Shown one piece after another: positions 1 to 64,000 of a stretch of DNA of 64,000 nt. Numbering within the stretch: the first letter of the stretch is position 1; each line of letters opens with the position of its first letter. The notes beneath the pieces were generated by a model that was not told the origin of the DNA, did no database searches, and saw nothing but the letters and a program-made list of their open reading frames with translations. Source of the DNA: Bacillus niameyensis (GTDB taxonomy: Bacteria; Bacillota; Bacilli; Bacillales; Bacillaceae_C); NCBI RefSeq assembly GCF_001375535.1, contig NZ_LN831197.1, positions 2,224,535-2,288,534 of the forward strand. The letters are read 5' to 3'. The translations under genes were made by a program, and so were the position numbers.

Positions 1-62
1 GCTTTCAATCGACAACTTAATTAGTTTAACACTTATTTTTTTCATTGTCAACATGTTTTTTT

Positions 63-136
63 TGGAGCGGGTGATGGGAATCGAACCCACGACAACAGCT
101 TGGAAGGCTGTAGTTTTACCACTAAACTACACCCGC
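63..136 (-). tRNA. tRNA-Gly (anticodon TCC)
   Basis: Read on the minus strand the segment folds as a cloverleaf with a 7-bp acceptor stem (GCGGGTG/CACCCGC), the anticodon loop CTTCCAA and a GGTTCGATTCC T-arm. The CCA end is encoded. It is the last gene of a seven-tRNA cluster. Confidence 0.95.
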
Positions 137-142
137 ATAAAA

Positions 143-219
143 TGGCGCGCCCGAGAGGAGTCGAACCCCTAACCTTTTGATCCGTAGTCAAACGCTCTAT
201 CCAATTGAGCTACGGGCGC
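143..219 (-). tRNA. tRNA-Arg (anticodon ACG)
   Basis: Minus-strand cloverleaf with acceptor stem GCGCCCG/CGGGCGC, anticodon loop CTACGGA, a canonical T-arm and an encoded CCA. The ACG anticodon would be deaminated to ICG. Confidence 0.95.
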
Positions 220-229
220 ATATAAAATT

Positions 230-316
<87 letters not shown>

Positions 317-439
317 GTCTTTACGACAAAATATATTATATAAAGTAGACTTTATAATGTCAAGACATTTTTAGTGAGAATGCTGCGTTTGAAGGTATAA
401 ACTTTTGATATAGAAAGTAATGATGTTTTAAATAAAAAT

Positions 440-514
440 TGGCTGGGCTAGCTGGATTCGAACCAACGAGTGACGGAGTCAAAGTCCGTTGCCTTACCGC
501 TTGGCTATAGCCCA
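440..514 (-). tRNA. tRNA-Gln (anticodon TTG)
   Basis: Minus-strand cloverleaf with acceptor stem TGGGCTA/TAGCCCA, anticodon loop CTTTGAC and encoded CCA. The 123-bp gap to tRNA-Leu holds no other tRNA; B. subtilis trnS has tRNA-Lys at this point. Confidence 0.95.
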
Positions 515-630
515 TTTACAATAAATGAAACAAGAATGATATTTTATCATATCTTCTATTGTTTAGTCAAGTCGTAATTGTTGGCGAGTAACTTTTCTAG
601 TTTATGTTGTTTTTTCAAAAAAACAACATA

Positions 631-702
631 TGACCCCTACGGGATTCGAACCCGTGTTACCGCCGTGAAAGGGCGGTGTCTTAACCGCTTGACCAAGGGG
701 CC
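631..702 (-). tRNA. tRNA-Glu (anticodon TTC)
   Basis: Minus-strand cloverleaf with acceptor stem GGCCCCT/AGGGGTC and anticodon loop CTTTCAC. The CCA end is not encoded, unlike most of its neighbours. Confidence 0.95.
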
Positions 703-717
703 ATGTTTAAAAATATA

Positions 718-808
718 TGGCGGAGAAGGAGGGATTTGAACCCTCGCGCCGCTTACGCGACCTATGCCCTTAGCAGGGGCACCTCTTCAGCCTCTTGAGT
801 ACTTCCCC
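718..808 (-). tRNA. tRNA-Ser (anticodon GCT)
   Basis: A 91-nt class II tRNA with a long variable arm. The acceptor stem GGGGAAG/CTTCTCC includes one G-U pair, the anticodon loop is CTGCTAA, and CCA is encoded. Confidence 0.95.
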
Positions 809-855
809 ATATATAATAAATTAATAGAAGAATTACTTCATTTATTAAAGGAAGA

Positions 856-927
856 CTCCGCAGGTAGGATTCGAACCTACGACCGATCGGTTAACAGCCG
901 ATAGCTCTACCACTGAGCTACTGCGGA
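856..927 (-). tRNA. tRNA-Asn (anticodon GTT)
   Basis: Minus-strand cloverleaf with acceptor stem TCCGCAG/CTGCGGA and anticodon loop CTGTTAA; CCA is not encoded. It is the first gene of the cluster, whose order Asn-Ser-Glu-Gln-Leu-Arg-Gly resembles B. subtilis trnS. Confidence 0.95.
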
Positions 928-1002
928 TTAATGACTCTTTCGATTATAATGATCTAACTAATAACTGTCAATAGATTTTAGATATTTTTTTCAAGAAATG
1001 GC

Positions 1003-1455
1003 TTATCCTATTTCTATTAACTTTCCTCGGCATTTTCCACATACGAACCGTGTAGTGTCTACTCTTTTCTTCCGTTGGTATATTTGCTGACAAGTGTTAC
1101 ATTGGTACATTTTAATTTTAGCAGCTGGTTTTTGGCTTTTTTTAAGTGGCGTACAATGCCTTGGTGCACCGACTTGCTTCATTAACCTTTTAAAATCCTG
1201 ATCACGATGCTGGTAGCCTTTGCCTTCAATGTGAAGATGATAATGGCATAATTCATGCTTAATGATCCCTATTAATTCTTCTACTCCGTGTTCCTCATAA
1301 TATTTACGATTGATTTCGATATTATGAGAACGTAGCATATATCGTCCCCCAGTAGTTCTCAACCTATGATTAAAAAAGGCTGTATGTTTAAATGGTTTAT
1401 GAAACAATTCTAAAGAAAGTTTTTCCGTTAATTGTTGTAGCTCTTGATCCTTCAT
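1003..1455 (-). CDS. SprT-like zinc-binding protein
   Basis: 150-residue SprT family protein corresponding to B. subtilis YdcK by sequence and position (between tex and the trnS-like cluster). A metalloprotease-type HELCH motif (H67, E68, H71) lies mid-protein. A C-terminal zinc ribbon has Cys pairs at about 119/122 and 139/142. SprT proteins resemble eukaryotic Spartan proteases, but the bacterial substrate is unknown. The ATG follows an AAGAGG-type site. The gene is divergent from cmpA, with about 90 bp between them. Confidence 0.9.
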   Translation of the reverse strand: MKDQELQQLTEKLSLELFHKPFKHTAFFNHRLRTTGGRYMLRSHNIEINRKYYEEHGVEELIGIIKHELCHYHLHIEGKGYQHRDQDFKRLMKQVGAPRHCTPLKKSQKPAAKIKMYQCNTCQQIYQRKKRVDTTRFVCGKCRGKLIEIG

Positions 1456-1502
1456 AAAAAAACCTCTTATCTTAATATCCGGAACAGGATAAAGGATTCA
1501 CC

Positions 1503-1510
1503 CATATAAT
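1503..1510 (+). promoter_or_regulatory. possible sigma-E -10 element for cmpA
   Basis: CATATAAT lies 33 bp before the cmpA start and is close to the sigma-E -10 consensus CATACAAT. The B. subtilis gene is expressed in the mother cell during sporulation. I could not place a convincing -35. Confidence 0.3.
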
Positions 1511-1542
1511 GAAATTACGAAACACTTCGGGAGGTCTTTTTC

Positions 1543-1653
1543 ATGCCCATCTGGTTCCAAAATCAAATACAAAAAGCCTTTTTCGAAAAAAATCGGTACC
1601 AAATTAAACTGTTAAATCAATGCTGGTTCTTTTACAGAAAAAAACATAGTTAA
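1543..1653 (+). CDS. cmpA: cortex morphogenetic protein CmpA
   Basis: A 36-codon gene preceded by GGGAGG seven bases before the ATG. The peptide begins MPIWFQNQIQKAFFEK and ends CWFFYRKKHS, matching the CmpA family (B. subtilis CmpA is 37 residues with the same YQIKLLNQCW core). CmpA acts in the sporulation quality-control pathway, serving as an adaptor for ClpXP degradation of SpoIVA in cells with defective envelopes. It lies next to the SprT-like gene as in other Bacilli. Its presence is good evidence that the organism forms endospores. Confidence 0.93.
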   Translation: MPIWFQNQIQKAFFEKNRYQIKLLNQCWFFYRKKHS

Positions 1654-1666
1654 ATATATAATTATA

Positions 1667-1695
1667 CCGGCGGCTAAAACATGTTTGTCCGCCGG
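1667..1695. terminator. hairpin between cmpA and tex
   Basis: Inverted repeat CCGGCGG/CCGCCGG with a 15-nt loop between the convergent cmpA and tex genes. There is no strong T-run, so it may be a weak terminator or an mRNA 3' stabiliser. Confidence 0.5.
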
Positions 1696-1725
1696 GATTT
1701 AATATAGATATGCATTGATTTCTGT

Positions 1726-3900
1726 TTACTGTGGTTGACTAAGCATCGTTAGCGAGAGTCTGCCCTTTTGAACATCGACTTTTTCCACCCAAACAGTGAC
1801 AATATCCCCTAGCGATACAACATCTAATGGGTGTTTTACAAATTGATTACTTAATTTGGATATATGGACAAGTCCATCCTCTTTCACACCAACATCAACA
1901 AATGCCCCAAAATCTACAACATTACGAACGGTGCCTTGCATTTCCATGCCTGGTTTAAGATCTTCTAGTTTCAGTAAGTCTTTTTTCAAAATCGGTTGTG
2001 GTAGTTCATCCCGGAGATCTCGACCCGGCTTCATTAATGCATCGATAATATCTTCTAATGTTAATTGGCCAATTCCAAGTTCTGCCGAGATTGCTTTCGT
2101 ATCCATCGCTTTCAGCGTATCCACGAGATCTTTCGTGCCAATATCTTTGGAGGTAAAACCAAGCTTTGCTAGAAGTCCTTTTACTTCTCCATAATGTTCT
2201 GGATGAATCGGTGTTAAATCAAGTGGTTCTTCTCCGTCTAGAATTCGTAAGAAACCAATTGCTTGCTCATAGGTTTTAGCCCCGAGGCGCGGAATTCCCT
2301 TTAATTGCTGGCGGCTAGAGATTTTTCCATTTTCTTCTCTGAATTTCACTATGTTTTTGGCTACAGTTTTACTTAATCCTGATACATATTGTAAGAGAGA
2401 CATTGATGCGGTATTCACGTTTACACCAACTTGGTTAACCGCGGTTTCCACTACAAAAGTTAGTGAATCATTTAGTTTCTTCTGGGAGACGTCATGCTGA
2501 TACTGACCAACCCCGACCGACTTTGGATCAATTTTCACCAACTCCGCTAATGGGTCCTGTAGTCTTCGTGCAATCGAAACGGCACTTCTTTCTTCGACTT
2601 GCAAATCAGGAAATTCCTCTCTAGCAAGTTCTGATGCGGAATATACACTCGCACCGGCTTCATTTACAATAATATAAGACATATCCGCTTGAAGCTCTTT
2701 TAATATATCAGTCGTAAACTGTTCCGTTTCCCGCGATGCAGTCCCATTCCCAATCGCAATAATTTCAATGTTGAAGCGTTTCAACACATCGATCATCTTT
2801 TCTTTTGCCACGCGAGGCTTAGCTGTAGGTGGATGCGGATAAATAACATCAATATGTAGTACTTTTCCTGTTTCATCGACGACAGCTAGCTTACAACCTG
2901 TCCGATAGGCAGGGTCAACACCTAAAACGACCTTTCCCTTTAACGGCGGTTGTAGTAATAAATTTCTTAGATTCTCTGAAAAAATATGAATTGCCTGAGT
3001 TTCCGCCTTTTCGGTTAATTCGTTGCGTATTTCTCGTTCAATGGCAGGTTCAATCAACCGCTTATACGCATCCTCAACCGCTTCTGTAACAACACTATTT
3101 GAAATAGATGTATGTTTTTTGATCCATTTTCTATTTAAATATTGCAGAACTTTATCTGTATTTGATTCTATCGAGACCTTTAAAACGTCTTCCTTTTCTC
3201 CTCGATTTAAAGCAAGTGTCCGATGCGGAACAATTTTTCGTACAGGTTCCTCATAATCATAGTAGTTCTCATAAACCTTTTTCTCATCCTTTTCCTCATC
3301 TTTAGATGCCGCCACTATTTTTCCTGTACGATAACATTCATTCCTGATCCATTGGCGACTAGCTGCATCATCAGAAACTTGCTCGGCGATAATATCCTTT
3401 GCACCAGTAATTGCTTCTATTATAACAGCGATTCCTTTTTCTTCAGAAAGGTATTGAGCAGCTTCTTTTTCAACATCACCTTTTTCAGGAAAAGTTAGTA
3501 GCCACTCAGCGAATGGTTCAAGTCCTTTTTCTTTAGCTGCGGATGCACGAGTACGACGTTTTTGCTTGTAAGGGCGGTACAGGTCCTCTACAATTTGTAG
3601 TTTGTCAGCCTTCATTATTTCGATTTTCAATTCATCTGTTAGTTTACCTTGTTCCTCAATTAAGCGAATCACATCTTCTTTTCGCTGTTCTAAATTTTGT
3701 AAATAGGCATAGCTATCCTGAATGTTTTTAATTTGAACTTCATCCAACGCCCCTGTCATTTCTTTCCGATAGCGGGCAATAAACGGTACTGTATTACCTT
3801 CGTTTAATAGTTCTATTACACTGGCAACTTGTTTATTGGATAGTGTAAGTTCGTTAGCTATTTGTTTGAGTAATTGATCTTCTTTTTGCACAGTTTGCAT
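1726..3900 (-). CDS. tex: Tex/YdcI, S1 RNA-binding transcription accessory protein
   Basis: A 724-residue cytoplasmic nucleic-acid-binding protein of the Tex/Spt6 family. Visible parts are an N-terminal helical Tex domain (about 1-190), an RNase H-like YqgF domain (about 320-450, starting VLGVDPAYRTG), tandem helix-hairpin-helix segments (about 490-560) and a C-terminal S1 RNA-binding domain (about 650-720). Length is typical. The ATG at 3900 with AGAGGA seven bases upstream is preferred over the adjoining GTG. Bacterial Tex associates with RNA polymerase, but its precise role is not settled. It lies downstream of the sigma-B operon as in B. subtilis. Confidence 0.95.
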   Translation of the reverse strand: MQTVQKEDQLLKQIANELTLSNKQVASVIELLNEGNTVPFIARYRKEMTGALDEVQIKNIQDSYAYLQNLEQRKEDVIRLIEEQGKLTDELKIEIMKADKLQIVEDLYRPYKQKRRTRASAAKEKGLEPFAEWLLTFPEKGDVEKEAAQYLSEEKGIAVIIEAITGAKDIIAEQVSDDAASRQWIRNECYRTGKIVAASKDEEKDEKKVYENYYDYEEPVRKIVPHRTLALNRGEKEDVLKVSIESNTDKVLQYLNRKWIKKHTSISNSVVTEAVEDAYKRLIEPAIEREIRNELTEKAETQAIHIFSENLRNLLLQPPLKGKVVLGVDPAYRTGCKLAVVDETGKVLHIDVIYPHPPTAKPRVAKEKMIDVLKRFNIEIIAIGNGTASRETEQFTTDILKELQADMSYIIVNEAGASVYSASELAREEFPDLQVEERSAVSIARRLQDPLAELVKIDPKSVGVGQYQHDVSQKKLNDSLTFVVETAVNQVGVNVNTASMSLLQYVSGLSKTVAKNIVKFREENGKISSRQQLKGIPRLGAKTYEQAIGFLRILDGEEPLDLTPIHPEHYGEVKGLLAKLGFTSKDIGTKDLVDTLKAMDTKAISAELGIGQLTLEDIIDALMKPGRDLRDELPQPILKKDLLKLEDLKPGMEMQGTVRNVVDFGAFVDVGVKEDGLVHISKLSNQFVKHPLDVVSLGDIVTVWVEKVDVQKGRLSLTMLSQPQ

Positions 3901-4030
3901 CACGGATTCCTCTTTTCATAAAACAACTTTCCCTTATCTTAACATAATTGTTTTCCTCTAAAAAACATACCATCATAGCGAAGGGGAAAAATTAAACATG
4001 TAAGTATAGTTTTACATACGGTTTTCTTCA

Positions 4031-4062
4031 TAAAAAGAACCCTGCTATTTTAAAGCAGGGTT
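4031..4062 (-). terminator. sigma-B operon terminator
   Basis: Perfect 9-bp stem AACCCTGCT/AGCAGGGTT followed on the minus strand by a T-rich tract. The rsbX stop codon lies in the loop, so coding and termination signals overlap. Confidence 0.88.
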
Positions 4063-4646
4063 CCCACAATAAATGACATATCATCATTCGTGTTTTTTTG
4101 GACAGCTTTTAAGCGATCCGTCATTGCCCAAACAGATTGTTTACTGCCGAGCAATTCTCTTGTATTTATATTGATAAATCCATCAGAATGAAGAAGAAAT
4201 GCTGAATTTTCCTCGTAAGAATATCGATGAGTTCGAAATTTCTGGGGTCTCCCTGAAAGAAAGCCTCTCACAGGCATTGGATATACAAGTTTATTATTCG
4301 AAGTATGAACAAAAAAGCGAATATTCCCAACACAGCTATACTCATATATCCTCTTTTTAAAATCTACTCGTAAAATAGCTACAGCTGCTCCCCGCTTCCG
4401 TATCAATACTTGATTGCAATGATCCATCAATGTATTGATCGTCTCTTTCGGCTTCGATTCAACAACAGAAGTGACCGCACGTGAAGCTTCGTGTGCAAAT
4501 TGACCACTTCCCAACCCATCAGCAAGTACACAAATAAAGTAATCTTCTTTTAAAGATAAATAAAAACTGTCTCCGCAAAACATATTGCTTCCTTTGGCCG
4601 TTTGAAAAGCATGAGCTTCTAGATGTTTGTTTTCAACATGAATCAT
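4050..4646 (-). CDS. rsbX: RsbX, serine phosphatase of the sigma-B stressosome
   Basis: 198-residue PP2C-like phosphatase that dephosphorylates RsbS and RsbR and so resets the stressosome. The metal-binding core is visible as ADGLGSG near residue 43 and HSDGF near residue 149. RsbX lacks the N-terminal sensor region of RsbU. Its ATG overlaps the sigB stop (ATGA), indicating translational coupling, and it ends the eight-gene operon. Length matches the B. subtilis protein. Confidence 0.93.
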   Translation of the reverse strand: MIHVENKHLEAHAFQTAKGSNMFCGDSFYLSLKEDYFICVLADGLGSGQFAHEASRAVTSVVESKPKETINTLMDHCNQVLIRKRGAAVAILRVDFKKRIYEYSCVGNIRFFVHTSNNKLVYPMPVRGFLSGRPQKFRTHRYSYEENSAFLLHSDGFININTRELLGSKQSVWAMTDRLKAVQKNTNDDMSFIVGTLL

Positions 4647-5437
4647 TGCGAAGTATTCTCCAAATCCGTTATTTCCTTATGAATCACTTCTTGGAGCTTT
4701 TTAATCGCTTTTCGTTGTATACGCGATACATGCATTTGCGATATGCCCAACTTTATTCCTGCCTCTTTCTGACTTAGGTTTTCTATATAAGTATATTGAA
4801 TGACCTGTCTTTCCCTCTCTGAAAGTACATTCAATGCTTTTTCAAGGACTAGTCTTTGATTTACCTTCTCAAATCCTTCGTCAACATTACCGACAATATC
4901 CAAAAGAGTGATTGTGCTTCCATCTGAATCTGCCTCTATGGAATGGTCCATTGATAAAGCTTGATAACTTCTTCCGATTTCCATTGCTTCCAAAACTTCT
5001 TCTTCTGATACGTTTAAACTTTCAGCTATTTCTTTTATTTGGGGTGACCGTTCCAGCTCACTAGTCAAATCTTCAACTGTTTTTCTAATTTTCGGACCCA
5101 ATTCCTTAATTCTTCGCGGAACATGAACACTCCATGTTTTATCTCTTAAAAAACGTTTAATTTCCCCAATTATCGTTGGGATTGCAAAAGCTTCAAACGT
5201 TTTACCGTAAGTTTCATCGAAGCGACGAATCGCGCCTAGAAGCCCAAGAACTCCTACTTGAACTATGTCCTCATGGAGAGATTTCCCCTTTGAATATTTC
5301 CTGGCAATTGATTCAACGAGATGTTGATAATGGAGAACGATCTTCTTTTGGGCTTCCTCATCATCATTGTTTTGGTAAGCTCTAATCCATTCATTGATTG
5401 GGCTCTTTTCATGATCAGGTTGAGATTGTTTCAGCAT
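4643..5437 (-). CDS. sigB: RNA polymerase sigma factor SigB
   Basis: A 264-residue general stress sigma factor. Region 2 contains the polymerase-binding and -10-recognising helices (HLVESIARKYS to GLLGAIRRFDE), and region 4 ends in the HTH SQKEAGIKLGISQMHVSR. I chose the ATG giving MLKQSQPD, which makes the gene start 23 bp inside rsbW, the usual overlap in this operon. A longer in-frame start at 5494 would add an untypical extension. SigB is held inactive by RsbW and would drive its own operon from the promoter upstream of rsbV. Confidence 0.95.
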   Translation of the reverse strand: MLKQSQPDHEKSPINEWIRAYQNNDDEEAQKKIVLHYQHLVESIARKYSKGKSLHEDIVQVGVLGLLGAIRRFDETYGKTFEAFAIPTIIGEIKRFLRDKTWSVHVPRRIKELGPKIRKTVEDLTSELERSPQIKEIAESLNVSEEEVLEAMEIGRSYQALSMDHSIEADSDGSTITLLDIVGNVDEGFEKVNQRLVLEKALNVLSERERQVIQYTYIENLSQKEAGIKLGISQMHVSRIQRKAIKKLQEVIHKEITDLENTSQ

Positions 5438-5888
5438 CACTCTCCACCTGCTCTCCTTCGAGGTATTTGGCCATAAAAACTGTAACTCCCTCATGATGAT
5501 GAATTTTCACTTCATCCATTAAACTCTCTATTAAATATAGACCTAGGCCTCCTTCACGAAGGAATTTGGCTTGACTACCATTTTCATAAGGTCCTATTTT
5601 TTCACGAGCCTTTTTCATATCAAAACTTTTACCCGAATCTGCGACCATCACTTCTAGACGATTTTGATATAGAGCAAATCCAACTACAACTTCGCCCTCT
5701 TCTTCCTTTTTATATGCATGTTGAACCGCATTTGTAATAGCTTCACTTACAGCTATTTTCAAATCGTCAATTGCTTCATAAGTAAATCCCATTCTGCTAG
5801 CTATCCCTGAAACTGTTAGTCGAATAACGCCTACATATTCTGCTTTTGCCGGAATTTTCATTTCAATGTAGTCAAAAGGATCAGTCAT
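5415..5888 (-). CDS. rsbW: RsbW, anti-sigma-B factor and serine kinase
   Basis: 157-residue GHKL-fold kinase that binds SigB or phosphorylates RsbV. The N box EAITNAVQHAYK (about 49-60), G1 box DSGKSFD and glycine-rich lid GGLGLYLI are present. The ATG overlaps the rsbV stop (TAATG), and the 3' end overlaps sigB, so the three products are probably made in coupled stoichiometry. Confidence 0.95.
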   Translation of the reverse strand: MTDPFDYIEMKIPAKAEYVGVIRLTVSGIASRMGFTYEAIDDLKIAVSEAITNAVQHAYKKEEEGEVVVGFALYQNRLEVMVADSGKSFDMKKAREKIGPYENGSQAKFLREGGLGLYLIESLMDEVKIHHHEGVTVFMAKYLEGEQVESDAETIST

Positions 5889-6217
5889 TATACTCCACCT
5901 TCTACCTCGGTATTGATATCCATCACATCTGCTAAACCTGTTATATCAAATAATCGTTTTAAACGGTCAGACATCCCGTTTAAAACGATGCTTCCCTTAT
6001 ACTCTTTCAACGTTTTATACAAACCAACAAAAACACCTAACCCCGTACTATCCATATAGTTCACACCAGACAGATCCACTACTAATTTAACTTCCGGCTT
6101 TTTCACTAGGTCTTGTAGTGCTTCTCGTACCTTTGGAGCAGAGTATGCATCGATTTCACCTGTTAATTTTGCCCTTATTTCCTTATCTGCTTCCTTTACA
6201 TCTATTGAGACATTCAT
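5888..6217 (-). CDS. rsbV: RsbV, anti-anti-sigma factor
   Basis: A 109-residue STAS-domain protein. The phosphorylatable serine sits in YMDSTGLG (Ser57, equivalent to B. subtilis Ser56). Unphosphorylated RsbV binds RsbW and releases SigB. The ATG at 6217 is chosen because AGGGGGG lies eight bases upstream; an upstream in-frame codon at 6253 overlaps the promoter and is unlikely. Confidence 0.95.
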   Translation of the reverse strand: MNVSIDVKEADKEIRAKLTGEIDAYSAPKVREALQDLVKKPEVKLVVDLSGVNYMDSTGLGVFVGLYKTLKEYKGSIVLNGMSDRLKRLFDITGLADVMDINTEVEGGV

Positions 6218-6252
6218 ATGAAATCCCCCCTCGTAACTTCCTGCTCTTATCA

Positions 6253-6277
6253 ATACCCCTTTTTCAAAAAATAAAAC
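6253..6277 (-). promoter_or_regulatory. sigma-B-type promoter upstream of rsbV
   Basis: On the minus strand GTTTTA, a 13-bp spacer and GGGTAT fit the sigma-B consensus GTTTAA-N12-15-GGGWAT with one mismatch. Its place before rsbV matches the autoregulatory promoter of the B. subtilis operon. Confidence 0.85.
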
Positions 6278-6280
6278 TTT

Positions 6281-7288
6281 TTACCCTGTCCTTTTTAAAA
6301 TAATCAAAGTGAAATCGTCTCTTAGTTCGAAATCTTGAAGGCGCTCTAAATCTTTATAAATGCTCGCAACAATTTCTTGTGCTTGCAAATGTATGTATTG
6401 ACCAATCATTTTGGTTAAATCATCACGCTCTATAAACCCTTCTCCAGTTCGGCATTCTGTCACCCCATCTGATAAAAGAATGATCATATCACCTGCCGAA
6501 AGCGTCTCCATATATTCCACATAGTTAATCTTTTTTTCAATGCCTAACAATAAACCTCTCGCTTTTAAATCATGAAACTTCTGTTCTTCTGAACAATATA
6601 TAAAACCAGGTTCATGGCCTGCAGACGCATATGTAAATGTATGTAGAGAAGGATCATAGACACCGTAACACATTGTAATAAACATGCTTGGATCAACATT
6701 TTGTTCTACCACTCTATTTAGGTTTTCAAGAATCACTTTCGGACTATGCTGATTTTCTGGTAAGCTATCAATGGCATATTTAATCATGGACATTGATAAT
6801 GCTGCAGGAATTCCTTTGCCAATTACATCAGCAATCGCAATCCCGAGGCGCTCTTTTTCATCCTTCATAAAGTGATGATAATCACCATTCATCTGTCTTG
6901 CCGGCACGCTAATAGCACCAATATCCATACCATCAATATGAGGAATGGACGTCCTCATTAAGGTTTGCTGCATTTTAGCCGCCACTTCAATTTCATGTTT
7001 TAAAGCAAACTGCTCTATTCGAAGGCTTTGATGTTCTCGATATGCCAAACCATAGCCCATCATCACTTCTAGTAAAATATCAAAAGAATCTAATACATTC
7101 TGTGCTGTGAAACCCTTTTCCATTATGATCAACTTGTGAAAACTGATAATTTCTTCTGGAGAGATATGAAGTTCAATGAATTTCCTACTTAACTTTTGTC
7201 CTTGATATAAGGCTTGTTCATTATGATCTTTTAAATAACTGTAGATAACTTCTTGATATTTACCTTTTAAAAATTCACTCAAGACCAT
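6281..7288 (-). CDS. rsbU: RsbU, environmental-branch PP2C phosphatase
   Basis: 335 residues from the ATG giving MVLSEFLKGKYQ, exactly the B. subtilis length. Residues 1-85 form the helical domain that binds RsbT. The rest is a PP2C domain with metal-site motifs MNGDYHHF, IADVIGKG and LLSDGVTEC. When bound by RsbT it dephosphorylates RsbV-P. It lies between rsbT and the sigma-B promoter. Confidence 0.95.
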   Translation of the reverse strand: MVLSEFLKGKYQEVIYSYLKDHNEQALYQGQKLSRKFIELHISPEEIISFHKLIIMEKGFTAQNVLDSFDILLEVMMGYGLAYREHQSLRIEQFALKHEIEVAAKMQQTLMRTSIPHIDGMDIGAISVPARQMNGDYHHFMKDEKERLGIAIADVIGKGIPAALSMSMIKYAIDSLPENQHSPKVILENLNRVVEQNVDPSMFITMCYGVYDPSLHTFTYASAGHEPGFIYCSEEQKFHDLKARGLLLGIEKKINYVEYMETLSAGDMIILLSDGVTECRTGEGFIERDDLTKMIGQYIHLQAQEIVASIYKDLERLQDFELRDDFTLIILKRTG

Positions 7289-7302
7289 ATAGATATGTCC
7301 TC

Positions 7303-7704
7303 CTATCGGAGCCACTTAACTGCAATAATTTCAGTACCTTCATCAATTTCAGACTGAATATCAAATTCATCCATCAAGCGTCTTACTCCCGGAAGACCAG
7401 CTCCCAGCCCTCCGGATGTTGTAAAACCGTCTTCTAAAACCTTGCGTATGTCAGAAATACCTGGACCCTTGTCCTTGGCAATAACTTTCAAACCTCTTTT
7501 ACCTTCGTGATAACACTTTTCAATAGATACTTCACCCTGACCTGCATATAAGAAAATATTACGGGCCAATTCGCTGATTGCAGTCGTGATTCTTGCCTGG
7601 TCTACTGTCCCAAATCCAAGCTCCTTTGCCACATTTCTGCCTAGTTGGCGAACTGCTACGATGTCCCATTCATTCATTATTTTAACACAGGACTGCAGCT
7701 CCAT
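7303..7704 (-). CDS. rsbT: RsbT, stressosome kinase and RsbU activator
   Basis: 133-residue GHKL kinase with N box ELARNIFLYAG, G1 box DKGPGI and lid GLGAGLPGVRR. It phosphorylates RsbS and RsbR, is released from the stressosome, and activates RsbU. It starts four bases after rsbS. Confidence 0.95.
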   Translation of the reverse strand: MELQSCVKIMNEWDIVAVRQLGRNVAKELGFGTVDQARITTAISELARNIFLYAGQGEVSIEKCYHEGKRGLKVIAKDKGPGISDIRKVLEDGFTTSGGLGAGLPGVRRLMDEFDIQSEIDEGTEIIAVKWLR

Positions 7705-7707
7705 AGG

Positions 7708-8064
7708 CTATTCCCCCAGTTCCTGTTGTAGTTTGTCTAAGCCGTTTTCCAAATCTAAAGCAGTCATAGCATCATCCAAGCGGATTCCTAACTCAAGCAA
7801 AGTAATGGCTACTGCGGGCTGTATTCCAGTAATAACAATTTTTGCGCCCATTAATTTTGACATTTCAATAACATCTCCCAATACCTTTGCAATAAAAGAA
7901 TCAATAAAATCAATAGATGTAAGATCTAGGACTACACCACTTGCATTTGTCTGATGAATTTTATGCAATAAATCCTCTTGAAACTGTAAGGCAGTTTGAT
8001 CATCAAGTTCCCATTGAATAGAAACAAGCAGACAATCACGAAGCTTTAATATTGGAATTCTCAA
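7708..8064 (-). CDS. rsbS: RsbS, stressosome scaffold STAS protein
   Basis: 118-residue single STAS domain. The regulatory serine is Ser56 in the FIDSFIAK segment, equivalent to B. subtilis Ser59 phosphorylated by RsbT. It forms the stressosome core with RsbR. Its start overlaps the rsbR stop by four bases. Confidence 0.94.
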
Positions 8065-8894
8065 TCTAATCCCTCCACTGACACAATTTCTCGATTTGTA
8101 AATCTAAGTGCCTCTCCCATTCCTTTTTGTAATGTACTTGTTGTTGTAATGTGATTAAGGTCAATCCCTAGGTTCACAATTGTTTGCGCAATTTCAGGAC
8201 GAATTCCAACAATCATGCATTTTGCTCCAACAAGTCTAACAGCGTCAGCAGCCTGAATGATATGATGAGCGACCATCGTGTCCACTACTGGTACTCCAGT
8301 AATATCAATAAGGACAACTTCTGATCTGTGTCTAACTACACCCGTAAGTAAGTTTTCCATAATTAAGCGTGCTCTTTCCGTATCAATCGTACCAACTAAT
8401 GGCATAATCGAAATTTTCTCGAATACCGGAATAAGTGGTGCGGATAGTTCTTGTAAAGCTATTTTTTGTAAGTTTATAGTCTTTTCCCACGTATCTGAAT
8501 ACGTTTCTACCATTTTATCTTGCATAGGAGAAAGCCAATTCTCAAAGTCTAGTACTAATTTTTTTATTTGCTCCACATTATACTTACTTTCCGATGTCAT
8601 TTCCTTAAATAGAATGGTTCGAAAAGTTCTTATCCCTCTTGATAAAAATGATAATGGCCAACCTAGTCTGACGATGTTTGCTGCAAAGTCACCAATTTTC
8701 CCATTATATTCCTCTTCAGTATCTAGTAGATTTGAGAACACTAGCTCCATAAATTCTTTACTTGTATTTAAGAAAACTTGATCAGATATAACACTGAAGG
8801 ATCTTTCATCAACCTTCTTTTGCATTTCATGCATCCAATCTTCTAAGATCTTCGTCTCATGTCTTCTTATATAATTAGCGATTTCCTTGTTCAT
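8061..8894 (-). CDS. rsbR: RsbR (RsbRA), stressosome sensor protein
   Basis: A 277-residue co-antagonist. The N-terminal 135 residues form a helical, globin-like sensing domain without recognisable cofactor ligands, followed by a linker helix and a STAS domain (about 150-265). The STAS phosphosite region reads [14 protein letters not shown]. It is the first gene of the operon. The ATG follows AGGGGGA. Confidence 0.94.
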
Positions 8895-8968
8895 TCATAC
8901 TTCCCCCTCTTAGTGAATAGCATAGGTGGTATTTTGTTATTCTATCTATTTAAAAGATATTATTTAAC

Positions 8969-8998
8969 ATTTTAACAATATTTACCTAATAAACTCAA
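8969..8998 (-). promoter_or_regulatory. sigma-A-type promoter of the rsb operon
   Basis: TTGAGT, an 18-bp spacer and TAAAAT on the minus strand, about 75 bp before rsbR. It would give the constitutive housekeeping transcript known for this operon. Confidence 0.55.
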
Positions 8999-9063
8999 AT
9001 AGTTACACGTAGAAAATTCAGAATAACTTGTATTTGTTAGAAAAACCTTCCTTGTCATATAGA

Positions 9064-9102
9064 AAAAAGACGCCTTCTGTTAGTACAGCAAGCGCCTTTA
9101 AA
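9064..9102 (-). terminator. terminator after ndoA
   Basis: An imperfect stem (CGCTTGCTG with CAGAAGGCG) followed by TCTTTTTT on the minus strand separates the toxin-antitoxin unit from the sigma-B operon. Confidence 0.7.
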
Positions 9103-9448
9103 AATCAATGAGACCTAGGCTTATTTGCAAGGCTTCATCTACTTTTTCCATCATTTCTTCGTCTAGATGTGTAATTTTATCCGTTAATCGTTGCTTATCA
9201 ATCGTTCTGATTTGTTCAAGCAATAGGACCGAGTCTCTTTCAAAGCCATATTTTTTGGCATCAATTTCTACATGGGTTGGCAATTTGGCTTTTTGAATCT
9301 GTGCCGTTATAGCGGCGATAATGACTGTTGGGCTAAATCGATTCCCAATATCATTTTGAAGAACCAAAACTGGCCGGACACCACCTTGTTCAGACCCGAC
9401 CACTGGGGATAAGTCGGCGAAATACACATCACCACGCTTTACACTCAA
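9098..9448 (-). CDS. ndoA: EndoA (MazF-type) endoribonuclease toxin
   Basis: A 116-residue PemK/MazF toxin beginning [15 protein letters not shown] with the conserved [16 protein letters not shown] segment. B. subtilis EndoA cleaves single-stranded RNA at UACAU. It starts four bases after its antitoxin gene and is nearly identical in length to the B. subtilis toxin. The pair sits between alr and rsbR as in other Bacilli, so it is a core-genome module rather than a mobile one. Confidence 0.96.
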
Positions 9449-9452
9449 AAGA

Positions 9453-9734
9453 TTAGCCTCCGCTTACAAGCCGTTCGACTGTATTTTCTGCTTCATATTC
9501 TGCTTGGATTGCTTCAGATGCAATTGCCAAATTAATTTTTGCCATTTCCATATATCCCCGCCTCATCGATTCCACAATTTGACGCTTTCTGCGTTCACGA
9601 AGATACATTTTTGTAGCACGATAAATAAATTCATCTCGATTAACTTGCTCCAATTCGGCAAAGCCATCTAATTCCGCAATCATTTGTTGCGGTAAGCGGA
9701 TCATGATTTCAGTTTTTGCGCCCGATTCAGACAC
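9453..9734 (-). CDS. ndoAI: EndoAI antitoxin (ribbon-helix-helix)
   Basis: 93 residues. The N-terminal segment [16 protein letters not shown] is a ribbon-helix-helix fold; the C-terminal tail wraps the EndoA dimer. Start is GTG at 9734 with GGAGGTG six bases upstream. No ATG fits better. Confidence 0.94.
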
Positions 9735-10042
9735 CGACTACACCTCCACAGTCACTACAAGCCAATATTTTCTTTTATTCAGTTCCGACGGCTAGGATAG
9801 CTCCGTTCCGCCTTTACGATAGGACATCGCATATTGCCAGGTTATGACCTAGTACCTTTTCGCATCAACTAGGACTGCTAATTGCGCCAAAATAAAAAGA
9901 CGTCCTGACTCCGAATACTTTTCTTTAATGATACCATCTTAAGGCACCCATGCATAGGCTAATTTAGGATTTCATCCCTATTATCAACCTATAAATTATT
10001 TTATAATACATATATTTCTGCTTTTCTCGAGAATCTCCTGCA
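9735..10042 (-). promoter_or_regulatory. leader region upstream of ndoAI
   Basis: This 308-bp gap contains no credible ORF. On the minus strand it holds small hairpins (AGGT-CATA-ACCT near 9845; ACGG/CCGT near 9790-9810) and is the only room for the ndoAI promoter. I found no confident -10/-35 pair. Confidence 0.35.
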
Positions 10043-11218
10043 TTAATTGCTAATTTTTTTAAAATTTTCGGCAATAATTTCGGAATTTGAAGAAATTCGA
10101 CTTCCATTTACGATATAAACACGTGGCACCCGATTGGAAATCGTACAAGTAACCTCATAATTTATTGTGCCCAGTTTGTTGGCAATATCATCCACCGAAA
10201 CAGATTGACCTTGCTGACAGCCAATAAGTATGATTGTTGTTCCAACAGGTATGTGACGAGGAAGCCTAATCATTGTCTGATCCATACATATTCTTCCAAC
10301 AATAGGAACCATTTCACCGTTTGCCAGTACTTTCATTCCTTGTAGCCTTCTAATCCATCCATCCGCATAACCAATCGGAATCGTTGCAAGCCATTCCTCT
10401 TCATTGGCTGTGTAAGTTGCCCCATAACCTACTTTTTCTCCAGCAATGAGTTTCTTTATATACGTTATTTTAGTTTTTAAAGAAAAAGCCTCTTTTAATT
10501 TGAATGGCAATTGCGTCTTGATTTCTTCGGACGGAGATAATCCATAAGCCGCTATACCGATTCTAACCGCATTAAAAATGGAATCAATGTGAACTAAAGC
10601 TGCCGCACTATTAGCAGCATGTACATATGGAGGAAATGCTTTTAACATTTTCAGAAAATGTTTAAATCGAGTTAACTGCTCCTTATAATAGCTGTCTTCC
10701 ACTTGATCGGCAGTAGCGAAATGTGTAAAGATGCCTTCAAAGTAAAAGGAATCGGATTGTTGTAAAGCATCCTCAATCTGCTGTAATTCATTTTCTTCTT
10801 TTATTCCTATTCGATTCATGCCAGTATCACATTTTATATGGACATGAAGCTTCGTATCTGTGGTAATACTTTCCTCGGCTTTCAGAAGCCATTCATGTTG
10901 AAAAACAGTTAAAGAAATATTTTTTTCGGCTGCAATCCCAGCATCCTTAGGCCGTGTGGCACCTAACACAAGAATCGGAGCCGTAATCCCACTGTCTCTT
11001 AGCGCAAGAGCCTCGTCTAAAAAGGCTACTAGGAGACCGTGTGCCCCAGCAGCAAGTACAGTTCTTGCCACTTGTACATCTCCATGTCCATAACCATTCG
11101 CTTTTACTGCAACAAACACCTTCGTATCATTCGGAAGCTGATTCCGAATTTCAGTTAAATTATAAAAAATAGCGTCTAAATTAATTTCCGCCCAAGTATC
11201 GCGATAAAATTCTTCCAC
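10043..11218 (-). CDS. alr: alanine racemase
   Basis: 391-residue PLP-dependent racemase making D-alanine for the cell wall. The PLP lysine is in AVKANGYGHG near the N-terminus; the AAYGLSP and GYGATYT segments and the C-terminal beta domain (GRICMDQTM) are present. I chose GTG at 11218, giving VEEFYRDTWAEI, because AGGAAG stands upstream and the length then matches B. subtilis Alr (389). The longer frame from 11287 carries an unlikely leader. Confidence 0.94.
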   Translation of the reverse strand: MEEFYRDTWAEINLDAIFYNLTEIRNQLPNDTKVFVAVKANGYGHGDVQVARTVLAAGAHGLLVAFLDEALALRDSGITAPILVLGATRPKDAGIAAEKNISLTVFQHEWLLKAEESITTDTKLHVHIKCDTGMNRIGIKEENELQQIEDALQQSDSFYFEGIFTHFATADQVEDSYYKEQLTRFKHFLKMLKAFPPYVHAANSAAALVHIDSIFNAVRIGIAAYGLSPSEEIKTQLPFKLKEAFSLKTKITYIKKLIAGEKVGYGATYTANEEEWLATIPIGYADGWIRRLQGMKVLANGEMVPIVGRICMDQTMIRLPRHIPVGTTIILIGCQQGQSVSVDDIANKLGTINYEVTCTISNRVPRVYIVNGSRISSNSEIIAENFKKISN

Positions 11219-11292
11219 AAACGAGTCACTTCCTAAAGCTTTTGATTGAATGGTTATAATTATCAAACTCACATAGAGAGTTGTCAAATAAG

Positions 11293-11502
11293 AAAAGCGG
11301 AAAGCGGCGTTTTGCGACGTACGAACTTTTTATTATTAGGATGAACGGCTAAAGACGCGCCGTCCTGGCGCAACGCCGTTCTGACCAACGTCCTGTTGGC
11401 CTGAGATAAAGGAAACACAGTGAGCCTGATAAGGCGAACTGATGTTGACTTATCGTAGGAAGAAGCTGAAAGTTCGCTAGTCGCTGCCGCTTGTAGCTAG
11501 AC
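11293..11502 (+). repeat. foldback element copy 1 (long form)
   Basis: About 210 bp from GAAAAGCGG to GAGCTAGAC-like TAGCTAGAC. Arms pair as AGCGGC/GCCGCT, GCGAC/GTCGC and CGAACTTT/AAAGTTCG; an apical helix pairs CAGT/ACTG around GCCT-GATA-AGGC. A 60-bp insert characteristic of the long form adds hairpins AACGGC/GCCGTT and CCAACGTCCTGTTGG. It lies between the minus-strand genes ydcC and alr. Confidence 0.85.
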
Positions 11503-11506
11503 AAAG

Positions 11507-11714
11507 AAAAGCGTAAGGTGGCGTTTAGCGACGTACGAACTTTTTATTATTAGGATGAACGGCTAAAGACGCGCCGTCCTGGCGCAACGCCGTTCTGACC
11601 AACGTCCTGTTGGCCCGAGATAAAGGAAACACAGTGAGCCTGATAAGGCGAACTGATGTTGACTTATCGTAGGAAGAAGCTGAAAGTTCGCTAGTCACTG
11701 TCGCCTGAAGCTAC
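11507..11714 (+). repeat. foldback element copy 2 (long form)
   Basis: Direct tandem repeat of copy 1, beginning four bases after it and nearly identical in the middle. The outer arms have decayed: the 3' arm reads GTCACTGTCGCC instead of GTCGCTGCCGC, breaking one pair. Confidence 0.85.
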
Positions 11715-11816
11715 GATAAGGTAAAGGCGTTTATTTCAATTGTAACCTATTGTAGGAGAATCATCCTTCAAAACCGGAAATTAGATTTTGGCAGAAGGAC
11801 ATAACATTTTTTCACA

Positions 11817-11856
11817 AAGAAAAACAGACCTATTACAAGAAAAGGCCTGCAAGAAA
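11817..11856 (-). terminator. terminator after ydcC
   Basis: CAGGCCT/AGGTCTG stem with wobble pairs followed by TTTTTC on the minus strand. Confidence 0.7.
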
Positions 11857-11868
11857 ATTCCATATACC

Positions 11869-12891
11869 TTATTTTATTGCCCCACCTTGAACTGATTTAG
11901 CAACCATGACCATTTCTTCTGGTGATAAATCATTAGAAATGACCATATAGTCCACACCACTGTCAGTCCAACTGATCGATCCATCTGTCAATGCTCCAAT
12001 GGCAAAACCAAGATCAACCATTTCACCATTCATCTGAACGATTTCCATTGTGGAAGTAGGTATCGCTTCAGCAGCTTCCTGGAAAATCGTAAACGACTTC
12101 TCACCCGTATAAGATAATAATACCCGTTTCCCATTTTCAGTCATAACTGTCTTTTCATCATGAAGATCGACTCCTGGGATTTCCGCCATAGAATACTTGA
12201 CTGTGAACTCTTCTTTTTCATCTAGATTTCCCATAACTGGGAGAATTTCAAGTTGAGCACTTGTCATACTATTCTTCGCATCAAAGGAATTCTCATCAAA
12301 TTTAGCATTAAAGTCCGCTTTGGCAAATTCCACTGTTAAAACAGGTTGTTGATTAGTATCCATAACTTTTACACTGACAGGTTCGAGAGTACCCTTTTTG
12401 AAGGTAATCTCTTGGGTAGGTAACATATTTTTGTTTTGATAGCGTGTTTTCGTCTTAAAGATATAATGGTCTTTTTCCGCTTTGAACGTAGCTTCCTTAT
12501 CATCCAAAATATCTTTTACGAGCGATCCGTATAAGTAGGCTTGGCTACTATTGTCTGGCCATTCACTTTGAAAACGATAGCTTTTGTTCAAGGCCGGAGT
12601 AAGTACGAAAACTCCATTTTTATTACGGACAATCATCTGACTTTGTTCCTTTTCAGGTTTCTTTAAATGGACACGATAATTACCTGGTTTTTCATGCCAG
12701 ACATCAATATTATAGGTTTGAGGCTCATTCCCGACTGTTAATGTCATTTTCGCCTCAACCTTATACCCCTTTAAATTCTCTACCTTTTTCTGTAAATCCT
12801 TTGTTACATCTTCCTGCGATTTAGCACCACAGGCTGAGAGCATCACGATTGCTACGAGCATCAAACCAAAAAACCAAAGCCCCTTTCTCAT
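11869..12891 (-). CDS. ydcC: YdcC-like sporulation-associated lipoprotein
   Basis: A 340-residue secreted lipoprotein. A short charged start, hydrophobic stretch and lipobox LSAC (Cys about 21) precede a LolA-like beta-sheet domain. It matches B. subtilis YdcC by sequence and place; that gene is sigma-E dependent, and the function is unknown. Resemblance to outer-membrane lipoprotein carriers is structural only, since this is a Gram-positive. Confidence 0.88.
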   Translation of the reverse strand: MRKGLWFFGLMLVAIVMLSACGAKSQEDVTKDLQKKVENLKGYKVEAKMTLTVGNEPQTYNIDVWHEKPGNYRVHLKKPEKEQSQMIVRNKNGVFVLTPALNKSYRFQSEWPDNSSQAYLYGSLVKDILDDKEATFKAEKDHYIFKTKTRYQNKNMLPTQEITFKKGTLEPVSVKVMDTNQQPVLTVEFAKADFNAKFDENSFDAKNSMTSAQLEILPVMGNLDEKEEFTVKYSMAEIPGVDLHDEKTVMTENGKRVLLSYTGEKSFTIFQEAAEAIPTSTMEIVQMNGEMVDLGFAIGALTDGSISWTDSGVDYMVISNDLSPEEMVMVAKSVQGGAIK

Positions 12892-13183
12892 TTTTTCAGC
12901 CCCTTTATTATCTCATTTGTCCATAAAAGAAAAGAGAAAGCTGCTGCGAGATAATTAATCATCACATTTTTTCCACTCGCGACCGTTCCGCTAAAGTGTA
13001 GTAATCACCCCCAGCTAACCCCCTCTTTCCCAAGCATTAAAAATATATGAGACAAGTATGGACAATATGTCAAGATTGGGAAGAAAAGCGGTAGCAACCG
13101 TTACTTAACGATTTGTTCACCTATTATATGCTTAGAATTCCTTTACACAATACAAAAGCCTATCAATTCGTACTGCTTCACTC
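12892..13183. other. intergenic between acpS and ydcC
   Basis: 292 bp with no ORF of note. It should hold the ydcC promoter on the minus strand. I could not identify a reliable sigma-E -10/-35 pair. Confidence 0.4.
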
Positions 13184-13534
13184 TTATCCTTCAATAACAA
13201 CCTGAGCAGCGGCATATTGATGTGTATGAGTAATTGATACGTGGGGGTTAGCAAATTCCGGTTTCACAATCCACGGCTTTCCATTTTCATCTGTGCCTAT
13301 TTCGATATCTAAAAAAGATAGATGACTGCCTATGCCTGTACCCCTTGCTTTTGCATAGGCTTCTTTTGCGGCAAATCGTCCTGCTAAATATTCAACTTTT
13401 CGCCTATTTGAAAGGCGCTCATAACTCTTTAACTCATTTACCGTTAATATCCGCTTCGAAAAGCGCTCTTGGCGAATACTCAAATTTGCAATTCGCTCTA
13501 CTTCCACAATATCTAAGCCAATCCCAATTATCAT
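13184..13534 (-). CDS. acpS: holo-[acyl-carrier-protein] synthase
   Basis: 116-residue phosphopantetheinyl transferase that activates ACP from CoA. Motifs MIIGIGLDIVEVERI (metal Asp8) and FAAKEAYAKARGTG are intact. The start at 13534 follows AAAGGAG by eight bases; the frame extends further upstream without a ribosome site. It is divergent from the rhomboid gene. Confidence 0.95.
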   Translation of the reverse strand: MIIGIGLDIVEVERIANLSIRQERFSKRILTVNELKSYERLSNRRKVEYLAGRFAAKEAYAKARGTGIGSHLSFLDIEIGTDENGKPWIVKPEFANPHVSITHTHQYAAAQVVIEG

Positions 13535-13643
13535 GAATATTTCTCCTTTGATCATTCTATGTATAGTAAAAAAGTTGTTCATCTAGCATATTTCCTTTAT
13601 GCTAATGAAAAGTATACTGCAGCTCCTGAAAGGAGAAGAGTCC

Positions 13644-14246
13644 ATGTTTGTTAGAACAGAAAGTTTTAAACAATTCCTTAAATTTTATCCAATAATCTCT
13701 GTCATAATCGCAATCCATATAATCCTTTTCTCCATGATACATTTGCCTATTTTCCCTGGTAGAGCTATTTTCGAATCGTTAGTTGGGGTGAATTTTCTCA
13801 TTACTGAGGGGGAATACTGGCGCCTCGTTACACCGATATTTGTCCATATTGCCTTTGCACATCTTTTATTCAATTCATTTTCCCTAATATTATTTGGCCC
13901 GGCACTTGAGAAGGCCTTAGGAAAGCTAATGTTTATTGTTGTCTATTTAGCATGTGGGATTGGCGCCAATATTGCAACATTGCTTGTCCACCCACCAAAC
14001 TATAGTCATATCGGGGCAAGTGGCGCGATTTTTGGGTTGTTCGGAGTCTATTTAGCAGTCATTTTATTTAAAAAAGAATATATGCCTATTCAAGGAAAGC
14101 AAGTTATTCTTCCCATAGCAGTCATTAGTATCGTCATGACGTTTTTCACATCTAATGTCAACATAGCTGGACATATATTCGGATTGATTAGCGGATTGTT
14201 AATTGGAAGAATTCTTCTACATTTCCGGCCAATTCGCTTTAGATAA
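13644..14246 (+). CDS. rhomboid family intramembrane serine protease (YdcA-like)
   Basis: 200-residue membrane protein with about six TM helices. The catalytic serine lies in GASGAIFG (Ser about 127) and the histidine in AGHIFG (about 178); the WRLVTPIFVH segment of loop 1 is present. ATG at 13644 follows AAGGAGAAGAGTCC. Position next to acpS matches B. subtilis ydcA. The natural substrate is unknown. Confidence 0.92.
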   Translation: MFVRTESFKQFLKFYPIISVIIAIHIILFSMIHLPIFPGRAIFESLVGVNFLITEGEYWRLVTPIFVHIAFAHLLFNSFSLILFGPALEKALGKLMFIVVYLACGIGANIATLLVHPPNYSHIGASGAIFGLFGVYLAVILFKKEYMPIQGKQVILPIAVISIVMTFFTSNVNIAGHIFGLISGLLIGRILLHFRPIRFR

Positions 14247-14271
14247 CTTCCAACCGCTTACACTATGTAAA

Positions 14272-14302
14272 ATCCGTGAGAAAACTATTCTTTCTCACGG
14301 AT
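14272..14302. terminator. bidirectional terminator, rhomboid/ydbT
   Basis: Stem ATCCGTGAGAAA/TTTCTCACGGAT between convergent genes. The ydbT stop codon lies inside the hairpin. Confidence 0.75.
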
Positions 14303-15769
14303 GACATTCATTTTTTCGGATGGACGATACCATTCAAATATGGTCTGGGCGTCCTTTTTGTTTATATGTCTAACTCCAGCCCCTCCGCTTCCACCGCTCA
14401 TTACCGCGGTCGCGACGCTTCTAAGGTTTGCTCGTTCTTGAAACCAATTAGCAAACAAATCTAACGACTGCATCCGATTCTTTTTCACAAAAAATGTTTC
14501 CTGTTGAATCCATCTACTTCTCAATGTAAGTTGATCTTCCGTAATGTTCCAGCCCGCAGAACGGTATTGTAATATTCCAAGTAGCCAAGCTCCAACGATC
14601 AATAAGATACCTAGTAAACTATAAGGCCATAACCAAATCGACAGTATACACGTTAAAATCGCCGCGAACAAAGTTTTTATAAAAAAGAACCGATATTTTG
14701 CCCTTTTAGGAACGCCAATGAAATCGAGATCAAATGTATAATCCGGCAGTGCTTCCTTTAGAAAACGACTTACATCCTTTTTCTTGACTACTGGCATTAT
14801 TAGTCCTTCAATTTGACTTTCATCCGGAATAGAACTGCCAGCATACTCAACTGATACACTTGCATAGCCAAATGGCTGTCTGAATAAACTTTCACTTATT
14901 TTCACAGCTTGTATTCTCCGAATCGGAATCGTAGTTGTTCGCTTTTCTAAAAGCCCACGAGTAATCACCATTTCGTTATTTACTAAATTCAATGTGAAGT
15001 CATTATATTTTAGATATGCCCACGTAACTGATATAAGCCAAGAGACAATTAACATCGCTATGACAATGAAAATGACGATCCATAGTCCAGCTCTTGCAAT
15101 ATTCTCCACTTCTTTAAAAACCTTATCAAAAGGCAGCAAGTCTTGAAATTGAGCCCCAAAAGCAATAATTGCTGAAATAATTACACCTGCACGTCCTGAT
15201 GTTGAAGCGAAAAATAACAACTGCTTGCGTGAGATTTTATAAAGTATTGTTTCGTTGGAAAAGACTGCATTCTTTTCACTAACTTCTTCAGTTGGTATTT
15301 TCTCATTATCTTTCGCCTCTGCAATGATTCGACGAATTTCCATCGCATCTGTCTTTTTTATAGCGGTCATCTCTGCTTCAGATTCGTCTTGACCTCCACC
15401 TGCAGTTTCTACTTTTACCTTAACTAACCCGAAAGGACGATGTAAAATATTTTCTGAGAAGTCGAGGCTTTGAATTCTCTCAAACGGGATATAACGTTTC
15501 TTTTTAACAAATAGACCATGTTCAATTCGCAGCTCATTGTCCTCTATTCGATATGTATACCGTGCCCATTTTAATGTGTTTGTTATGCTCATGATGATTA
15601 AAGCAACCGCTACAAACAGGACGGGACTGTATCTAACCCAATAACTATCAGATGGTTCCTTAAAAAAGAGAATAAAGAAGTAAATAAATATTGGAACAAT
15701 AATTTCCTTAATGTTCTTTCCTATGGTGAGAATAATTGTAATTGGATGCAATCTTTTCGGTTCAAACAT
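14285..15769 (-). CDS. ydbT: YdbT-like PH-domain membrane protein
   Basis: 494 residues with several TM pairs and three bacterial PH (DUF304/bPH2) domains, each beginning near an IP(F/I)(E/R)RI-Q-like strand: YIPFERIQSLD near residue 85, TIPIRRIQAVK near 285 and FFVKKNRMQSLD near 420. Its ATG overlaps the ydbS stop by eight bases. B. subtilis YdbS/YdbT contribute to resistance to some antimicrobial peptides; the mechanism is unclear. Confidence 0.9.
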   Translation of the reverse strand: MFEPKRLHPITIILTIGKNIKEIIVPIFIYFFILFFKEPSDSYWVRYSPVLFVAVALIIMSITNTLKWARYTYRIEDNELRIEHGLFVKKKRYIPFERIQSLDFSENILHRPFGLVKVKVETAGGGQDESEAEMTAIKKTDAMEIRRIIAEAKDNEKIPTEEVSEKNAVFSNETILYKISRKQLLFFASTSGRAGVIISAIIAFGAQFQDLLPFDKVFKEVENIARAGLWIVIFIVIAMLIVSWLISVTWAYLKYNDFTLNLVNNEMVITRGLLEKRTTTIPIRRIQAVKISESLFRQPFGYASVSVEYAGSSIPDESQIEGLIMPVVKKKDVSRFLKEALPDYTFDLDFIGVPKRAKYRFFFIKTLFAAILTCILSIWLWPYSLLGILLIVGAWLLGILQYRSAGWNITEDQLTLRSRWIQQETFFVKKNRMQSLDLFANWFQERANLRSVATAVMSGGSGGAGVRHINKKDAQTIFEWYRPSEKMNVIREKE

Positions 15770-16250
15770 CTTCTTCTGCCACCCTTGCAAGGCGAGATAT
15801 CGCATGTCTCATCTCTTCCGCCTCTTCCAAGTCAACAGCAGGAATTTCATGTTGAGTTGCTGCCGTTGAAATTTGAATTGTAGCGAGCTTGTATTTACGA
15901 AGAATTGGCCCTTGCACCGTATCCACATGTTGAACTCTCACCATCGGAACTAACGTGCGAGTAATGACAAATACGCCATGTTGCAGCTCTATTTCTTGTT
16001 CTCTAACTTCATATCTCCATCTCCGCCATCTAATTCCAGGTATGATCCATGTCATTAAAAGAGTAAAAAGAAGAACTAAGACTATTCCAATAAGACCAAT
16101 CCATATCCAAGCCGCCCAATCGAAAAAATAGGCAATTGCTATAAACGCAATTAAAATGATCCATAACACTAAAGATAAAATCCCACCAGATATACGCCAC
16201 ACTTTTAAACCGCGCTTGGAAATCATTTTCCTCGGCTGCTTACTTTCCAT
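15762..16250 (-). CDS. ydbS: YdbS-like PH-domain membrane protein
   Basis: A 162-residue protein with two TM helices (about 25-75) followed by one bacterial PH domain containing TLVPMVRVQHVDTVQGPI. ATG at 16250 has AGGAGG seven bases upstream. Coupled to ydbT by an eight-base overlap, suggesting a complex of the two products. Confidence 0.9.
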   Translation of the reverse strand: MESKQPRKMISKRGLKVWRISGGILSLVLWIILIAFIAIAYFFDWAAWIWIGLIGIVLVLLFTLLMTWIIPGIRWRRWRYEVREQEIELQHGVFVITRTLVPMVRVQHVDTVQGPILRKYKLATIQISTAATQHEIPAVDLEEAEEMRHAISRLARVAEEDV

Positions 16251-16359
16251 CCGCCTGCCTCCTTTTCTATAATCTTCCTTTTTTATACGATTCATTTGTT
16301 GAATAAGTTCCAAAAAACAGAAATCGTTACTATAAAATAATTTAAAACAGCTTTATGTA

Positions 16360-16392
16360 AAAAAAGCAATCGGCGGATTCCGATTGCTTTTA
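16360..16392. terminator. bidirectional terminator, cshA/ydbS
   Basis: Stem AAAGCAATCGG/CCGATTGCTTT flanked by A- and T-runs between cshA and ydbS. Confidence 0.85.
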
Positions 16393-16477
16393 ATTGCACA
16401 GAGGACTGTGATTTGTTATGATCGCTTACCATTTTTAGCGAATGTAACCCGTTTTATTTTCGGCTAATATCCGTTTT

Positions 16478-17926
16478 TTAGCGTTTGCCAGATCGGCGTT
16501 GCGGTTTGCGGTTTCCTTTGTAAGAAGGTTTTTGACCGGATTTTCCGCGACGATTACGGTTGCCACCGTTTCCGCCTCCGCCTTGGTATGAATCTCGTTT
16601 CGATGGAAGTGGACGTTCTTCCGTTATTTGAACCGGTGTTTTATCAGGTTCTTTTGTTAAAACTTTTAGTGCTGCCGCAACGATTGCTGTGGCATCATCA
16701 TATTCTGTTAGAAGTTCATTAGCTACAACTTTATAATCATCGAAGCTTCCTTCTTTGATTACTTCTTCCAATTGCTCCTTAGCAGCACGTTGTTGACCTT
16801 CAAGAGCTTCATCATATGTTGGTGGACGCATTGGTTGCATGCGTTTTTTCGTTGTTTGCTCCACGATTCGAAGGTAACCCATTTCGCGAGGACTTACAAA
16901 CGTAATGGCCATCCCTTCTTTCCCAGCGCGTCCTGTACGGCCAATTCGGTGAACATAGCTTTCTGGATCTTGAGGGATATCGTAGTTATATACATGGGTA
17001 ACCCCGGAAATATCTAAACCACGAGCAGCTACATCTGTTGCCACAAGGACATCAATGCGTCCATCTTTAAATTTCTTTAGGACAGACAAACGCTTCGCTT
17101 GGCTTAAATCACCGTGAATTCCTTCTGCAGCATAACCTCTGAGTGTAAGAGCATTTGATAATTCGTCTACACGTCGTTTTGTCCGACCAAAGACGATGGC
17201 AAGTTCAGGAGACTGAACATCAATCAACCGAGCTAGCACATCAAATTTTTCTCTTTCATGAACTTTAACAAAATATTGTTCAATTAATGGAACAGTCATT
17301 TCTTTTGCTTCAACACGAACGACTTCTGGCGATTTCATGAAACGCTCAGCAATTTTACGAATCGGTGTCGGCATCGTTGCTGAAAAGAGCAATGTCTGTC
17401 TTTCATCTGGAACAGTTTTGAGAATAGATTCAATATCATCAATGAATCCCATGTTCAACATTTCATCCGCTTCATCTAAAATAAGCGTATGAACTTGATC
17501 TAATTTCAATGTTCTGCGGTTAATATGATCCAAAATTCGTCCAGGTGTTCCAACAATAATATGGGGACCCTTTTTTAGTGCCCGAATCTGACGTTGTATA
17601 TCTGATCCACCATAGACAGCAAGTACACGGATACGGGCATCTTGCCCAATTCTATATAATTCTTCAGATACCTGAATAGCAAGTTCCCGAGTTGGAGCAA
17701 TAATAATTCCTTGTACATACTGGGATTTTACGTCGATTTTTTCAATTAAAGGTATTCCGAATGCGGCGGTTTTACCTGTACCAGTTTGCGCCTGCCCAAT
17801 TAAATCTTTACCTTGCATGCTTAATGGAATGGTCTTTGCTTGAATAGGTGTTGCTTCTTCAAAGCCCATTCGATTAACTGCTTTTAAAAGAGCGGGGCTT
17901 AAATTAAGTTCTGCAAACTTCGTCAA
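16478..17926 (-). CDS. cshA: DEAD-box RNA helicase CshA
   Basis: 482-residue ATP-dependent helicase acting in ribosome assembly and mRNA turnover. Visible motifs are the Q motif (FEEATPIQ), Walker [15 protein letters not shown] in [13 protein letters not shown] in LFSATMP and motif [13 protein letters not shown] Gly/Arg/Lys-rich tail (about 445-482) fits RNA binding. The start is a TTG at 17926 with AAAGGAG about eleven bases upstream, which suggests modest translation. Confidence 0.95.
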
Positions 17927-18121
17927 TGCTTCTCAATCTCCTTTGATTCCTACAAATTGAGACATTATATGCCTCTCTGGATTTTGTCCCAGTCCTACTG
18001 CGTTTTTAAAGCGTCCTTAAATGAAACGAATGCAAAAAATTGTAAACGATGTTGATAATTCTATCATTAATTGTTTTTGAATACAATTTTGGTTCGTAGT
18101 AAAATTTGGTAAGTGGCGGTT

Positions 18122-19492
18122 TTACCTTTTAAGAGCATCTACAACCTCTTCCAACTTAACTCCTCTTGAGGCTTTGAATAGAATGATCTCATTACCAATA
18201 ATCTTAGAGGTTAAAGTAGCAATTAGCTCATCCTTATTAGTAAAGGCAAAAACATGGTCATCTTTAAAATGCTGTTTCGCCGCCTTAGCAATATATTTCC
18301 CAAGGTTCCCGTATGTAAACACATACTTAATTTTCCTTGGGTCGAGTTCGTCGCCAATTTGCTGATGGTAATTTATTTCCTCTTCTCCCAATTCCAGCAT
18401 ATCACCAAGAACCACTATTTTTTCGCCTTTCATATTAGAAAACATAGAAATAACGGCACGCATTGAGGTGGGACTAGCGTTATACGCATCATTTAGTATT
18501 TTCGTTCCTTTTATACCTTGATGCCACTCCATTCTCATATTCGACATTTTTACAGATTTCAAACCTTGTTTTATGGATGAAGTTGGAATAAATAATTCCC
18601 TAGCAGCTAAAATAACAGCTAATGCATTTTGAACATTATGATTTCCTGCTAAGGGAATAAATAATGACTCGTTGGACAGACCTGGAACTATAAAGGTACT
18701 TCCATTTTCATCAATCTTTATTTGAGCTGGATAGAGATCGTTTTCTGAGGATTCACCAAAGGTTTGGAAACGATACTGATGTAATGACGAAACTTTACTT
18801 GACACAAGTAGTTCGCTTCCTGGATAAACAAGTAAACCATTCTCTGTAAGACCTTCTATAATTTCTAGTTTTGCTTCCGCAATGGCTTTCCGAGAGCCTA
18901 ACTCTTGAAGATGTGCTTCCCCTATATTCGTAATGATCGCCACATCCGGACAAGCGATTTTTGTAAGTACAGAGATTTCACCAGTATGATTCATCCCCAT
19001 TTCAAGAATAAGGACTTCTGTATCCTCAGGCATTAATAAAATCGTAATCGGCAAACCAATATGATTATTAAAATTCCCATCTGTTTTATGAACCCGGTAT
19101 TTTTCAGAAAAAACGGATGCCGCTATATCCTTTGTCGTTGTTTTCCCATTACTGCCCGTGATTCCAACTACTTTAGGGGCTACTTGTTTTCGATAGGAGT
19201 GTGCCAACTCCTGAAGGGCAAGCAGTGTATCTTCTACGATTAAAACAGGTGCATTTTTGGGTGGATTAGGCTCATCCTTTTGCCAAAGAACAGCAGCCGC
19301 ACCATTTTCAAGTGCCATTTGAACATACTGATGTCCATCCGCTTTTTCACTTCGCAAAGGGACAAATAAATTCCCTTCCTCAATGATCCTCGTATCAAAT
19401 GCTACCCCTTTTATGGAGTGTTCCTTAAATGCTGATACATCATTTTCAACTTTAATCATCTCAGCTAATTGTTCAATTGTCCGTTGAATCAT
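18122..19492 (-). CDS. murF: UDP-MurNAc-tripeptide--D-Ala-D-Ala ligase MurF
   Basis: 456 residues. It adds D-Ala-D-Ala to the peptidoglycan precursor. The ATP loop VVGITGSNGKTTTKD is near residue 110, followed by the Mur ligase central (EMGMNHTGEI) and C-terminal domains. ATG at 19492 follows AGGAGG. It lies directly after ddl, which makes its D-Ala-D-Ala substrate; alr supplies D-alanine upstream. Confidence 0.95.
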   Translation of the reverse strand: MIQRTIEQLAEMIKVENDVSAFKEHSIKGVAFDTRIIEEGNLFVPLRSEKADGHQYVQMALENGAAAVLWQKDEPNPPKNAPVLIVEDTLLALQELAHSYRKQVAPKVVGITGSNGKTTTKDIAASVFSEKYRVHKTDGNFNNHIGLPITILLMPEDTEVLILEMGMNHTGEISVLTKIACPDVAIITNIGEAHLQELGSRKAIAEAKLEIIEGLTENGLLVYPGSELLVSSKVSSLHQYRFQTFGESSENDLYPAQIKIDENGSTFIVPGLSNESLFIPLAGNHNVQNALAVILAARELFIPTSSIKQGLKSVKMSNMRMEWHQGIKGTKILNDAYNASPTSMRAVISMFSNMKGEKIVVLGDMLELGEEEINYHQQIGDELDPRKIKYVFTYGNLGKYIAKAAKQHFKDDHVFAFTNKDELIATLTSKIIGNEIILFKASRGVKLEEVVDALKR

Positions 19493-19514
19493 AATTCTCC
19501 TCCTCACGCACATA

Positions 19515-19550
19515 GCTGTCCCAGCAATTTTTGGGACAGCTTTTTTTTCG
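19515..19550 (+). terminator. hairpin with T-run on the plus strand, between ddl and murF
   Basis: AGCTGTCCC/GGGACAGCT followed by TTTTTTTT on the plus strand. The neighbouring genes run on the minus strand, so it would stop an antisense transcript; on the minus strand it sits just before the murF ribosome site. Confidence 0.55.
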
Positions 19551-19575
19551 TCAATTTTAGGTTCTATTTTCGGAA

Positions 19576-20649
19576 TTAGAAGGTATGAATGATTTGTTGT
19601 TTTTCGTTATGGCGCTCGATGGCTAATTGTATAAGGCGCTCAACTAATTCAGGATATTCAAGTCCTGAATGCTTCCAAAGAAGCGGGAACATACTTACAG
19701 GAGTAAATCCTGGCATCGTATTGATTTCGTTAATGAGGATTTTCCCCTCTTTTGTCATGAAAAAGTCTGCTCGAACTAGCCCTGAACAATCTAATGCTTT
19801 AAAAGCACGGATCGCCAATTCTTTTACTTCGGCATACTTTTCTGAAGAGATTTCTGCCGGAATAATTAACTCTGTATCGCCTTCAATATATTTTGCATGA
19901 TAGTCGTAAAATTCTTTTTTCGGAACAATTTCACCAGCTATTGAACACTCGGGCAAATCGTTTCCGAGTACACCGACCTCAATCTCACGAGCTTCTACGC
20001 CTTCTTCAATAATAATTTTCCGGTCATATTGAAAGGCCTCCGTAAATGCTTCCATTAACTCTGTACGATTTTCACATTTACTAATTCCAACACTTGAACC
20101 TAAATTAGCAGGTTTTACAAAACAAGGATACCCGATTTCTGTTTCCACTTGTTCATATGCTTGCTCAGGCAAAGCTTCCCATGAACTGCGGACAAATGAG
20201 ACATATTTTACTTGAGCTAATCCTGCTTGGGCAAATAAATTTTTCATAATTACTTTATCCATACCTGCGGACGAAGCAAGAACTCCATTCCCAACATATG
20301 GAATATTTAGTAATTCTAACATTCCTTGAACCGTTCCATCTTCGCCGTTAGGACCATGTAACAATGGAAATACTACATCCATGTTCCGATCATCGGTTTG
20401 AGTAAAACTAGTAGTTAATGCATTAGGGCTAATCTCTTGACCTTCTTTTTTAAATTCGAGCGACTTAATATCAGAAACGGGACCAATTAATTCTGATCCT
20501 TTTACCCAATTTCCCTCTTTTGAAATAAAGATTGGGTAAATTGAAAATTTATTAGTGTCTAGCGCTTGAATAACCGCTTTTGCTGTCTGTAAAGATACTT
20601 CATGTTCAGCTGACTTTCCACCGTATAAAAGACAAAGATTCGTTTTCAT
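19576..20649 (-). CDS. ddl: D-alanine--D-alanine ligase
   Basis: 357-residue ATP-grasp enzyme. Recognised segments are [26 protein letters not shown], the ATP-grasp loop [10 protein letters not shown] and the metal site [17 protein letters not shown]. It probably shares a transcript with murF. Confidence 0.95.
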
Positions 20650-20807
20650 ATAAATCCTCCATATTGTGCAGATGTTAATTATTTTACCACGATAAGTGAA
20701 TGTGTTCTAAAATTTATACTATTATATGGGCATTAGCCCTCAAGTGTACCGTCTAATGTCTATTGTTTAACTATACACATTGTCTCAATTTATATTTCCT
20801 AAGCAAT

Positions 20808-20842
20808 AAAAAACGCGGAAACACTTAAGTGTCCACGTTAAA
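20808..20842 (-). terminator. terminator after the 20843-21628 gene
   Basis: Stem ACGTGGACACTT/AAGTGTTTCCGCGT (one mismatch) followed by TTTTTATT on the minus strand. Confidence 0.8.
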
Positions 20843-21628
20843 TTATTTAGAAGAATAGTTGGCCAATGCTTGCCATTCACCCGTCTTTCGATCAAGTACG
20901 ATTTTCCCATCTGGCTTTTTCGTTTCCATTAATAGCTCGCCTTCCTCAAGCATGGCATCCATATCGTAATAATCTCCGATAACCCATACTGGAATTTCAA
21001 TCATTAATCGATTCCGAACTGATTTATCTATGGAAAATAAAATGCCTTCTTTCATGTGACTTATAAAGGGATGCAGAATTTCAGCAGGAACCGCTGGCAC
21101 TGATTTCTTTTTCCAACGATTAAAAAACGTAATTTCTCGGGGAAAATTCACCTTTTCTGCCACGGCTGCGCCTAGCATCGTATAAAAGTGATCCCAGTTT
21201 TGATAATATGTCTTATTAAACCAACCGTCATCATGAGCAAGATAGACGAATTGATTGTTTAATTTACGATAAAAAGGAAGCTTTAAATGTTCCTTCAAAT
21301 GACCTAAGTACAAAATTTCAGCAATTTCTTGACCAGTTAAATGATTCACATTTTCTTCATTCGAAAAGTCAATCCAGCAGAAATCCCCATAACTATATAC
21401 ATCCTCGCTTGCCAACTTGTTAATCATTTCACCTTCTACATAATCTAACATTGTATGCATATTAAAATGACCATCTTCAAAATTATGGCGCAGCAATAAA
21501 ATATTTGAAGGCTGGGAAGGTATGCCTTGCAAAAAATGAGAAAACTCAATGCCTGAAGAAATAACAAATTGGTTGGCGTGGTTCATATGAACATATATAA
21601 ATCCACGATCAATTGCAGGATGATTCAA
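20843..21628 (-). CDS. uncharacterised 261-residue protein
   Basis: I do not recognise a characterised family. The protein is soluble, without signal peptide or TM segment, and rich in aromatic residues and histidine (HDDGWFNKTYYQNWDHFY). The TTG at 21628 is favoured because GAGGGG lies eight bases upstream; a GTG further up lacks a site. It is followed by its own terminator and is divergent from the CNNM transporter gene. Confidence 0.75.
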   Translation of the reverse strand: MNHPAIDRGFIYVHMNHANQFVISSGIEFSHFLQGIPSQPSNILLLRHNFEDGHFNMHTMLDYVEGEMINKLASEDVYSYGDFCWIDFSNEENVNHLTGQEIAEILYLGHLKEHLKLPFYRKLNNQFVYLAHDDGWFNKTYYQNWDHFYTMLGAAVAEKVNFPREITFFNRWKKKSVPAVPAEILHPFISHMKEGILFSIDKSVRNRLMIEIPVWVIGDYYDMDAMLEEGELLMETKKPDGKIVLDRKTGEWQALANYSSK

Positions 21629-21836
21629 GAGACAACCCCTCACTAAACAGATGACTTATTCGCAAAATTGCTTGAATACAGTTCATTATAACATAGCCTT
21701 TTTTTATTTGTGAGTGGGTTTCCATAAAGTTTATGAGGAAATTTCAAGAAACACGATAATTATGTACTACTTAAGGGTAAAGTATGAATATCCTTAGCCC
21801 TTAAATTTTCTTCTAGGAGGTGAATCTTGCTTCACG

Positions 21837-23171
21837 GTGATACCGTTAGAAGTAAGCTGCTCCATGATCTACATGAATATCTTACTCGTTATTCTTTTAA
21901 TCGCATTCACCGCATTTTTTGTTGCTTCTGAATTTGCAATCGTTAAAGTACGTGCTTCTCGAATCGACCAGCTAATAGCGGAAGGCCACACAAAAGCACT
22001 TACGGCAAAAAAAGTACTAAATAATTTGGATGGTTATTTATCGGCCACACAACTTGGAATTACAATTGCAGCATTGGGCCTTGGTTGGCTCGGCGATCCA
22101 ACCGTACAAGCCCTGTTAGCACCTTTATTCAAGAAACTACAAATCCATGGATCATTAGCAACTGTTATATCCTTTATCCTAGCATTCATGGTAATAACTT
22201 TTTTAAACGTAGTAGTTGGAGAACTGGCACCAAAAACAATTGCGATTCAGAAGGCAGAAGATATTACATTAGCTATCGCTGCACCATTAGTGTTTTTCTA
22301 TAAAATCATGTATCCATTTATTTGGATACTGAATAGTACAGCCCAAGTGATTGTTCGCATATTTGGATTTAAACCTGCCTCAGAAGGGGATCTCGCTCAT
22401 TCGGAGGAAGAATTAAGAATTATACTGTCAGAGAGCTATAAAAGCGGGGAAATTAATCAGTCAGAATATCGATATGTCAATAAAATTTTTGAATTTGATA
22501 ACAGAGTTGCAAAGGAAATTATGGTACCGAGAGTTGAAATCTTCACTATAGAAAAATCCGCCTCTATTAAGGAAATAATGGAGACGATTAAAGGAGAAAG
22601 ATTTACCCGTTATCCTATTATTGATGGCGACAAGGATAATATTATCGGTTTGGTGAATGTCAAAGAGTTTCTTACGGATTGTGTTAACGGAGATTGTTGC
22701 GAAGAAGAACCAATCATGCCGTATGTTAAACCGATCATTAGAGTGATCGAAACAATACCTATTCAAAGTTTATTAGTAAAAATGCAAAAGGAACGGACAC
22801 ATATGGCTGTTTTATTAGATGAATACGGTGGAACGGCAGGTATTATTACTGTAGAAGATATTCTAGAGGAAATCGTCGGTGAAATCCGTGATGAGTTTGA
22901 TATGGATGAAATACCTCATGTTCGTAAGGTTGCGGATCACCATTATCTACTCGACGCCAAAACTTTAATTGAAGAAGTGAACGATCTTCTAGGTACCCAT
23001 TTATCTGAAGAAGAAGTCGATACAATCGGCGGCTGGCTGCTCACACAAAAATATGATTTACAAGAAGGAGATACCGTCGAAGCCGAAGACTTTCAATTCT
23101 ATGTCCATACCATGGAAGGACTGCATATTACCGTTGTAGAAGTGAAAAGAAAAGCAGAAAGCGGCGTTTAG
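21837..23171 (+). CDS. CNNM/CorC-type transporter with CBS domains
   Basis: 444 residues. An N-terminal DUF21 membrane domain with about four TM helices (1-190) is followed by a CBS pair (about 205-335) and a C-terminal CorC_HlyC domain (about 350-435). The family is implicated in Mg or Co transport or efflux; annotation as haemolysin is historical. The start is uncertain: GTG 21837 or ATG 21864. AGGAGG lies 16 bases before the GTG with a small hairpin GTGAA-TCTTGC-TTCAC between them. The last codons (AESGV and stop) come from a foldback repeat. Confidence 0.9.
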
Positions 23172-23298
23172 CGACGTACAAACTTTTTAAGCTTCTGACG
23201 AGATAAAGGAAACACGATGAGTCCGTAGGACGAATCGATGTTGACTTATCGTAGGAAGAAGCTGAAAGTTTGCTAGTCGCTGCCGCTTGGAGCTAGAC
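23149..23298 (+). repeat. foldback element copy 3 (short form)
   Basis: About 150 bp. Arms pair as AGCGGC/GCCGCT, GCGAC/GTCGC, CAAACTTT/AAAGTTTG, AGCTTCT/AGAAGCT and GATAA/TTATC; the apex pairs CGAT/ATCG around GTCC-GTA-GGAC. Its 5' end overlaps the CNNM gene and supplies that stop codon. Confidence 0.85.
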
Positions 23299-23301
23299 AT
23301 T

Positions 23302-23507
23302 GAAAAGCGTAAGCGCCTGTTCAGCGGCGTACGAACTTTTTAAGTTAAGGATGAACGGCTAAAGACGCGCCGTCCTGGCGCAACGCCGTTCTGACCAACG
23401 TCCTGTTGGCCAGGGATAAACGAAACACAGTGAGCCTGATAAGGCGAACTGATGTTGACTTATCGTAGGAAGAAGCTGAAAGTTTGCTAGCTGCTGGAGT
23501 TGGAAGC
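23302..23507 (+). repeat. foldback element copy 4 (long form)
   Basis: Follows copy 3 within four bases in the same orientation, and carries the 60-bp long-form insert seen in copies 1 and 2. The inner arm reads CGAACTTT/AAAGTTTG, which keeps pairing through a G-U. Its 3' outer arm is altered (GCTGCTGGAGTTGGAAGC). Confidence 0.85.
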
Positions 23508-23515
23508 GAATCCTA

Positions 23516-23548
23516 CAAAAAAAGACACTTAAAACGTGTCTTTTTTCG
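23516..23548. terminator. bidirectional terminator after the repeat pair
   Basis: AAAAAAGACAC/GTGTCTTTTTT with a 7-nt loop; it probably ends the CNNM transcript. Confidence 0.8.
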
Positions 23549-23626
23549 TTCATAAACAACATTATTTCCCAAGAAATAATATTTCCTCCAAAAAACGACA
23601 TATGTACGTTTTTTACATTTCCTGGC

Positions 23627-23675
23627 AAATAAAAAACAAACCAAGTATGCTTGTCCTTACATGCCTGGTTTGTTC
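23627..23675 (-). terminator. terminator after small protein gene
   Basis: Stem AACAAACCAGGCATG/CATACTTGGTTTGTT followed by TTTTTATTT on the minus strand, placed five bases after the small gene's stop. It supports that gene being real. Confidence 0.8.
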
Positions 23676-23679
23676 ATCT

Positions 23680-23829
23680 TTAGGAATGGAGTTCAGGGTG
23701 TTTTCGGATGACTTCGAGATCCTCAATAATCTTTCCTAATTCAAGGCGAGATTTCGTTTTAGAAATCTTTACTCCACTTTCCAATAAACTACAAATCACT
23801 TTCTGTAGTTGATCATGATCTCTTTGCAA
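23680..23829 (-). CDS. small uncharacterised protein (49 residues)
   Basis: TTG start preceded by AAGAGGTG eight bases upstream. The peptide begins MQRDHDQLQKVICSLLES and ends EVIRKHPELHS, mostly helical with a basic middle (KISKTKSRLELGK). A strong terminator follows the stop. I cannot assign a family; size and helix pattern recall small Bacillus regulatory or Spo0E-like peptides, but no diagnostic motif is seen. Confidence 0.5.
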   Translation of the reverse strand: MQRDHDQLQKVICSLLESGVKISKTKSRLELGKIIEDLEVIRKHPELHS

Positions 23830-24056
23830 AAAGGATACACCTCTTTAAGATTTGACATCTTAACTATATTTTACCTTATTATCCTCCGACTGTATATGCC
23901 TTTTTCAAATACGTAATGATTTTGTCAACTTTTTTGCATCGGTTGCTTTTACTTTACCCAATATGAAGTAAAATAACCTTTTTTTATCGATTTTGTCTAT
24001 ATTTGTTTTCAGTGGAAAAAAGGTGAAACATCACTCATATTTTTACTTTCGGAATT

Positions 24057-24102
24057 AGCTGTAAGCCCCCCACTTAAATTTAGAAGTGGGGGGCTTACAG
24101 CT
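24057..24102. repeat. perfect 19-bp inverted repeat with C-run
   Basis: Left arm AGCTGTAAGCCCCCCACTT and its exact complement flank an 8-bp loop. No T-run follows on either strand, so it is unlike the other terminators here. It lies just after the MerR-like gene. Confidence 0.7.
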
Positions 24103-24124
24103 AGGTAAAGTAATGAATAGGACG

Positions 24125-24622
24125 TTACCTTTTTCCCGCCAGGACCGTAAGCGGCCGAAATAAAGCAATCCCTTTTCTTTTTCGTTTTTTTCGTGATTCT
24201 TCAATGAGTTGGAATAATTGCTTGTCTCTTTCGCGTTCTTCAATCTTTTCTGTAAGGATTGCAACCTGTTTAACTAAGTTTCGATTCATTTCTGTAAGTG
24301 TTGCCTGCTGAACTTCTAAATCCTTAATTTGAGCTAAAAATTCACTGAAGTCTTCTGCTTCTTGTTTCTCGATCTTCTTAATTTGTGTAGAATCCCCAAT
24401 AACGTATTCTGCCGCTTCATCCAGTGTTAATCCTTCTGCATCGATTTTCTCCATCATATTCATGATTAGTGTAAGATCATTTTGCTGAAAAATCCGTCCG
24501 TTATTCGCTCCCCGTCCAAATACATAACCTTTACTTTCCAACAACGCCGCGTATTTCCTTAAGGTACTTACCCCTATACGTAACGTCTTTGCGGCTTCGG
24601 AAGAAAAAATGTGCTGTTCCAC
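24125..24622 (-). CDS. MerR-like DNA-binding protein with coiled coil (DUF3967-type)
   Basis: A 165-residue protein. An N-terminal winged-HTH of MerR type (EAAKTLRIGVSTLRKYAALL) is followed by a coiled-coil region (about 70-145) and a basic tail (SRKKRKRKG). This layout resembles RacA and DUF3967 proteins of Bacillus. The GTG at 24622 is chosen because AGGAGGG lies five bases upstream. The target is unknown. Confidence 0.75.
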   Translation of the reverse strand: MEQHIFSSEAAKTLRIGVSTLRKYAALLESKGYVFGRGANNGRIFQQNDLTLIMNMMEKIDAEGLTLDEAAEYVIGDSTQIKKIEKQEAEDFSEFLAQIKDLEVQQATLTEMNRNLVKQVAILTEKIEERERDKQLFQLIEESRKKRKRKGIALFRPLTVLAGKR

Positions 24623-24776
24623 GATATCCCTCCTGAAATGAATATTATGTATACATTTCAACAGTTCTATCAGTATGTCCTTTCACTAATAATGTAGATT
24701 AGATAGGGGTTTTGTCAGTTGGAGAAAAAAACTTTCGAGCCATTTTTCAGCAAAACGACAGAAGGCGATTCGTTCA

Positions 24777-25127
24777 TTATGAACTTTTAACTGTTCTTCC
24801 TGTACTTAATAACCATAAATGCACAAAAAACTCAATCACCGTCAAGAATGCTGCTATTAAAATGGCCCCTACAACTGTTATATAGGCTCCTGAAAAAAAG
24901 TAAGCAAAAATATAAACAAAGATAGCAGTAACGACAAAGTCAGTCGCAGTAGTAAGCCAGAACGTCTCTCTTCTTAATAATGCCTTTTCCGTTAAATATC
25001 CTGCTACTGCTAAAGTTACACCTGTTACTAGTGATTGATAGAAATAAGGAAAATGTACATTTGTTAATAATGCTGAAGCCAGCACTACAGTAAGAGTACA
25101 AACAACTAATTTAATAACGATATTCAT
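24777..25127 (-). CDS. YndM-like DUF2512 membrane protein
   Basis: 116 residues with four hydrophobic helices (about 5-25, 30-50, 58-80 and 85-108). The length and pattern are those of the DUF2512/YndM family of spore formers, of unknown function. AAGGAG precedes the ATG at 25127 by seven bases. Confidence 0.75.
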   Translation of the reverse strand: MNIVIKLVVCTLTVVLASALLTNVHFPYFYQSLVTGVTLAVAGYLTEKALLRRETFWLTTATDFVVTAIFVYIFAYFFSGAYITVVGAILIAAFLTVIEFFVHLWLLSTGRTVKSS

Positions 25128-25192
25128 TTGAAAGCTCCTTTTCATTAATGAAATCTAATCTTTAATGAAAAGGATGCCAAATTTAAGCAATA

Positions 25193-26035
25193 TTATTCCT
25201 TACTCGTCCTTAATGTGACGACAACAAGCTCAGGCAGGTTAAAGATTCGAAATGGAAATAGACTATTTCCTAACCCACGACTAACTAACATCGTTGTTTG
25301 CCCTTGTTCATGTTTTCCTGCCGTATAAGCAGGAAATAAACCTTGCCCTGGAGCGATCAGACCGCCTATCCCCGGTATTCGAATTTGACCTCCATGAGCA
25401 TGTCCAGAAAATACAAGATCCACTTGATCATTTACGTAAACATCAAATATTTCTGGTCGATGAGAAAGTAACAAAGTGTAAGTCTCATCTGGCACAGTGC
25501 TTAATGCTTCATCCAACATTTCGACCATAACATCTTCTGGCAATGACTGAGCCCTCATAAGTGGATCATCGACACCCGCAATAGCAATCTTTTCATTATT
25601 TTTTTCAATTGTTATCGCTTGATTACGTAAAACATGGACTCCTAAAGATGAAAGTGCATCTGTAATTTCACCAACCTCATTTACAGCCACCTCATGATTG
25701 CCTAATACATAGAACACTTCTGTGAAATCAATGATTTGCTCTACGAAATCCAAACTGTTTTGTAAGTCGTATCGTCTACTATCAATAAAATCACCCGTTA
25801 GAAACACAAAATCAGGATCCAACTTTTTTATCTTTTTTGCTAATCGTGACTGGTTATCACCAAATTGAGCATCATGGAGATCAGATACTTGAACAATTTT
25901 CAAACCATCAAATGCTCCTGGTATTCGCTCTGACTCTATTTCATAATCCGTCGTTTGTAACCAAGAATTATTCACTTCTAAAAAAGCCCATAAAAATAAG
26001 ATGACCACAAGGATTCTTACTATTTTTTTCTTCAT
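25193..26035 (-). CDS. membrane-anchored metallophosphoesterase (YkuE/YpbG type)
   Basis: 280 residues with an N-terminal anchor (about 5-22) and a calcineurin-like domain outside or at the membrane. The five metal motifs are intact: DLHDAQFG, GDFID, GNHE, LSHRPE and SGHAHGGQIRIPG. Relatives act on lipid or nucleotide phosphoesters; the substrate here is not predictable. ATG at 26035 has AAGGAG six bases upstream. Confidence 0.88.
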   Translation of the reverse strand: MKKKIVRILVVILFLWAFLEVNNSWLQTTDYEIESERIPGAFDGLKIVQVSDLHDAQFGDNQSRLAKKIKKLDPDFVFLTGDFIDSRRYDLQNSLDFVEQIIDFTEVFYVLGNHEVAVNEVGEITDALSSLGVHVLRNQAITIEKNNEKIAIAGVDDPLMRAQSLPEDVMVEMLDEALSTVPDETYTLLLSHRPEIFDVYVNDQVDLVFSGHAHGGQIRIPGIGGLIAPGQGLFPAYTAGKHEQGQTTMLVSRGLGNSLFPFRIFNLPELVVVTLRTSKE

Positions 26036-26190
26036 GAAGTAGCTCCTTAATTCAATAACTATAAATATATAATACTTTGAAACTGATTGCATATGCAAAA
26101 AAGCATAGAATCCATCTCATCTTTTTATAAAAACAAAGTTTTGATAAGACCAAAAAGGAGAAGCTACAAATTCAGCAGCTTCCCCTTTCA

Positions 26191-26988
26191 TTATAACGTT
26201 ATTTTAGCAGCATCCTTCTTGGAAGCAGCGATTAACTGTGCAATTTCTTTCCTTTCTCCTTTAAACAAAAGATCGACAATTTTACTGCCGACTATGACAC
26301 CATCACAGTGAGAGCTTAAGCTTTTTACTTGCTCCGGAGAGGATACACCAAAGCCTGCTAATACAGGTGCTTGAGAATATTGTTTTAAATCCGCTAAGTA
26401 CGATTCCACCCCAGCTTCGTATTGATTTCTCGCCCCTGTTGTTCCTTTGACTGTCACGGCATAGAGAAATCCTTCCGTACGTTTAGCGATTTCTTCGATT
26501 CTATTTTGTGGACTTGTTGGGGCAACGAGTCTAATTAAAGCAATGTTCTGTTTCGACAGTTCCGGTGTCACAAGTTCCTCTTCTTCTAATGGCAAATCCG
26601 GGATAATCAGTCCATCCACACCAACCTCTACACAACGCTTAGCGAATTTTTCAATGCCATAGAAATATATAAGGTTAAAATACGTCATGAGTACAATAGG
26701 AATTTTCCGTGTCACCTTTCCTTTTTCCAAACTGTCTAGAATTCCTGTCAATGTAGTCCCATTTTGTAATGCACGAATTCCAGCCTCTTGAATGACCGGT
26801 CCATCTGCAACAGGATCGGAAAAAGGAATACCTAATTCAACAACGGTTGCCCCACTCTCTTCTAAAAATGAGATTTGCTCGGCTAACTGTTCAACCCCTC
26901 CATCACCTGCCATGATGTACGGAACAAAAGCTTTGTCACCTTTGGAAAATACTTTAGCGAAAGCTGCATCAATTTTTTCTTTACCCAT
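26191..26988 (-). CDS. trpA: tryptophan synthase alpha subunit
   Basis: 265 residues. It cleaves indole-3-glycerol phosphate to indole for TrpB. The catalytic pair sits in [19 protein letters not shown] (Glu and Asp), and PDLPLEEEE marks the flexible loop. It overlaps trpB by eight bases and ends the operon. Confidence 0.96.
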
Positions 26989-28186
26989 TGTTCACTCCCC
27001 CAATCGCATCTCTAACACTTGAAACATCTTTGTCTCCTCTACCAGATAAACAAATAACCATTGTTTCGTCCTCGCTCATTTCCTTCGCAAGCTTCAATGC
27101 ATATGCAACCGCGTGTGAGCTTTCCAAAGCTGGAATAATTCCTTCTGTTTTTGACAGTAATTGAAATGCCTCTAATGCCTCTTTATCCGTCGCAGACGTA
27201 TAAGTCACACGTCCCGTATCACGTAAATGAGCATGTTCTGGGCCAACTCCAGGATAATCAAGTCCGGCCGAAATGGAGTGGGCCTCTTCGATTTGGCCAT
27301 GCTGATCCTGTAGTAAGTAGGTAAGCGTTCCATGTAAAACTCCAGCTTGACCGTCCGTCAACACTGCTGCATGTTTTCCAGTTTCAATACCTGATCCTGC
27401 GGCCTCAACTCCATAAATTTTTACGGATTGGTCCTGAATGAATGGATAGAACATTCCCATTGCATTACTTCCACCACCAATACAAGCAACAACCGCATCG
27501 GGAAGTTTCCCTTCCTGTTCCAAAATCTGTTCTTTCGTTTCCTTGCCAATGACACTTTGAAAATCACGAACAATTTTTGGGAATGGGTGTGGTCCAACAA
27601 CAGAACCTAATATATAATGAGTGTCTTCTACATTAGCAACCCAATAGCGGAGTGCCTCATTAACAGCATCTTTCAACGTCCCGCTTCCTTGAGAAACACC
27701 TCTTACTTCTGCCCCCAATAATTCCATCCGAAAAACATTCAATTGTTGTCGACGAATATCTTCTTCTCCCATAAACACGATGCATTCAAGGCCCAACAAC
27801 GCGCAGACCGTAGCTGTTGCCACCCCATGTTGGCCAGCGCCTGTTTCCGCAACTACTTTCTTTTTTCCCATTCTTAACGTTAACAAGGCCTGCCCAATTG
27901 TATTATTAATTTTGTGAGCGCCAGTATGGTTCAAATCTTCTCGTTTTAAATAAATTTTTGGTCCACCTAATTTTTTTGATAAATTTTCGGCAAAATAAAG
28001 CGGGGTTTCTCGACCAATATATTGTTTTAAATAATAATTCATTTCCTTCATAAACTCTGGATCTGAGATCGCTTGCTCGTATGCTTCCTCTAATTCCAAA
28101 ACGGCTGTCATTAATGTTTCAGGAACAAAACGACCGCCATATAGACCATATTTTCCTTTTAAATCTGGGGCTGTATATACTGTCAT
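26981..28186 (-). CDS. trpB: tryptophan synthase beta subunit
   Basis: 401-residue PLP enzyme joining indole and serine. The PLP lysine lies in [11 protein letters not shown] and the phosphate-binding loop in [10 protein letters not shown]. Its ATG overlaps the trpF stop by four bases. Confidence 0.96.
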
Positions 28187-28803
28187 TTATCTTTCACTCC
28201 TCGGTATTTTGCTTTTTGAATAAATTCTGCGATTTTAGCTAAATCTTTATGGCCTTCTTTTTCAACACCACTTGATACATCGACGATCGCAGGTCTTACT
28301 TTTTCGATTGCCTTCTGAACATTTTCAGCGTTAAGGCCACCTGCCAAAATTAACTGCTCATTCGGCAAGTGTTTTTCCTTTAATAAATTCCAATCAAAGG
28401 GAATCCCACTTCCACCCGCAAATTGGACACCCGGACTATCTAAAAGATAATAATCACAATCATAGTCCATTAACTGATCTAGATCAGATTCCTTCTTGAT
28501 AGAAAAAGCCTTAATTACCGGATACGGCAAGTCACGACAAAAATCAGCTGATTCCTCTCCATGTAATTGGACATAATCTAGATGGGCCGTTTCAGCAATT
28601 CGTATGATATTCTCTTGTGTTTCATTTACAAACACACCAACCGTTTTGGCTGACTCAGGAAGCTGTCTGCGAATCTCCGCCGCCTTTTCTGGAGAAATTT
28701 CCCGCTTACTTTCAGCAAACACAAACCCTAGTAAATCAGCTCCTAAATCACATGCAGCTACCCCTGCCTCTTCAGTCATGATGCCGCAAATTTTTACTAG
28801 CAT
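28183..28803 (-). CDS. trpF: phosphoribosylanthranilate isomerase
   Basis: 206-residue TIM barrel. The catalytic Cys is in [10 protein letters not shown] at the N-terminus, and the phosphate site VDVSSGVE is near residue 174. It overlaps both neighbours. Confidence 0.95.
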
Positions 28804-29591
28804 TCTTTCACCGCCTGCTGAAACGGAATCCTTAGTTCCTCCATTGTTTCCGCAATATTTGGTGCCTTCATTAATGTTTCACCAACGAGAACTGCCTTTG
28901 CACCGACATTTTCGACACGTTCGACATTCGCCCTTGTTTTCATCCCGCTCTCACTAATTAATAAAATCTTTTCATCTTGTAAAAGACGTGCTACTCGCTC
29001 AGTTACTCCTAAGTCGACTTCAAATGTTTTCAAATTCCGATTATTAATGCCGACAATCCTTGCTCCGATTCGCAGAGCCATTTCTGCTTCTTGCTCATCA
29101 TGAACTTCAAACAATACATCTAAATGATGAGAACGTGCATATTCATATAATTCTTTTAGCCTTGCTTCTGGTAAAGCTGCAGCAATGAGTAAAATAACAC
29201 TTGCACCATGGTCCCTCGCTGCATCAATTTGCACCTCATCAATCATGAAATCTTTGCAAAGGAGTGGCACATTCACATTGGCTGCTACAGCCGCTAGATC
29301 AGCCATTGATCCTTTAAAAAATTCCCGATCTGTCAAAACTGAAATGGCGCCAGCTCCTGCCTTTTCATAACTTTGAGCTTGAACAATAGGGTCTACTTGC
29401 TCATTAATATCTCCCTTAGATGGAGATGCTCTTTTAACTTCGGCAATCACATTCATTTTTTCCGAATTGATGAATGTTTCATAAAGTGATGGTCGCTTTA
29501 TAGTCGACTTGATTTCCTGATTGCTATATATGACCTTTAAATCTTGTACCTCAATCTTTTTTTGTTGAATGATTTTATCGAGAATCGTCAT
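28797..29591 (-). CDS. trpC: indole-3-glycerol phosphate synthase
   Basis: 264-residue TIM barrel with the active-site segment EVKRASPSKGDI (about 51-62), LCKDFM and the C-terminal phosphate-binding GVE-type loop VLVGETLM. It starts one base after trpD. Confidence 0.95.
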   Translation of the reverse strand: MTILDKIIQQKKIEVQDLKVIYSNQEIKSTIKRPSLYETFINSEKMNVIAEVKRASPSKGDINEQVDPIVQAQSYEKAGAGAISVLTDREFFKGSMADLAAVAANVNVPLLCKDFMIDEVQIDAARDHGASVILLIAAALPEARLKELYEYARSHHLDVLFEVHDEQEAEMALRIGARIVGINNRNLKTFEVDLGVTERVARLLQDEKILLISESGMKTRANVERVENVGAKAVLVGETLMKAPNIAETMEELRIPFQQAVKEC

Positions 29592-29592
29592 T

Positions 29593-30618
29593 TTACATCA
29601 CTCCTTGCTTAGATGGCTTATTTTTTCGGATTAAGTATTCAAGTTTTTCCATCGCTGCTCCTGAATCAAGACTAACTTTAGCTAGTTGAACCCCTTCCTG
29701 AATCGAGCTCGCTTTTCCATTAGCGAAAATTCCAAGGCCAGCATTGAGAATAACCGTATCCCGATATGGGCCATCGTCCCCTCTTAAAACACTCAACATA
29801 ATGTGGGCGTTACGCTCTGCATCGCCACCCATAATTTCTTCGTTTGTGTATGTCGGCAGGCCAAGTTCTTCTGGATGAAGTGTGAGAGCTTCCAACTTCC
29901 CATCTTCCAAAATAACGAGGTGGTTTTCGCCTGATAGAGAGCCTTCATCAAGGAATCCCGCACCATTGATGACCACTGCACGTTTACGACCAAGTTGCTT
30001 TAACACTTCTCCCATTAACATCAATTTGTCGCGACGGTACAAACCAAGAAGTTGAGTATCTAATTCGACTGGATTTGTTAACGGGCCAATTAAGTTGAAA
30101 ATCGTCGGTACTCGAAGATCCTTTCTCACCTTCATAACCGCCTTCATTGCCGGATGAACATGAGGAGCAAACAGGAAGGCAATCCCATTCTCTTCCAAAA
30201 GTTGTTCGGTTTCTTCTGGACGATTATCAAGTGATACACCTAAGTGTTCCAGTACATCCGCACTTCCTGTTTGGCTGGAAACACTGCGATTGCCATGTTT
30301 AGCAACCTTGATCCCTGCACCCGCTATGACGAAAGCCGATGTTGTACTTATGTTGAAACTGCTTGAGCCGTCTCCACCAGTACCGCAATTATCAATCACA
30401 CTACCTTGAACAGACAGAATAGCAGGGGATTTTTCGCGAATAGCTTGAACGAGACCAGCGATTTCATCAGCTGTTTCTCCTTTTAACGCTAAAAGTCCGA
30501 GCAAGGCACCAGACTCACTTTCAGAAGCCTGCCCTGCAAATAAAATTCTTCCTGCCTCTTTCATTTCCTCTGTGCTCAAATGTCCCCCACCCATTAATTT
30601 TTGTAAATATGGTTTCAT
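29593..30618 (-). CDS. trpD: anthranilate phosphoribosyltransferase
   Basis: 341 residues. The PRPP loop GTGGDGSSSFN (about 80-90) and KHGNRSVSSQTGSADVLE are diagnostic. AAGGAG is eight bases before the ATG. It is the first gene after the T-box leader; trpE, normally first in Bacillus trp operons, is missing here. Confidence 0.96.
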   Translation of the reverse strand: MKPYLQKLMGGGHLSTEEMKEAGRILFAGQASESESGALLGLLALKGETADEIAGLVQAIREKSPAILSVQGSVIDNCGTGGDGSSSFNISTTSAFVIAGAGIKVAKHGNRSVSSQTGSADVLEHLGVSLDNRPEETEQLLEENGIAFLFAPHVHPAMKAVMKVRKDLRVPTIFNLIGPLTNPVELDTQLLGLYRRDKLMLMGEVLKQLGRKRAVVINGAGFLDEGSLSGENHLVILEDGKLEALTLHPEELGLPTYTNEEIMGGDAERNAHIMLSVLRGDDGPYRDTVILNAGLGIFANGKASSIQEGVQLAKVSLDSGAAMEKLEYLIRKNKPSKQGVM

Positions 30619-30647
30619 CGTTATTACTCCTTTCTTTTAAACATTTA

Positions 30648-30950
30648 TTTTTTTAAAAAGAAAAAGCCCCCTGCTCCAAGCAAATATTACACTTGGAACA
30701 GAGGGCGAAAAGTCGCGGTGCCACCTCTATTGAAGACTTGGTCTCCATCTCATTAGATACGGGAAATACATTTCCGATATCCTATCCTATTAACGGTGGA
30801 AGCCGGATTTCCCTAATTATCTATTCAGGAAATCTCTCGTAAGTCCATTCCATTAGGCAGTGTCGTACCGGAATCTCACCATCACCGGCTCTCTTGAACG
30901 TCTTTCCCAACGTACTCCTCTTACTCATCGAATTATCTCTATCAAGTTTT
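30648..30950 (-). promoter_or_regulatory. tryptophan T-box riboswitch 2 (proximal)
   Basis: The T-box sequence AGGTGGCACCGCG (30712-30727) pairs with the uncharged tRNA acceptor. Stem I has GAGAGCCGG near 30885, and the specifier loop reads GAATGGAC with TGG at 30845-30847, so it senses tRNA-Trp. A terminator stem follows at 30656-30707. It is the second of two tandem units before trpD. Confidence 0.92.
30656..30707 (-). terminator. T-box 2 terminator
   Basis: CCCTCTGTTCCAAG pairs with CTTGGAGCAGGGGG, then CTTTTTCTTTTT. Uncharged tRNA-Trp binding would favour the antiterminator. Confidence 0.88.
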
Positions 30951-30956
30951 AAAAAA

Positions 30957-30993
30957 CGCAAAAAGGGTCCCTCATCCAAAGGACGAGGAACCC
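30957..30993 (-). terminator. T-box 1 terminator
   Basis: GGGTTCCTCGTCC pairs with GGATGAGGGACCC, followed by TTTTTGCG on the minus strand. Confidence 0.88.
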
Positions 30994-31220
30994 GTGGTAC
31001 CACCTTTATTAGCTAAAATTAGCTCACTTTAACAGCAACAAGCATTTCGCTTTTTTGCCTGTCTTCTGTAACGTCAAGACGCTCACGCCAAAGCCTACTG
31101 CCTCAATAAGGGTTCAGTTCGGGGCTCAGAAGTCCATTCACCATTTCTGCACACCGGTTTACACCACCCACCGGCTCTCTATAGTGCGACAAAATAGTTA
31201 CTCCTCTTCGTCACTGCCAA
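30957..31220 (-). promoter_or_regulatory. tryptophan T-box riboswitch 1 (distal)
   Basis: T-box sequence AAGGTGGTACCACGGG at 30991-31007. Stem I starts GAGAGCCGGTGGG near 31180, and the specifier loop GTGAATGGAC has TGG at 31134-31136. Tandem tRNA-Trp T-boxes are known upstream of trp genes in some Bacillus species and sharpen the response. Confidence 0.92.
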
Positions 31221-31302
31221 AATTATAATGAAAGTTTGAATTATTTAATATCTTATCTTTTCGATAAATGAAAGTCAAGACTTTTTCGTAATTACTTTTT
31301 CA

Positions 31303-32169
31303 TTAATTGGCATCATAATATTTATCCTTAGAAAATCCGCGTCCTAAAATTTCAGAAGCGTTTAAGAAGATAACAAAGGATGATGGTTCTTGTTCCTGAA
31401 GAACCTTTTTCAAGTAAATGGCTTCGGATTGTTCGACTACACATAAAATCATCGTCCTCTCCCTATTCGTATAACCACCTAACGATTTAACCTTTGTCAA
31501 CCCGCGGTCTATTTCTTCCCGTATAATCCGTTGCACTTCTTCTTCCTTATCCGTAATAATCATGACAAGTTTTGTTGGAGATGTTTGTAATTGGACAAAA
31601 TCAATCACCTTACTAGTCACATAAATCGAGATTAGTGCAAACAGGGCAAGTTCCAGATTCAAAACAAAAGCGGCGGCAGCTACAACAAGGCCATCCACAA
31701 TCAGTTGCGAAAAACCACTTGATAGTCCAGTATATTTCTTTAAAACTTGGGAAATTGCTGCTGTTCCACCAGTTGAACCGCCCCCTCGATAGACAATTCC
31801 AAGGCCGACTCCAATTAAAATCCCTCCGTAAATAGCACCAAGCATTGGCTCATGCAGATTGACATGGATATCCTGGGTTAACCAAATTATAAATGGCACA
31901 AACAAGGTACCGATTAACGTTTTCACTCCAAAGTCTTTACCTAATAACAATAGTCCGATAATAAACAAAGGTATATTTATAATGGCTTGAACTAATGCAG
32001 GGTTCCATTGAAATATCTCATATAACAGAGTGCTGACTCCTGAGATTCCACCGGCAGCAATCTTCGCTGGCAAAAGAAAAATATTATATGAAAGCCCAAC
32101 AAGAGTGGCACCAAAAACAACTTGAATATAGTCGATGATCCGACGATGCTTGTGATTTTGTTGAACCAT
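31303..32169 (-). CDS. YitT family membrane protein
   Basis: 288 residues with five or six TM helices in the first 185 residues and a cytoplasmic DUF2179 domain after it. ATG at 32169 follows AGGAGGTG by five bases. Transport function is assumed for the family but undefined. The gene stands alone between the trp leader and the thiamin operon. Confidence 0.88.
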   Translation of the reverse strand: MVQQNHKHRRIIDYIQVVFGATLVGLSYNIFLLPAKIAAGGISGVSTLLYEIFQWNPALVQAIINIPLFIIGLLLLGKDFGVKTLIGTLFVPFIIWLTQDIHVNLHEPMLGAIYGGILIGVGLGIVYRGGGSTGGTAAISQVLKKYTGLSSGFSQLIVDGLVVAAAAFVLNLELALFALISIYVTSKVIDFVQLQTSPTKLVMIITDKEEEVQRIIREEIDRGLTKVKSLGGYTNRERTMILCVVEQSEAIYLKKVLQEQEPSSFVIFLNASEILGRGFSKDKYYDAN

Positions 32170-32323
32170 GAAGACACCTCCTATCAGAATTAGCGTCTCC
32201 ATTTTAACAAAGATCCACCCCATTCTAGTGATTTCAGAAAAGATAGATTATCGTTTGTCACTTTCGAAGAACAAACTTCTTCACAATATCGGAAAAAGTG
32301 AATGTATAAAAAAGGACCACCGT

Positions 32324-32358
32324 AAAAACCGGCAATCCCCTCTAGGAATGCCGGTTTC
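32324..32358 (-). terminator. terminator after the thiamin-precursor operon
   Basis: AAACCGGCATTCC/GGATTGCCGGTTT stem with T-run on the minus strand, just after the TatD gene. Confidence 0.85.
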
Positions 32359-32369
32359 TTATAGTGCTA

Positions 32370-33149
32370 TTATTCTAATCCATAAAAACATGTCGTATTT
32401 TCATATAACTTCTCATAGACATTTTCGACATCTATATCTTTCAATTCCGCGATCTTACTAACTGACGCATGAATCATTTCGGGGTGAGTTCGTTTCCTCG
32501 CAAACTTTCCTTCGAATGGCCACGGGCCATCCGTCTCAACCATCATTAATTCAAGGGGATATTGAGTGACTAACTTTTGAATTTCCCGTTCGTATAGAAC
32601 ATCAGGCGTGATCGAGATCATAAACTTATTGTTAATCATTCTTCGAATAGTTTCAGCATCCCCCTTAAACCAATGGAAATGCGCTTTTTGAATTTGATGC
32701 TTTTCCAATAAACCACAAGCTATGGCAGCATCTTCATAAACGGCATGGAGGACAACTGGCTTGTCCCATTTTTTAGCAAAAACTAGAAACTTTTCTACTA
32801 AATCAACGTAGCCAGCTAGTTTCAACTCTGGATGATCTTTCCGTAAATAATAAGGAAGGCCGATTTCCCCGACGGCCACCATCTCGTCCACATGTTCTTC
32901 CATCCATTGAAACAATTCACTCTGCTCTTGTTCGGATGGCAGTTCCTGTTCTGGATGAAAACCGAAGGCTGGCTTCACCTGTGGATACCGCTCTGCGAAT
33001 TGGAGATTTTTCCGACAAGATGCTAAATCGTATGAAACTGTAATTAAATGGGTACAGTGTACATTTTCTAAATCCGCAACAGTTTGGGTGATTTCGTGTT
33101 CTTCATAGTGATCTAAATGAATATGGGAGTCAATCATTCTATGAGCCAT
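32370..33149 (-). CDS. TatD family metal-dependent hydrolase
   Basis: 259-residue TIM-barrel hydrolase. Metal-binding motifs DSHIHLDHY, AVGEIGLPYY, AHFHWFKG and VETDGPW are present. It overlaps the ABC ATPase gene by 11 bases and so is the last gene of the TPP-controlled unit. TatD proteins are usually assigned as nucleases; here the context suggests hydrolysis of an imported thiamin precursor, which is inference only. Confidence 0.85.
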   Translation of the reverse strand: MAHRMIDSHIHLDHYEEHEITQTVADLENVHCTHLITVSYDLASCRKNLQFAERYPQVKPAFGFHPEQELPSEQEQSELFQWMEEHVDEMVAVGEIGLPYYLRKDHPELKLAGYVDLVEKFLVFAKKWDKPVVLHAVYEDAAIACGLLEKHQIQKAHFHWFKGDAETIRRMINNKFMISITPDVLYEREIQKLVTQYPLELMMVETDGPWPFEGKFARKRTHPEMIHASVSKIAELKDIDVENVYEKLYENTTCFYGLE

Positions 33150-33888
33150 TCAGATCACCTCTTTTAATATAGCTTGCGAGCTCTCGCTTTCGCTCCAAAA
33201 ATTCCCCCGTTAATAATAAATCGCTTTGACGCGGCCTTGCGAATGGAACAACCATTTCATGTATGACTTGGGCTGGATTCGTCGATAACACAAGGATACG
33301 ATCTGATAAAAATAGCGCTTCATCTAAACTATGTGTAACGAAAAGAATCGTTCTCCGATAATTAGACCAAATAGATAGTAACCACTCGTGCATTTCTTCT
33401 CTTGTAAAATCATCTAAAGCAGAAAAAGGTTCATCTAAACAAATAAGGGATTGCGGGCTTAACAAGGCTCGAATAAACGCAACTCTCTGTTTCATTCCGC
33501 CAGATAAGGCTCCTGGAAGAGCATCTTCAAAGCCAGATAATCCCGCCCTTTTGATCATTTCCCTTGCTTTTGCCTCATCCTTTTTCCCTCGAAGTTCTTG
33601 TCCAAGTAAAACGTTTTGTAACACTGTTCGCCAAGGTAATAGAGCAGGTTGCTGCGGCATATAACTAATAAGTCCGCGCTTTCCAGTCTGATCCTTACCA
33701 TTAAAAATAATCGAGCCTTCTTCAGGTAATAATAGCCCGCCGATAAGTTGAAACAACGTACTTTTCCCACTGCCAGAGGGGCCTAGTATCGTAACGAATT
33801 CTCCTTCATTTACTTGAAGGTCAATACGATCCAATACCTTTCGTCCATCAAAACTTTTGGATATTCCGTTCATTTCTATTATCGCCAT
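33139..33888 (-). CDS. thiZ: thiamin-precursor ABC transporter ATPase
   Basis: 249 residues with Walker A GPSGSGKST, signature LSGGMKQR, Walker B LICLDEPFSALD and the switch His in FVTHSLDEA. It belongs to the nitrate/sulfonate/thiamin-precursor (SsuB/ThiZ) group. ATG at 33888 overlaps the permease stop (TAATG). Confidence 0.9.
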   Translation of the reverse strand: MAIIEMNGISKSFDGRKVLDRIDLQVNEGEFVTILGPSGSGKSTLFQLIGGLLLPEEGSIIFNGKDQTGKRGLISYMPQQPALLPWRTVLQNVLLGQELRGKKDEAKAREMIKRAGLSGFEDALPGALSGGMKQRVAFIRALLSPQSLICLDEPFSALDDFTREEMHEWLLSIWSNYRRTILFVTHSLDEALFLSDRILVLSTNPAQVIHEMVVPFARPRQSDLLLTGEFLERKRELASYIKRGDLNGS

Positions 33889-34649
33889 TATTTCATCCCC
33901 TCTCTTGCCCAACGAACAAACCACTTTTCAGCTAAGGTGATGAAAGCAAAAAACAGCATGCTCAAAATCATAATAATGAAAATAGCGACAAAAACGCGAT
34001 CCGTACGAAACGATGAGGAAGCGAGCGTCATATAAACACCAATTCCCATTTTTGCACCGAGCCATTCGGAAATAACAGCCCCCATAACACTATATGTAGC
34101 CGAGATTTTAAATCCCGAAAATAAAGAAGGTAATGAATGTGGCCATTCCAGTTTTGTAAAAATTTGCGTTTTCGATGCACCCGCCATTAAAAGATATTGT
34201 TTCATTTCTGTTGGAGTATGGCGGAAACCACCAAGTGCTGCAATGGTCACGGGAAAAAAGCAAACAAGAGTTATCACTATTAATTTTGGCAGCCAACCAA
34301 AACCAAACCAGATGACGAGTAAAGGTGCTAAAACAATAATTGGCACGTTTTGCGATAAAATTAATAATGGGTAAACAGCTTGTTGAACTCCCGGAAGTAA
34401 ATGAAGCAAAACTGCGACGAGAACTCCGATAGAACATCCGATGATAAATCCAGTTATGGCTAACATAATCGTCGATTCCAAATGGGGCAGATATCGGTCA
34501 TAACCTTGAATTGCTTCTTTTATGATTAAGCTTGGTGCCGGTAGTAACCAAGATGGTGTTTGGAAAAGGCGAACAGCCCCTTCCCAAATAATGAGTAAAA
34601 GGAGGAGAACCGTGATCGGCCTCCATCCCTTCTTCCAAACAGTCCCCAT
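33888..34649 (-). CDS. thiX: thiamin-precursor ABC transporter permease
   Basis: 253 residues with about six TM helices and the permease EAA-type loop near MKQYLLMAGASKTQIFTKLEWP. It is sandwiched between the thiamin-binding protein and ATPase genes, each within one base of its neighbour. Confidence 0.9.
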   Translation of the reverse strand: MGTVWKKGWRPITVLLLLLIIWEGAVRLFQTPSWLLPAPSLIIKEAIQGYDRYLPHLESTIMLAITGFIIGCSIGVLVAVLLHLLPGVQQAVYPLLILSQNVPIIVLAPLLVIWFGFGWLPKLIVITLVCFFPVTIAALGGFRHTPTEMKQYLLMAGASKTQIFTKLEWPHSLPSLFSGFKISATYSVMGAVISEWLGAKMGIGVYMTLASSSFRTDRVFVAIFIIMILSMLFFAFITLAEKWFVRWAREGMK

Positions 34650-34940
34650 TTATCGATACTTCTTCGTTAAGGAATTCATTGTAATTCCTTCTGGCCTATA
34701 GACGATTTTTACTTGAGAAATAACACTGATACTACCTTGCTCAATCATTTTCTGATTCATTTTTTCGATGACCTGCATTAATAATGAGAGATCACCTTCC
34801 ATCGTTGTTTCCAGTGGATGAACTTCATATTTTACGCCTGACTCCGCGATGATTCTGATGGCTTCGTCTACTAATGGATATGTATCTCCACCATCTTTTA
34901 ATTTCGGAATGATTTGAATGCTTACTAATGCATTTGCCAT
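34650..34940 (-). CDS. thiamine-binding protein (MTH1187/YkoF-like)
   Basis: A 96-residue ferredoxin-like fold protein of the DUF77/Thiamin_BP family (ALVSIQIIPKLK, YEVHPLETTMEG). GGAGGTC precedes the ATG at 34940. It ends immediately before the permease ATG. Relatives bind thiamin or its pyrimidine moiety in the cytoplasm. Confidence 0.85.
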   Translation of the reverse strand: MANALVSIQIIPKLKDGGDTYPLVDEAIRIIAESGVKYEVHPLETTMEGDLSLLMQVIEKMNQKMIEQGSISVISQVKIVYRPEGITMNSLTKKYR

Positions 34941-35015
34941 CGTAAAGACCTCCATAAAATGTATATTTTTTCCCTAGATTTGAATACTCGCAATGGCTCA
35001 CAAAGCTCTGCACTA

Positions 35016-35999
35016 TTACTCAGGTAAAAAGTTATTCGTAAATGCCTTTTCTATATCGATTTCTTTCTCCAGCAAATCTTTTTCTAACATCCAATCCATA
35101 TAGTTTTGCCAAATTTCCAGCTTTTGTTCGCCCCAACGCGGAGCATCATCTTGGTAACGAGATGCAAGCCATTCTTGGCTTTTCTTCACAAGGTCAGCAT
35201 CTAAATCAGGTACTTCTTTAACTAAAATATCTGCTGCCTCTTTAGGATTCTCAATTGCGAATTGATAGCCTTTAGAAACGGCTGCCATGAACGACTCGAC
35301 TGTATCAGGTCTATTTTTCATGAATTTTTCACTAGTCGTAATGACAGGTGTGTAGTAATCAAGCTTGTCCGAGTAATCTGTTAAGTAAATCATATTAAGG
35401 TCATCTCCACGGAGTTCTGCTTCGACACCTGTCCAAGCATAATAAATCCAAGCGAAATCGATATCTCTTTTTACTGCGGTAAAAAAGTCAGTATCCCCCA
35501 TGTTTACAACGTCTACTTTGCTAAAATCACCGCCATCTACGTCCATCAATGAGCTAATAACCGCTTGTTCAACAGGCGCACCCCAGCCGCCATATGTTTT
35601 CCCTTCAAAATCTTTTGGCGTTTTAATACTTTTATCAACAGGTGAAGCAAGGCCAGATGTATTATGTTGAATAATTGCCGCTATGGAAACAATCGGAACT
35701 CCTTGAACTCTCGCCTCCGTAATGCTTTCTTGTGCACTTATACCGAAATCAGCTTTTCCAGAAGCGACAAGTTGATCTGCTCCTGCCTCACCAGGCAAGT
35801 TGATCTCAACTTCTAACCCTTCATCTTTAAAATAGCCTTTTTGCTGAGCCACATACAGTCCAGTATGATTTGTATTTGGCGTCCAATCTAAAACGATCGT
35901 TACTTTCTTTAAATCATCACCGTTTTCATTCTTTCCTCCAGTGCTGCTACAACCTGCAAGCAAAACGAAAACTAGAAATACTGTTAACCACTTTTTCAA
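35016..35999 (-). CDS. thiY: ThiY-type pyrimidine-precursor binding lipoprotein
   Basis: 327-residue NMT1/THI5-like solute-binding protein. A signal peptide with lipobox LLAGC is followed by VTIVLDWTPNTNHTGLYVA, the signature of the group that binds N-formyl-4-amino-5-aminomethyl-2-methylpyrimidine, a thiamin degradation product. The TTG at 35999 is preferred since GGAGGAG is six bases upstream; a longer frame to 36110 would read into a foldback repeat. Confidence 0.9.
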   Translation of the reverse strand: MKKWLTVFLVFVLLAGCSSTGGKNENGDDLKKVTIVLDWTPNTNHTGLYVAQQKGYFKDEGLEVEINLPGEAGADQLVASGKADFGISAQESITEARVQGVPIVSIAAIIQHNTSGLASPVDKSIKTPKDFEGKTYGGWGAPVEQAVISSLMDVDGGDFSKVDVVNMGDTDFFTAVKRDIDFAWIYYAWTGVEAELRGDDLNMIYLTDYSDKLDYYTPVITTSEKFMKNRPDTVESFMAAVSKGYQFAIENPKEAADILVKEVPDLDADLVKKSQEWLASRYQDDAPRWGEQKLEIWQNYMDWMLEKDLLEKEIDIEKAFTNNFLPE

Positions 36000-36043
36000 T
36001 CTTTTCTCCTCCCAAAATTGGATTGGAAAGTGAACCGCTAATC

Positions 36044-36193
36044 GAAAAGCGCAAGCGCCTGTCCATCGACGTACAAATATCAGAGCTTCTGACCGAGATA
36101 AAGGAATCACGATGAGCCTTCAGACGAATCGATGATGACTTATCGACAGAAGAAGCGTAGATATTTGCTAGTCGATAGGCGCTGGAGCTAGAC
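36044..36193 (+). repeat. foldback element copy 5 (short form)
   Basis: 150 bp from GAAAAGCGC to GGAGCTAGAC. Arms pair as AGCGCC/GGCGCT, ATCGAC/GTCGAT, CAAATATC/GATATTTG and GCTTCTG/CAGAAG, with GATAA/TTATC and CGAT/ATCG inside. Several arms differ from the other copies on both sides. It sits in the 5' leader of the thi operon, between the riboswitch terminator and thiY. Confidence 0.87.
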
Positions 36194-36195
36194 AG

Positions 36196-36235
36196 CGAAA
36201 AAGATGCCTAAGTTCATTATGAACCTAGGCATCTT
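36196..36235 (-). terminator. TPP riboswitch terminator
   Basis: 16-bp stem AAGATGCCTAGGTTCA/TGAACTTAGGCATCTT with a 3-nt loop, followed by TTT on the minus strand. It is the likely expression platform of the riboswitch just upstream. Confidence 0.8.
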
Positions 36236-36261
36236 GAAAAGAACACTCATTAGCATGAATG

Positions 36262-36358
36262 AATTAATGTTCCCTTCGCTGGTATGAGCCAGAGCAGGTT
36301 CGAAGGGTCAGCATCTCAAGGACGCACTCTCAACCAGCATCACTGGTCCCCCCACATT
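36262..36358 (-). promoter_or_regulatory. TPP riboswitch (THI element)
   Basis: On the minus strand the conserved core reads GGTTGAGAGTG, GATGCTGACCCTT, GAACCTGCTCTGG and ATACCAGCGAAGGGAA, as in TPP aptamers. With the terminator at 36196-36235 it would switch off the thiY operon when thiamin pyrophosphate is plentiful. Confidence 0.95.
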
Positions 36359-36424
36359 CCATATTTGATATTCTCACAACCTATTATAACAGATTAAGTC
36401 GAATAGGCTAGTATTAAGTCATTC

Positions 36425-36664
36425 TTAATAGCCCGAACCCGCTAACGCAAAAATTATAATAAAGATAAAAATATAAAAGATAATAACAATTGCAATAAAT
36501 CCTGCGGTAACGATTAAATAAGCTTTTGCAAAAAGATTGCGCTGCAGATTTTTATTATCGACCGCCCAAATGATAAGCATAATGATATTGACAAATGGTA
36601 TAAATAGAAGAATCATTGTGACGATCCAGTCTTTTAAAGTCATAGTTTGTTGTTCTGGTTGCAT
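36425..36664 (-). CDS. small membrane protein (79 residues)
   Basis: Two hydrophobic helices (about 10-32 and 45-75) separated by NKNLQRNLFAKAY. The pattern resembles small DUF4282/YqaE-like membrane proteins of Bacilli, but I cannot name a family. GAGGTGA precedes the ATG. Confidence 0.65.
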   Translation of the reverse strand: MQPEQQTMTLKDWIVTMILLFIPFVNIIMLIIWAVDNKNLQRNLFAKAYLIVTAGFIAIVIIFYIFIFIIIFALAGSGY

Positions 36665-36816
36665 AGAGTCTCACCTCTTTTCAATAAACTCCTCATAAAA
36701 TATGTACATTAGCGATTGTACCCTTTTTCGACAAAAAACTTCTATATTTTTTTGAAATTTACTCATTTAGACTGATTATATTCACTATGAAATTAAGGTA
36801 TTACTGAAATCGTTTC

Positions 36817-37728
36817 TTATTTTCTAGTAGAAAAGACCTCTTTTAATGCTGGATCTAAAGCAGGGAATGTGAATTCATATCCTGTTCTAAGAGCTTTCTC
36901 AGGAATCGCTCTTTGACCTGATAACAGCATACTACTCATTTCACCTAATAAAAGTTTCATAGCAAAACTAGGAACTGGAATCCAATGCGGTCTCCGCAAC
37001 ACCTGTCCAACCGTACGGCCAAATTCCTCCATTTTCTTTGGTTCCGGTGCTGTGAGATTAAGTGGTCCCGCTATTTCTTCTTTCTCAATCGCCCATTGGA
37101 TAAGCCCAGCAACGTCTTCTACATGTATCCAAGACAACCATTGTTTCCCTGACCCAACAGTTCCTCCGATTCCAAATTTATACGGAAGTGCCATGAGTGG
37201 GAGTGCCCCTTCCCCTCCAAGCACAATCCCAAGCCGGGCACTAACTAGACGAACACCGAATTCTTTAACTGCCGCAGCTTCTGTTTCCCATGTTTTCACA
37301 ACAGTTGCTAAAAAGTCATTGGCATCCGTTACAGAATTCTCTGTAAAGGTTTTTGTGTCAGACATACCGTAAATGCCGACTGCTGAAGCATTTATTAGAA
37401 CCCTGGGCTTTAAATCTAGCCCCTTAATTAGCCGAATGACTTCCCTAGTAGCGGTCACTCGACTTGTAAGGATTCTTTCCTTTTTAGACTTTGTCCATCT
37501 TAGCCCATTGATCGATTCTCCAGCTAAATTAACAAACGCATCTACTTGACCCAATTGCGTTGCTGGCTCATTATCCGGTGTTAACCATGAAACATACCGT
37601 AATCTTTCAGTAGTTTCATATTTGCTCGGATCTCTCGTTAAAATCGTCACATCGTAGCCTGATTGTAGCAATTTCCTTTGCAAACACTGACCAACAAAGC
37701 CACTTCCCCCTGCAATAACAACATGCAT
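36817..37728 (-). CDS. TIGR01777 family NAD-dependent epimerase
   Basis: 303-residue extended SDR with nucleotide-binding motif GGSGFVGQ at the N-terminus, NLAGESINGLRWTKSKKE (about 69-86) and a C-terminal DUF1731 domain. These match the YfhF/SulA epimerase group, whose reaction is unknown. It is followed, 17 bases upstream, by the larC reading frame. Confidence 0.88.
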   Translation of the reverse strand: MHVVIAGGSGFVGQCLQRKLLQSGYDVTILTRDPSKYETTERLRYVSWLTPDNEPATQLGQVDAFVNLAGESINGLRWTKSKKERILTSRVTATREVIRLIKGLDLKPRVLINASAVGIYGMSDTKTFTENSVTDANDFLATVVKTWETEAAAVKEFGVRLVSARLGIVLGGEGALPLMALPYKFGIGGTVGSGKQWLSWIHVEDVAGLIQWAIEKEEIAGPLNLTAPEPKKMEEFGRTVGQVLRRPHWIPVPSFAMKLLLGEMSSMLLSGQRAIPEKALRTGYEFTFPALDPALKEVFSTRK

Positions 37729-37745
37729 GAAATTCGGCTCCTTCC

Positions 37746-38144
37746 TTATCGGATACTCAGTTCAGTAGTAACGATCTGATAAACTTCTTGAAATGATACT
37801 CCATGTTCTAAGGCAGCTTTTTTCACGTCCTCATATTCTGGAACTTGTCTAATCATTTCTCCATTATAAAAAGCTTGTTTCACTTGAATCATTCCATATG
37901 GCGTAGTGATTTTTGCGATTTTGCGATCCAATATTTCTCTAGTCCACGTACTTTTTCTAACTCCAAGTGTTGTTGTTTCAAGCAATAACACTTCCGTTAG
38001 ATGAGCTTCTTTTTCAGTGGGTGCCAGCACAGTAATAAGCGTTCCTGCCCGGTTCTTTTTCATAAAAACGGACGTGTAATAGACATCTAAAGCCCCTTCA
38101 GCTAGCAGCTTTTCCATGACAAATCCAAACTGTTCGCCTGTCAT
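37746..38144 (-). CDS. larC: LarC C-terminal part (LarC2)
   Basis: 132 residues from the first ATG, but homology-like sequence continues upstream in the same frame (NNRLETITILECQLDD) to the A10 run at 38191-38200. There a -1 shift from the LarC1 frame would join the two into one LarC of about 450 residues. LarC is the CTP-dependent nickel insertase that completes the nickel-pincer cofactor of lactate racemase-type enzymes. In Lactobacillus plantarum LarC is likewise made by frameshifting. Confidence 0.87.
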   Translation of the reverse strand: MTGEQFGFVMEKLLAEGALDVYYTSVFMKKNRAGTLITVLAPTEKEAHLTEVLLLETTTLGVRKSTWTREILDRKIAKITTPYGMIQVKQAFYNGEMIRQVPEYEDVKKAALEHGVSFQEVYQIVTTELSIR

Positions 38145-38179
38145 ATCATCAAGTTGGCATTCAAGAATCGTAATTGTTT

Positions 38180-39091
38180 CTAAACGGTTGTTTTTTTTTT
38201 CTCCAGTAACTCTCCAACTAACACTCGCAGTACATTAGGGCGCCCTGGAATATTTCGTGTCCCTGCTCCATAGCCAATTGAGCTCACTTTCATAGCGGGC
38301 ATTTTCCCAAATGAATCAGATTGACTTACAACAATACCTGCTCCAGTCGGTGTTGTTAATTCATATTGTAGGTCACTAGCGGCGATCGGAATATTTTTCA
38401 TCATTTCTAATGTCGCTGGTGCAGGCACAGGATAAATACCATGAGATATTTTAATTTGGCCCGAACCAAGTGGAACGTGAGACGTAATAATCTCTTCAAT
38501 CCCCAAGTCCTCTAAAGCGATCGCTGTTGCAATGATGTCGACGATCGAATCGACGGCACCTACCTCATGGAAGTGAACATCCTCAATCGACATATTATGA
38601 ATTTTCGCCTCTGCCTTCGCAATCGGAGCAAAAATATCTTTACTGCGGATTTTGACAGCTGGGTCCAGATCAGATTGCTCAATTAATTGAACAATGTCAG
38701 CATATCGGCTGTGGTGGTGATGCCCATGATCATGGTGATGATGATCATGAGAGTGAGAATGATGCTCGTGATCATGGTGTTGGTGAGCATGCGTATGAGT
38801 ATGATGCTCATGATCATGGTGTTGGTGAGCATGCGTATGAGTATGATGCTCGTGATCATGATCATGGTGTTGGTGCTGTTCATTTCCATGTTCTTCATCA
38901 AGAATGACATCAAATTTAACTGAGCTGATCCCTTCTTTAACCACCTTTTTTTGATTTAAAGTATAGCCATGAACATCTAGTTTTTTTAGTTCTGTTTCGA
39001 TCTTTTCAAAAGATGCCCCTGCATCAATTAATGCACCAACCATCATGTCACCGCTTATTCCGGAAAAACAATCAATATAAAGTACTTTCAT
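38180..39091 (-). CDS. larC: LarC N-terminal part (LarC1), His-rich
   Basis: A 303-residue frame ending LLEKKKTTV just after the A10 slippery run. The N-terminal YIDCFSGISGDM is the LarC signature. Residues about 70-130 are a histidine-rich insert built from repeated HHDHEHHTHTHAHQ units, presumably binding or storing nickel. ATG at 39091 follows AAAGGATG and lies two bases after the larB stop. A terminated LarC1 and a fused LarC could both be produced. Confidence 0.9.
   Translation of the reverse strand: MKVLYIDCFSGISGDMMVGALIDAGASFEKIETELKKLDVHGYTLNQKKVVKEGISSVKFDVILDEEHGNEQHQHHDHDHEHHTHTHAHQHHDHEHHTHTHAHQHHDHEHHSHSHDHHHHDHGHHHHSRYADIVQLIEQSDLDPAVKIRSKDIFAPIAKAEAKIHNMSIEDVHFHEVGAVDSIVDIIATAIALEDLGIEEIITSHVPLGSGQIKISHGIYPVPAPATLEMMKNIPIAASDLQYELTTPTGAGIVVSQSDSFGKMPAMKVSSIGYGAGTRNIPGRPNVLRVLVGELLEKKKTTV
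38191..38200 (-). other. A10 slippery site in larC
   Basis: The coding strand reads GAG then ten A then CAACC. The zero frame reaches TAG 10 bases later; a -1 shift on the A-run (GAG AAA AAA AAA AAC AAC CGT) continues into LarC2. Ribosomal slippage or polymerase slippage would both work. Confidence 0.8.
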
Positions 39092-39093
39092 AA

Positions 39094-39879
39094 CTAACAT
39101 CCTTTCATTGCTTTCTCAATTGTATTCGTTAATGTTCCTGCAAAATAGGCTGCACCAAATCCATTGTCGATATTGACGACAGACACTCCACTCGCACAAC
39201 TGCTAAGCATTGAAAGGAGTGCAGCTATACCATTCATACTTGCTCCATACCCAACACTTGTTGGTACCGCGACAACCGGCTTCGAAACAAGTCCGCCAAC
39301 GACACTGGCAAGAGCTCCTTCCATCCCGGCAACAACAATGACAACATTCGCCCCTTCAATCATTTCCAAATGATTTAGTAGCCGATGCAACCCAGCAACC
39401 CCAACATCATAAAGGCGTTCTACTTTATTCCCCATTAATTCAGCTGTAATGGCTGCTTCTTCGGCGACAGGGAGATCCGATGTTCCAGCACATACGACTG
39501 CAATATAGCCTTGTTTCCATTGTTCTTCGTAGTTTTTGGCAATCCAATGAAATGTTCGAGCTGCCTCGTCATATAAAAACTGCTCATTAGCATAACTTGT
39601 CTGAAGAGTTTTCAAAAGGATGTTAGCTTTTTCCTGACTAATTCTGGTAGCTAACACTTTCGAATGATATTGCATTAATTTTGAAAAAATTCCAGTGATC
39701 TGTTCAGCCGTTTTCCCCTCACCATAGATTACCTCTGGAAAGCCTGTCCGCTCTTCCCGCTGGAGGTCAAGCGTAGCAAAACCTAATGACTCATATGGTT
39801 TTAAGCCTTTTAAAGCCTCCTCTGCTGTGAGATTACCTTGTTCAACCATTTTTAAAATATGACTTAATTGATTCTGCAT
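39094..39879 (-). CDS. larB: LarB, pyridinium-3,5-biscarboxylic acid mononucleotide synthase
   Basis: 261 residues. It carboxylates nicotinic acid adenine dinucleotide in the first step of nickel-pincer cofactor synthesis. The AIR carboxylase-like C-terminal domain shows VVCAGTSDLPVAEEAA, GVAGLHRLL and VAVPTSVGYGAS. larE and larA are not in the window, so the pathway must be completed elsewhere. Confidence 0.92.
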   Translation of the reverse strand: MQNQLSHILKMVEQGNLTAEEALKGLKPYESLGFATLDLQREERTGFPEVIYGEGKTAEQITGIFSKLMQYHSKVLATRISQEKANILLKTLQTSYANEQFLYDEAARTFHWIAKNYEEQWKQGYIAVVCAGTSDLPVAEEAAITAELMGNKVERLYDVGVAGLHRLLNHLEMIEGANVVIVVAGMEGALASVVGGLVSKPVVAVPTSVGYGASMNGIAALLSMLSSCASGVSVVNIDNGFGAAYFAGTLTNTIEKAMKGC

Positions 39880-39924
39880 GTGGATACTCCCATTATCTCT
39901 GTTATTTTTATATAGCCCCGCTCC

Positions 39925-39965
39925 CAGTGACTAACAAACTTTTAGCTTCTATCGGCGGCAGGAAA
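39925..39965 (-). repeat. foldback element remnant
   Basis: The minus strand reads GAAGCTAAAAGTTTGTTAGTCACTGGGAGC, close to the 3' arm of the foldback element (GAAGCTGAAAGTTTGCTAGTCGCTG). The 5' arm is gone. It lies between glycerate kinase and larB. Confidence 0.55.
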
Positions 39966-40020
39966 TTATGGTCCTATAATTCCTTCACTCGCTCATATTA
40001 TAATAATGTTTGCACTTCGC

Positions 40021-41166
40021 TTAATGAGCGTTTCTGCTCTTCGCAAAATATGTACGACAAACTTGTTCAGCTGCATGTTCTAGTAAAATCTCCGCATTTT
40101 CCATAGCTTCATCTAAGGATATTGGGCGATTGAGAATACTGTATACGCCGATTACTCCATACGGATATAAGTTCTCGATATTATTACCAACTGAACCCGC
40201 AAGGATAATCGTTGGGACTCCTTTCTTTTGAGCAACCTGAGCAACTCCCATCGGCGTTTTACCATAAGCTGTTTGGAAATCAACTTGTCCTTCGCCCGTA
40301 ATGACTAAATCTGCCCTCTCTATATGTTCCTCTAGTTTCGCATATTCCAAGACAACATCAACGCCACGTTCCGTTTCTGATGGGAAGAAGGCTTGAAAGG
40401 CTCCGCCAATTCCCCCAGCAGCACCCGCTCCCGCTAAATCATGAAGACGAATGACTGTATGCTGCTTAACTAGATCCGCATAGTGAGTAAGATTGCGATC
40501 TAACTCTTCAACCATTTGTTCCGTTGCTCCTTTTTGCGGACCATAAACATATGAAGCACCGTTGTCACCAACAAGTGGGTTTTCCACATCAGAAGCAATT
40601 AGAAAAATACTTTCTCTAATTCTCGGGTCAAAGTTTTCAAGATTGATAGATTCAATACGACCTAATTCCCCGCCGCCAAAGCCGATTTCCTCACCCGACT
40701 GATCTTTAAATTCTATTCCAAGCGCCTGAAGCATGCCAACACCACCATCATTTGTGGCTGATCCGCCGAGACCCAAAATAAACTTTCGATAACCGTCATC
40801 CAATGCTTGTTTTATTAATTGGCCTGTACCGTATGTAGTTGTTTTGAGTGGATTACGTTCATCGGGATGAATCAAATCAATCCCCGAAGCACTTGCCACT
40901 TCAATCACACATGTCACTCCATCGCCGAGCACTCCATATTGAGCTGCAACACTTTGCCCTAGTGGACCCGTGACCTGGACTTCAACTAAATGCCCATTGG
41001 TCGCAGCCACTAAATTTTCACTTGTCCCCTCTCCACCATCTGCAACAGGGACAAGAACCGTCTCTGCTTCAGGAAACGCCGTTTTAATTCCTCGTTCAAT
41101 GGCAAGTGCTGCTTGTTTTGCCGTGACACTTCCTTTAAACGAATCAGGCGCAATCACAATTTTCAC
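40021..41166 (-). CDS. glycerate kinase (GlxK/GarK family)
   Basis: 381 residues. It phosphorylates D-glycerate with ATP. Signature segments are KIVIAPDSFKGSVTAKQAA at the N-terminus, VPVADGGEGT, GLGGSATNDGG and GEGQVDFQTAYGKTP. GTG at 41166 is chosen because AGGAGAG lies seven bases upstream; the upstream ATG at 41196 adds an acidic leader absent from the family. Confidence 0.93.
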   Translation of the reverse strand: MKIVIAPDSFKGSVTAKQAALAIERGIKTAFPEAETVLVPVADGGEGTSENLVAATNGHLVEVQVTGPLGQSVAAQYGVLGDGVTCVIEVASASGIDLIHPDERNPLKTTTYGTGQLIKQALDDGYRKFILGLGGSATNDGGVGMLQALGIEFKDQSGEEIGFGGGELGRIESINLENFDPRIRESIFLIASDVENPLVGDNGASYVYGPQKGATEQMVEELDRNLTHYADLVKQHTVIRLHDLAGAGAAGGIGGAFQAFFPSETERGVDVVLEYAKLEEHIERADLVITGEGQVDFQTAYGKTPMGVAQVAQKKGVPTIILAGSVGNNIENLYPYGVIGVYSILNRPISLDEAMENAEILLEHAAEQVCRTYFAKSRNAH

Positions 41167-41228
41167 ATTCCCACTCTCCTCTGAATCCGTTTCCATTATA
41201 TTGTTAAAATAAATATATCATAAAAGCG

Positions 41229-41248
41229 GTGCCTGGCACGCCCCGTTT
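41229..41248. repeat. GTGCCTGGCAC repeat copy A
   Basis: GGTGCCTGGCACGCCCCGTT, with a palindromic core GTGCC-T-GGCAC, in the gap upstream of glycerate kinase. The same core recurs near 45.76 and 47.50 kb. Confidence 0.7.
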
Positions 41249-41389
41249 GATTAAAAGGAAAAGGTAATAATATTATAAGAAAATAAGAGTGGCTCATTTA
41301 TTTGTTACACTGCTTCCCTCTTAAATAACCAAGCTTAAACATTATTAATAACTACACTTCTTTCGTATAATGAACTGAAGTTCTGCCAT

Positions 41390-42679
41390 TCATTTTAAAA
41401 TCCCCCGAATACGAAGTTTTTCAGTAATTTGCTCCAAACTAATCCCATACAGTCGCGCAATATCTTGTGCATAGCTTAGTCCTTGTGGCGGTGAAGGGGT
41501 TATTTTGTATGTTCGTTTTCCTGTACTGTCTTTGCTTAACTCATGCCGCTCCACCCCTGCAACCATACTAATTAATCGGGAATCACTCTCCGGAAATTCA
41601 GAGTTAATGATGTCAATATTGGCAGCTAACTCATGAAAATGAGTAGCGAAAACTGTTCTACAACCAATTATTACAATCCCTTTAATAATATCTTCAGCTA
41701 AATATAAACCTTCTCCTGGACTAGTACTAGAGAATGATTCATTCAAAAGAATGAGGCTATACGGAGTAGCCCTCTCAAAAACTCCGGCCAATCGTTGAGA
41801 TTTTTCTCCTAATCTTCCATTTTTAACATCTGGTGTCTCTTCCTCATTGAAATGGGTACAAATCCAGTCCACCGGGCTAATGGCGGCAGAACTTCCGGGA
41901 ATGTATAGCCCTGCCTGAAACAGTAACTGCGCTAAACCAATTGACCGGGTGTATGTAGTCTTTCCCCCTTGATTGGGTCCTGTCAAAATAAACACTCTAC
42001 CATTAGGTCCAAATTCGATGTCATTTCCTACGATTCTTTGATTTAGGTTAATTCCAGCTATATACATCCCATCCATGGCCAGTATCATATCTCTTAAATT
42101 TTCAATCTTGCATTCTCTATTTTCCTTTGGCAATACGATAGGCTTACACATGGAAAGTCCTGATGAAGTAAGCTTTTGAATCCATTTGGAAGCACCAATA
42201 TAAAAACTTATTTCAAAAGCCAAACTCGATAGGGAAAGAGAATGAAAGCGAGTGTATTGTCGAATAGCTGCACCTATTGGTAATACTGCCTCACTAAATA
42301 TATCTTCAAGTTCTCTAAATAATGTGCTTTCAAACGCCGGCTTGTTTAAAAAACGTTGAAATTGAGAAACGCCTCGAACTTTCTCGTCAGCTGATTTAAG
42401 CCCTAAAAAATTTGAAAGTACGGAAGGCTTTTTATACGGTTTGGATTCAATTGATAAAAATACAGCTTCGACTGGCTTTAGCGTTTGATCCAGATTAATC
42501 CCTATTGTTACGAAGGACATATTTTGGAGCTGATTTTTAAACTTTGGAATGTCTCTTTTCAATGACTGATACGTTTGATCTTCCATGGTTTCTTCGATAT
42601 AGCTGACCAATTGGAGCAATCCCTTAGATTTCAATCCACTTTTATATTGGCGGAAAATAGAGTCTAATTCTCCATACAC
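41390..42679 (-). pseudogene. MutS-family ATPase, C-terminal part (split gene)
   Basis: 429 codons from a GTG inside the preceding frame. Walker A GPNQGGKTT (about 236-244), Walker B SLILLNESFSST and the FATHFHELA switch identify a MutS domain V ATPase, with the lever/core region before it. No mismatch-recognition domain is present, as in stand-alone MutS-like proteins. The N-terminal part lies in the frame at 42664-43008. One shift near 42670 would join them, so it is probably a disrupted gene, though coupled translation is possible. Confidence 0.75.
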
Positions 42680-43008
42680 TCTACAAATATATATAACTTT
42701 TCAAGTTGCCAAGCTATTTTTCGAAATTGATCCGCACCCAATGAATATACGTCAAATTTATCATCCTCAAGTTTTTGTATAATCGGCAACACCTTTTCTA
42801 ACCTTTGAATCAAACCTGGATGACTTAAAAAGTCTTCCATAATATCCAATCGGTATTTGATTACTTTTGGCTCATCGCATAGATCACAAATAAGACTTAT
42901 TATGTCATTTCGATATGTATCATTTATACAAATTTCATTTACAATTTGATCTACACCTAAATTTTTCATGTAAGAATCGTCTATGGCTTTTTTTGAATCG
43001 GCATACAT
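42664..43008 (-). pseudogene. MutS-family protein, N-terminal fragment (split gene)
   Basis: 114 codons ending LEKLYIFVECMEN. The other frame continues naturally as VYGELDSIF. Upstream of its ATG the frame stays open to a TAA at 43074 and reads VYLEVNDSIQLLWPSNLSKE, which looks like coding sequence without a start. The 5' end may therefore be damaged as well. Confidence 0.65.
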
Positions 43009-43189
43009 TTCTTTACTAAGATTTGATGGCCATAGTAATTGTATTGAATCATTTACTTCTAAATATACGAATTACAAATAATCAAACCCCACCGATTTTT
43101 TATGCAAAAATAAAAGGTAATAGGATAACGCATGTTACTTTGAGAAGTATTAAATGATAAAGCAATATATACAACGAAAATTAGCAATG

Positions 43190-43573
43190 TTATTTTTGGA
43201 TGTCCTCAAAAAAAATAATTTTATTCCCGAATGGGTCCCAAACGCAAACCTCCCGAGAATTCCACGGGGTTGTTTCAATCCCAGGACGCGCATACTTGTA
43301 TTTCTTTGATATAAGGGTTGAATGGAGTAACTCTAAATTCTCTACTTCAATTCTTATAGCACCACCCGGACAGCAATCTCCATGATGTTCTGAAAGATGA
43401 ATAATACAATTCCCATAAGAAATTTGCATGTATAAAGGTAGATCATCTTCAAATCGATGTTCCATATCCAATGTAAATCCCAAAAATTCTAAATAAAATT
43501 CTTTTGCTTTCTCCTCGTTAAAAATGCGGAATATTGGTGTAATTCCTTTCAAAGTTATTTCAGATGTACTCAT
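43190..43573 (-). CDS. VOC family protein (glyoxalase/bleomycin-resistance type)
   Basis: 127-residue vicinal-oxygen-chelate fold with paired beta-alpha-beta modules. Conserved are the helix KEFYLEFLGFTLDME, HLSEHHGDC and the closing VWDPFGNKIIFFE. The ATG at 43573 starts MSTSEITLKG. Relatives confer bleomycin resistance or are uncharacterised; the substrate is unclear. Confidence 0.82.
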   Translation of the reverse strand: MSTSEITLKGITPIFRIFNEEKAKEFYLEFLGFTLDMEHRFEDDLPLYMQISYGNCIIHLSEHHGDCCPGGAIRIEVENLELLHSTLISKKYKYARPGIETTPWNSREVCVWDPFGNKIIFFEDIQK

Positions 43574-43668
43574 TACATACTCACCCTTCCTCACTTTTTA
43601 TTACTAAGTAATTCCTTTTATTATTCAAGGTAGACCAGAAGGCGTCAGACCTTAAGTTTCCTTTAGGA

Positions 43669-44579
43669 TTACCTAGAAAGATCTGTTACCCAGTCTTTTA
43701 TTGATTTTTCCAAACGTTGAACTGAATGGATCACATTATTATTACGGCGAATTTTTATTAGATTCATAGAATGGATTAGAGAGTAGAAATCTATTATTTT
43801 CCGCTGTTCATTTGTAATTCCCCAATAACGGCAAAGTTCCTCAACATAGAATAGGGAATCATTTCCTATGTCAGCAATGATCGTTGCTTGCGTTAGTCCT
43901 AGCATATTTAGAGGATCACCATAACAAACCCAATCAAGGTCAATAACACCTTGGAATTTCCCTTTAACATCATGACATTTTTAATTGTAATATCGTCTAA
44001 AAAACAGACAGGCTTTATTTGTTCAAAATAACTTTACAAGATTTCGGTCTGTTTTTTAATAGCTTTTATACCATTTTCACCTACAACATCTTTTATTTCT
44101 GGAAGTCCACATTGTATGTCCCATTCAATGTACTCACTCCACGTTTGTGAGTTTGCTTTTTTATTAATTGGTGCAAAACCATATCCTTCACCTGATGGTA
44201 ATGTTGAAACCCTTTTTTGAATGGAAACAATGTTCCTTGCTAATTCAGATATTTGTTCAACGCTCATCACAGATAAAACAAAACGAAGATCCCTTCCGAG
44301 TATTTTATCCAATAATATAAAGGCAAATGGATATTTTTCCTTTGTCACATCTGCATAAATAACTGCTGGGACAGGTATCCCTAATTGCGACAAAATTTCA
44401 ATGTTATCTTTTGTCCCTTCAAGTGGTTGCTTCAGCTCATTCGCCCGAAAAATCACCTTTTTATCAGGCATTCGTACTTCATAAACTGTATTCATCTCAC
44501 CATAAGTCATTTTATTTATTTCCAACGGCTGATATCCCAAAATAGAAAATACAATTTCACCAACCAATGTTTGATTCAT
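43669..44579 (-). pseudogene. broken aminoglycoside phosphotransferase-family gene
   Basis: The first 181 codons (44034-44579) give the APH/choline-kinase N-lobe. Coding then continues in another frame as YFEQIKPVCFLDDITIKN, and in a third as KGKFQGVIDLDWVCYGDPLN, ending in the frame at 43669-43905. The DxxxKN-like catalytic and DLDW metal segments are recognisable. At least two frameshifts separate the parts, so no full-length kinase can be made without correction. Confidence 0.8.
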
Positions 44580-44874
44580 TTAATGCCACCTTTATATTTT
44601 TTCCACTATCATCTTTTCCTATCTCCTTACTTCAACAAAAAAGACCCTTCTCCTTCGTAAAATAAACCTTTTAGCAATCGCATTGTTCACGACATCAGGT
44701 GCATTTGGGTAATAATATTTATTTACAGATAGCTCCTGCAATGTCTAAAATCTAAATCGGGTTTCTTATTCATCTATGAATCCTCCAAAGTAAATTTATG
44801 TAGATTGCTTTTCTATTAAAGTATAGTTATAGTAATTAATGATAGAATTTTCAAATATTATGGAGGTTGGCTGA

Positions 44875-45216
44875 ATGCTTTGGAAAACCTTACCTCATTG
44901 GTTTTGGGTTTTATATTATTTATTTTTCCTAGCAACATTAGGAGCCGCGATATTTAGTATTGTGAAAAATAAAGGAAAAGTAATGGCCTTTATAGCGATT
45001 ATATTCACAGTAAGCATTCCTATAATCTCTCTTATCAACAGTATAGGCAGAGCAGAAGGATCGAATGAATTTGAACATTTGGTGAGTCAATTGCAACAGG
45101 GTGCTGTCTGGTCTGTTTTTACTGCAATAGGGTATTTATTTTTGTTAGTATGGTGGGTTTTATTTTTGTTAGTATGGTGGGTTTTATTTTTGCAAAAAAA
45201 ATTTTCAACAAAATAA
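44875..45216 (+). CDS. uncharacterised membrane protein (113 residues)
   Basis: Three hydrophobic segments (about 8-30, 35-55, 78-108). ATG follows TGGAGG. The last segment contains an exact in-frame duplication of LLVWWVLF from a 24-bp tandem repeat. The stop codon lies in the stem of the downstream hairpin. No family recognised. Confidence 0.65.
   Translation: MLWKTLPHWFWVLYYLFFLATLGAAIFSIVKNKGKVMAFIAIIFTVSIPIISLINSIGRAEGSNEFEHLVSQLQQGAVWSVFTAIGYLFLLVWWVLFLLVWWVLFLQKKFSTK
45142..45189 (+). repeat. 24-bp tandem duplication
   Basis: TTGTTAGTATGGTGGGTTTT with its ATTT tail occurs twice in direct succession inside the membrane protein gene, adding eight residues in frame. It looks like a recent slippage event. 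Confidence 0.85.
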
Positions 45217-45251
45217 GCGTAAATCCTATTTAGATTAACGCTTATTTTGTT
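45207..45251. terminator. bidirectional terminator between convergent genes
   Basis: AACAAAATAAGCGT pairs exactly with ACGCTTATTTTGTT. Confidence 0.85.
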
Positions 45252-45265
45252 GAAATTTGTATGTA

Positions 45266-45664
45266 TTATTTAGGTAGATCAAGCTGCCAAGATACTCCGA
45301 AACGGTCGTTTATCCAGCCAAACTTCTTACTGAAACCATAATCACCAATTGGCATTAAGGCCTGTCCACCATCCAACAATTTTTGGTAAAGATTATCGAT
45401 TTCCTCTTCGTTATCGCAAGTAACATATATTGAAAATGAAGGTGTGAAGGAAAATTGATGTTTTATATTACTGTCAATACACATGAATTCCTGCCCTTTT
45501 AAGGAAAAAGAAGCTTTCATCACAGTTCCTTCTTCCCCAGCTTCATTAGCCCCATATCGAATTATATTAGTAATTTGAGAATCCTTCATAAGGGAAGTAT
45601 AAAAATTCATTGCTTCTTCTGCCTTGCCGTCTTGAAACATTAAAAATGGGATTATTCTCGACAT
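45266..45664 (-). CDS. PhnB-like VOC family protein
   Basis: 132 residues starting MSRIIPFLMFQDGKAEEAM with a C-terminal FGWINDRFGVSWQLDLP, the pattern of the PhnB/3-demethylubiquinone-methyltransferase-like group. No enzymatic role is established. Confidence 0.87.
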   Translation of the reverse strand: MSRIIPFLMFQDGKAEEAMNFYTSLMKDSQITNIIRYGANEAGEEGTVMKASFSLKGQEFMCIDSNIKHQFSFTPSFSIYVTCDNEEEIDNLYQKLLDGGQALMPIGDYGFSKKFGWINDRFGVSWQLDLPK

Positions 45665-45750
45665 TCTTATCTACCTTTCAATTGAAGATATATTTTCATT
45701 TCTTTATATTTTGACCTAATCAGAACACGTTATCAAATCACAATCCCTTT

Positions 45751-45793
45751 AAAATTCGACACGTGACAGGCACGCCCCGCTTTCTGTCGAATA
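45751..45793. repeat. GTGCCTGGCAC repeat copy B
   Basis: ACAGGCACGCCCCGCTTTC followed by TGTCGAATAGA, with ATTCGACA on the left as an inverted partner of TGTCGAAT. It ends about 15 bp before the sulP -35. Confidence 0.7.
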
Positions 45794-45808
45794 GACTTCT
45801 ATGGAATA

Positions 45809-45837
45809 TTGATTTTTCTGTATTTTTGTGTTATAAT
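45809..45837 (+). promoter_or_regulatory. sigma-A promoter of the SulP gene
   Basis: TTGATT, 17-bp spacer and a perfect TATAAT, about 60 bp before the TTG start. Confidence 0.8.
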
Positions 45838-45899
45838 ACCTATAGATTATGTAAACTTAATGGAGTAGTAAAAAATATAAAATTCGAGGTGAAGTCAAT

Positions 45900-47546
45900 T
45901 TGTTTGCTGGTGATCGTTTTCGCGATTTTCAGCTCAATGGCTTTCGTAAGGATCTCGTTTCCGGTATTACTGTCGGTATTGTGGCCATTCCTCTTGGGAT
46001 GGCTTTTGCCATGGCTTCAGGTGTCAAACCTGAGTATGGAATTTATACGACCATTATCGCCGGACTTCTTGTTTCCTTACTGGGAGGCTCCCGCTTTCAA
46101 ATCGCGGGTCCTACAGGAGCATTTATCCCGATTTTGCTTGCGGTTGTGCTTCAATATGGATACGAGAGTTTATTAGTCGCAGGGTTTATGGCAGGTATCA
46201 TGCTCGTCATTATGAGTTTTTTACGGATTGGGAATTTGATCCACTATATTCCCCGTTCTGTCACGATTGGATTTACAACTGGGATCGCCGTCATTATTTT
46301 TAGCGGTCAGCTTGGGAATTTTCTAGGCTTAGAAAACATCGAGAAAAAGGAATATTTTCACGAGAACATGTTGGAGATTTTTCACAATCTCGATACACTC
46401 AATTTTTATAGTGTATTAACTGCGGTCATTGGACTTTCCGCTATTCTACTTGCTCCAAGAATTTCACGTAAGATTCCTGTTTTACTAGTTGGTCTCATTA
46501 TCCCAACAGTAGTAGCTATTTTATTATTTCCAAATAAAATTGAAACGATTGGCACTGCTTTTGGAGGAATTCCTCAAGGTTTGCCAAATTTCCAATTTCC
46601 CGAAATCACCTTATCCAAAATCGGTGAACTTTGGGTACCTGCTCTTATTATTGCTGCTTTAGGCGCGATTGAATCGTTATTATCGGCTGTAGTTGCAGAT
46701 GGCATGACGAATGAAAAGCACCACTCCAATCGCGAATTATTCGGACAGGGAATCGCTAATATGATCACGCCTCTTTTCGGCGGTATTCCTGCCACTGGAG
46801 CTATTGCGCGAACAGCTACTAATATTAAATCCGGTGCCGTATCTCGATTTTCAGGGGTCATTCATAGTTTATTTGTATTCATCACATTGCTACTATTCGC
46901 ACCTTATGCTTCCCATATTCCACTTGCAGCGATGGCACCGATTTTAATGTATGTCGCTTGGAATATGAGCCAATATAAAACATTCAGTCAGTTGGTGAAA
47001 CTCAAAACAAGCGATTCTATCGTTCTAGTTGTAACCTTTATCCTGACTGTCTTTGTCAACTTAACCGTAGCTGTACAAGTAGGCTTGCTCCTTGCTGTTT
47101 TACTGTTTGTTAAAAAGAAAAGCGAATTACTTCAGATCCATAAAAGTGAAACTTATAAAAAGGATGTAGTAGATTTAACGGCTCATTTTCATTATAAAAG
47201 CTTCAAAGTGAAAGGACCTTTGTTTTTCGGAACAGCTCAAGTGTTTGAACGACATATAACTTCCTCGATTAAAAATTATTCAAAAGTGATTATTCTTAAT
47301 TTGAGCGAGGTAACAATGATCGATGCAACAGGTGAGGAAAAACTTGAGGCTTTTGTTAATGCGGTAAAAAGAAACGGAGGAACCGTATTAATCGCAGGAC
47401 TCCCAGACTGGGGATTAGCCCTTTTTGAGAAAAGTGGACTTACTGATTTGATTGGATCAACCGGATTCTTTCCGGATGAAGAAAGTGCCCTTAAAGAGGT
47501 GCCTGGCACGCCCCGAATTTTGTCGAATACGAAGACAACAGGGTAA
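45900..47546 (+). CDS. SulP family anion transporter with STAS domain
   Basis: 548 residues. About 12-14 TM helices (1-400) include the family motifs GIPLGMAFAMASG-like and RFQIAGPTGAFIPI, then a cytoplasmic STAS domain (about 420-530, VIILNLSEVTMIDATGEEKL). Relatives carry sulfate, bicarbonate or other anions; the substrate is not predictable. The start is TTG at 45900 with GAGGTGA eight bases upstream. The last 15 codons read through a GTGCCTGGCAC repeat. Confidence 0.92.
   Translation: MFAGDRFRDFQLNGFRKDLVSGITVGIVAIPLGMAFAMASGVKPEYGIYTTIIAGLLVSLLGGSRFQIAGPTGAFIPILLAVVLQYGYESLLVAGFMAGIMLVIMSFLRIGNLIHYIPRSVTIGFTTGIAVIIFSGQLGNFLGLENIEKKEYFHENMLEIFHNLDTLNFYSVLTAVIGLSAILLAPRISRKIPVLLVGLIIPTVVAILLFPNKIETIGTAFGGIPQGLPNFQFPEITLSKIGELWVPALIIAALGAIESLLSAVVADGMTNEKHHSNRELFGQGIANMITPLFGGIPATGAIARTATNIKSGAVSRFSGVIHSLFVFITLLLFAPYASHIPLAAMAPILMYVAWNMSQYKTFSQLVKLKTSDSIVLVVTFILTVFVNLTVAVQVGLLLAVLLFVKKKSELLQIHKSETYKKDVVDLTAHFHYKSFKVKGPLFFGTAQVFERHITSSIKNYSKVIILNLSEVTMIDATGEEKLEAFVNAVKRNGGTVLIAGLPDWGLALFEKSGLTDLIGSTGFFPDEESALKEVPGTPRILSNTKTTG
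47498..47531. repeat. GTGCCTGGCAC repeat copy C
   Basis: GGTGCCTGGCACGCCCCG followed by AATTTTGTCGAATACG. It lies inside the 3' end of the SulP gene and encodes VPGTPRILSNT. Confidence 0.75.
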
Positions 47547-47580
47547 AGGTATGGTGATATCTCCTTTACCCCTGTTCTAT
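47537..47580 (+). terminator. SulP gene terminator
   Basis: GGGTAAAGG pairs with CCTTTACCC, followed by a T-rich tract on the plus strand; the stop codon is in the left arm. Confidence 0.75.
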
Positions 47581-47582
47581 TT

Positions 47583-47888
47583 TTAGAAAAACCCTAAAGC
47601 AAATTTCCCATCTTCAGAGATCATATCTGGTGACCATTTCGGTTCCCAGACAAGATCAACCTTAATCTTTTCCTGTTCAACATTTAAACGATCCATTAAA
47701 ACGGATTTAACACCGCCCACGATTGTGTCATGTAACGGACATCCCGGCGTTGTGAGCGTCATTTTTATATAAATCTTCTCGTCTTGGCATTGAATATCGT
47801 AAACAAGACCCAGATCAACAATATTGATACCGAGTTCTGGATCATAAACAAGTTGAAGCAATTCGAGAACTTGCTCGACAGTATGCAT
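47583..47888 (-). CDS. DUF59/MIP18-type iron-sulfur assembly protein
   Basis: 101 residues. The family signature YDPELGINIVDLGLVYDI and TTPGCPLHD with the conserved Cys are present. Relatives (SufT, PaaD) help insert Fe-S clusters. ATG at 47888 follows AGGAGTG. It is the last gene of the membrane-protein cluster and may mature an Fe-S partner there. Confidence 0.88.
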   Translation of the reverse strand: MHTVEQVLELLQLVYDPELGINIVDLGLVYDIQCQDEKIYIKMTLTTPGCPLHDTIVGGVKSVLMDRLNVEQEKIKVDLVWEPKWSPDMISEDGKFALGFF

Positions 47889-47912
47889 CTTAATCACTCC
47901 TAGTTAAAAACT

Positions 47913-49145
47913 TTAGCGTGCGAAGACACGTCCAATTAATATAATGTACAAAATGGAACTAAGAGAAAAAGCAGTTCCACTAACCGCAATGATCATTTCC
48001 ATATCAAATGTGATCCCGGCAAATAAAATTAGTAGGAATGAAGCGACAAACAACAACCCCCAATGAACTTTCTTTTCATCTAACATATCCGCCATTAAAA
48101 GCGTTCCTGGTTTACCAGCAAATTTGCCATATTTATGCGTCCACCAAAGAAAAGGAACTATTTTTGATGCATAACACAAAATTGTGAAGGAGACCCAACC
48201 ACCTAAATAAATCCAGCCGATTAATAAAACAGATCTTGAGGCAAGCAATTGTTCAGGGAAAAATAAAAAATATAAAATCAGGCAAACTGCAAAAACTAGC
48301 AAAGCTTGACTAGCATAAACGGACCAGATAATTCCTTTACCTGGATTCCTTTTTACTCGATGTTTTTTTATTTGTAGTAAATGAAGGTTATACGTCACAA
48401 TAGCTATCGTGAGTAGAAATACAGCAAACATGACGAACCAATGACCGCCCCCAAATAAAAATGCAGCTGCTCCAAACAGTACTGCTAGATTCCAGATGAC
48501 CAAAGTAACTTTTTGCAACCGTTCTCGGTAATTATGAGATAAATAGAACATGGGCAACATTTTATAACTAAATCCGGTAATTAAGAGACCAAACCAGCCT
48601 ACTGTCCCAAGCCAAATATGGGCTCCAAAGAAATGGTCGTGATAAGAGTTCCAGTAGCCTTTGTAAAAATTCATCCCCATTGCAAGACCCAATATAGCTG
48701 TTAGCACTAAATACAATACTGCTAAGGCAGCACTAATTGTGATCGCATCCCATTTTTTCGCTTGGAAAAGAGTTACCCCCATATTCCATGCAAATAGAAA
48801 AATACCGACCATGGTTAAAATGGCAAATAGCCCAATCCATGTCGTTTTTACAGTCCAAAATCCATACAAAAGTCCGCAAAGCCCAACGGTAAAAACTACG
48901 TAATGAATGTAGCCTAATTTTTCACTATATATTTTCGTCTGTAAAATAACGTTAATCAGTTGGTATACCGCTCCCATAGCGAGCATAGTTGCCCAACCAA
49001 GGATAAATAGGTGCGTATGAAACCAACCAGTCGGGCCACGCAACCCTTGATTGATCCAATCTGTAAGAGTTAGTATTGATGAAACTTGAAAGAAAACAAA
49101 TCCGATGATCCCAGTAATAATGAAAAGAAATGGGAGACGGAACAT
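47913..49145 (-). CDS. multi-TM heme-copper-like membrane protein 2
   Basis: 410 residues, about twelve TM helices. A conserved helix WFHTHLFILGWATMLAMGA and later histidines (SYHDHFFGAHIWLG, MFYLSHNYRE) recall CcoN/NnrS proteins, but the helix X H-x-H and full oxidase ligand set are not evident. It is a clear paralogue of the 50455-51702 product. I infer a role in N-oxide or oxygen respiration or NO handling; a true oxidase is unlikely. Confidence 0.72.
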   Translation of the reverse strand: MFRLPFLFIITGIIGFVFFQVSSILTLTDWINQGLRGPTGWFHTHLFILGWATMLAMGAVYQLINVILQTKIYSEKLGYIHYVVFTVGLCGLLYGFWTVKTTWIGLFAILTMVGIFLFAWNMGVTLFQAKKWDAITISAALAVLYLVLTAILGLAMGMNFYKGYWNSYHDHFFGAHIWLGTVGWFGLLITGFSYKMLPMFYLSHNYRERLQKVTLVIWNLAVLFGAAAFLFGGGHWFVMFAVFLLTIAIVTYNLHLLQIKKHRVKRNPGKGIIWSVYASQALLVFAVCLILYFLFFPEQLLASRSVLLIGWIYLGGWVSFTILCYASKIVPFLWWTHKYGKFAGKPGTLLMADMLDEKKVHWGLLFVASFLLILFAGITFDMEMIIAVSGTAFSLSSILYIILIGRVFAR

Positions 49146-49158
49146 GCCTCTCGCCTCC

Positions 49159-49704
49159 TTATACTTTTTGAATCTTTACTTTCGCCGAGCCATCTCCCTG
49201 CTCCTCCACTTCGAATGGGCAACCAAGATGGTTTAACTCTTCAATAAGAAAAATGGGGACACGATCATTATGAATATGGACGGAATCGCCAGGAAGCGAA
49301 CGATCCAAAGCCGCTAAAGTCCGCATCATTGGTTGCGGAGGTTCTAGTCCCCGATTATCTAATGTAATCGTTTTAGGCTCCCTCTTGGATGAAGCCTTTT
49401 CCTTAGACTGTAGAACAGCAGTAAGTGTATCTTCAGCCTGTGATTCCTCTCCATCCAACCACTGCTTATATTTTTTATGAACAAAAGTTACAGTCCAGTG
49501 ATTTTTTTTCTGCTTCTCCACCTTGTTCACATAACCCTTCATTTTCATAACTCCAAGGAGTGGTGTTGGCTTGAAAGTGGCATGAAGGATAAAAACATCT
49601 TCTTTCTTTAAGCTTTTGACCGTATCCATAATGAGTTGAAACGGCTCAATTTTCTTCTGTAGTTGAGGACGAACGTCCAGTTCAACGATATTCTTTTGCT
49701 CCAA
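49159..49704 (-). CDS. tandem DUF2249 domain protein
   Basis: 181 residues. Two DUF2249 (TusA-like fold) units are visible: VELDVRPQLQKKIEPFQLIMDT at the start and TLDNRGLEPPQPMMRTLAALD in the C-terminal half. Start is TTG at 49704 with AAGGAG ten bases upstream. DUF2249 proteins cluster with denitrification and NO-stress genes; the biochemical role is unknown. Confidence 0.8.
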   Translation of the reverse strand: MEQKNIVELDVRPQLQKKIEPFQLIMDTVKSLKKEDVFILHATFKPTPLLGVMKMKGYVNKVEKQKKNHWTVTFVHKKYKQWLDGEESQAEDTLTAVLQSKEKASSKREPKTITLDNRGLEPPQPMMRTLAALDRSLPGDSVHIHNDRVPIFLIEELNHLGCPFEVEEQGDGSAKVKIQKV

Positions 49705-49745
49705 GGTTGATCAACTCCTTGAAAAGTATTTGACATTAGTCTAGG

Positions 49746-49791
49746 GAAAAACGGCTAGTTAGAGATTGTCAATGACACTCGAACTAGCCGT
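49746..49791 (-). terminator. terminator between the two halves of the DUF2249 cluster
   Basis: ACGGCTAGTT/AACTAGCCGT followed by TTTTTCCC on the minus strand, after the 49799-50122 gene. Confidence 0.75.
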
Positions 49792-49798
49792 CCTTGAA

Positions 49799-50122
49799 TT
49801 AATGGAGTTGCTTCAGGGCTTCGCCATACATCCCAGCCATTCCGCCGTAAAGCGAGTAAAAGAAACTATCCGGTGCCTCAAGAGAAAAGGAAGTATATTG
49901 CTTCGGATCAACACTGAGCATTTTCTCAAATAGTTTCGCGCTATCATAAGCATAGAAACAAAAGAATGTGTAATCGAACTCTGGCATTTTTTCAAAAATC
50001 GTCACGATATCATGAGCATATTCCTCAATATTCTGCGCTGCTTCCTGCACCATCGTAACGGCATCTTCTAGTCCAACAGTAATTTTCAATGTTTTTTCAT
50101 CAACAATTTCAACATTGGCCAT
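49799..50122 (-). CDS. uncharacterised 107-residue protein of the DUF2249 cluster
   Basis: Soluble protein with an aromatic-rich middle (FDYTFFCFYAYD). No family recognised. It starts about 15 bases after the small DUF2249 gene and ends before a terminator, so the two form one short transcript behind a TGTGA/TCACA site. Confidence 0.7.
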   Translation of the reverse strand: MANVEIVDEKTLKITVGLEDAVTMVQEAAQNIEEYAHDIVTIFEKMPEFDYTFFCFYAYDSAKLFEKMLSVDPKQYTSFSLEAPDSFFYSLYGGMAGMYGEALKQLH

Positions 50123-50136
50123 AACAAGCAACGACC

Positions 50137-50370
50137 TTATAACTTCTCAATTTTGATTTGAAATGTCGAAGGACCTTGTTCTACATATTCCCATTCAAAT
50201 TGATCTGGGAACATGGATTCTAGTTGATAGCGAAGTGGTATCGGATCATGATCATTAACGATTAACATCGCTTCTTTAGATTCTAACTTTTTGTATGTTT
50301 CAAAAATTACCTTGTGCTTAAGATGTGGTGGATATTCTGTTACTTTTACTGTTGCAGCATATGTATTCAT
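50137..50370 (-). CDS. small DUF2249 domain protein
   Basis: 77 residues forming a single DUF2249 unit (YPPHLKHKVIFETYKKLESKEAM is the conserved first half, WEYVEQGPSTFQIKI the last strand). AGGAGGT precedes the ATG. A perfect Fnr/CRP-type palindrome lies 60 bp upstream. Confidence 0.82.
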   Translation of the reverse strand: MNTYAATVKVTEYPPHLKHKVIFETYKKLESKEAMLIVNDHDPIPLRYQLESMFPDQFEWEYVEQGPSTFQIKIEKL

Positions 50371-50429
50371 TACTCTGTACCTCCTAGATTATGATACTTC
50401 ACATTTTAATTGAGAATGAATATCATTAC

Positions 50430-50445
50430 TGTGATCTGCATCACA
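50430..50445. promoter_or_regulatory. Fnr/CRP-type operator (TGTGATCTGCATCACA)
   Basis: Perfect TGTGA-N6-TCACA palindrome between the 50455-51702 gene and the DUF2249 gene it probably controls. Confidence 0.82.
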
Positions 50446-50454
50446 AAATCGACT

Positions 50455-51702
50455 TTAATATCGAAAGGTACGAGTTAATTCGATTAAATAGGTGACAACG
50501 GATAGGACCGCTATGATTTGACCAGTTACTGTTAAGGAAGCGTTTTTGATCATAAATCCAGTAATAACAAGCATGATCCCAAGTAAATAGCCTGCCAATT
50601 CCCATGTCATTCTTCTTTCTGGTAACATATCGCCTAAAAGAACTGCCTCTTTTCTTGTTTCCTTTGTTGAATAGCGATACGGCCACCATAAAAAGGGAAT
50701 AATTTTCGCTAAATAACTAAGGATCGAGCCTGTAAAAAGTCCGAGGACGATGACCATAATGAAGGCTTCTGTTAAGAACGGTTGGTCTCCCTCTATACTC
50801 CAAATGACAAATGATATAAAACTAATCGGGAGCAAGATAAAGGCGATTTTGACAGTGCCGATCGGACGCTTGCTAACTCGTAACTTGAGAATGTCAAAAA
50901 TGTAGACAATGAAGTAAAGAAGTGAAAGGAAGAAACATATGGTAGCAATGATGTCTACCCACGTCACATCTAACAAGGCTGATAAAGCTTTTATCCAAAC
51001 ACCTAAATGAAAAATCCCAATAATCCAATATGCACTGCGGCTTGGCTTTTTTCTTGAAATAAGAAACATCGGCAATAGTTTAAAACTGTAGACGATAATT
51101 AAGGCTGAGAGCCAACCACCAATCCCAAACCAGAGATGGCCTATTAAAAACAATTCGTGCCATTCGCTATTCCAGCCGAACCCAAAGACGAATCCCATCG
51201 CCATTCCAAGAAAAACGGTTAGAAGTAAGGCTAGTAGTGAAAGGCTAACGCCAAAGACGTAAACATTCCATTCCTTTTTACGAATAAAGGTCATCATCAC
51301 ATTAAAAATATATAAAATGATTGCGATGGTTAGACCGCCTCCCCCAAAGGCAATCCACTTATAATCGGTAAGAAATCCTGCAAGTAGTGCTATAAAACTA
51401 ATCAAATAAAGGAAGAAATGAATATACCCGATCGCTCGGCTGTACAAGGAGGTACGTAAGACTACTTGCGTAATTTGATAACTTGCTCCCATCGCGACCA
51501 TCGTTGCCCACCCTAGTAAAAATAAATGAGCTAGCAACCACCCCTTTGGATTCCGTACTGATTGCAGTTGTACAAGTTCTGGGAATAACCAAATTGCTGC
51601 AATCATGGCTGTTAAAAATAAAAAAATGCCACTTCCAAAGAAAAAGAAGGTTAATTTTAAAATATGTACATTGGGTGGAGTCTTTTTAAAAGCATGTGCC
51701 AT
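50455..51702 (-). CDS. multi-TM heme-copper-like membrane protein 1
   Basis: 415 residues, about twelve TM helices. It shares GWLLAHLFLLGWATMVAMGASYQ, the SEWHELFLIGHLWFGIGGW segment and KIIPFLWW with the second copy at 47913-49145. The histidine pattern is CcoN/NnrS-like but incomplete for an oxidase. GAGGTGGG precedes the ATG. Divergent from the YlbF-type gene across a perfect TGTGA/TCACA site. Confidence 0.72.
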   Translation of the reverse strand: MAHAFKKTPPNVHILKLTFFFFGSGIFLFLTAMIAAIWLFPELVQLQSVRNPKGWLLAHLFLLGWATMVAMGASYQITQVVLRTSLYSRAIGYIHFFLYLISFIALLAGFLTDYKWIAFGGGGLTIAIILYIFNVMMTFIRKKEWNVYVFGVSLSLLALLLTVFLGMAMGFVFGFGWNSEWHELFLIGHLWFGIGGWLSALIIVYSFKLLPMFLISRKKPSRSAYWIIGIFHLGVWIKALSALLDVTWVDIIATICFFLSLLYFIVYIFDILKLRVSKRPIGTVKIAFILLPISFISFVIWSIEGDQPFLTEAFIMVIVLGLFTGSILSYLAKIIPFLWWPYRYSTKETRKEAVLLGDMLPERRMTWELAGYLLGIMLVITGFMIKNASLTVTGQIIAVLSVVTYLIELTRTFRY

Positions 51703-51761
51703 GTGCCCACCTCCAAGATTTTTTCGTTATCTACATTTTATCGTTCCCTAATAAGTAAAAT

Positions 51762-51777
51762 TGTGAGCCTTATCACA
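51762..51777. promoter_or_regulatory. Fnr/CRP-type operator (TGTGAGCCTTATCACA)
   Basis: Perfect palindrome in the 213-bp divergent region between the membrane protein gene and the YlbF-type gene; it could serve either or both. Confidence 0.82.
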
Positions 51778-51915
51778 GTTTTTCTAAAGTAATCATCGTA
51801 AAGTAGTAGAAGATGTGCGGGATTCTTTCCCCTACTGATTATTAGTTGTTCGAATTGGGCATTAATTGGCTGTTGACTTTACAAGCAGTAAATGCAGGAT
51901 AAAGGAGGACTTTTT

Positions 51916-52329
51916 ATGATGATAAAACTGGACAGAGATTTTGTTTCTGAGAAGATGGAGGGCTTTTGCTCTGAATTATTGGAACAAGAAGATTTCCAAG
52001 CATTAAGGGAAATGATTGAGAATTTTGCAGCTGATCAGTCTGCACAGGATCAATATAACCAATTTGTCGATCAATACGAAGCTTATCAACAAAAAGATCA
52101 AGAAATGGGTCTAACGGAGGAAGAAGTAGCCGCTCTTGAGCAGGCAGAAATGAATTTATACGAAAGCACCGTCATTCGCGAATACTTATTTGCCCAACGT
52201 GAGTTCAGTACGATCCATGACTTAATTAGCCAATATTACCAGAAAACAGTCGAACTAAATCGCCTTCCGCTTCCGCGGGAATTGAAAAAAGAGGGTTGTG
52301 GCTGTGGCGGGGCTTGTGGGGGACATTGA
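51916..52329 (+). CDS. YlbF/YmcA-family protein with Cys-rich tail
   Basis: 137 residues. A helical YlbF-like core (about 15-115) ends in the tail GCGCGGACGGH with three cysteines and a final histidine, suggesting metal or Fe-S binding. B. subtilis YlbF, YmcA and YaaT form a complex carrying Fe-S clusters. ATG at 51916 is chosen because AAAGGAGG lies eight bases upstream; an ATG at 51892 precedes that site. Confidence 0.82.
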   Translation: MMIKLDRDFVSEKMEGFCSELLEQEDFQALREMIENFAADQSAQDQYNQFVDQYEAYQQKDQEMGLTEEEVAALEQAEMNLYESTVIREYLFAQREFSTIHDLISQYYQKTVELNRLPLPRELKKEGCGCGGACGGH

Positions 52330-52474
52330 TTAGGAACGTCCCCTTGAATGGAAGTATTTCTGTGCGGGATTAAGATTTTTCTCTAACGGATGAATAGCAA
52401 GTAAAAAACTTTGGGCACAGAAAAAGTCCGTGTCTATTAGAAAAGCAATAACCCGATCCCGAAATTTTCAAATT

Positions 52475-52537
52475 GAGGCAGTCTCTCCAGTCCCATAAAA
52501 CTCTGTTTTCCGATCGGATGGGACGTGAGATTGCCTC
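52475..52537. repeat. long imperfect inverted repeat after the Nudix gene
   Basis: GAGGCAGTCTCTCCAGTCCCAT pairs, with a 2-nt bulge, with ATGGGACGTGAGATTGCCTC around a 21-nt loop. No T-run follows on either side, so it is not a canonical terminator. Confidence 0.6.
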
Positions 52538-52538
52538 T

Positions 52539-53051
52539 CTAATCCCGTAGTTCCCAATCCTCTAATAGTCCCCAAGTAATTTCAGGGTTTCCTTTTTCTG
52601 ATTTCATTGAGCCCACGTAAACAGCTTCATTATATTTAGCTATTTCTTTGTAATGTTTAGCTATTTCAATCGTAGTGGCTGTAACATTATAATTTGGAAT
52701 ATCCTTGTAACCTATCCATTTTAAAGAACCTTCATCACTTTTAATTAAAGTAGAATTTTTAGAAACAGTGCCAAAGAAAACATATTGTATTCGAATTTCG
52801 TGACTTCCTTTTATTCTATGTACAATATATCTAAGTTTAAGATTTTCTATACTTTCGCCCTTTAAACCAGTTTCTTCCTGGACCTCTCTTAAACAAGCCT
52901 TTTGTGGTTCGTTTATTTCAGTTTCTTCCATATGTCCACCTATTGGGACTAAAAGCCCTGCAAGAAAAGTGCCTTTTTGCTCTTTTTGCAGAAACAAAAC
53001 CTCTTGTTCTTCATTCAATAGGAAAGCGACTGCCATTTGTCTAAGTCTCAA
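52539..53051 (-). CDS. Nudix hydrolase
   Basis: 170 residues. The Nudix box GGHMEETEINEPQKACLREVQEETGL (G-x5-E-x7-REVQEETG) starts near residue 38. It hydrolyses nucleoside-diphosphate-type substrates; specificity is not predictable. Confidence 0.88.
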   Translation of the reverse strand: MRLRQMAVAFLLNEEQEVLFLQKEQKGTFLAGLLVPIGGHMEETEINEPQKACLREVQEETGLKGESIENLKLRYIVHRIKGSHEIRIQYVFFGTVSKNSTLIKSDEGSLKWIGYKDIPNYNVTATTIEIAKHYKEIAKYNEAVYVGSMKSEKGNPEITWGLLEDWELRD

Positions 53052-53294
53052 AAACTCCAGCCTCCTGTTTATTCTCTTGTTCTATAATCTGTATCGATAC
53101 CGCGAAAGAGTAAAGAACGTCAATTTGTTCGCATGTCCTACAATGTTATTTTACTAACATGCTCCGGTAGTACAATAAAAGGAACATGAGTCCTTGTTTA
53201 ATTTACACCGTTAGTTGATCTACAACCTTTCACTAGCAAATATAAACTTTTTTACCCAAATAAAAAGGCACTTTCCCTGTGGATTTGGGGAAAT
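53052..53294. other. intergenic, no gene seen
   Basis: About 240 bp of AT-rich sequence between the Nudix start and the nonsense-interrupted gene. It may hold the Nudix promoter; I see no structured element or credible ORF. Confidence 0.4.
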
Positions 53295-53813
53295 TTATAA
53301 TGAATTTGCAATATCTGTTAATGTAGATAGAGGTTTATCTAATAGGCTCTCTTGAATACTTAACATATAGTACCAATCACCTTTTTCAAACATAAAGACA
53401 ATTATATTTCTTTGACCTCGTTCCGTTGTATTATAATAAGCATGAGCTCCATGATCAAGAGTGATTTTTGAATCTGTACGTGAAAGTAAGTTTACCCCTC
53501 TTTTAGCAGGAATCACATTTATAATATAATTAAAATCTTTCTCTACGTTTAAGTATTCAATCTCAAGACTCTCATTTTCAGCATTAAATCTTCCAAAAGA
53601 GTGCGTAAAATCCAAAGGCGGTATTACCTTTGGTAAATCTAAGTTTGTTTAATAGTAAGTTTCTGCATCTTGTTTTGCAGCTGAAACAGATTTGTAACCT
53701 AAATCATAGTAATCTTTTTCTATATCTTTTTGTTGGAGTGCTTTAACTACTTGCCATCCAGTGAAGCAAAGACAAAATACAAGCAAGGGAATAACTAATT
53801 TACCTTTAGTCAA
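53295..53813 (-). pseudogene. small exported protein gene with an in-frame stop
   Basis: From a TTG at 53813 (AAGGAG eleven bases upstream) a 173-codon frame begins with a hydrophobic signal LVIPLLVFCLCFTGW and is broken only by TAA at 53649-53651. It then reads TNLDLPKVIPPLDFTHSFGRF to the end. Sequence looks coding on both sides of the stop in the same frame, so a single nonsense change or an unusually small split is likely. No family recognised. Confidence 0.6.
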
Positions 53814-54079
53814 TTTAGTTTCTGCTCCTTACTAGTTTTCTCTTAATATAATTTATCAATAATACGTTTTTACATATAGGAAAGCTCCAATCGACAATTC
53901 TTAATAATTTACTTTCTATCCAGCCCTTCAATTCCATAAAAACAGCCACCTATTGAAAGATTGCCTCATTAGTTAAAGACCTCATCATTCTTCGTCAGCC
54001 AATGATCCTTAAAAACTAAAGGAAATCGGATACATATATTTCACCTATCCATTGTTCGCCCATAAACTAAGAGTGGGTG

Positions 54080-54919
54080 ATGAATATGCAAAAACGGAAG
54101 AAGATGGATATGACCTCTTATCATCAAAAATATTTTCGTCCATCTTGCTTAAAAGCTTTAAATTTAAGATTTGATAACTGGGAGTTCTTTTCACCTTTTT
54201 CTGAAAAAGCTCATGATCAAATTAATTTACCCCCTGAATTGACTAGAACCCCAGAGGATACTATTCTTAACTATTTTAGTGTTCTTCGTGAAGCTGAAAA
54301 TATGGGAGCAAGAAGTTGCGGTACGGTTGGTCAGGCTCGTACTCCGTTTCCGATCGCTTATAATTTTCTGTCTAAAGAATATCAAAAAATATTAAGTTAT
54401 GATGACTATCTTAAATCATTTGCTGGAATAGGGCATACGAGTTTGATAAAACTATTTCGAGTACCTAATAGAAAAAAGGAAATAAAGTTTTTTTATGAAC
54501 TTGAAACGATTGAGGGGTTTATAGATAAGCGTGCTGAGTATTTTGGTTATTCGTACGGATATATTCAGCTAATTCATGAAAAAGAGGGCTTTCGCATTTC
54601 AAGTTTGAGTAAGTTTGAAGAGGATTTTTTGTGTGCACCATATCATGGTTGGAACCATGACGGGGAGTCTGTCCTTGAAGTGAAGTATGGGAGTTGGTGT
54701 AAATTGATACAACAAATGTACCCGACAGCGAAAGATGGATACTTTAAGAATATTTATTTTCATGGTACGGATGGAGCGGATTATTGTTTTATTTTTGTCA
54801 CCTTGACTAATGGAACAGATGTAGAAATTGCCCAATATCGTAAGGTAAACAATGGCTCATGGATACAGGTATACATGAATCCCGAAAAAGAATGCTTAAC
54901 AGAAAACCCTTTACAATAA
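54080..54919 (+). CDS. uncharacterised 279-residue protein
   Basis: Soluble, without signal peptide or TM helices, and rich in aromatic residues (NWEFFSPFSE, YHGWNHDGES, YFKNIYFHGTDG). I recognise no family. Start may be ATG 54080 or 54086; GGGTG overlaps this region. The gene stands alone between a 260-bp gap and the lipoprotein gene. Confidence 0.7.
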   Translation: MNMQKRKKMDMTSYHQKYFRPSCLKALNLRFDNWEFFSPFSEKAHDQINLPPELTRTPEDTILNYFSVLREAENMGARSCGTVGQARTPFPIAYNFLSKEYQKILSYDDYLKSFAGIGHTSLIKLFRVPNRKKEIKFFYELETIEGFIDKRAEYFGYSYGYIQLIHEKEGFRISSLSKFEEDFLCAPYHGWNHDGESVLEVKYGSWCKLIQQMYPTAKDGYFKNIYFHGTDGADYCFIFVTLTNGTDVEIAQYRKVNNGSWIQVYMNPEKECLTENPLQ

Positions 54920-55033
54920 GGCCATATATTTGTAGAGAAATGTTCTTAAACTACAAGGCAGCTTAATTCAAGAAAAAATTTATTCGAAACGAAATTAACA
55001 CTAACGTCGTCCATGTAATTAAGGAGGTGGAAT

Positions 55034-55540
55034 ATGAAAATAAGGTATTTCTCTATTTTGATTTTTATGTCACTTTTGATTTCCGGTTGTAATAACGCCC
55101 CGGAACCAAAGAAACAGTTAGGAGAAATATATAGCGTTGCATTGGATGCTATCATGGAACAAGATGAAGAACTGAATAGTGGTATGGAATTTATAGCCAT
55201 TAATATGAGTATGTTGGAGGAAGTAGACGAAAGTGATAAAGAAGCAGTTTTAAGCTACTTCAAGAAAAAATATGAAGTTGATGTAGATATGACGGAGGCT
55301 ACTGTTCAAGAACTAAAGGAAACAGAATTATACGATTCCAATACAAGCTCTTTAAAAGGAGTGTTTCTTTCGTTAGATAAAGTTGAGTTTAAGGACAACA
55401 ACAACGTCGTTTTTGAAGGTAGCAAATTTCGTTCAAATACAGAAGGATTTGTGGTACAAGTTACAGTTCATTATAAAGACAATACGTGGCAATCTAAAGA
55501 AGTGAAGACGTTTTTGGAGTTAGGTGATCTCCTTAATTAA
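55034..55540 (+). CDS. uncharacterised lipoprotein (168 residues)
   Basis: Signal peptide of 18 residues and lipobox LISGC, then an acidic mature protein with NTF2- or beta-sheet-like end (VVQVTVHYKDNTWQSKEV). AAGGAGGTGG precedes the ATG. Function unknown. Confidence 0.78.
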   Translation: MKIRYFSILIFMSLLISGCNNAPEPKKQLGEIYSVALDAIMEQDEELNSGMEFIAINMSMLEEVDESDKEAVLSYFKKKYEVDVDMTEATVQELKETELYDSNTSSLKGVFLSLDKVEFKDNNNVVFEGSKFRSNTEGFVVQVTVHYKDNTWQSKEVKTFLELGDLLN

Positions 55541-55589
55541 GATTGTGTTGAAACAACTGAACGGGTTTAATTTGCTGTGAACGGGTTTA
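55541..55589. repeat. short direct repeat AACGGGTTTAA
   Basis: The 11-mer occurs twice within 30 bp after the lipoprotein stop codon. It seems to have no function beyond the spacer. Confidence 0.4.
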
Positions 55590-55622
55590 AAAACGACAGC
55601 CTTAAAAAAGGCTGCCGTTTTT
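55590..55622. terminator. terminator after the lipoprotein gene
   Basis: AAAACGACAGCCTT/AAGGCTGCCGTTTTT, usable from both strands; it also faces the NTPase gene end. Confidence 0.82.
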
Positions 55623-55636
55623 CGTAGGCAATCTAC

Positions 55637-56203
55637 TTAATTCTTTACCATCCCTTTGGAATCTAGAGCTTTTAGAATATCTTTCTTCAAAGGTTCTAAT
55701 ATCCGATCACGATTTAATTCATTTAAACTTGTTATCTTTACTTCTTTCAAACACTTAATTTTATCAATCTCAGGATGGCTGTCTAAAGGTATTGTTCCAA
55801 TAACCAATTTTTCATCGGAAATAATCTGTTGAACGATTATTTGAAAAGGTTTTGAAAGCATCTGCATAAATCCAATTTCATCGATGACGAGTATTTTCTT
55901 TGAATGTAAATCATTTTGTAAAATCCTAACTGCAAATTCCTCAAACTGTTCTACATTAATACCGTATCTTCCAACCCGCGTTTTGCTAGTGCTTTCTACA
56001 TTTGCGATTTCCACACTTTCCCCAGTAATGGACACACATCTAAAGCCTATTCGATCATTTAAATTAGTTATTTCCTCCGTGTAAAACCCTCCACAATTTT
56101 CTAATCCAATTTCATTAATTAGCTTTTTTATCATCGTTGTTTTGCCCATTCTAGGCTTTCCCGTGAGTAAAAATGCACTCATATTATCTTTGTCACTGTT
56201 CAT
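55637..56203 (-). CDS. THEP1-like NTPase
   Basis: 188 residues with Walker A LTGKPRMGKTTMIKKL at residue 12 and Walker B KILVIDEIGFMQML (about 94-107). The GGFYTEEI segment after the P-loop is typical of nucleoside-triphosphatase THEP1. Physiological role unknown. Divergent from the acetolactate synthase gene. Confidence 0.85.
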   Translation of the reverse strand: MNSDKDNMSAFLLTGKPRMGKTTMIKKLINEIGLENCGGFYTEEITNLNDRIGFRCVSITGESVEIANVESTSKTRVGRYGINVEQFEEFAVRILQNDLHSKKILVIDEIGFMQMLSKPFQIIVQQIISDEKLVIGTIPLDSHPEIDKIKCLKEVKITSLNELNRDRILEPLKKDILKALDSKGMVKN

Positions 56204-56296
56204 TTATCCTCTGACCACCTCTTCACTTTTTAAACAATTCTAACATTTATTATATAAATCTTTAACCCTATATATTAACTACCTTTTCAAACCAGA

Positions 56297-56312
56297 TGTG
56301 ACCCAAGTCACA
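56297..56312. promoter_or_regulatory. Fnr/CRP-type operator (TGTGACCCAAGTCACA)
   Basis: Perfect palindrome 72 bp before the acetolactate synthase start. With TAACAT at 56334-56339 as -10, the site would be centred near -41.5, the usual activating position for CRP/FNR class II promoters. Confidence 0.85.
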
Positions 56313-56383
56313 AACTCTCCCCGAGTTTTCTGATAACATGCAATATACTACAAATTTTTGAAAACACTTAGGAGTGATCCCCC

Positions 56384-58069
56384 ATGTACGGAGCTCAATT
56401 GCTCATAAATTTATTGGAAGATGCTCAGGTCGACACTATATTTGGCTACCCTGGTGGAGCTGTGTTGCCTGTGTATGATGCCTTATATGATTGCGAAACT
56501 ATTAAACATATACTCGTTCGCCATGAGCAAGCCGCTGTTCACGCGGCAGATGGTTATGCAAGAGTGAGCGGGAAAACTGGGGTGGCGTTAGTGACGAGTG
56601 GACCTGGTGCCACAAACACGATCACTGGAATTGCAACAGCTTATATGGATTCCGTTCCACTTGTTGTCTTGACAGGACAAGTTCCCACAAAATTACTTGG
56701 ATTAGACAGCTTTCAGGAGGTAGATATTTTTCGGATGACGATGTCGATTACTAAGCATAATTTCATGGTAATGGATGTAAAGGATTTACCACGGATCGTC
56801 AAAGAAGCCTTTCATATTGCAAAGACTGGAAGACCTGGGCCTGTTCTTATTGATTTACCCAAGGATATTATGACAGCACAATTTACAGGAGAACATGTAA
56901 ATCCTAGAAATGAGATCCCATTTATTCAAGGGTACGAATTTGAAAGAACAATTTCCGAACAGGAACTTGAAATCGCTTCTAGACAATTGGCAGGAGCTAA
57001 GCAACCCGTTCTTCTTATTGGCGGAGGCTGCATTCATGGGAACAGCCCTTCCTTACTACGGGAATTAATCGATCGTTACCACCTTCCTGTCGCATCTACT
57101 TTAATGGGACTTGGCGTGATTCCCGCGAATCATCCCTCCTTTCTTGGAATGATCGGTATGCACGGAACGGTCGCAGCAAACCGTGCTATTCATGAGGCGG
57201 ATGTACTTATCTGCCTAGGTATGAGATTTAGCGATCGGGTGACAGGTGATAAAAAAACCTTCTCACCGAAGTCTTTTAAAATCCAAGTCGATATTGATGA
57301 AGCAGAACTAAATAAAAATATCGCGGTTGATCTTGCTGTTTGTGGATCAGTTGAGGAAATGCTTCATGGATTACTTGATCAAGTTCCGCCAAAAGTTCAT
57401 CACGATTGGCATGAAAAAATTCAAAAATGGTCAAAACAAGCACCAGCCTATAAGCAAAAACAAGAACAATTACTAACTCCTCAAGAAGTCATTCGTATGA
57501 TCGATCAGGAAACAGAGATGGACGCTGTTATTGTTACTGACGTTGGGCAACATCAAATTTGGACAGCTCACCATTATCACCATACGAAGCCACGTTCTTT
57601 CCTAACCTCGGGAGGTTTAGGAACGATGGGATATGGTTTTCCTGCTGCAATTGGAGCTGCTGTTGCTTGTCCGAATAGGCAAATCATTTGTATAAGCGGA
57701 GACGGTAGCTTCCAAATGAATATGCAAGAAATCATGACAGCAGTCGATCTTCAGTTAAATGTAAAAGTCGCTATTTTAAAGAACGGCTATCTCGGGATGG
57801 TTCGGCAGTGGCAACAGTTATTTCTCAACCATAGGTACTCAGCTGTACGAATTACTTCACCTGATTATGCATCTTTAGCTCAATCATTTGGCGCATCTGG
57901 ATTTTCAACAAATTCTTTGCATGAAGCTAAGGATTTAATCCAAACAGCCCTGCAAATGGAAGGGCCCGTTATTATGGAATTCGAAGTTATCGAAGAGGCG
58001 AATGTCTATCCGATCGTTCCTCCAGGTGAAAGCAATCAGGAGATGATTCAAGAAGAAAGTTATAAGTGA
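56384..58069 (+). CDS. ilvB: acetolactate synthase large subunit
   Basis: 561-residue ThDP enzyme condensing two pyruvates. Recognised are GYPGGAVLPVYDAL, the catalytic Glu in RHEQAAVHAADGYAR, the ThDP site GDGSFQMN with ILKNGYLGM, and GMHGTVAANRA. It resembles the biosynthetic IlvB type, but no ilvN regulatory subunit follows and no alsD is nearby. Its Fnr-type operator suggests a fermentative or redox role. Confidence 0.92.
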   Translation: MYGAQLLINLLEDAQVDTIFGYPGGAVLPVYDALYDCETIKHILVRHEQAAVHAADGYARVSGKTGVALVTSGPGATNTITGIATAYMDSVPLVVLTGQVPTKLLGLDSFQEVDIFRMTMSITKHNFMVMDVKDLPRIVKEAFHIAKTGRPGPVLIDLPKDIMTAQFTGEHVNPRNEIPFIQGYEFERTISEQELEIASRQLAGAKQPVLLIGGGCIHGNSPSLLRELIDRYHLPVASTLMGLGVIPANHPSFLGMIGMHGTVAANRAIHEADVLICLGMRFSDRVTGDKKTFSPKSFKIQVDIDEAELNKNIAVDLAVCGSVEEMLHGLLDQVPPKVHHDWHEKIQKWSKQAPAYKQKQEQLLTPQEVIRMIDQETEMDAVIVTDVGQHQIWTAHHYHHTKPRSFLTSGGLGTMGYGFPAAIGAAVACPNRQIICISGDGSFQMNMQEIMTAVDLQLNVKVAILKNGYLGMVRQWQQLFLNHRYSAVRITSPDYASLAQSFGASGFSTNSLHEAKDLIQTALQMEGPVIMEFEVIEEANVYPIVPPGESNQEMIQEESYK

Positions 58070-58080
58070 CCTTTATCACA
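58065..58080. promoter_or_regulatory. Fnr/CRP-type operator, one mismatch (AGTGACCTTTATCACA)
   Basis: Overlaps the ilvB stop codon, 50 bp before the radical-SAM gene. Only the first T of TGTGA is changed. Confidence 0.6.
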
Positions 58081-58129
58081 AACGAGGTGGAATAAAGTCG
58101 CTACAATTGAGGTAAAAGGTGTGAATAGA

Positions 58130-59377
58130 ATGGAACAAGCCTGTTCAACAATGTTCGGCCCAATCGGGGTAATGTGGAAAACGGTATCAGAAGATTGTAA
58201 TTTAGCATGTGATTATTGCTATTACAGCACATGTGGAGGAAAACCCGGTAAAAAAATTAAGAAAATCGATTCTAGTTTGCTTGAAAAATTCATCAAAGAA
58301 TATATGAAAATAACCAATGGAATGGCCTCCTTTGCTTGGCAAGGTGGAGAACCTTTACTGGCTGGCCTCGACTTTTTCGAAGAAGTAGTTAGCCTGCAAA
58401 AGAAGCATGCACCACGTCACGCGATGATTGGTAATGGGTTACAAACGAACGGAACTTTAATTAATGATCGCTGGGCTGCCTTCTTTAAACAATACAACTT
58501 TTTGCTCGGGGTTAGTGTAGATGGTCCGAAAGAAATTCATGATCGCCGTCGTATATATTCACATGGACAAGGCAGCTTTGATATGGTGATGAAAGGGATC
58601 TCCCATTTGCGAAAGCATAACGTCGATTTTAATATACTCACTGTGATCCATAAAGATAATGTCCAAAAGGCAAAAGAGTTATTTCAATTTTATGAGCAAG
58701 AAAAATTTCATTACGTCCAGTTCATCCCCTGCATGAAATTTCAGTCACAGCAGATCGATCAACCAGGAGAATATGAGATCACACCAGAAGAGTTTGGAGA
58801 TTTTCTTTGTGAGGCATTCGACTATTGGTATAACGATGGGGATCCGATAATTTCTGTTCGATTTTTCGATAATCTATTAAGTGTCTACGCCCATCGCGAA
58901 GCGGAAATGTGCACACATAGAAAAACATGTGCAAAAACGCTCATCCTTGAACAAAATGGGGATGCTTTTCCATGCGACTTTTACATACACCCTAACTGGA
59001 AACTCGGGAACGTTGGTACTGATTCATTAATAGATATTTTAAATCATCCGTTATATGAAGCTTTTTCAAAACTGAAACCGACACTACCTGAAAAATGCAA
59101 ATCATGTGAATGGATTCATTTATGTCATGGGGGCTGTCCACGAAATCGAAGATGGAACGCTGACCTCCAAAGTTCCAACCCCGACTATTTTTGTGAAAGC
59201 TATCGGCAGCTTTATGCTTATGCCCATGACCGAATGGTGTCCTTGTCTGAAAAGGTTCGGCGAAATTTATTTTCGCAAGGCCTTCAAGCTTACTACAAAG
59301 GAAAACAACCAGGGAGAAATGATCTTTGCCCGTGCGGAAGTGGGAAAAAGTACAAGCAATGCTGTCTAAGTCATTAA
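58130..59377 (+). CDS. radical SAM/SPASM maturase (anaerobic sulfatase maturase-like)
   Basis: 415 residues. The radical-SAM cluster motif CNLACDYC is near residue 25, followed by WQGGEPLLAG, and the SPASM half has Cys clusters CTHRKTCAKT, FPCDFY and CKSCEWIHLCHGGCP. A C-terminal SEC-C zinc motif reads RNDLCPCGSGKKYKQCC. Members oxidise Cys or Ser to formylglycine in sulfatases, yet no sulfatase is in the window. ATG 58130 has AAAGGTG eight bases upstream; GTG 58121 is the alternative. Confidence 0.87.
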   Translation: MEQACSTMFGPIGVMWKTVSEDCNLACDYCYYSTCGGKPGKKIKKIDSSLLEKFIKEYMKITNGMASFAWQGGEPLLAGLDFFEEVVSLQKKHAPRHAMIGNGLQTNGTLINDRWAAFFKQYNFLLGVSVDGPKEIHDRRRIYSHGQGSFDMVMKGISHLRKHNVDFNILTVIHKDNVQKAKELFQFYEQEKFHYVQFIPCMKFQSQQIDQPGEYEITPEEFGDFLCEAFDYWYNDGDPIISVRFFDNLLSVYAHREAEMCTHRKTCAKTLILEQNGDAFPCDFYIHPNWKLGNVGTDSLIDILNHPLYEAFSKLKPTLPEKCKSCEWIHLCHGGCPRNRRWNADLQSSNPDYFCESYRQLYAYAHDRMVSLSEKVRRNLFSQGLQAYYKGKQPGRNDLCPCGSGKKYKQCCLSH

Positions 59378-59455
59378 TCAAACTCTCCTCTTTTTCATTT
59401 TTCAAATGGATTTCGCTATAATAGAAATGAGAGCATAGGTAGAGGAGAAGATTCC

Positions 59456-60145
59456 GTGAGAAAAAAAATAACCACATCACTAAAACAAGTACCACTGTTT
59501 CGTGATTTAACGATAGAGGAAATTGAGCGGATTGTAGAAATCACCATTTCACGATCCATTCCTAAAAAGGGAATTGTCTTTTCTGAAGGAAGTCCGAAAG
59601 AAGCTGTCTATTTTATTCGTGAAGGTTTAATCAAAACATATAAAACAGATGAAAATGGCCATGAACAAATTGTTTCATTTTTAAAGGCAGGAGATATGTT
59701 TCCCCATGCTGGCTTTTTTGACCAAAATCCCTACCCGGCGACAGCAGAAGCTTTAACTGATACACATCTTTTAGCCATACCGATTCAGTCGTTTGAACAA
59801 CTTGTCATGACAACTCCCTCGATCGCCATTAAAATGATGCGCGTTATGGGAAACATTATTATGGATCTTCAAGAACGCCTTCAAGGCTTATCGGGAAAAG
59901 ATGTTAAGAAAAGAGCCATTGCTTTTTTATTAAAATTGGCTGATCAACATGGCGTAGTAAAAGGTGACAAAATTGAGATTAACCTTCCCGTAACGAATCA
60001 GGAATTTGCTAATTTCGTAGGAACTTCTCGGGAGACGATTAATCGACTATTTAGCCAAGCAGGTAAAGAAGATATTTTAAGTGTAGAACGCAATCGCATT
60101 ACCATTACTGATCCGGATGCCTTAAGGGAGCAGCTAGAATCATAA
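59456..60145 (+). CDS. Crp/Fnr family regulator without cysteines
   Basis: 229 residues: cNMP-binding-like beta roll (about 10-120), dimer helix, then winged HTH. The recognition helix GTSRETINRLF carries the CRP-type R-E-x-x-x-R pattern that reads TGTGA. There is no cysteine, so no Fe-S cluster as in FNR; heme/NO or other sensing is possible. Start is GTG with GAGGAG eight bases upstream; TATAAT lies at 59417-59422. It is flanked by genes carrying matching operators. Confidence 0.9.
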   Translation: MRKKITTSLKQVPLFRDLTIEEIERIVEITISRSIPKKGIVFSEGSPKEAVYFIREGLIKTYKTDENGHEQIVSFLKAGDMFPHAGFFDQNPYPATAEALTDTHLLAIPIQSFEQLVMTTPSIAIKMMRVMGNIIMDLQERLQGLSGKDVKKRAIAFLLKLADQHGVVKGDKIEINLPVTNQEFANFVGTSRETINRLFSQAGKEDILSVERNRITITDPDALREQLES

Positions 60146-60146
60146 A

Positions 60147-60181
60147 TAAACCGCGAATGTGATGAGGCACATTCGCGGTTT
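60147..60181. terminator. bidirectional terminator after the regulator gene
   Basis: AAACCGCGAATGTG pairs exactly with CACATTCGCGGTTT; T-run on the plus strand. Confidence 0.88.
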
Positions 60182-60193
60182 TTATTTCATTGC

Positions 60194-60562
60194 TTATTCA
60201 ACAATTAACTTTCCAACCATATCGCTATGTCCGGCGCCACAAAAGATCGAGCATTCATATTGAAATTCACCCGTTTTATTAGCTACAAACGAAAGTGTAT
60301 CGTCTGCTTTAACTTCTTTGTTATACCCATCGAATTTAACGGCATGATTCCCTTCCGTATTCTTGAGGGTTATTTTTACAGTGTCACCTTTATTCACTTT
60401 GATTTCTTTAAGATCAAATTCAAAATTGGAGGCGTTGATCGTGAATTCTTTCACTTCACCATTACCTTCTGGTTCGCTGCTTTCACTATCATTACTGCCA
60501 CACGCCGTCATCACTAACATTGCAGTCATCATGATGCAGATTGCAATTAGCCACTTTTTCAT
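60194..60562 (-). CDS. CuA-type cupredoxin lipoprotein
   Basis: 122 residues. Signal peptide with lipobox MTAC, acidic linker, then a cupredoxin domain. The C-terminal CSIFCGAGHSDM has the complete CuA pattern C-x3-C-x3-H-x2-M, and an upstream His lies in GNHAVKF. It is like the CuA domain of oxidase subunit II without its TM helices. A perfect Fnr-type site is 58 bp upstream. It could donate electrons or help CuA assembly with the Sco protein. Confidence 0.88.
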   Translation of the reverse strand: MKKWLIAICIMMTAMLVMTACGSNDSESSEPEGNGEVKEFTINASNFEFDLKEIKVNKGDTVKITLKNTEGNHAVKFDGYNKEVKADDTLSFVANKTGEFQYECSIFCGAGHSDMVGKLIVE

Positions 60563-60619
60563 AAAAAATTCCTCCTTTTCGATTGTAAATTTATATTAAT
60601 ACACCTTTTCCATAATATT

Positions 60620-60635
60620 TGTGACGAATATCACA
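60620..60635. promoter_or_regulatory. Fnr/CRP-type operator (TGTGACGAATATCACA)
   Basis: Perfect palindrome upstream of the CuA lipoprotein gene. Confidence 0.82.
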
Positions 60636-60662
60636 GATAAGATAACCTTCATCAAACTGTCA

Positions 60663-61220
60663 TTATTCATACTGTGAAAAGTCAATCAATGAGGTAGCGA
60701 TCAAATAAATGACCATACAAATGCCCATCGTTAAAAATCCCCAACCAAGTGTGATTTGCTCAATTAATACATAATTATTGCATAATTGATCTGGCGCGTT
60801 AATATATAGCCACCCCATTCCGATGAAGAGAAGGGTGAAACTCGTTAAGATTACATTTTTACCTGTTGATTGCATTTTTTTCCAACTATCACGAAGCGGG
60901 ATTCCTGCTAAAAATGGTAAACTAATAAACTTAAAAACTTCTATACTCGGCACGGTTAGAGCCTCATCCATTGTTCGTGGAATCATCCAATACATCATAA
61001 TAATGGTGAACAAAAGAATACCTGGAATACCATTTTCATTCCACTTTTTAAAAAAGTTGGGAAAGCGTAGTTGAAAAAAGCGCGCCATTAACCATCCCGA
61101 AATGACAAGTGCTGGCATTTGCATGTGCATATGAACGATCATAATTGATTCTAATAAATGGGCAACCGGAGGCAGGAGCAAGAAAACATATAATCCTAAC
61201 CCATAGATGGATTGTTTCAT
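60663..61220 (-). CDS. uncharacterised TM protein in oxidase cluster
   Basis: 185 residues with about five TM helices and a motif HMHMQMPALVISGW that could bind copper. ATG at 61220 follows GGGGGAG, two bases past the sco stop. Position between sco and the CuA lipoprotein suggests an oxidase assembly role, comparable to CtaG, which is inference. Confidence 0.65.
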   Translation of the reverse strand: MKQSIYGLGLYVFLLLPPVAHLLESIMIVHMHMQMPALVISGWLMARFFQLRFPNFFKKWNENGIPGILLFTIIMMYWMIPRTMDEALTVPSIEVFKFISLPFLAGIPLRDSWKKMQSTGKNVILTSFTLLFIGMGWLYINAPDQLCNNYVLIEQITLGWGFLTMGICMVIYLIATSLIDFSQYE

Positions 61221-61224
61221 CAGC

Positions 61225-61866
61225 CTACTCCCCCATTTCCCTTTGAAGCATCCCTTCAATTGTATTAGCAGCTTCTTCTACTTTCGTATAATCCATAACA
61301 TCTATAAGTCTCGCATTTTTGTCGAGTAAATAGAACGCAGAATTGTGTGTGAAATTTCCGCTTCCATCGGGAATAACAATGACACCAAATTCTTTTAACA
61401 ATGAATCTAGTTCTGCTTGATCAGAAATCCTTGCCATCCGCCATGTTATCCCATCACTGCCAAAATGCTCACGGTAGCGGTCTAATATTGCAGACGTATC
61501 TCGTTCAGGATCAAAGGTGATGCTGAGAAATTCGATCTCTTTTCCCAAATATTTGCTCGGTATCATTTGATAAACTTGAGACATATTCCATTCTAAATCG
61601 ACACAAACGGTTGTACAGGATGAATAGAAAAACGTCACTAAAACATATTTATCTTGAAATTCAGAGATAGAATATTTCTGTCCTTTACTATCTTCTAAAG
61701 TGAGTTCTGGAAATTTTGGTTGATCGTTCACTAATTTGTTAACCCTGGCAGTTTCTGCAGTAAAAGCGTGAAAGCCATCCGTTCCGATATAGAATAAAAA
61801 GGAGCCGAATAATAGGACAAGAAAGATAGAAACAGCATTTCGCTTAGATTTGATCACTCTGATCAC
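61225..61866 (-). CDS. Sco/SenC family copper chaperone
   Basis: 213 residues with an N-terminal anchor (about 11-30) and thioredoxin-like domain. Copper ligands are the SCTTVC pair and the His in FTHNSAFYLLD. It loads CuA sites. Starts are GTG codons at 61866 or 61857. Confidence 0.9.
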   Translation of the reverse strand: MIRVIKSKRNAVSIFLVLLFGSFLFYIGTDGFHAFTAETARVNKLVNDQPKFPELTLEDSKGQKYSISEFQDKYVLVTFFYSSCTTVCVDLEWNMSQVYQMIPSKYLGKEIEFLSITFDPERDTSAILDRYREHFGSDGITWRMARISDQAELDSLLKEFGVIVIPDGSGNFTHNSAFYLLDKNARLIDVMDYTKVEEAANTIEGMLQREMGE

Positions 61867-61879
61867 TTCCCTTATTTAG

Positions 61880-61914
61880 GAGCAGGGCAGCACTCATACT
61901 CGAATGCCCTGCTC
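61880..61914. repeat. hairpin between oxidase and sco genes
   Basis: GAGCAGGGCA/TGCCCTGCTC with a 15-nt loop and no T-run, so perhaps a processing or attenuation stem within one operon. Confidence 0.55.
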
Positions 61915-61922
61915 AATCCTTG

Positions 61923-61966
61923 GCTAGCTCCAGACTCCAGCGGCTAGCAAATTTCTTCGCTTTTCT
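61923..61966 (-). repeat. foldback element remnant (internally deleted)
   Basis: Minus strand reads GAAAAGCGAAGAAATTTGCTAG then CCGCTGGAGTCTGGAGCTAG: both ends of the foldback element with the middle gone. Confidence 0.6.
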
Positions 61967-61968
61967 AA

Positions 61969-63648
61969 TCACCAAGTTTTGAAAGGCGGCGACCCGGGCG
62001 GTGCGTTGACAATAAAATCAACCATTGGAATGACATAGCCCATTGCGACAACGAGTAGCATGAGTAAAATTGTTCGGCTCCAGCGTTCTGTCCAATATGG
62101 TGTTGGAGCTGCTCCCTCCTCTTCCTCAGCTATTGGGAATTCCGTTTCTCCCTTTGGTGCAAAGAACATGAGGTGAACAACAGCATAGACTTGGATAAGA
62201 ACGCCAATGATCAAGAGAGTTCCCCCGATAGCAAGTAACATCAAGTACGGATCCCAACCTAGTGCTGTTGCATTATCCCCGTATGTTGAATATGCCGTTC
62301 TGCGCGGTGCACCGAAAAGGCCAACATAGTGCATCGCCCCGGACATAAAGAGCATACCTACTGTCCAAATGAGCGTTTGAATCACGCCAATTTTATTCAT
62401 CTTCGGTGTTAAAACCCGTTTTGAAATATAAGGAACGAGCCAGTAACTAATTCCGAAGAAGGTAAGTATGACTGAGGTTCCGACTGTTAAATGGAAATGT
62501 CCAACTACCCATAATGTATTGTGGACGACTTGGTTTAATTGGTTCGTACTTTGAACGATTCCACCTGCTCCAGCTGGGATAAACGCGATCATCGCAACCA
62601 TCGGAGCCAAGAATCGAACATCGCCCCAAGGTAATTTTTTATACCATCCAACTAACCCTTTTCCACCCTTTTTTCTAGCAGTACGTTCAAATACTGCAAA
62701 CATAGCGTAAGCAGTCATTAAAGAAGGAAAGCCTATCGCAAGACTCATAAATACATGTAAAAATTTGATAGATTGCGAAATTCCTGGATCAATAATTTGA
62801 TGATGAAATCCACCCGGAATGTTCATAATAACGAGTGCAATGACAATGATCCTTGTTAGTAAGTCATTCCAACGTTTTCCGCCAATAATCTTTGGAACGA
62901 TTACATACCAAGCAGATACGGCAGTTAAATACCAAATATTAACTAATGTATGGCCAAAAGCCCAAAAGAGCGTCCGCGCAACCATGACGTTAATTGTATC
63001 GACCCAACCAGCTGCCCAAGGAATGATCGTTAACACTTCAATTGCAACAGGGATACTTCCAAAGAAGAGAAGAACGAAAACACCTGTTGCAAAAAATGCA
63101 AGAATTGGAACATGTTGTCCTTTATGCTTTTTTCTCCAATCAGCCACATTGATAAAGCAGCCAAAAGCACACATCCAGACACCAAGAACGATAAATACCA
63201 ATCCAACATAATAAATTGGAGATGCGGCCATTGGTGGATAAAATGTGTATAACACACTGGCTTCATTCATGATGATGGGGATAACGGCTAAAACAAAGCC
63301 AATGATCTTCATCCAGAAACCAATCCATGCCATTTTCCTTACTTTAGGTAGAATTCCCCCTAATGTGTGGGAAAGGGCCGCATAAAAATAACCGATTGTA
63401 AAGAAAGCTGTTAAGACCAGTACTAAAAGTAATCCGTGGGCGGTCAGTACTTGGTAATAATTGAGCCACGATGGCAATTCCAGTAATCCAGCCCGGTTTA
63501 ATCCTTGTAAAAGTCCTAAAATCCCGCCAACAAGCAGTGCTGCAAAGGCAACTAATAAATATGATTTCGTAAGTTTTGCATCCTCCGGACTGATCCCCAT
63601 CGCTTGATTAGCCTTTTCCTTAAAATTGTGAGGTACTGCTACTCCCAT
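61969..63648 (-). CDS. cbaA: ba3-type (b(o/a)3) cytochrome c oxidase subunit I
   Basis: 559 residues with about 13 TM helices. Heme-copper ligands are visible: AHGLLLVLVLTAF (helix II His), ARTLFWAFGHTLVNIWYLTA region (helix VI His-Tyr), HHQIIDPG (helix VII) and VVGHFHLTVG (helix X H-F-H). The lack of a canonical helix VI Glu fits B-type oxidases. AAGGAGGG precedes the ATG. Subunit II lies just upstream, so the operon order is II-I-sco. Confidence 0.93.
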   Translation of the reverse strand: MGVAVPHNFKEKANQAMGISPEDAKLTKSYLLVAFAALLVGGILGLLQGLNRAGLLELPSWLNYYQVLTAHGLLLVLVLTAFFTIGYFYAALSHTLGGILPKVRKMAWIGFWMKIIGFVLAVIPIIMNEASVLYTFYPPMAASPIYYVGLVFIVLGVWMCAFGCFINVADWRKKHKGQHVPILAFFATGVFVLLFFGSIPVAIEVLTIIPWAAGWVDTINVMVARTLFWAFGHTLVNIWYLTAVSAWYVIVPKIIGGKRWNDLLTRIIVIALVIMNIPGGFHHQIIDPGISQSIKFLHVFMSLAIGFPSLMTAYAMFAVFERTARKKGGKGLVGWYKKLPWGDVRFLAPMVAMIAFIPAGAGGIVQSTNQLNQVVHNTLWVVGHFHLTVGTSVILTFFGISYWLVPYISKRVLTPKMNKIGVIQTLIWTVGMLFMSGAMHYVGLFGAPRRTAYSTYGDNATALGWDPYLMLLAIGGTLLIIGVLIQVYAVVHLMFFAPKGETEFPIAEEEEGAAPTPYWTERWSRTILLMLLVVAMGYVIPMVDFIVNAPPGSPPFKTW

Positions 63649-63663
63649 TTCCTTTTCCCTCCT

Positions 63664-64000
63664 TTATTTCACCGTAATTGTCGTGCTCATATAATGATGG
63701 CCCGCACCGCAATATTCATTACATAAAATTAAATATTCACCAGGTTTATTAAATTTCTGGGTAATCTTTTGAATATATCCCGGCATAACCATCGCGTTTA
63801 CATTCGTTTTAGCAATTTGAAATCCGTGGACAACATCTTTTGAAGTCATTATAAAATGTACTGTTGAACCAGCAGGAATTTCGATATTCCCAGGATTAAA
63901 ATTAAACACTTCCAAAGTCATCACAACTTCATATTCATTTTCACCGATTTCGTAAACACCTGGTTTATCGAAAGGAGCCGTTTCATCTACTTTTTGTGGA
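63664..64000 (-). CDS. cbaB: ba3-type cytochrome c oxidase subunit II (partial)
   Basis: 112 codons run open to the window edge; the N-terminal anchor lies outside. The CuA motif CNEYCGAGHHYM and the upstream His in VVHGFQI are present. An internal ATG (VVMTLEV) is not the start, since coding continues upstream as DKPGVYEIGENEYE. Confidence 0.9.
   Translation of the reverse strand, partial: PQKVDETAPFDKPGVYEIGENEYEVVMTLEVFNFNPGNIEIPAGSTVHFIMTSKDVVHGFQIAKTNVNAMVMPGYIQKITQKFNKPGEYLILCNEYCGAGHHYMSTTITVK

Follow-up and report, generated by a model that had tools for sequence, protein, structure and literature searches.

A probably mobile superfamily of foldback elements with a conserved single-strand fold across the Bacillales

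The stretch of Bacillus niameyensis DNA analysed here (64,000 nt, below called the window) carries five copies of a long foldback element, which are probably members of a superfamily of non-autonomous mobile elements that spans the order and would be moved in trans via a folded single strand. The presence of five copies, proposed in the first-pass annotation, was confirmed by profile and by sequence. Their positions could be kept for three copies, whereas c1 and c2 begin one base earlier than first assigned. The copies were also said to fold end to end, which holds for c3 and c5, the two that were folded singly. The features of the window are as follows:

11292..11502, plus strand: c1, long foldback copy that opens a head-to-tail pair (sequence, profile and model)
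11333..11399, plus strand: Bacillaceae-1 module (RF01690) in c1, 71.1 bits
11506..11713, plus strand: c2, long foldback copy, separated from c1 by a 3-nt linker (sequence and profile; model match 11506-11716)
11547..11613, plus strand: Bacillaceae-1 module (RF01690) in c2, 71.1 bits
23149..23298, plus strand: c3, short foldback copy (profile, sequence and model, 172.6 bits)
23302..23507, plus strand: c4, long foldback copy, separated from c3 by a 3-nt linker (sequence and profile; model match 23362-23512)
23343..23409, plus strand: Bacillaceae-1 module (RF01690) in c4, 74.6 bits
36044..36193, plus strand: c5, short single foldback copy (profile and model, 141.7 bits)
39910..40042, minus strand: weak, diverged match to the superfamily (covariance model, 35 bits, E 1.4e-7)
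61924..61962, minus strand: 39-nt remnant of the 3' arm (profile, E 5e-4; C6:2286458-2286496 in the genome)

The evidence for a conserved fold comes from folding energies and, above all, from covariation. Each of c3 and c5 is predicted to form one long hairpin (-65.1 and -55.6 kcal/mol, respectively), and none of 200 dinucleotide shuffles of either copy folded as well. Compensatory double changes, from which the first reading of this DNA had deduced selection for a folded form, are indeed seen in the alignment of the five copies. Among 36 representatives (all below 90% identity, c3 excluded, kinship ignored in the counts), 94.9% of 1438 cells are paired and 23 of 40 pairs show double changes, with 127 double-change cells compared to 30.0 in shuffles; none of 500 shuffles attained any of five measures, and sliding the partners reduced pairing to 26-45%. 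A 35-row alignment (A2), which leaves out two degenerate representatives (L046:3826 and L032:4805) and includes c3, 93% identical to one row, is paired at 96.3%, with double changes in 22 of 40 pairs (128 cells). It served as the basis for the covariance model R1 and for the counts of strand asymmetry. A further set of 28 rows, most of which represent other genera and families, was again counted without regard to kinship; it is paired at 97.3% with double changes in 21 of 39 pairs (112 cells; 0/500 shuffles) after removal of one pair of columns (36/125) that is paired in 3 of the 28 rows; the slid-partner controls collapse here as well. It must be mentioned that an exact 22-base motif served to find the named loci, so part of the 3' arm is fixed in those rows, that the within-genus set underlies the model by which the cross-family rows were collected, and that related copies are not independent in the counts of covariation, spread, indels, TAA or tails. 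Covariation both within the genus and across families supports selection for a folded single strand.

Not all parts of the element vary in the same way. The ends are constant (GAAAAGCGnAAG ... TGnAGCTRGAC), while the outer helices vary freely yet stay paired. The inner domain is exchangeable among members; here it is of type A (GATAAAGGAAACAC ... GATGTTGACTTATCG), and in 102 copies these two core sequences, GATAAAGGAAACAC and GATGTTGACTTATCG, are almost invariant, with facing GA/GA internal loops that were read from the alignments. We considered whether the apical core might be hammerhead-like and dropped this idea on reading. With regard to the strand, G-U cells outnumber A-C cells in both alignments (18 versus 5 in the 35 rows, 30 versus 9 in the 28 rows). 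In the rows not selected by the scan motif (22 of the 35 within the genus, 23 of the 28 across families), no such asymmetry exists within the genus (6 versus 5), whereas it is found across families (24 versus 9, p 0.0135), and G-A exceeds U-C in these rows (15 versus 3 and 5 versus 0). The mismatch asymmetry hints at the top strand, without separating RNA from single-stranded DNA.

Searches with c3 by blastn returned matches in 13 of 21 genomes, all from the same genus. The first-pass annotation had suggested building a covariance model from the copies and searching genomes with it; R1 matched 193 of 299 genomes of the order in 78 of 116 genera (E<=0.001), with a best E<=1e-20 in 87 genomes by hand count. 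In a sample of 250 genomes of the class, 27 were matched, namely 15 inside the order (the present genome included) and 12 in one other family (E<=1e-6), which is the single family outside the order with a match in this sample. Two length classes occur among the 13 loci printed: one of approximately 149 nt carries the type A core, and the other, approximately 117 nt long, differs in its interior but not in its ends. Named carriers, found as 78 stretches with the 22-base motif, include Siminovitchia, Lederbergia, Neobacillus, Virgibacillus and Ornithinibacillus; in Virgibacillus proomii, far from the present genus, two long copies stand head to tail and share the linker ACTC (L117, 621-1024). 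Viral contigs gave no match to the motif, phages none to c3 or L255 and plasmids none to c3, L255 or L260; with L268 as query, a 36-nt end was found in two Priestia megaterium plasmids. A confinement to chromosomes is weakly supported by these searches, as the collection may contain few plasmids from the carrier genera. Apart from the module treated below, the foldback core had no Rfam match in the window at gathering threshold, the search of c1-c2 at E<=10 returned only RF01690 and one sub-threshold match on the minus strand, and at E<=0.5 none of five loci was matched over the elements. We found the superfamily neither in Rfam nor in the open-access papers to which the literature search was confined. 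If we are right, roughly two thirds of the genomes sampled in the order contain a repeat superfamily that had no database entry.

Several lines of evidence speak for mobility. The genome of B. niameyensis (4.68 Mb, six contigs) contains at least 129 HSPs to c3 by blastn, a lower bound with 40 of 135 candidates scored and with c1, c2 and c5 absent from the matches listed. Many equal-scoring copies lie on different contigs in three other genomes (G001, G003, G006), and the copies printed from them share their interiors and differ in their outer flanks. In a comparison of two relatives, G007 and G009, over two regions of about 200 kb at 85% and 83% identity, 10 of 35 indels match the type A profile (E<=0.01), and 11 of 35 when the 117-nt profile is added. 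The gap between atpG and atpD (the beta subunit confirmed by family match, atpG by reading) holds a member in at least 4 of 13 genomes; it begins directly after the stop codon in B. niameyensis and G010 and one base later in G011, the left end in the fourth carrier, G008, not being printed. Furthermore, the present genome carries large tandem arrays: one repeats a 363-bp unit, made up of one short and one long copy, 21.4 times at 99% matches, another a 206-bp unit 10.5 times, also at 99% matches (L032 5580-7782, C6:523579-525781 in the genome). Since the 206-bp array is flanked by SpoIIIAC/AD-family (spoIIIAD-like) and Spore_III_AE-family genes, with a Spore_III_AA gene upstream, it lies inside the spoIIIA operon; in 12 same-genus genomes searched, this site is a short gap. 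Where tandem structured blocks lie inside core operons (ATP synthase, spoIIIA), their influence on expression could be tested directly. The 363-bp array, about 8 kb long (L031 7083-15053, C6:2805083-2813053), lies between ParA/NUBPL-family and Amidase_3 genes. Hence, of the earlier suggestion of a REP- or MITE-type mobile element, the mobile part is supported, given the dispersal, the presence and absence between relatives, the arrays and the lack of any coding capacity seen, whereas the assignment to classical MITEs or REPs does not.

The insertion sites were analysed in 156 clusters, of which 127 could be classed (19 at an edge, 8 inside a frame and 2 duplicates were left out). When the upstream gene points at the copy, 40 of 64 copies begin within 15 nt of its stop codon, otherwise only 4 of 63. 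Co-directional gaps hold 31 copies in sense and 49 in antisense orientation, convergent gaps 33 and divergent gaps 14; among 928 background gaps, 639 are co-directional, 135 convergent and 154 divergent. Among the 103 of 127 copies that could be anchored, those of the GAAAAGCG type follow a TAA in 13 of 35 cases with the gene toward and in 13 of 32 with the gene away, compared to a background of 2.2%, and the preference is weak for GAAC-type copies (5 of 14 toward, 2 of 19 away, against the same background). Copies prefer a preceding TAA and therefore tend to follow stop codons; recognition of the stop codon as such was rejected, because TAA is equally common before GAAAAGCG-type copies whether the gene points toward or away from them. 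Copies stand against the local majority gene direction in 95 of 154 cases (p 0.005; own, named and G007/G009 loci), a bias which is not relied on as it reverses in G007/G009 (7 of 19).

These positions bear on the possibility that the element is a functional structured RNA, a 3'-UTR element or ncRNA with a role for the host that was spread by duplication. The covariation with its nearly invariant inner core, the excess of G-U over A-C across families and the start of so many copies close behind stop codons all agree with such an RNA. However, selection for the sense strand as in a 3'-UTR was rejected, since antisense copies outnumber sense copies in co-directional gaps; moreover, the sites differ between relatives, and both the copy numbers and the arrays are in keeping with a mobile element, which makes a host function an unlikely explanation.

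The search for a mobilising enzyme covered three families. Y1_Tnp is present in 10 of 11 genomes searched and absent from G010, PF07282 in 10 of 15 carriers, and RVT_1 in 13 of 15 carriers. Within 1.5 kb of 30 loci each, no copy was found beside Y1 genes, a copy or fragment beside PF07282 genes at two loci and one fragment beside RVT_1 genes. RAYT, TnpB-type and reverse transcriptase proteins were therefore rejected as resident mobilisers, because none is universal in the carriers searched and only 3 of 90 loci lie near a copy or fragment. The reading as a TnpB-associated RNA was likewise dropped, with a copy or fragment beside the nuclease gene at only 2 of 30 PF07282 loci and 5 of 15 carriers free of PF07282, and so was a derivative of a group II intron or retron, as the present genome and G011 gave no RVT_1 match.

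Movement through an RNA intermediate, in which a reverse transcriptase would turn the folded transcript back into DNA, has a low probability in our estimation. The conserved fold, the near-invariant core and the occurrence of RVT_1 in most carriers would suit it, but the genome with the large arrays is itself one of the two that lack RVT_1, and the 30 RVT_1 loci have that one fragment nearby. 

The proposed movement in trans via a folded single strand, which we consider probable, may take the following course. An enzyme acting in trans would recognise the folded strand, and for this reason the shape rather than the sequence would be kept. It would insert the strand at A/T-rich sites, where it is presumably tolerated mostly between stop codons and terminators. 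Arrays may result from insertion beside a resident copy or from unequal recombination. As a substrate, single-stranded DNA is slightly likelier than RNA, because the present genome has no RVT_1 match at all.

The right border deserves separate consideration. A 3' tail follows 27 of 202 elements with paired ends (0.6 expected), in 23 of these 27 at 38-42 nt past the foldback; it ends near TTTATAnTTTC, which we take for the true right end of the element. Under a looser definition of the tail, 41 non-tandem ends were collected, some of which look false and many of which are related; a run of five A occurs within 14 nt in 18 of them compared to 4.1% of random positions, and the following 50-mer folds at -12 kcal/mol or below in 22 of them compared to 11% of controls, the controls for tail and A-run being random positions with coding sequence included. 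In many tails of GAAC-type copies, e.g. in L271-L281 and L303-L308, we read TTATCCACA, which we take to be the DnaA-box consensus.

Another candidate is a classical MITE, which would have arisen from an insertion sequence by deletion and would have inverted ends, a short target duplication and an incidental fold. By eye, the 3' tail and the 5' end form weak inverted repeats (TAAGAAAAG versus the reverse complement TAAAGAAAG), and TA stands at both borders of several copies in G003 and G001. However, target-site duplication at the foldback ends is not significant (3 of 55 perfect 5-mers, 1.35 expected, p 0.14; the tail borders were judged by eye), no transposase-like frame was found by reading in 30 spans between both ends (1.81 Mb), and the interior is conserved across families in shape and partly in sequence, so that an origin of this kind appears improbable. 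We regard it as very unlikely that the double changes arose without selection for the fold, through repair of the DNA with one arm as template for the other (quasi-palindrome correction), for which the few one-sided intermediates within the genus speak (18 G-U versus 128 double-change cells) but against which stand the conservation across families of unpaired internal-loop columns, not correctable in this way, and the excess of G-A over U-C (15 versus 3) in rows not selected by the scan.

The two sizes of the element, noticed earlier together with an insert of about 60 bp, could be explained: the insert of the long copies is the 67-nt Rfam RNA Bacillaceae-1 (RF01690), which exceeds the gathering threshold of 35 bits in all three of them, whereas the covariance-model search of the window gave no RF01690 match in the short copies. 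RF01690 occurs in 147 of 299 genomes of the order and in 70 of 116 genera, often as dispersed copies of equal score, with at most about 16 candidates per genome scored. In neighbourhoods of 20 such loci, for 14 of which the match was printed, some lie inside foldbacks with AGCTGGAC-type ends and others sit in different palindromes. Compared with the published account of RF01690 as far as consulted (PMC2864571), the likeness is its presence inside the long copies at 71-75 bits; the difference is that it forms a 67-nt module of some copies only, the surrounding foldback of about 150 nt being absent from Rfam. If true, the Bacillaceae-1 RNA is partly a module of mobile repeats. Typed by length, 27 arrays comprise 12 that start short-long, 1 long-short, 2 long-long, 6 short-short and 6 untyped. 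In the mixed head-to-tail starts (own, named and G007 loci), the copy of Bacillaceae-1 length was thus almost always the downstream one (12 versus 1).

Judged by how published passages describe bcr1, EFAR and REP elements, the present family appears to act like them. We take the size class and foldback shape of EFAR and of other bacterial MITEs to be similar to those of this family. The likeness to EFAR of Enterococcus and to other bacterial MITEs was judged from their mention (PMC3733652); in contrast to them, our model had no matches outside the order except in one family in the class sample. The accounts consulted in part present bcr1 as dispersed MITE-like repeats of approximately 150 bp with mobile features and a TTTAT motif tied to insertion, confined to the B. 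cereus group (PMC6542083, PMC3446304). The shared features are the dispersed occurrence in Bacillaceae, the signs of mobility, the length of about 150 bp and an A/T-rich motif, which in the present family corresponds to the TAA at the left and the TTTATA of the tail; however, this family spans 78 genera of the order. REP elements, thought to be moved in trans as a folded strand by RAYT transposases according to the passage available (PMC3733652), are also palindromic, dispersed and non-coding. In contrast, our foldback is much longer, its ends read GAAAAGCG and GCTAGAC, and by reading the foot of the hairpin bears neither a GTAG nor a CGTC tag; a RAYT-like Y1 gene is missing from several carriers, and none of the 30 Y1 loci has a copy within 1.5 kb. 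Bhal-1 of B. halodurans resembles the family as a dispersed stem-loop repeat in a related genus, and differs in its length of 74 bp instead of about 150 (PMC2267715, seen in part); from the size alone, our guess would be that Bhal-1 is Bacillaceae-1.

Going beyond the mobile superfamily as such, we tentatively raise the idea, which we consider rather doubtful at present, of an ancient mobile class built as a folded single-strand scaffold with constant ends and exchangeable inner RNA-like domains, Bacillaceae-1 among them, which would be moved by a shape-reading chromosomal enzyme without target duplication and would be largely chromosomal. For the superfamily as such, the many copies whose shape persists as their sequence changes would provide a natural experiment on the recognition of folded DNA or RNA by an enzyme.

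Some minor observations concern the surroundings of individual copies. An ORF of the CNNM/CorC family (21837-23171) enters c3, and its last codons and stop lie inside the element (23149-23171). A spoIIIAE match in L150 (G003) shows one in-frame TAG. At L048 (2153-2296, minus strand) a copy stands just past an apparent 16S rRNA 3' end, in an assembly made doubtful by runs of N. Finally, the window contains two T-box leaders in succession (30698-31223, minus strand) and, soon after c5, a TPP riboswitch (36254-36363, minus strand).
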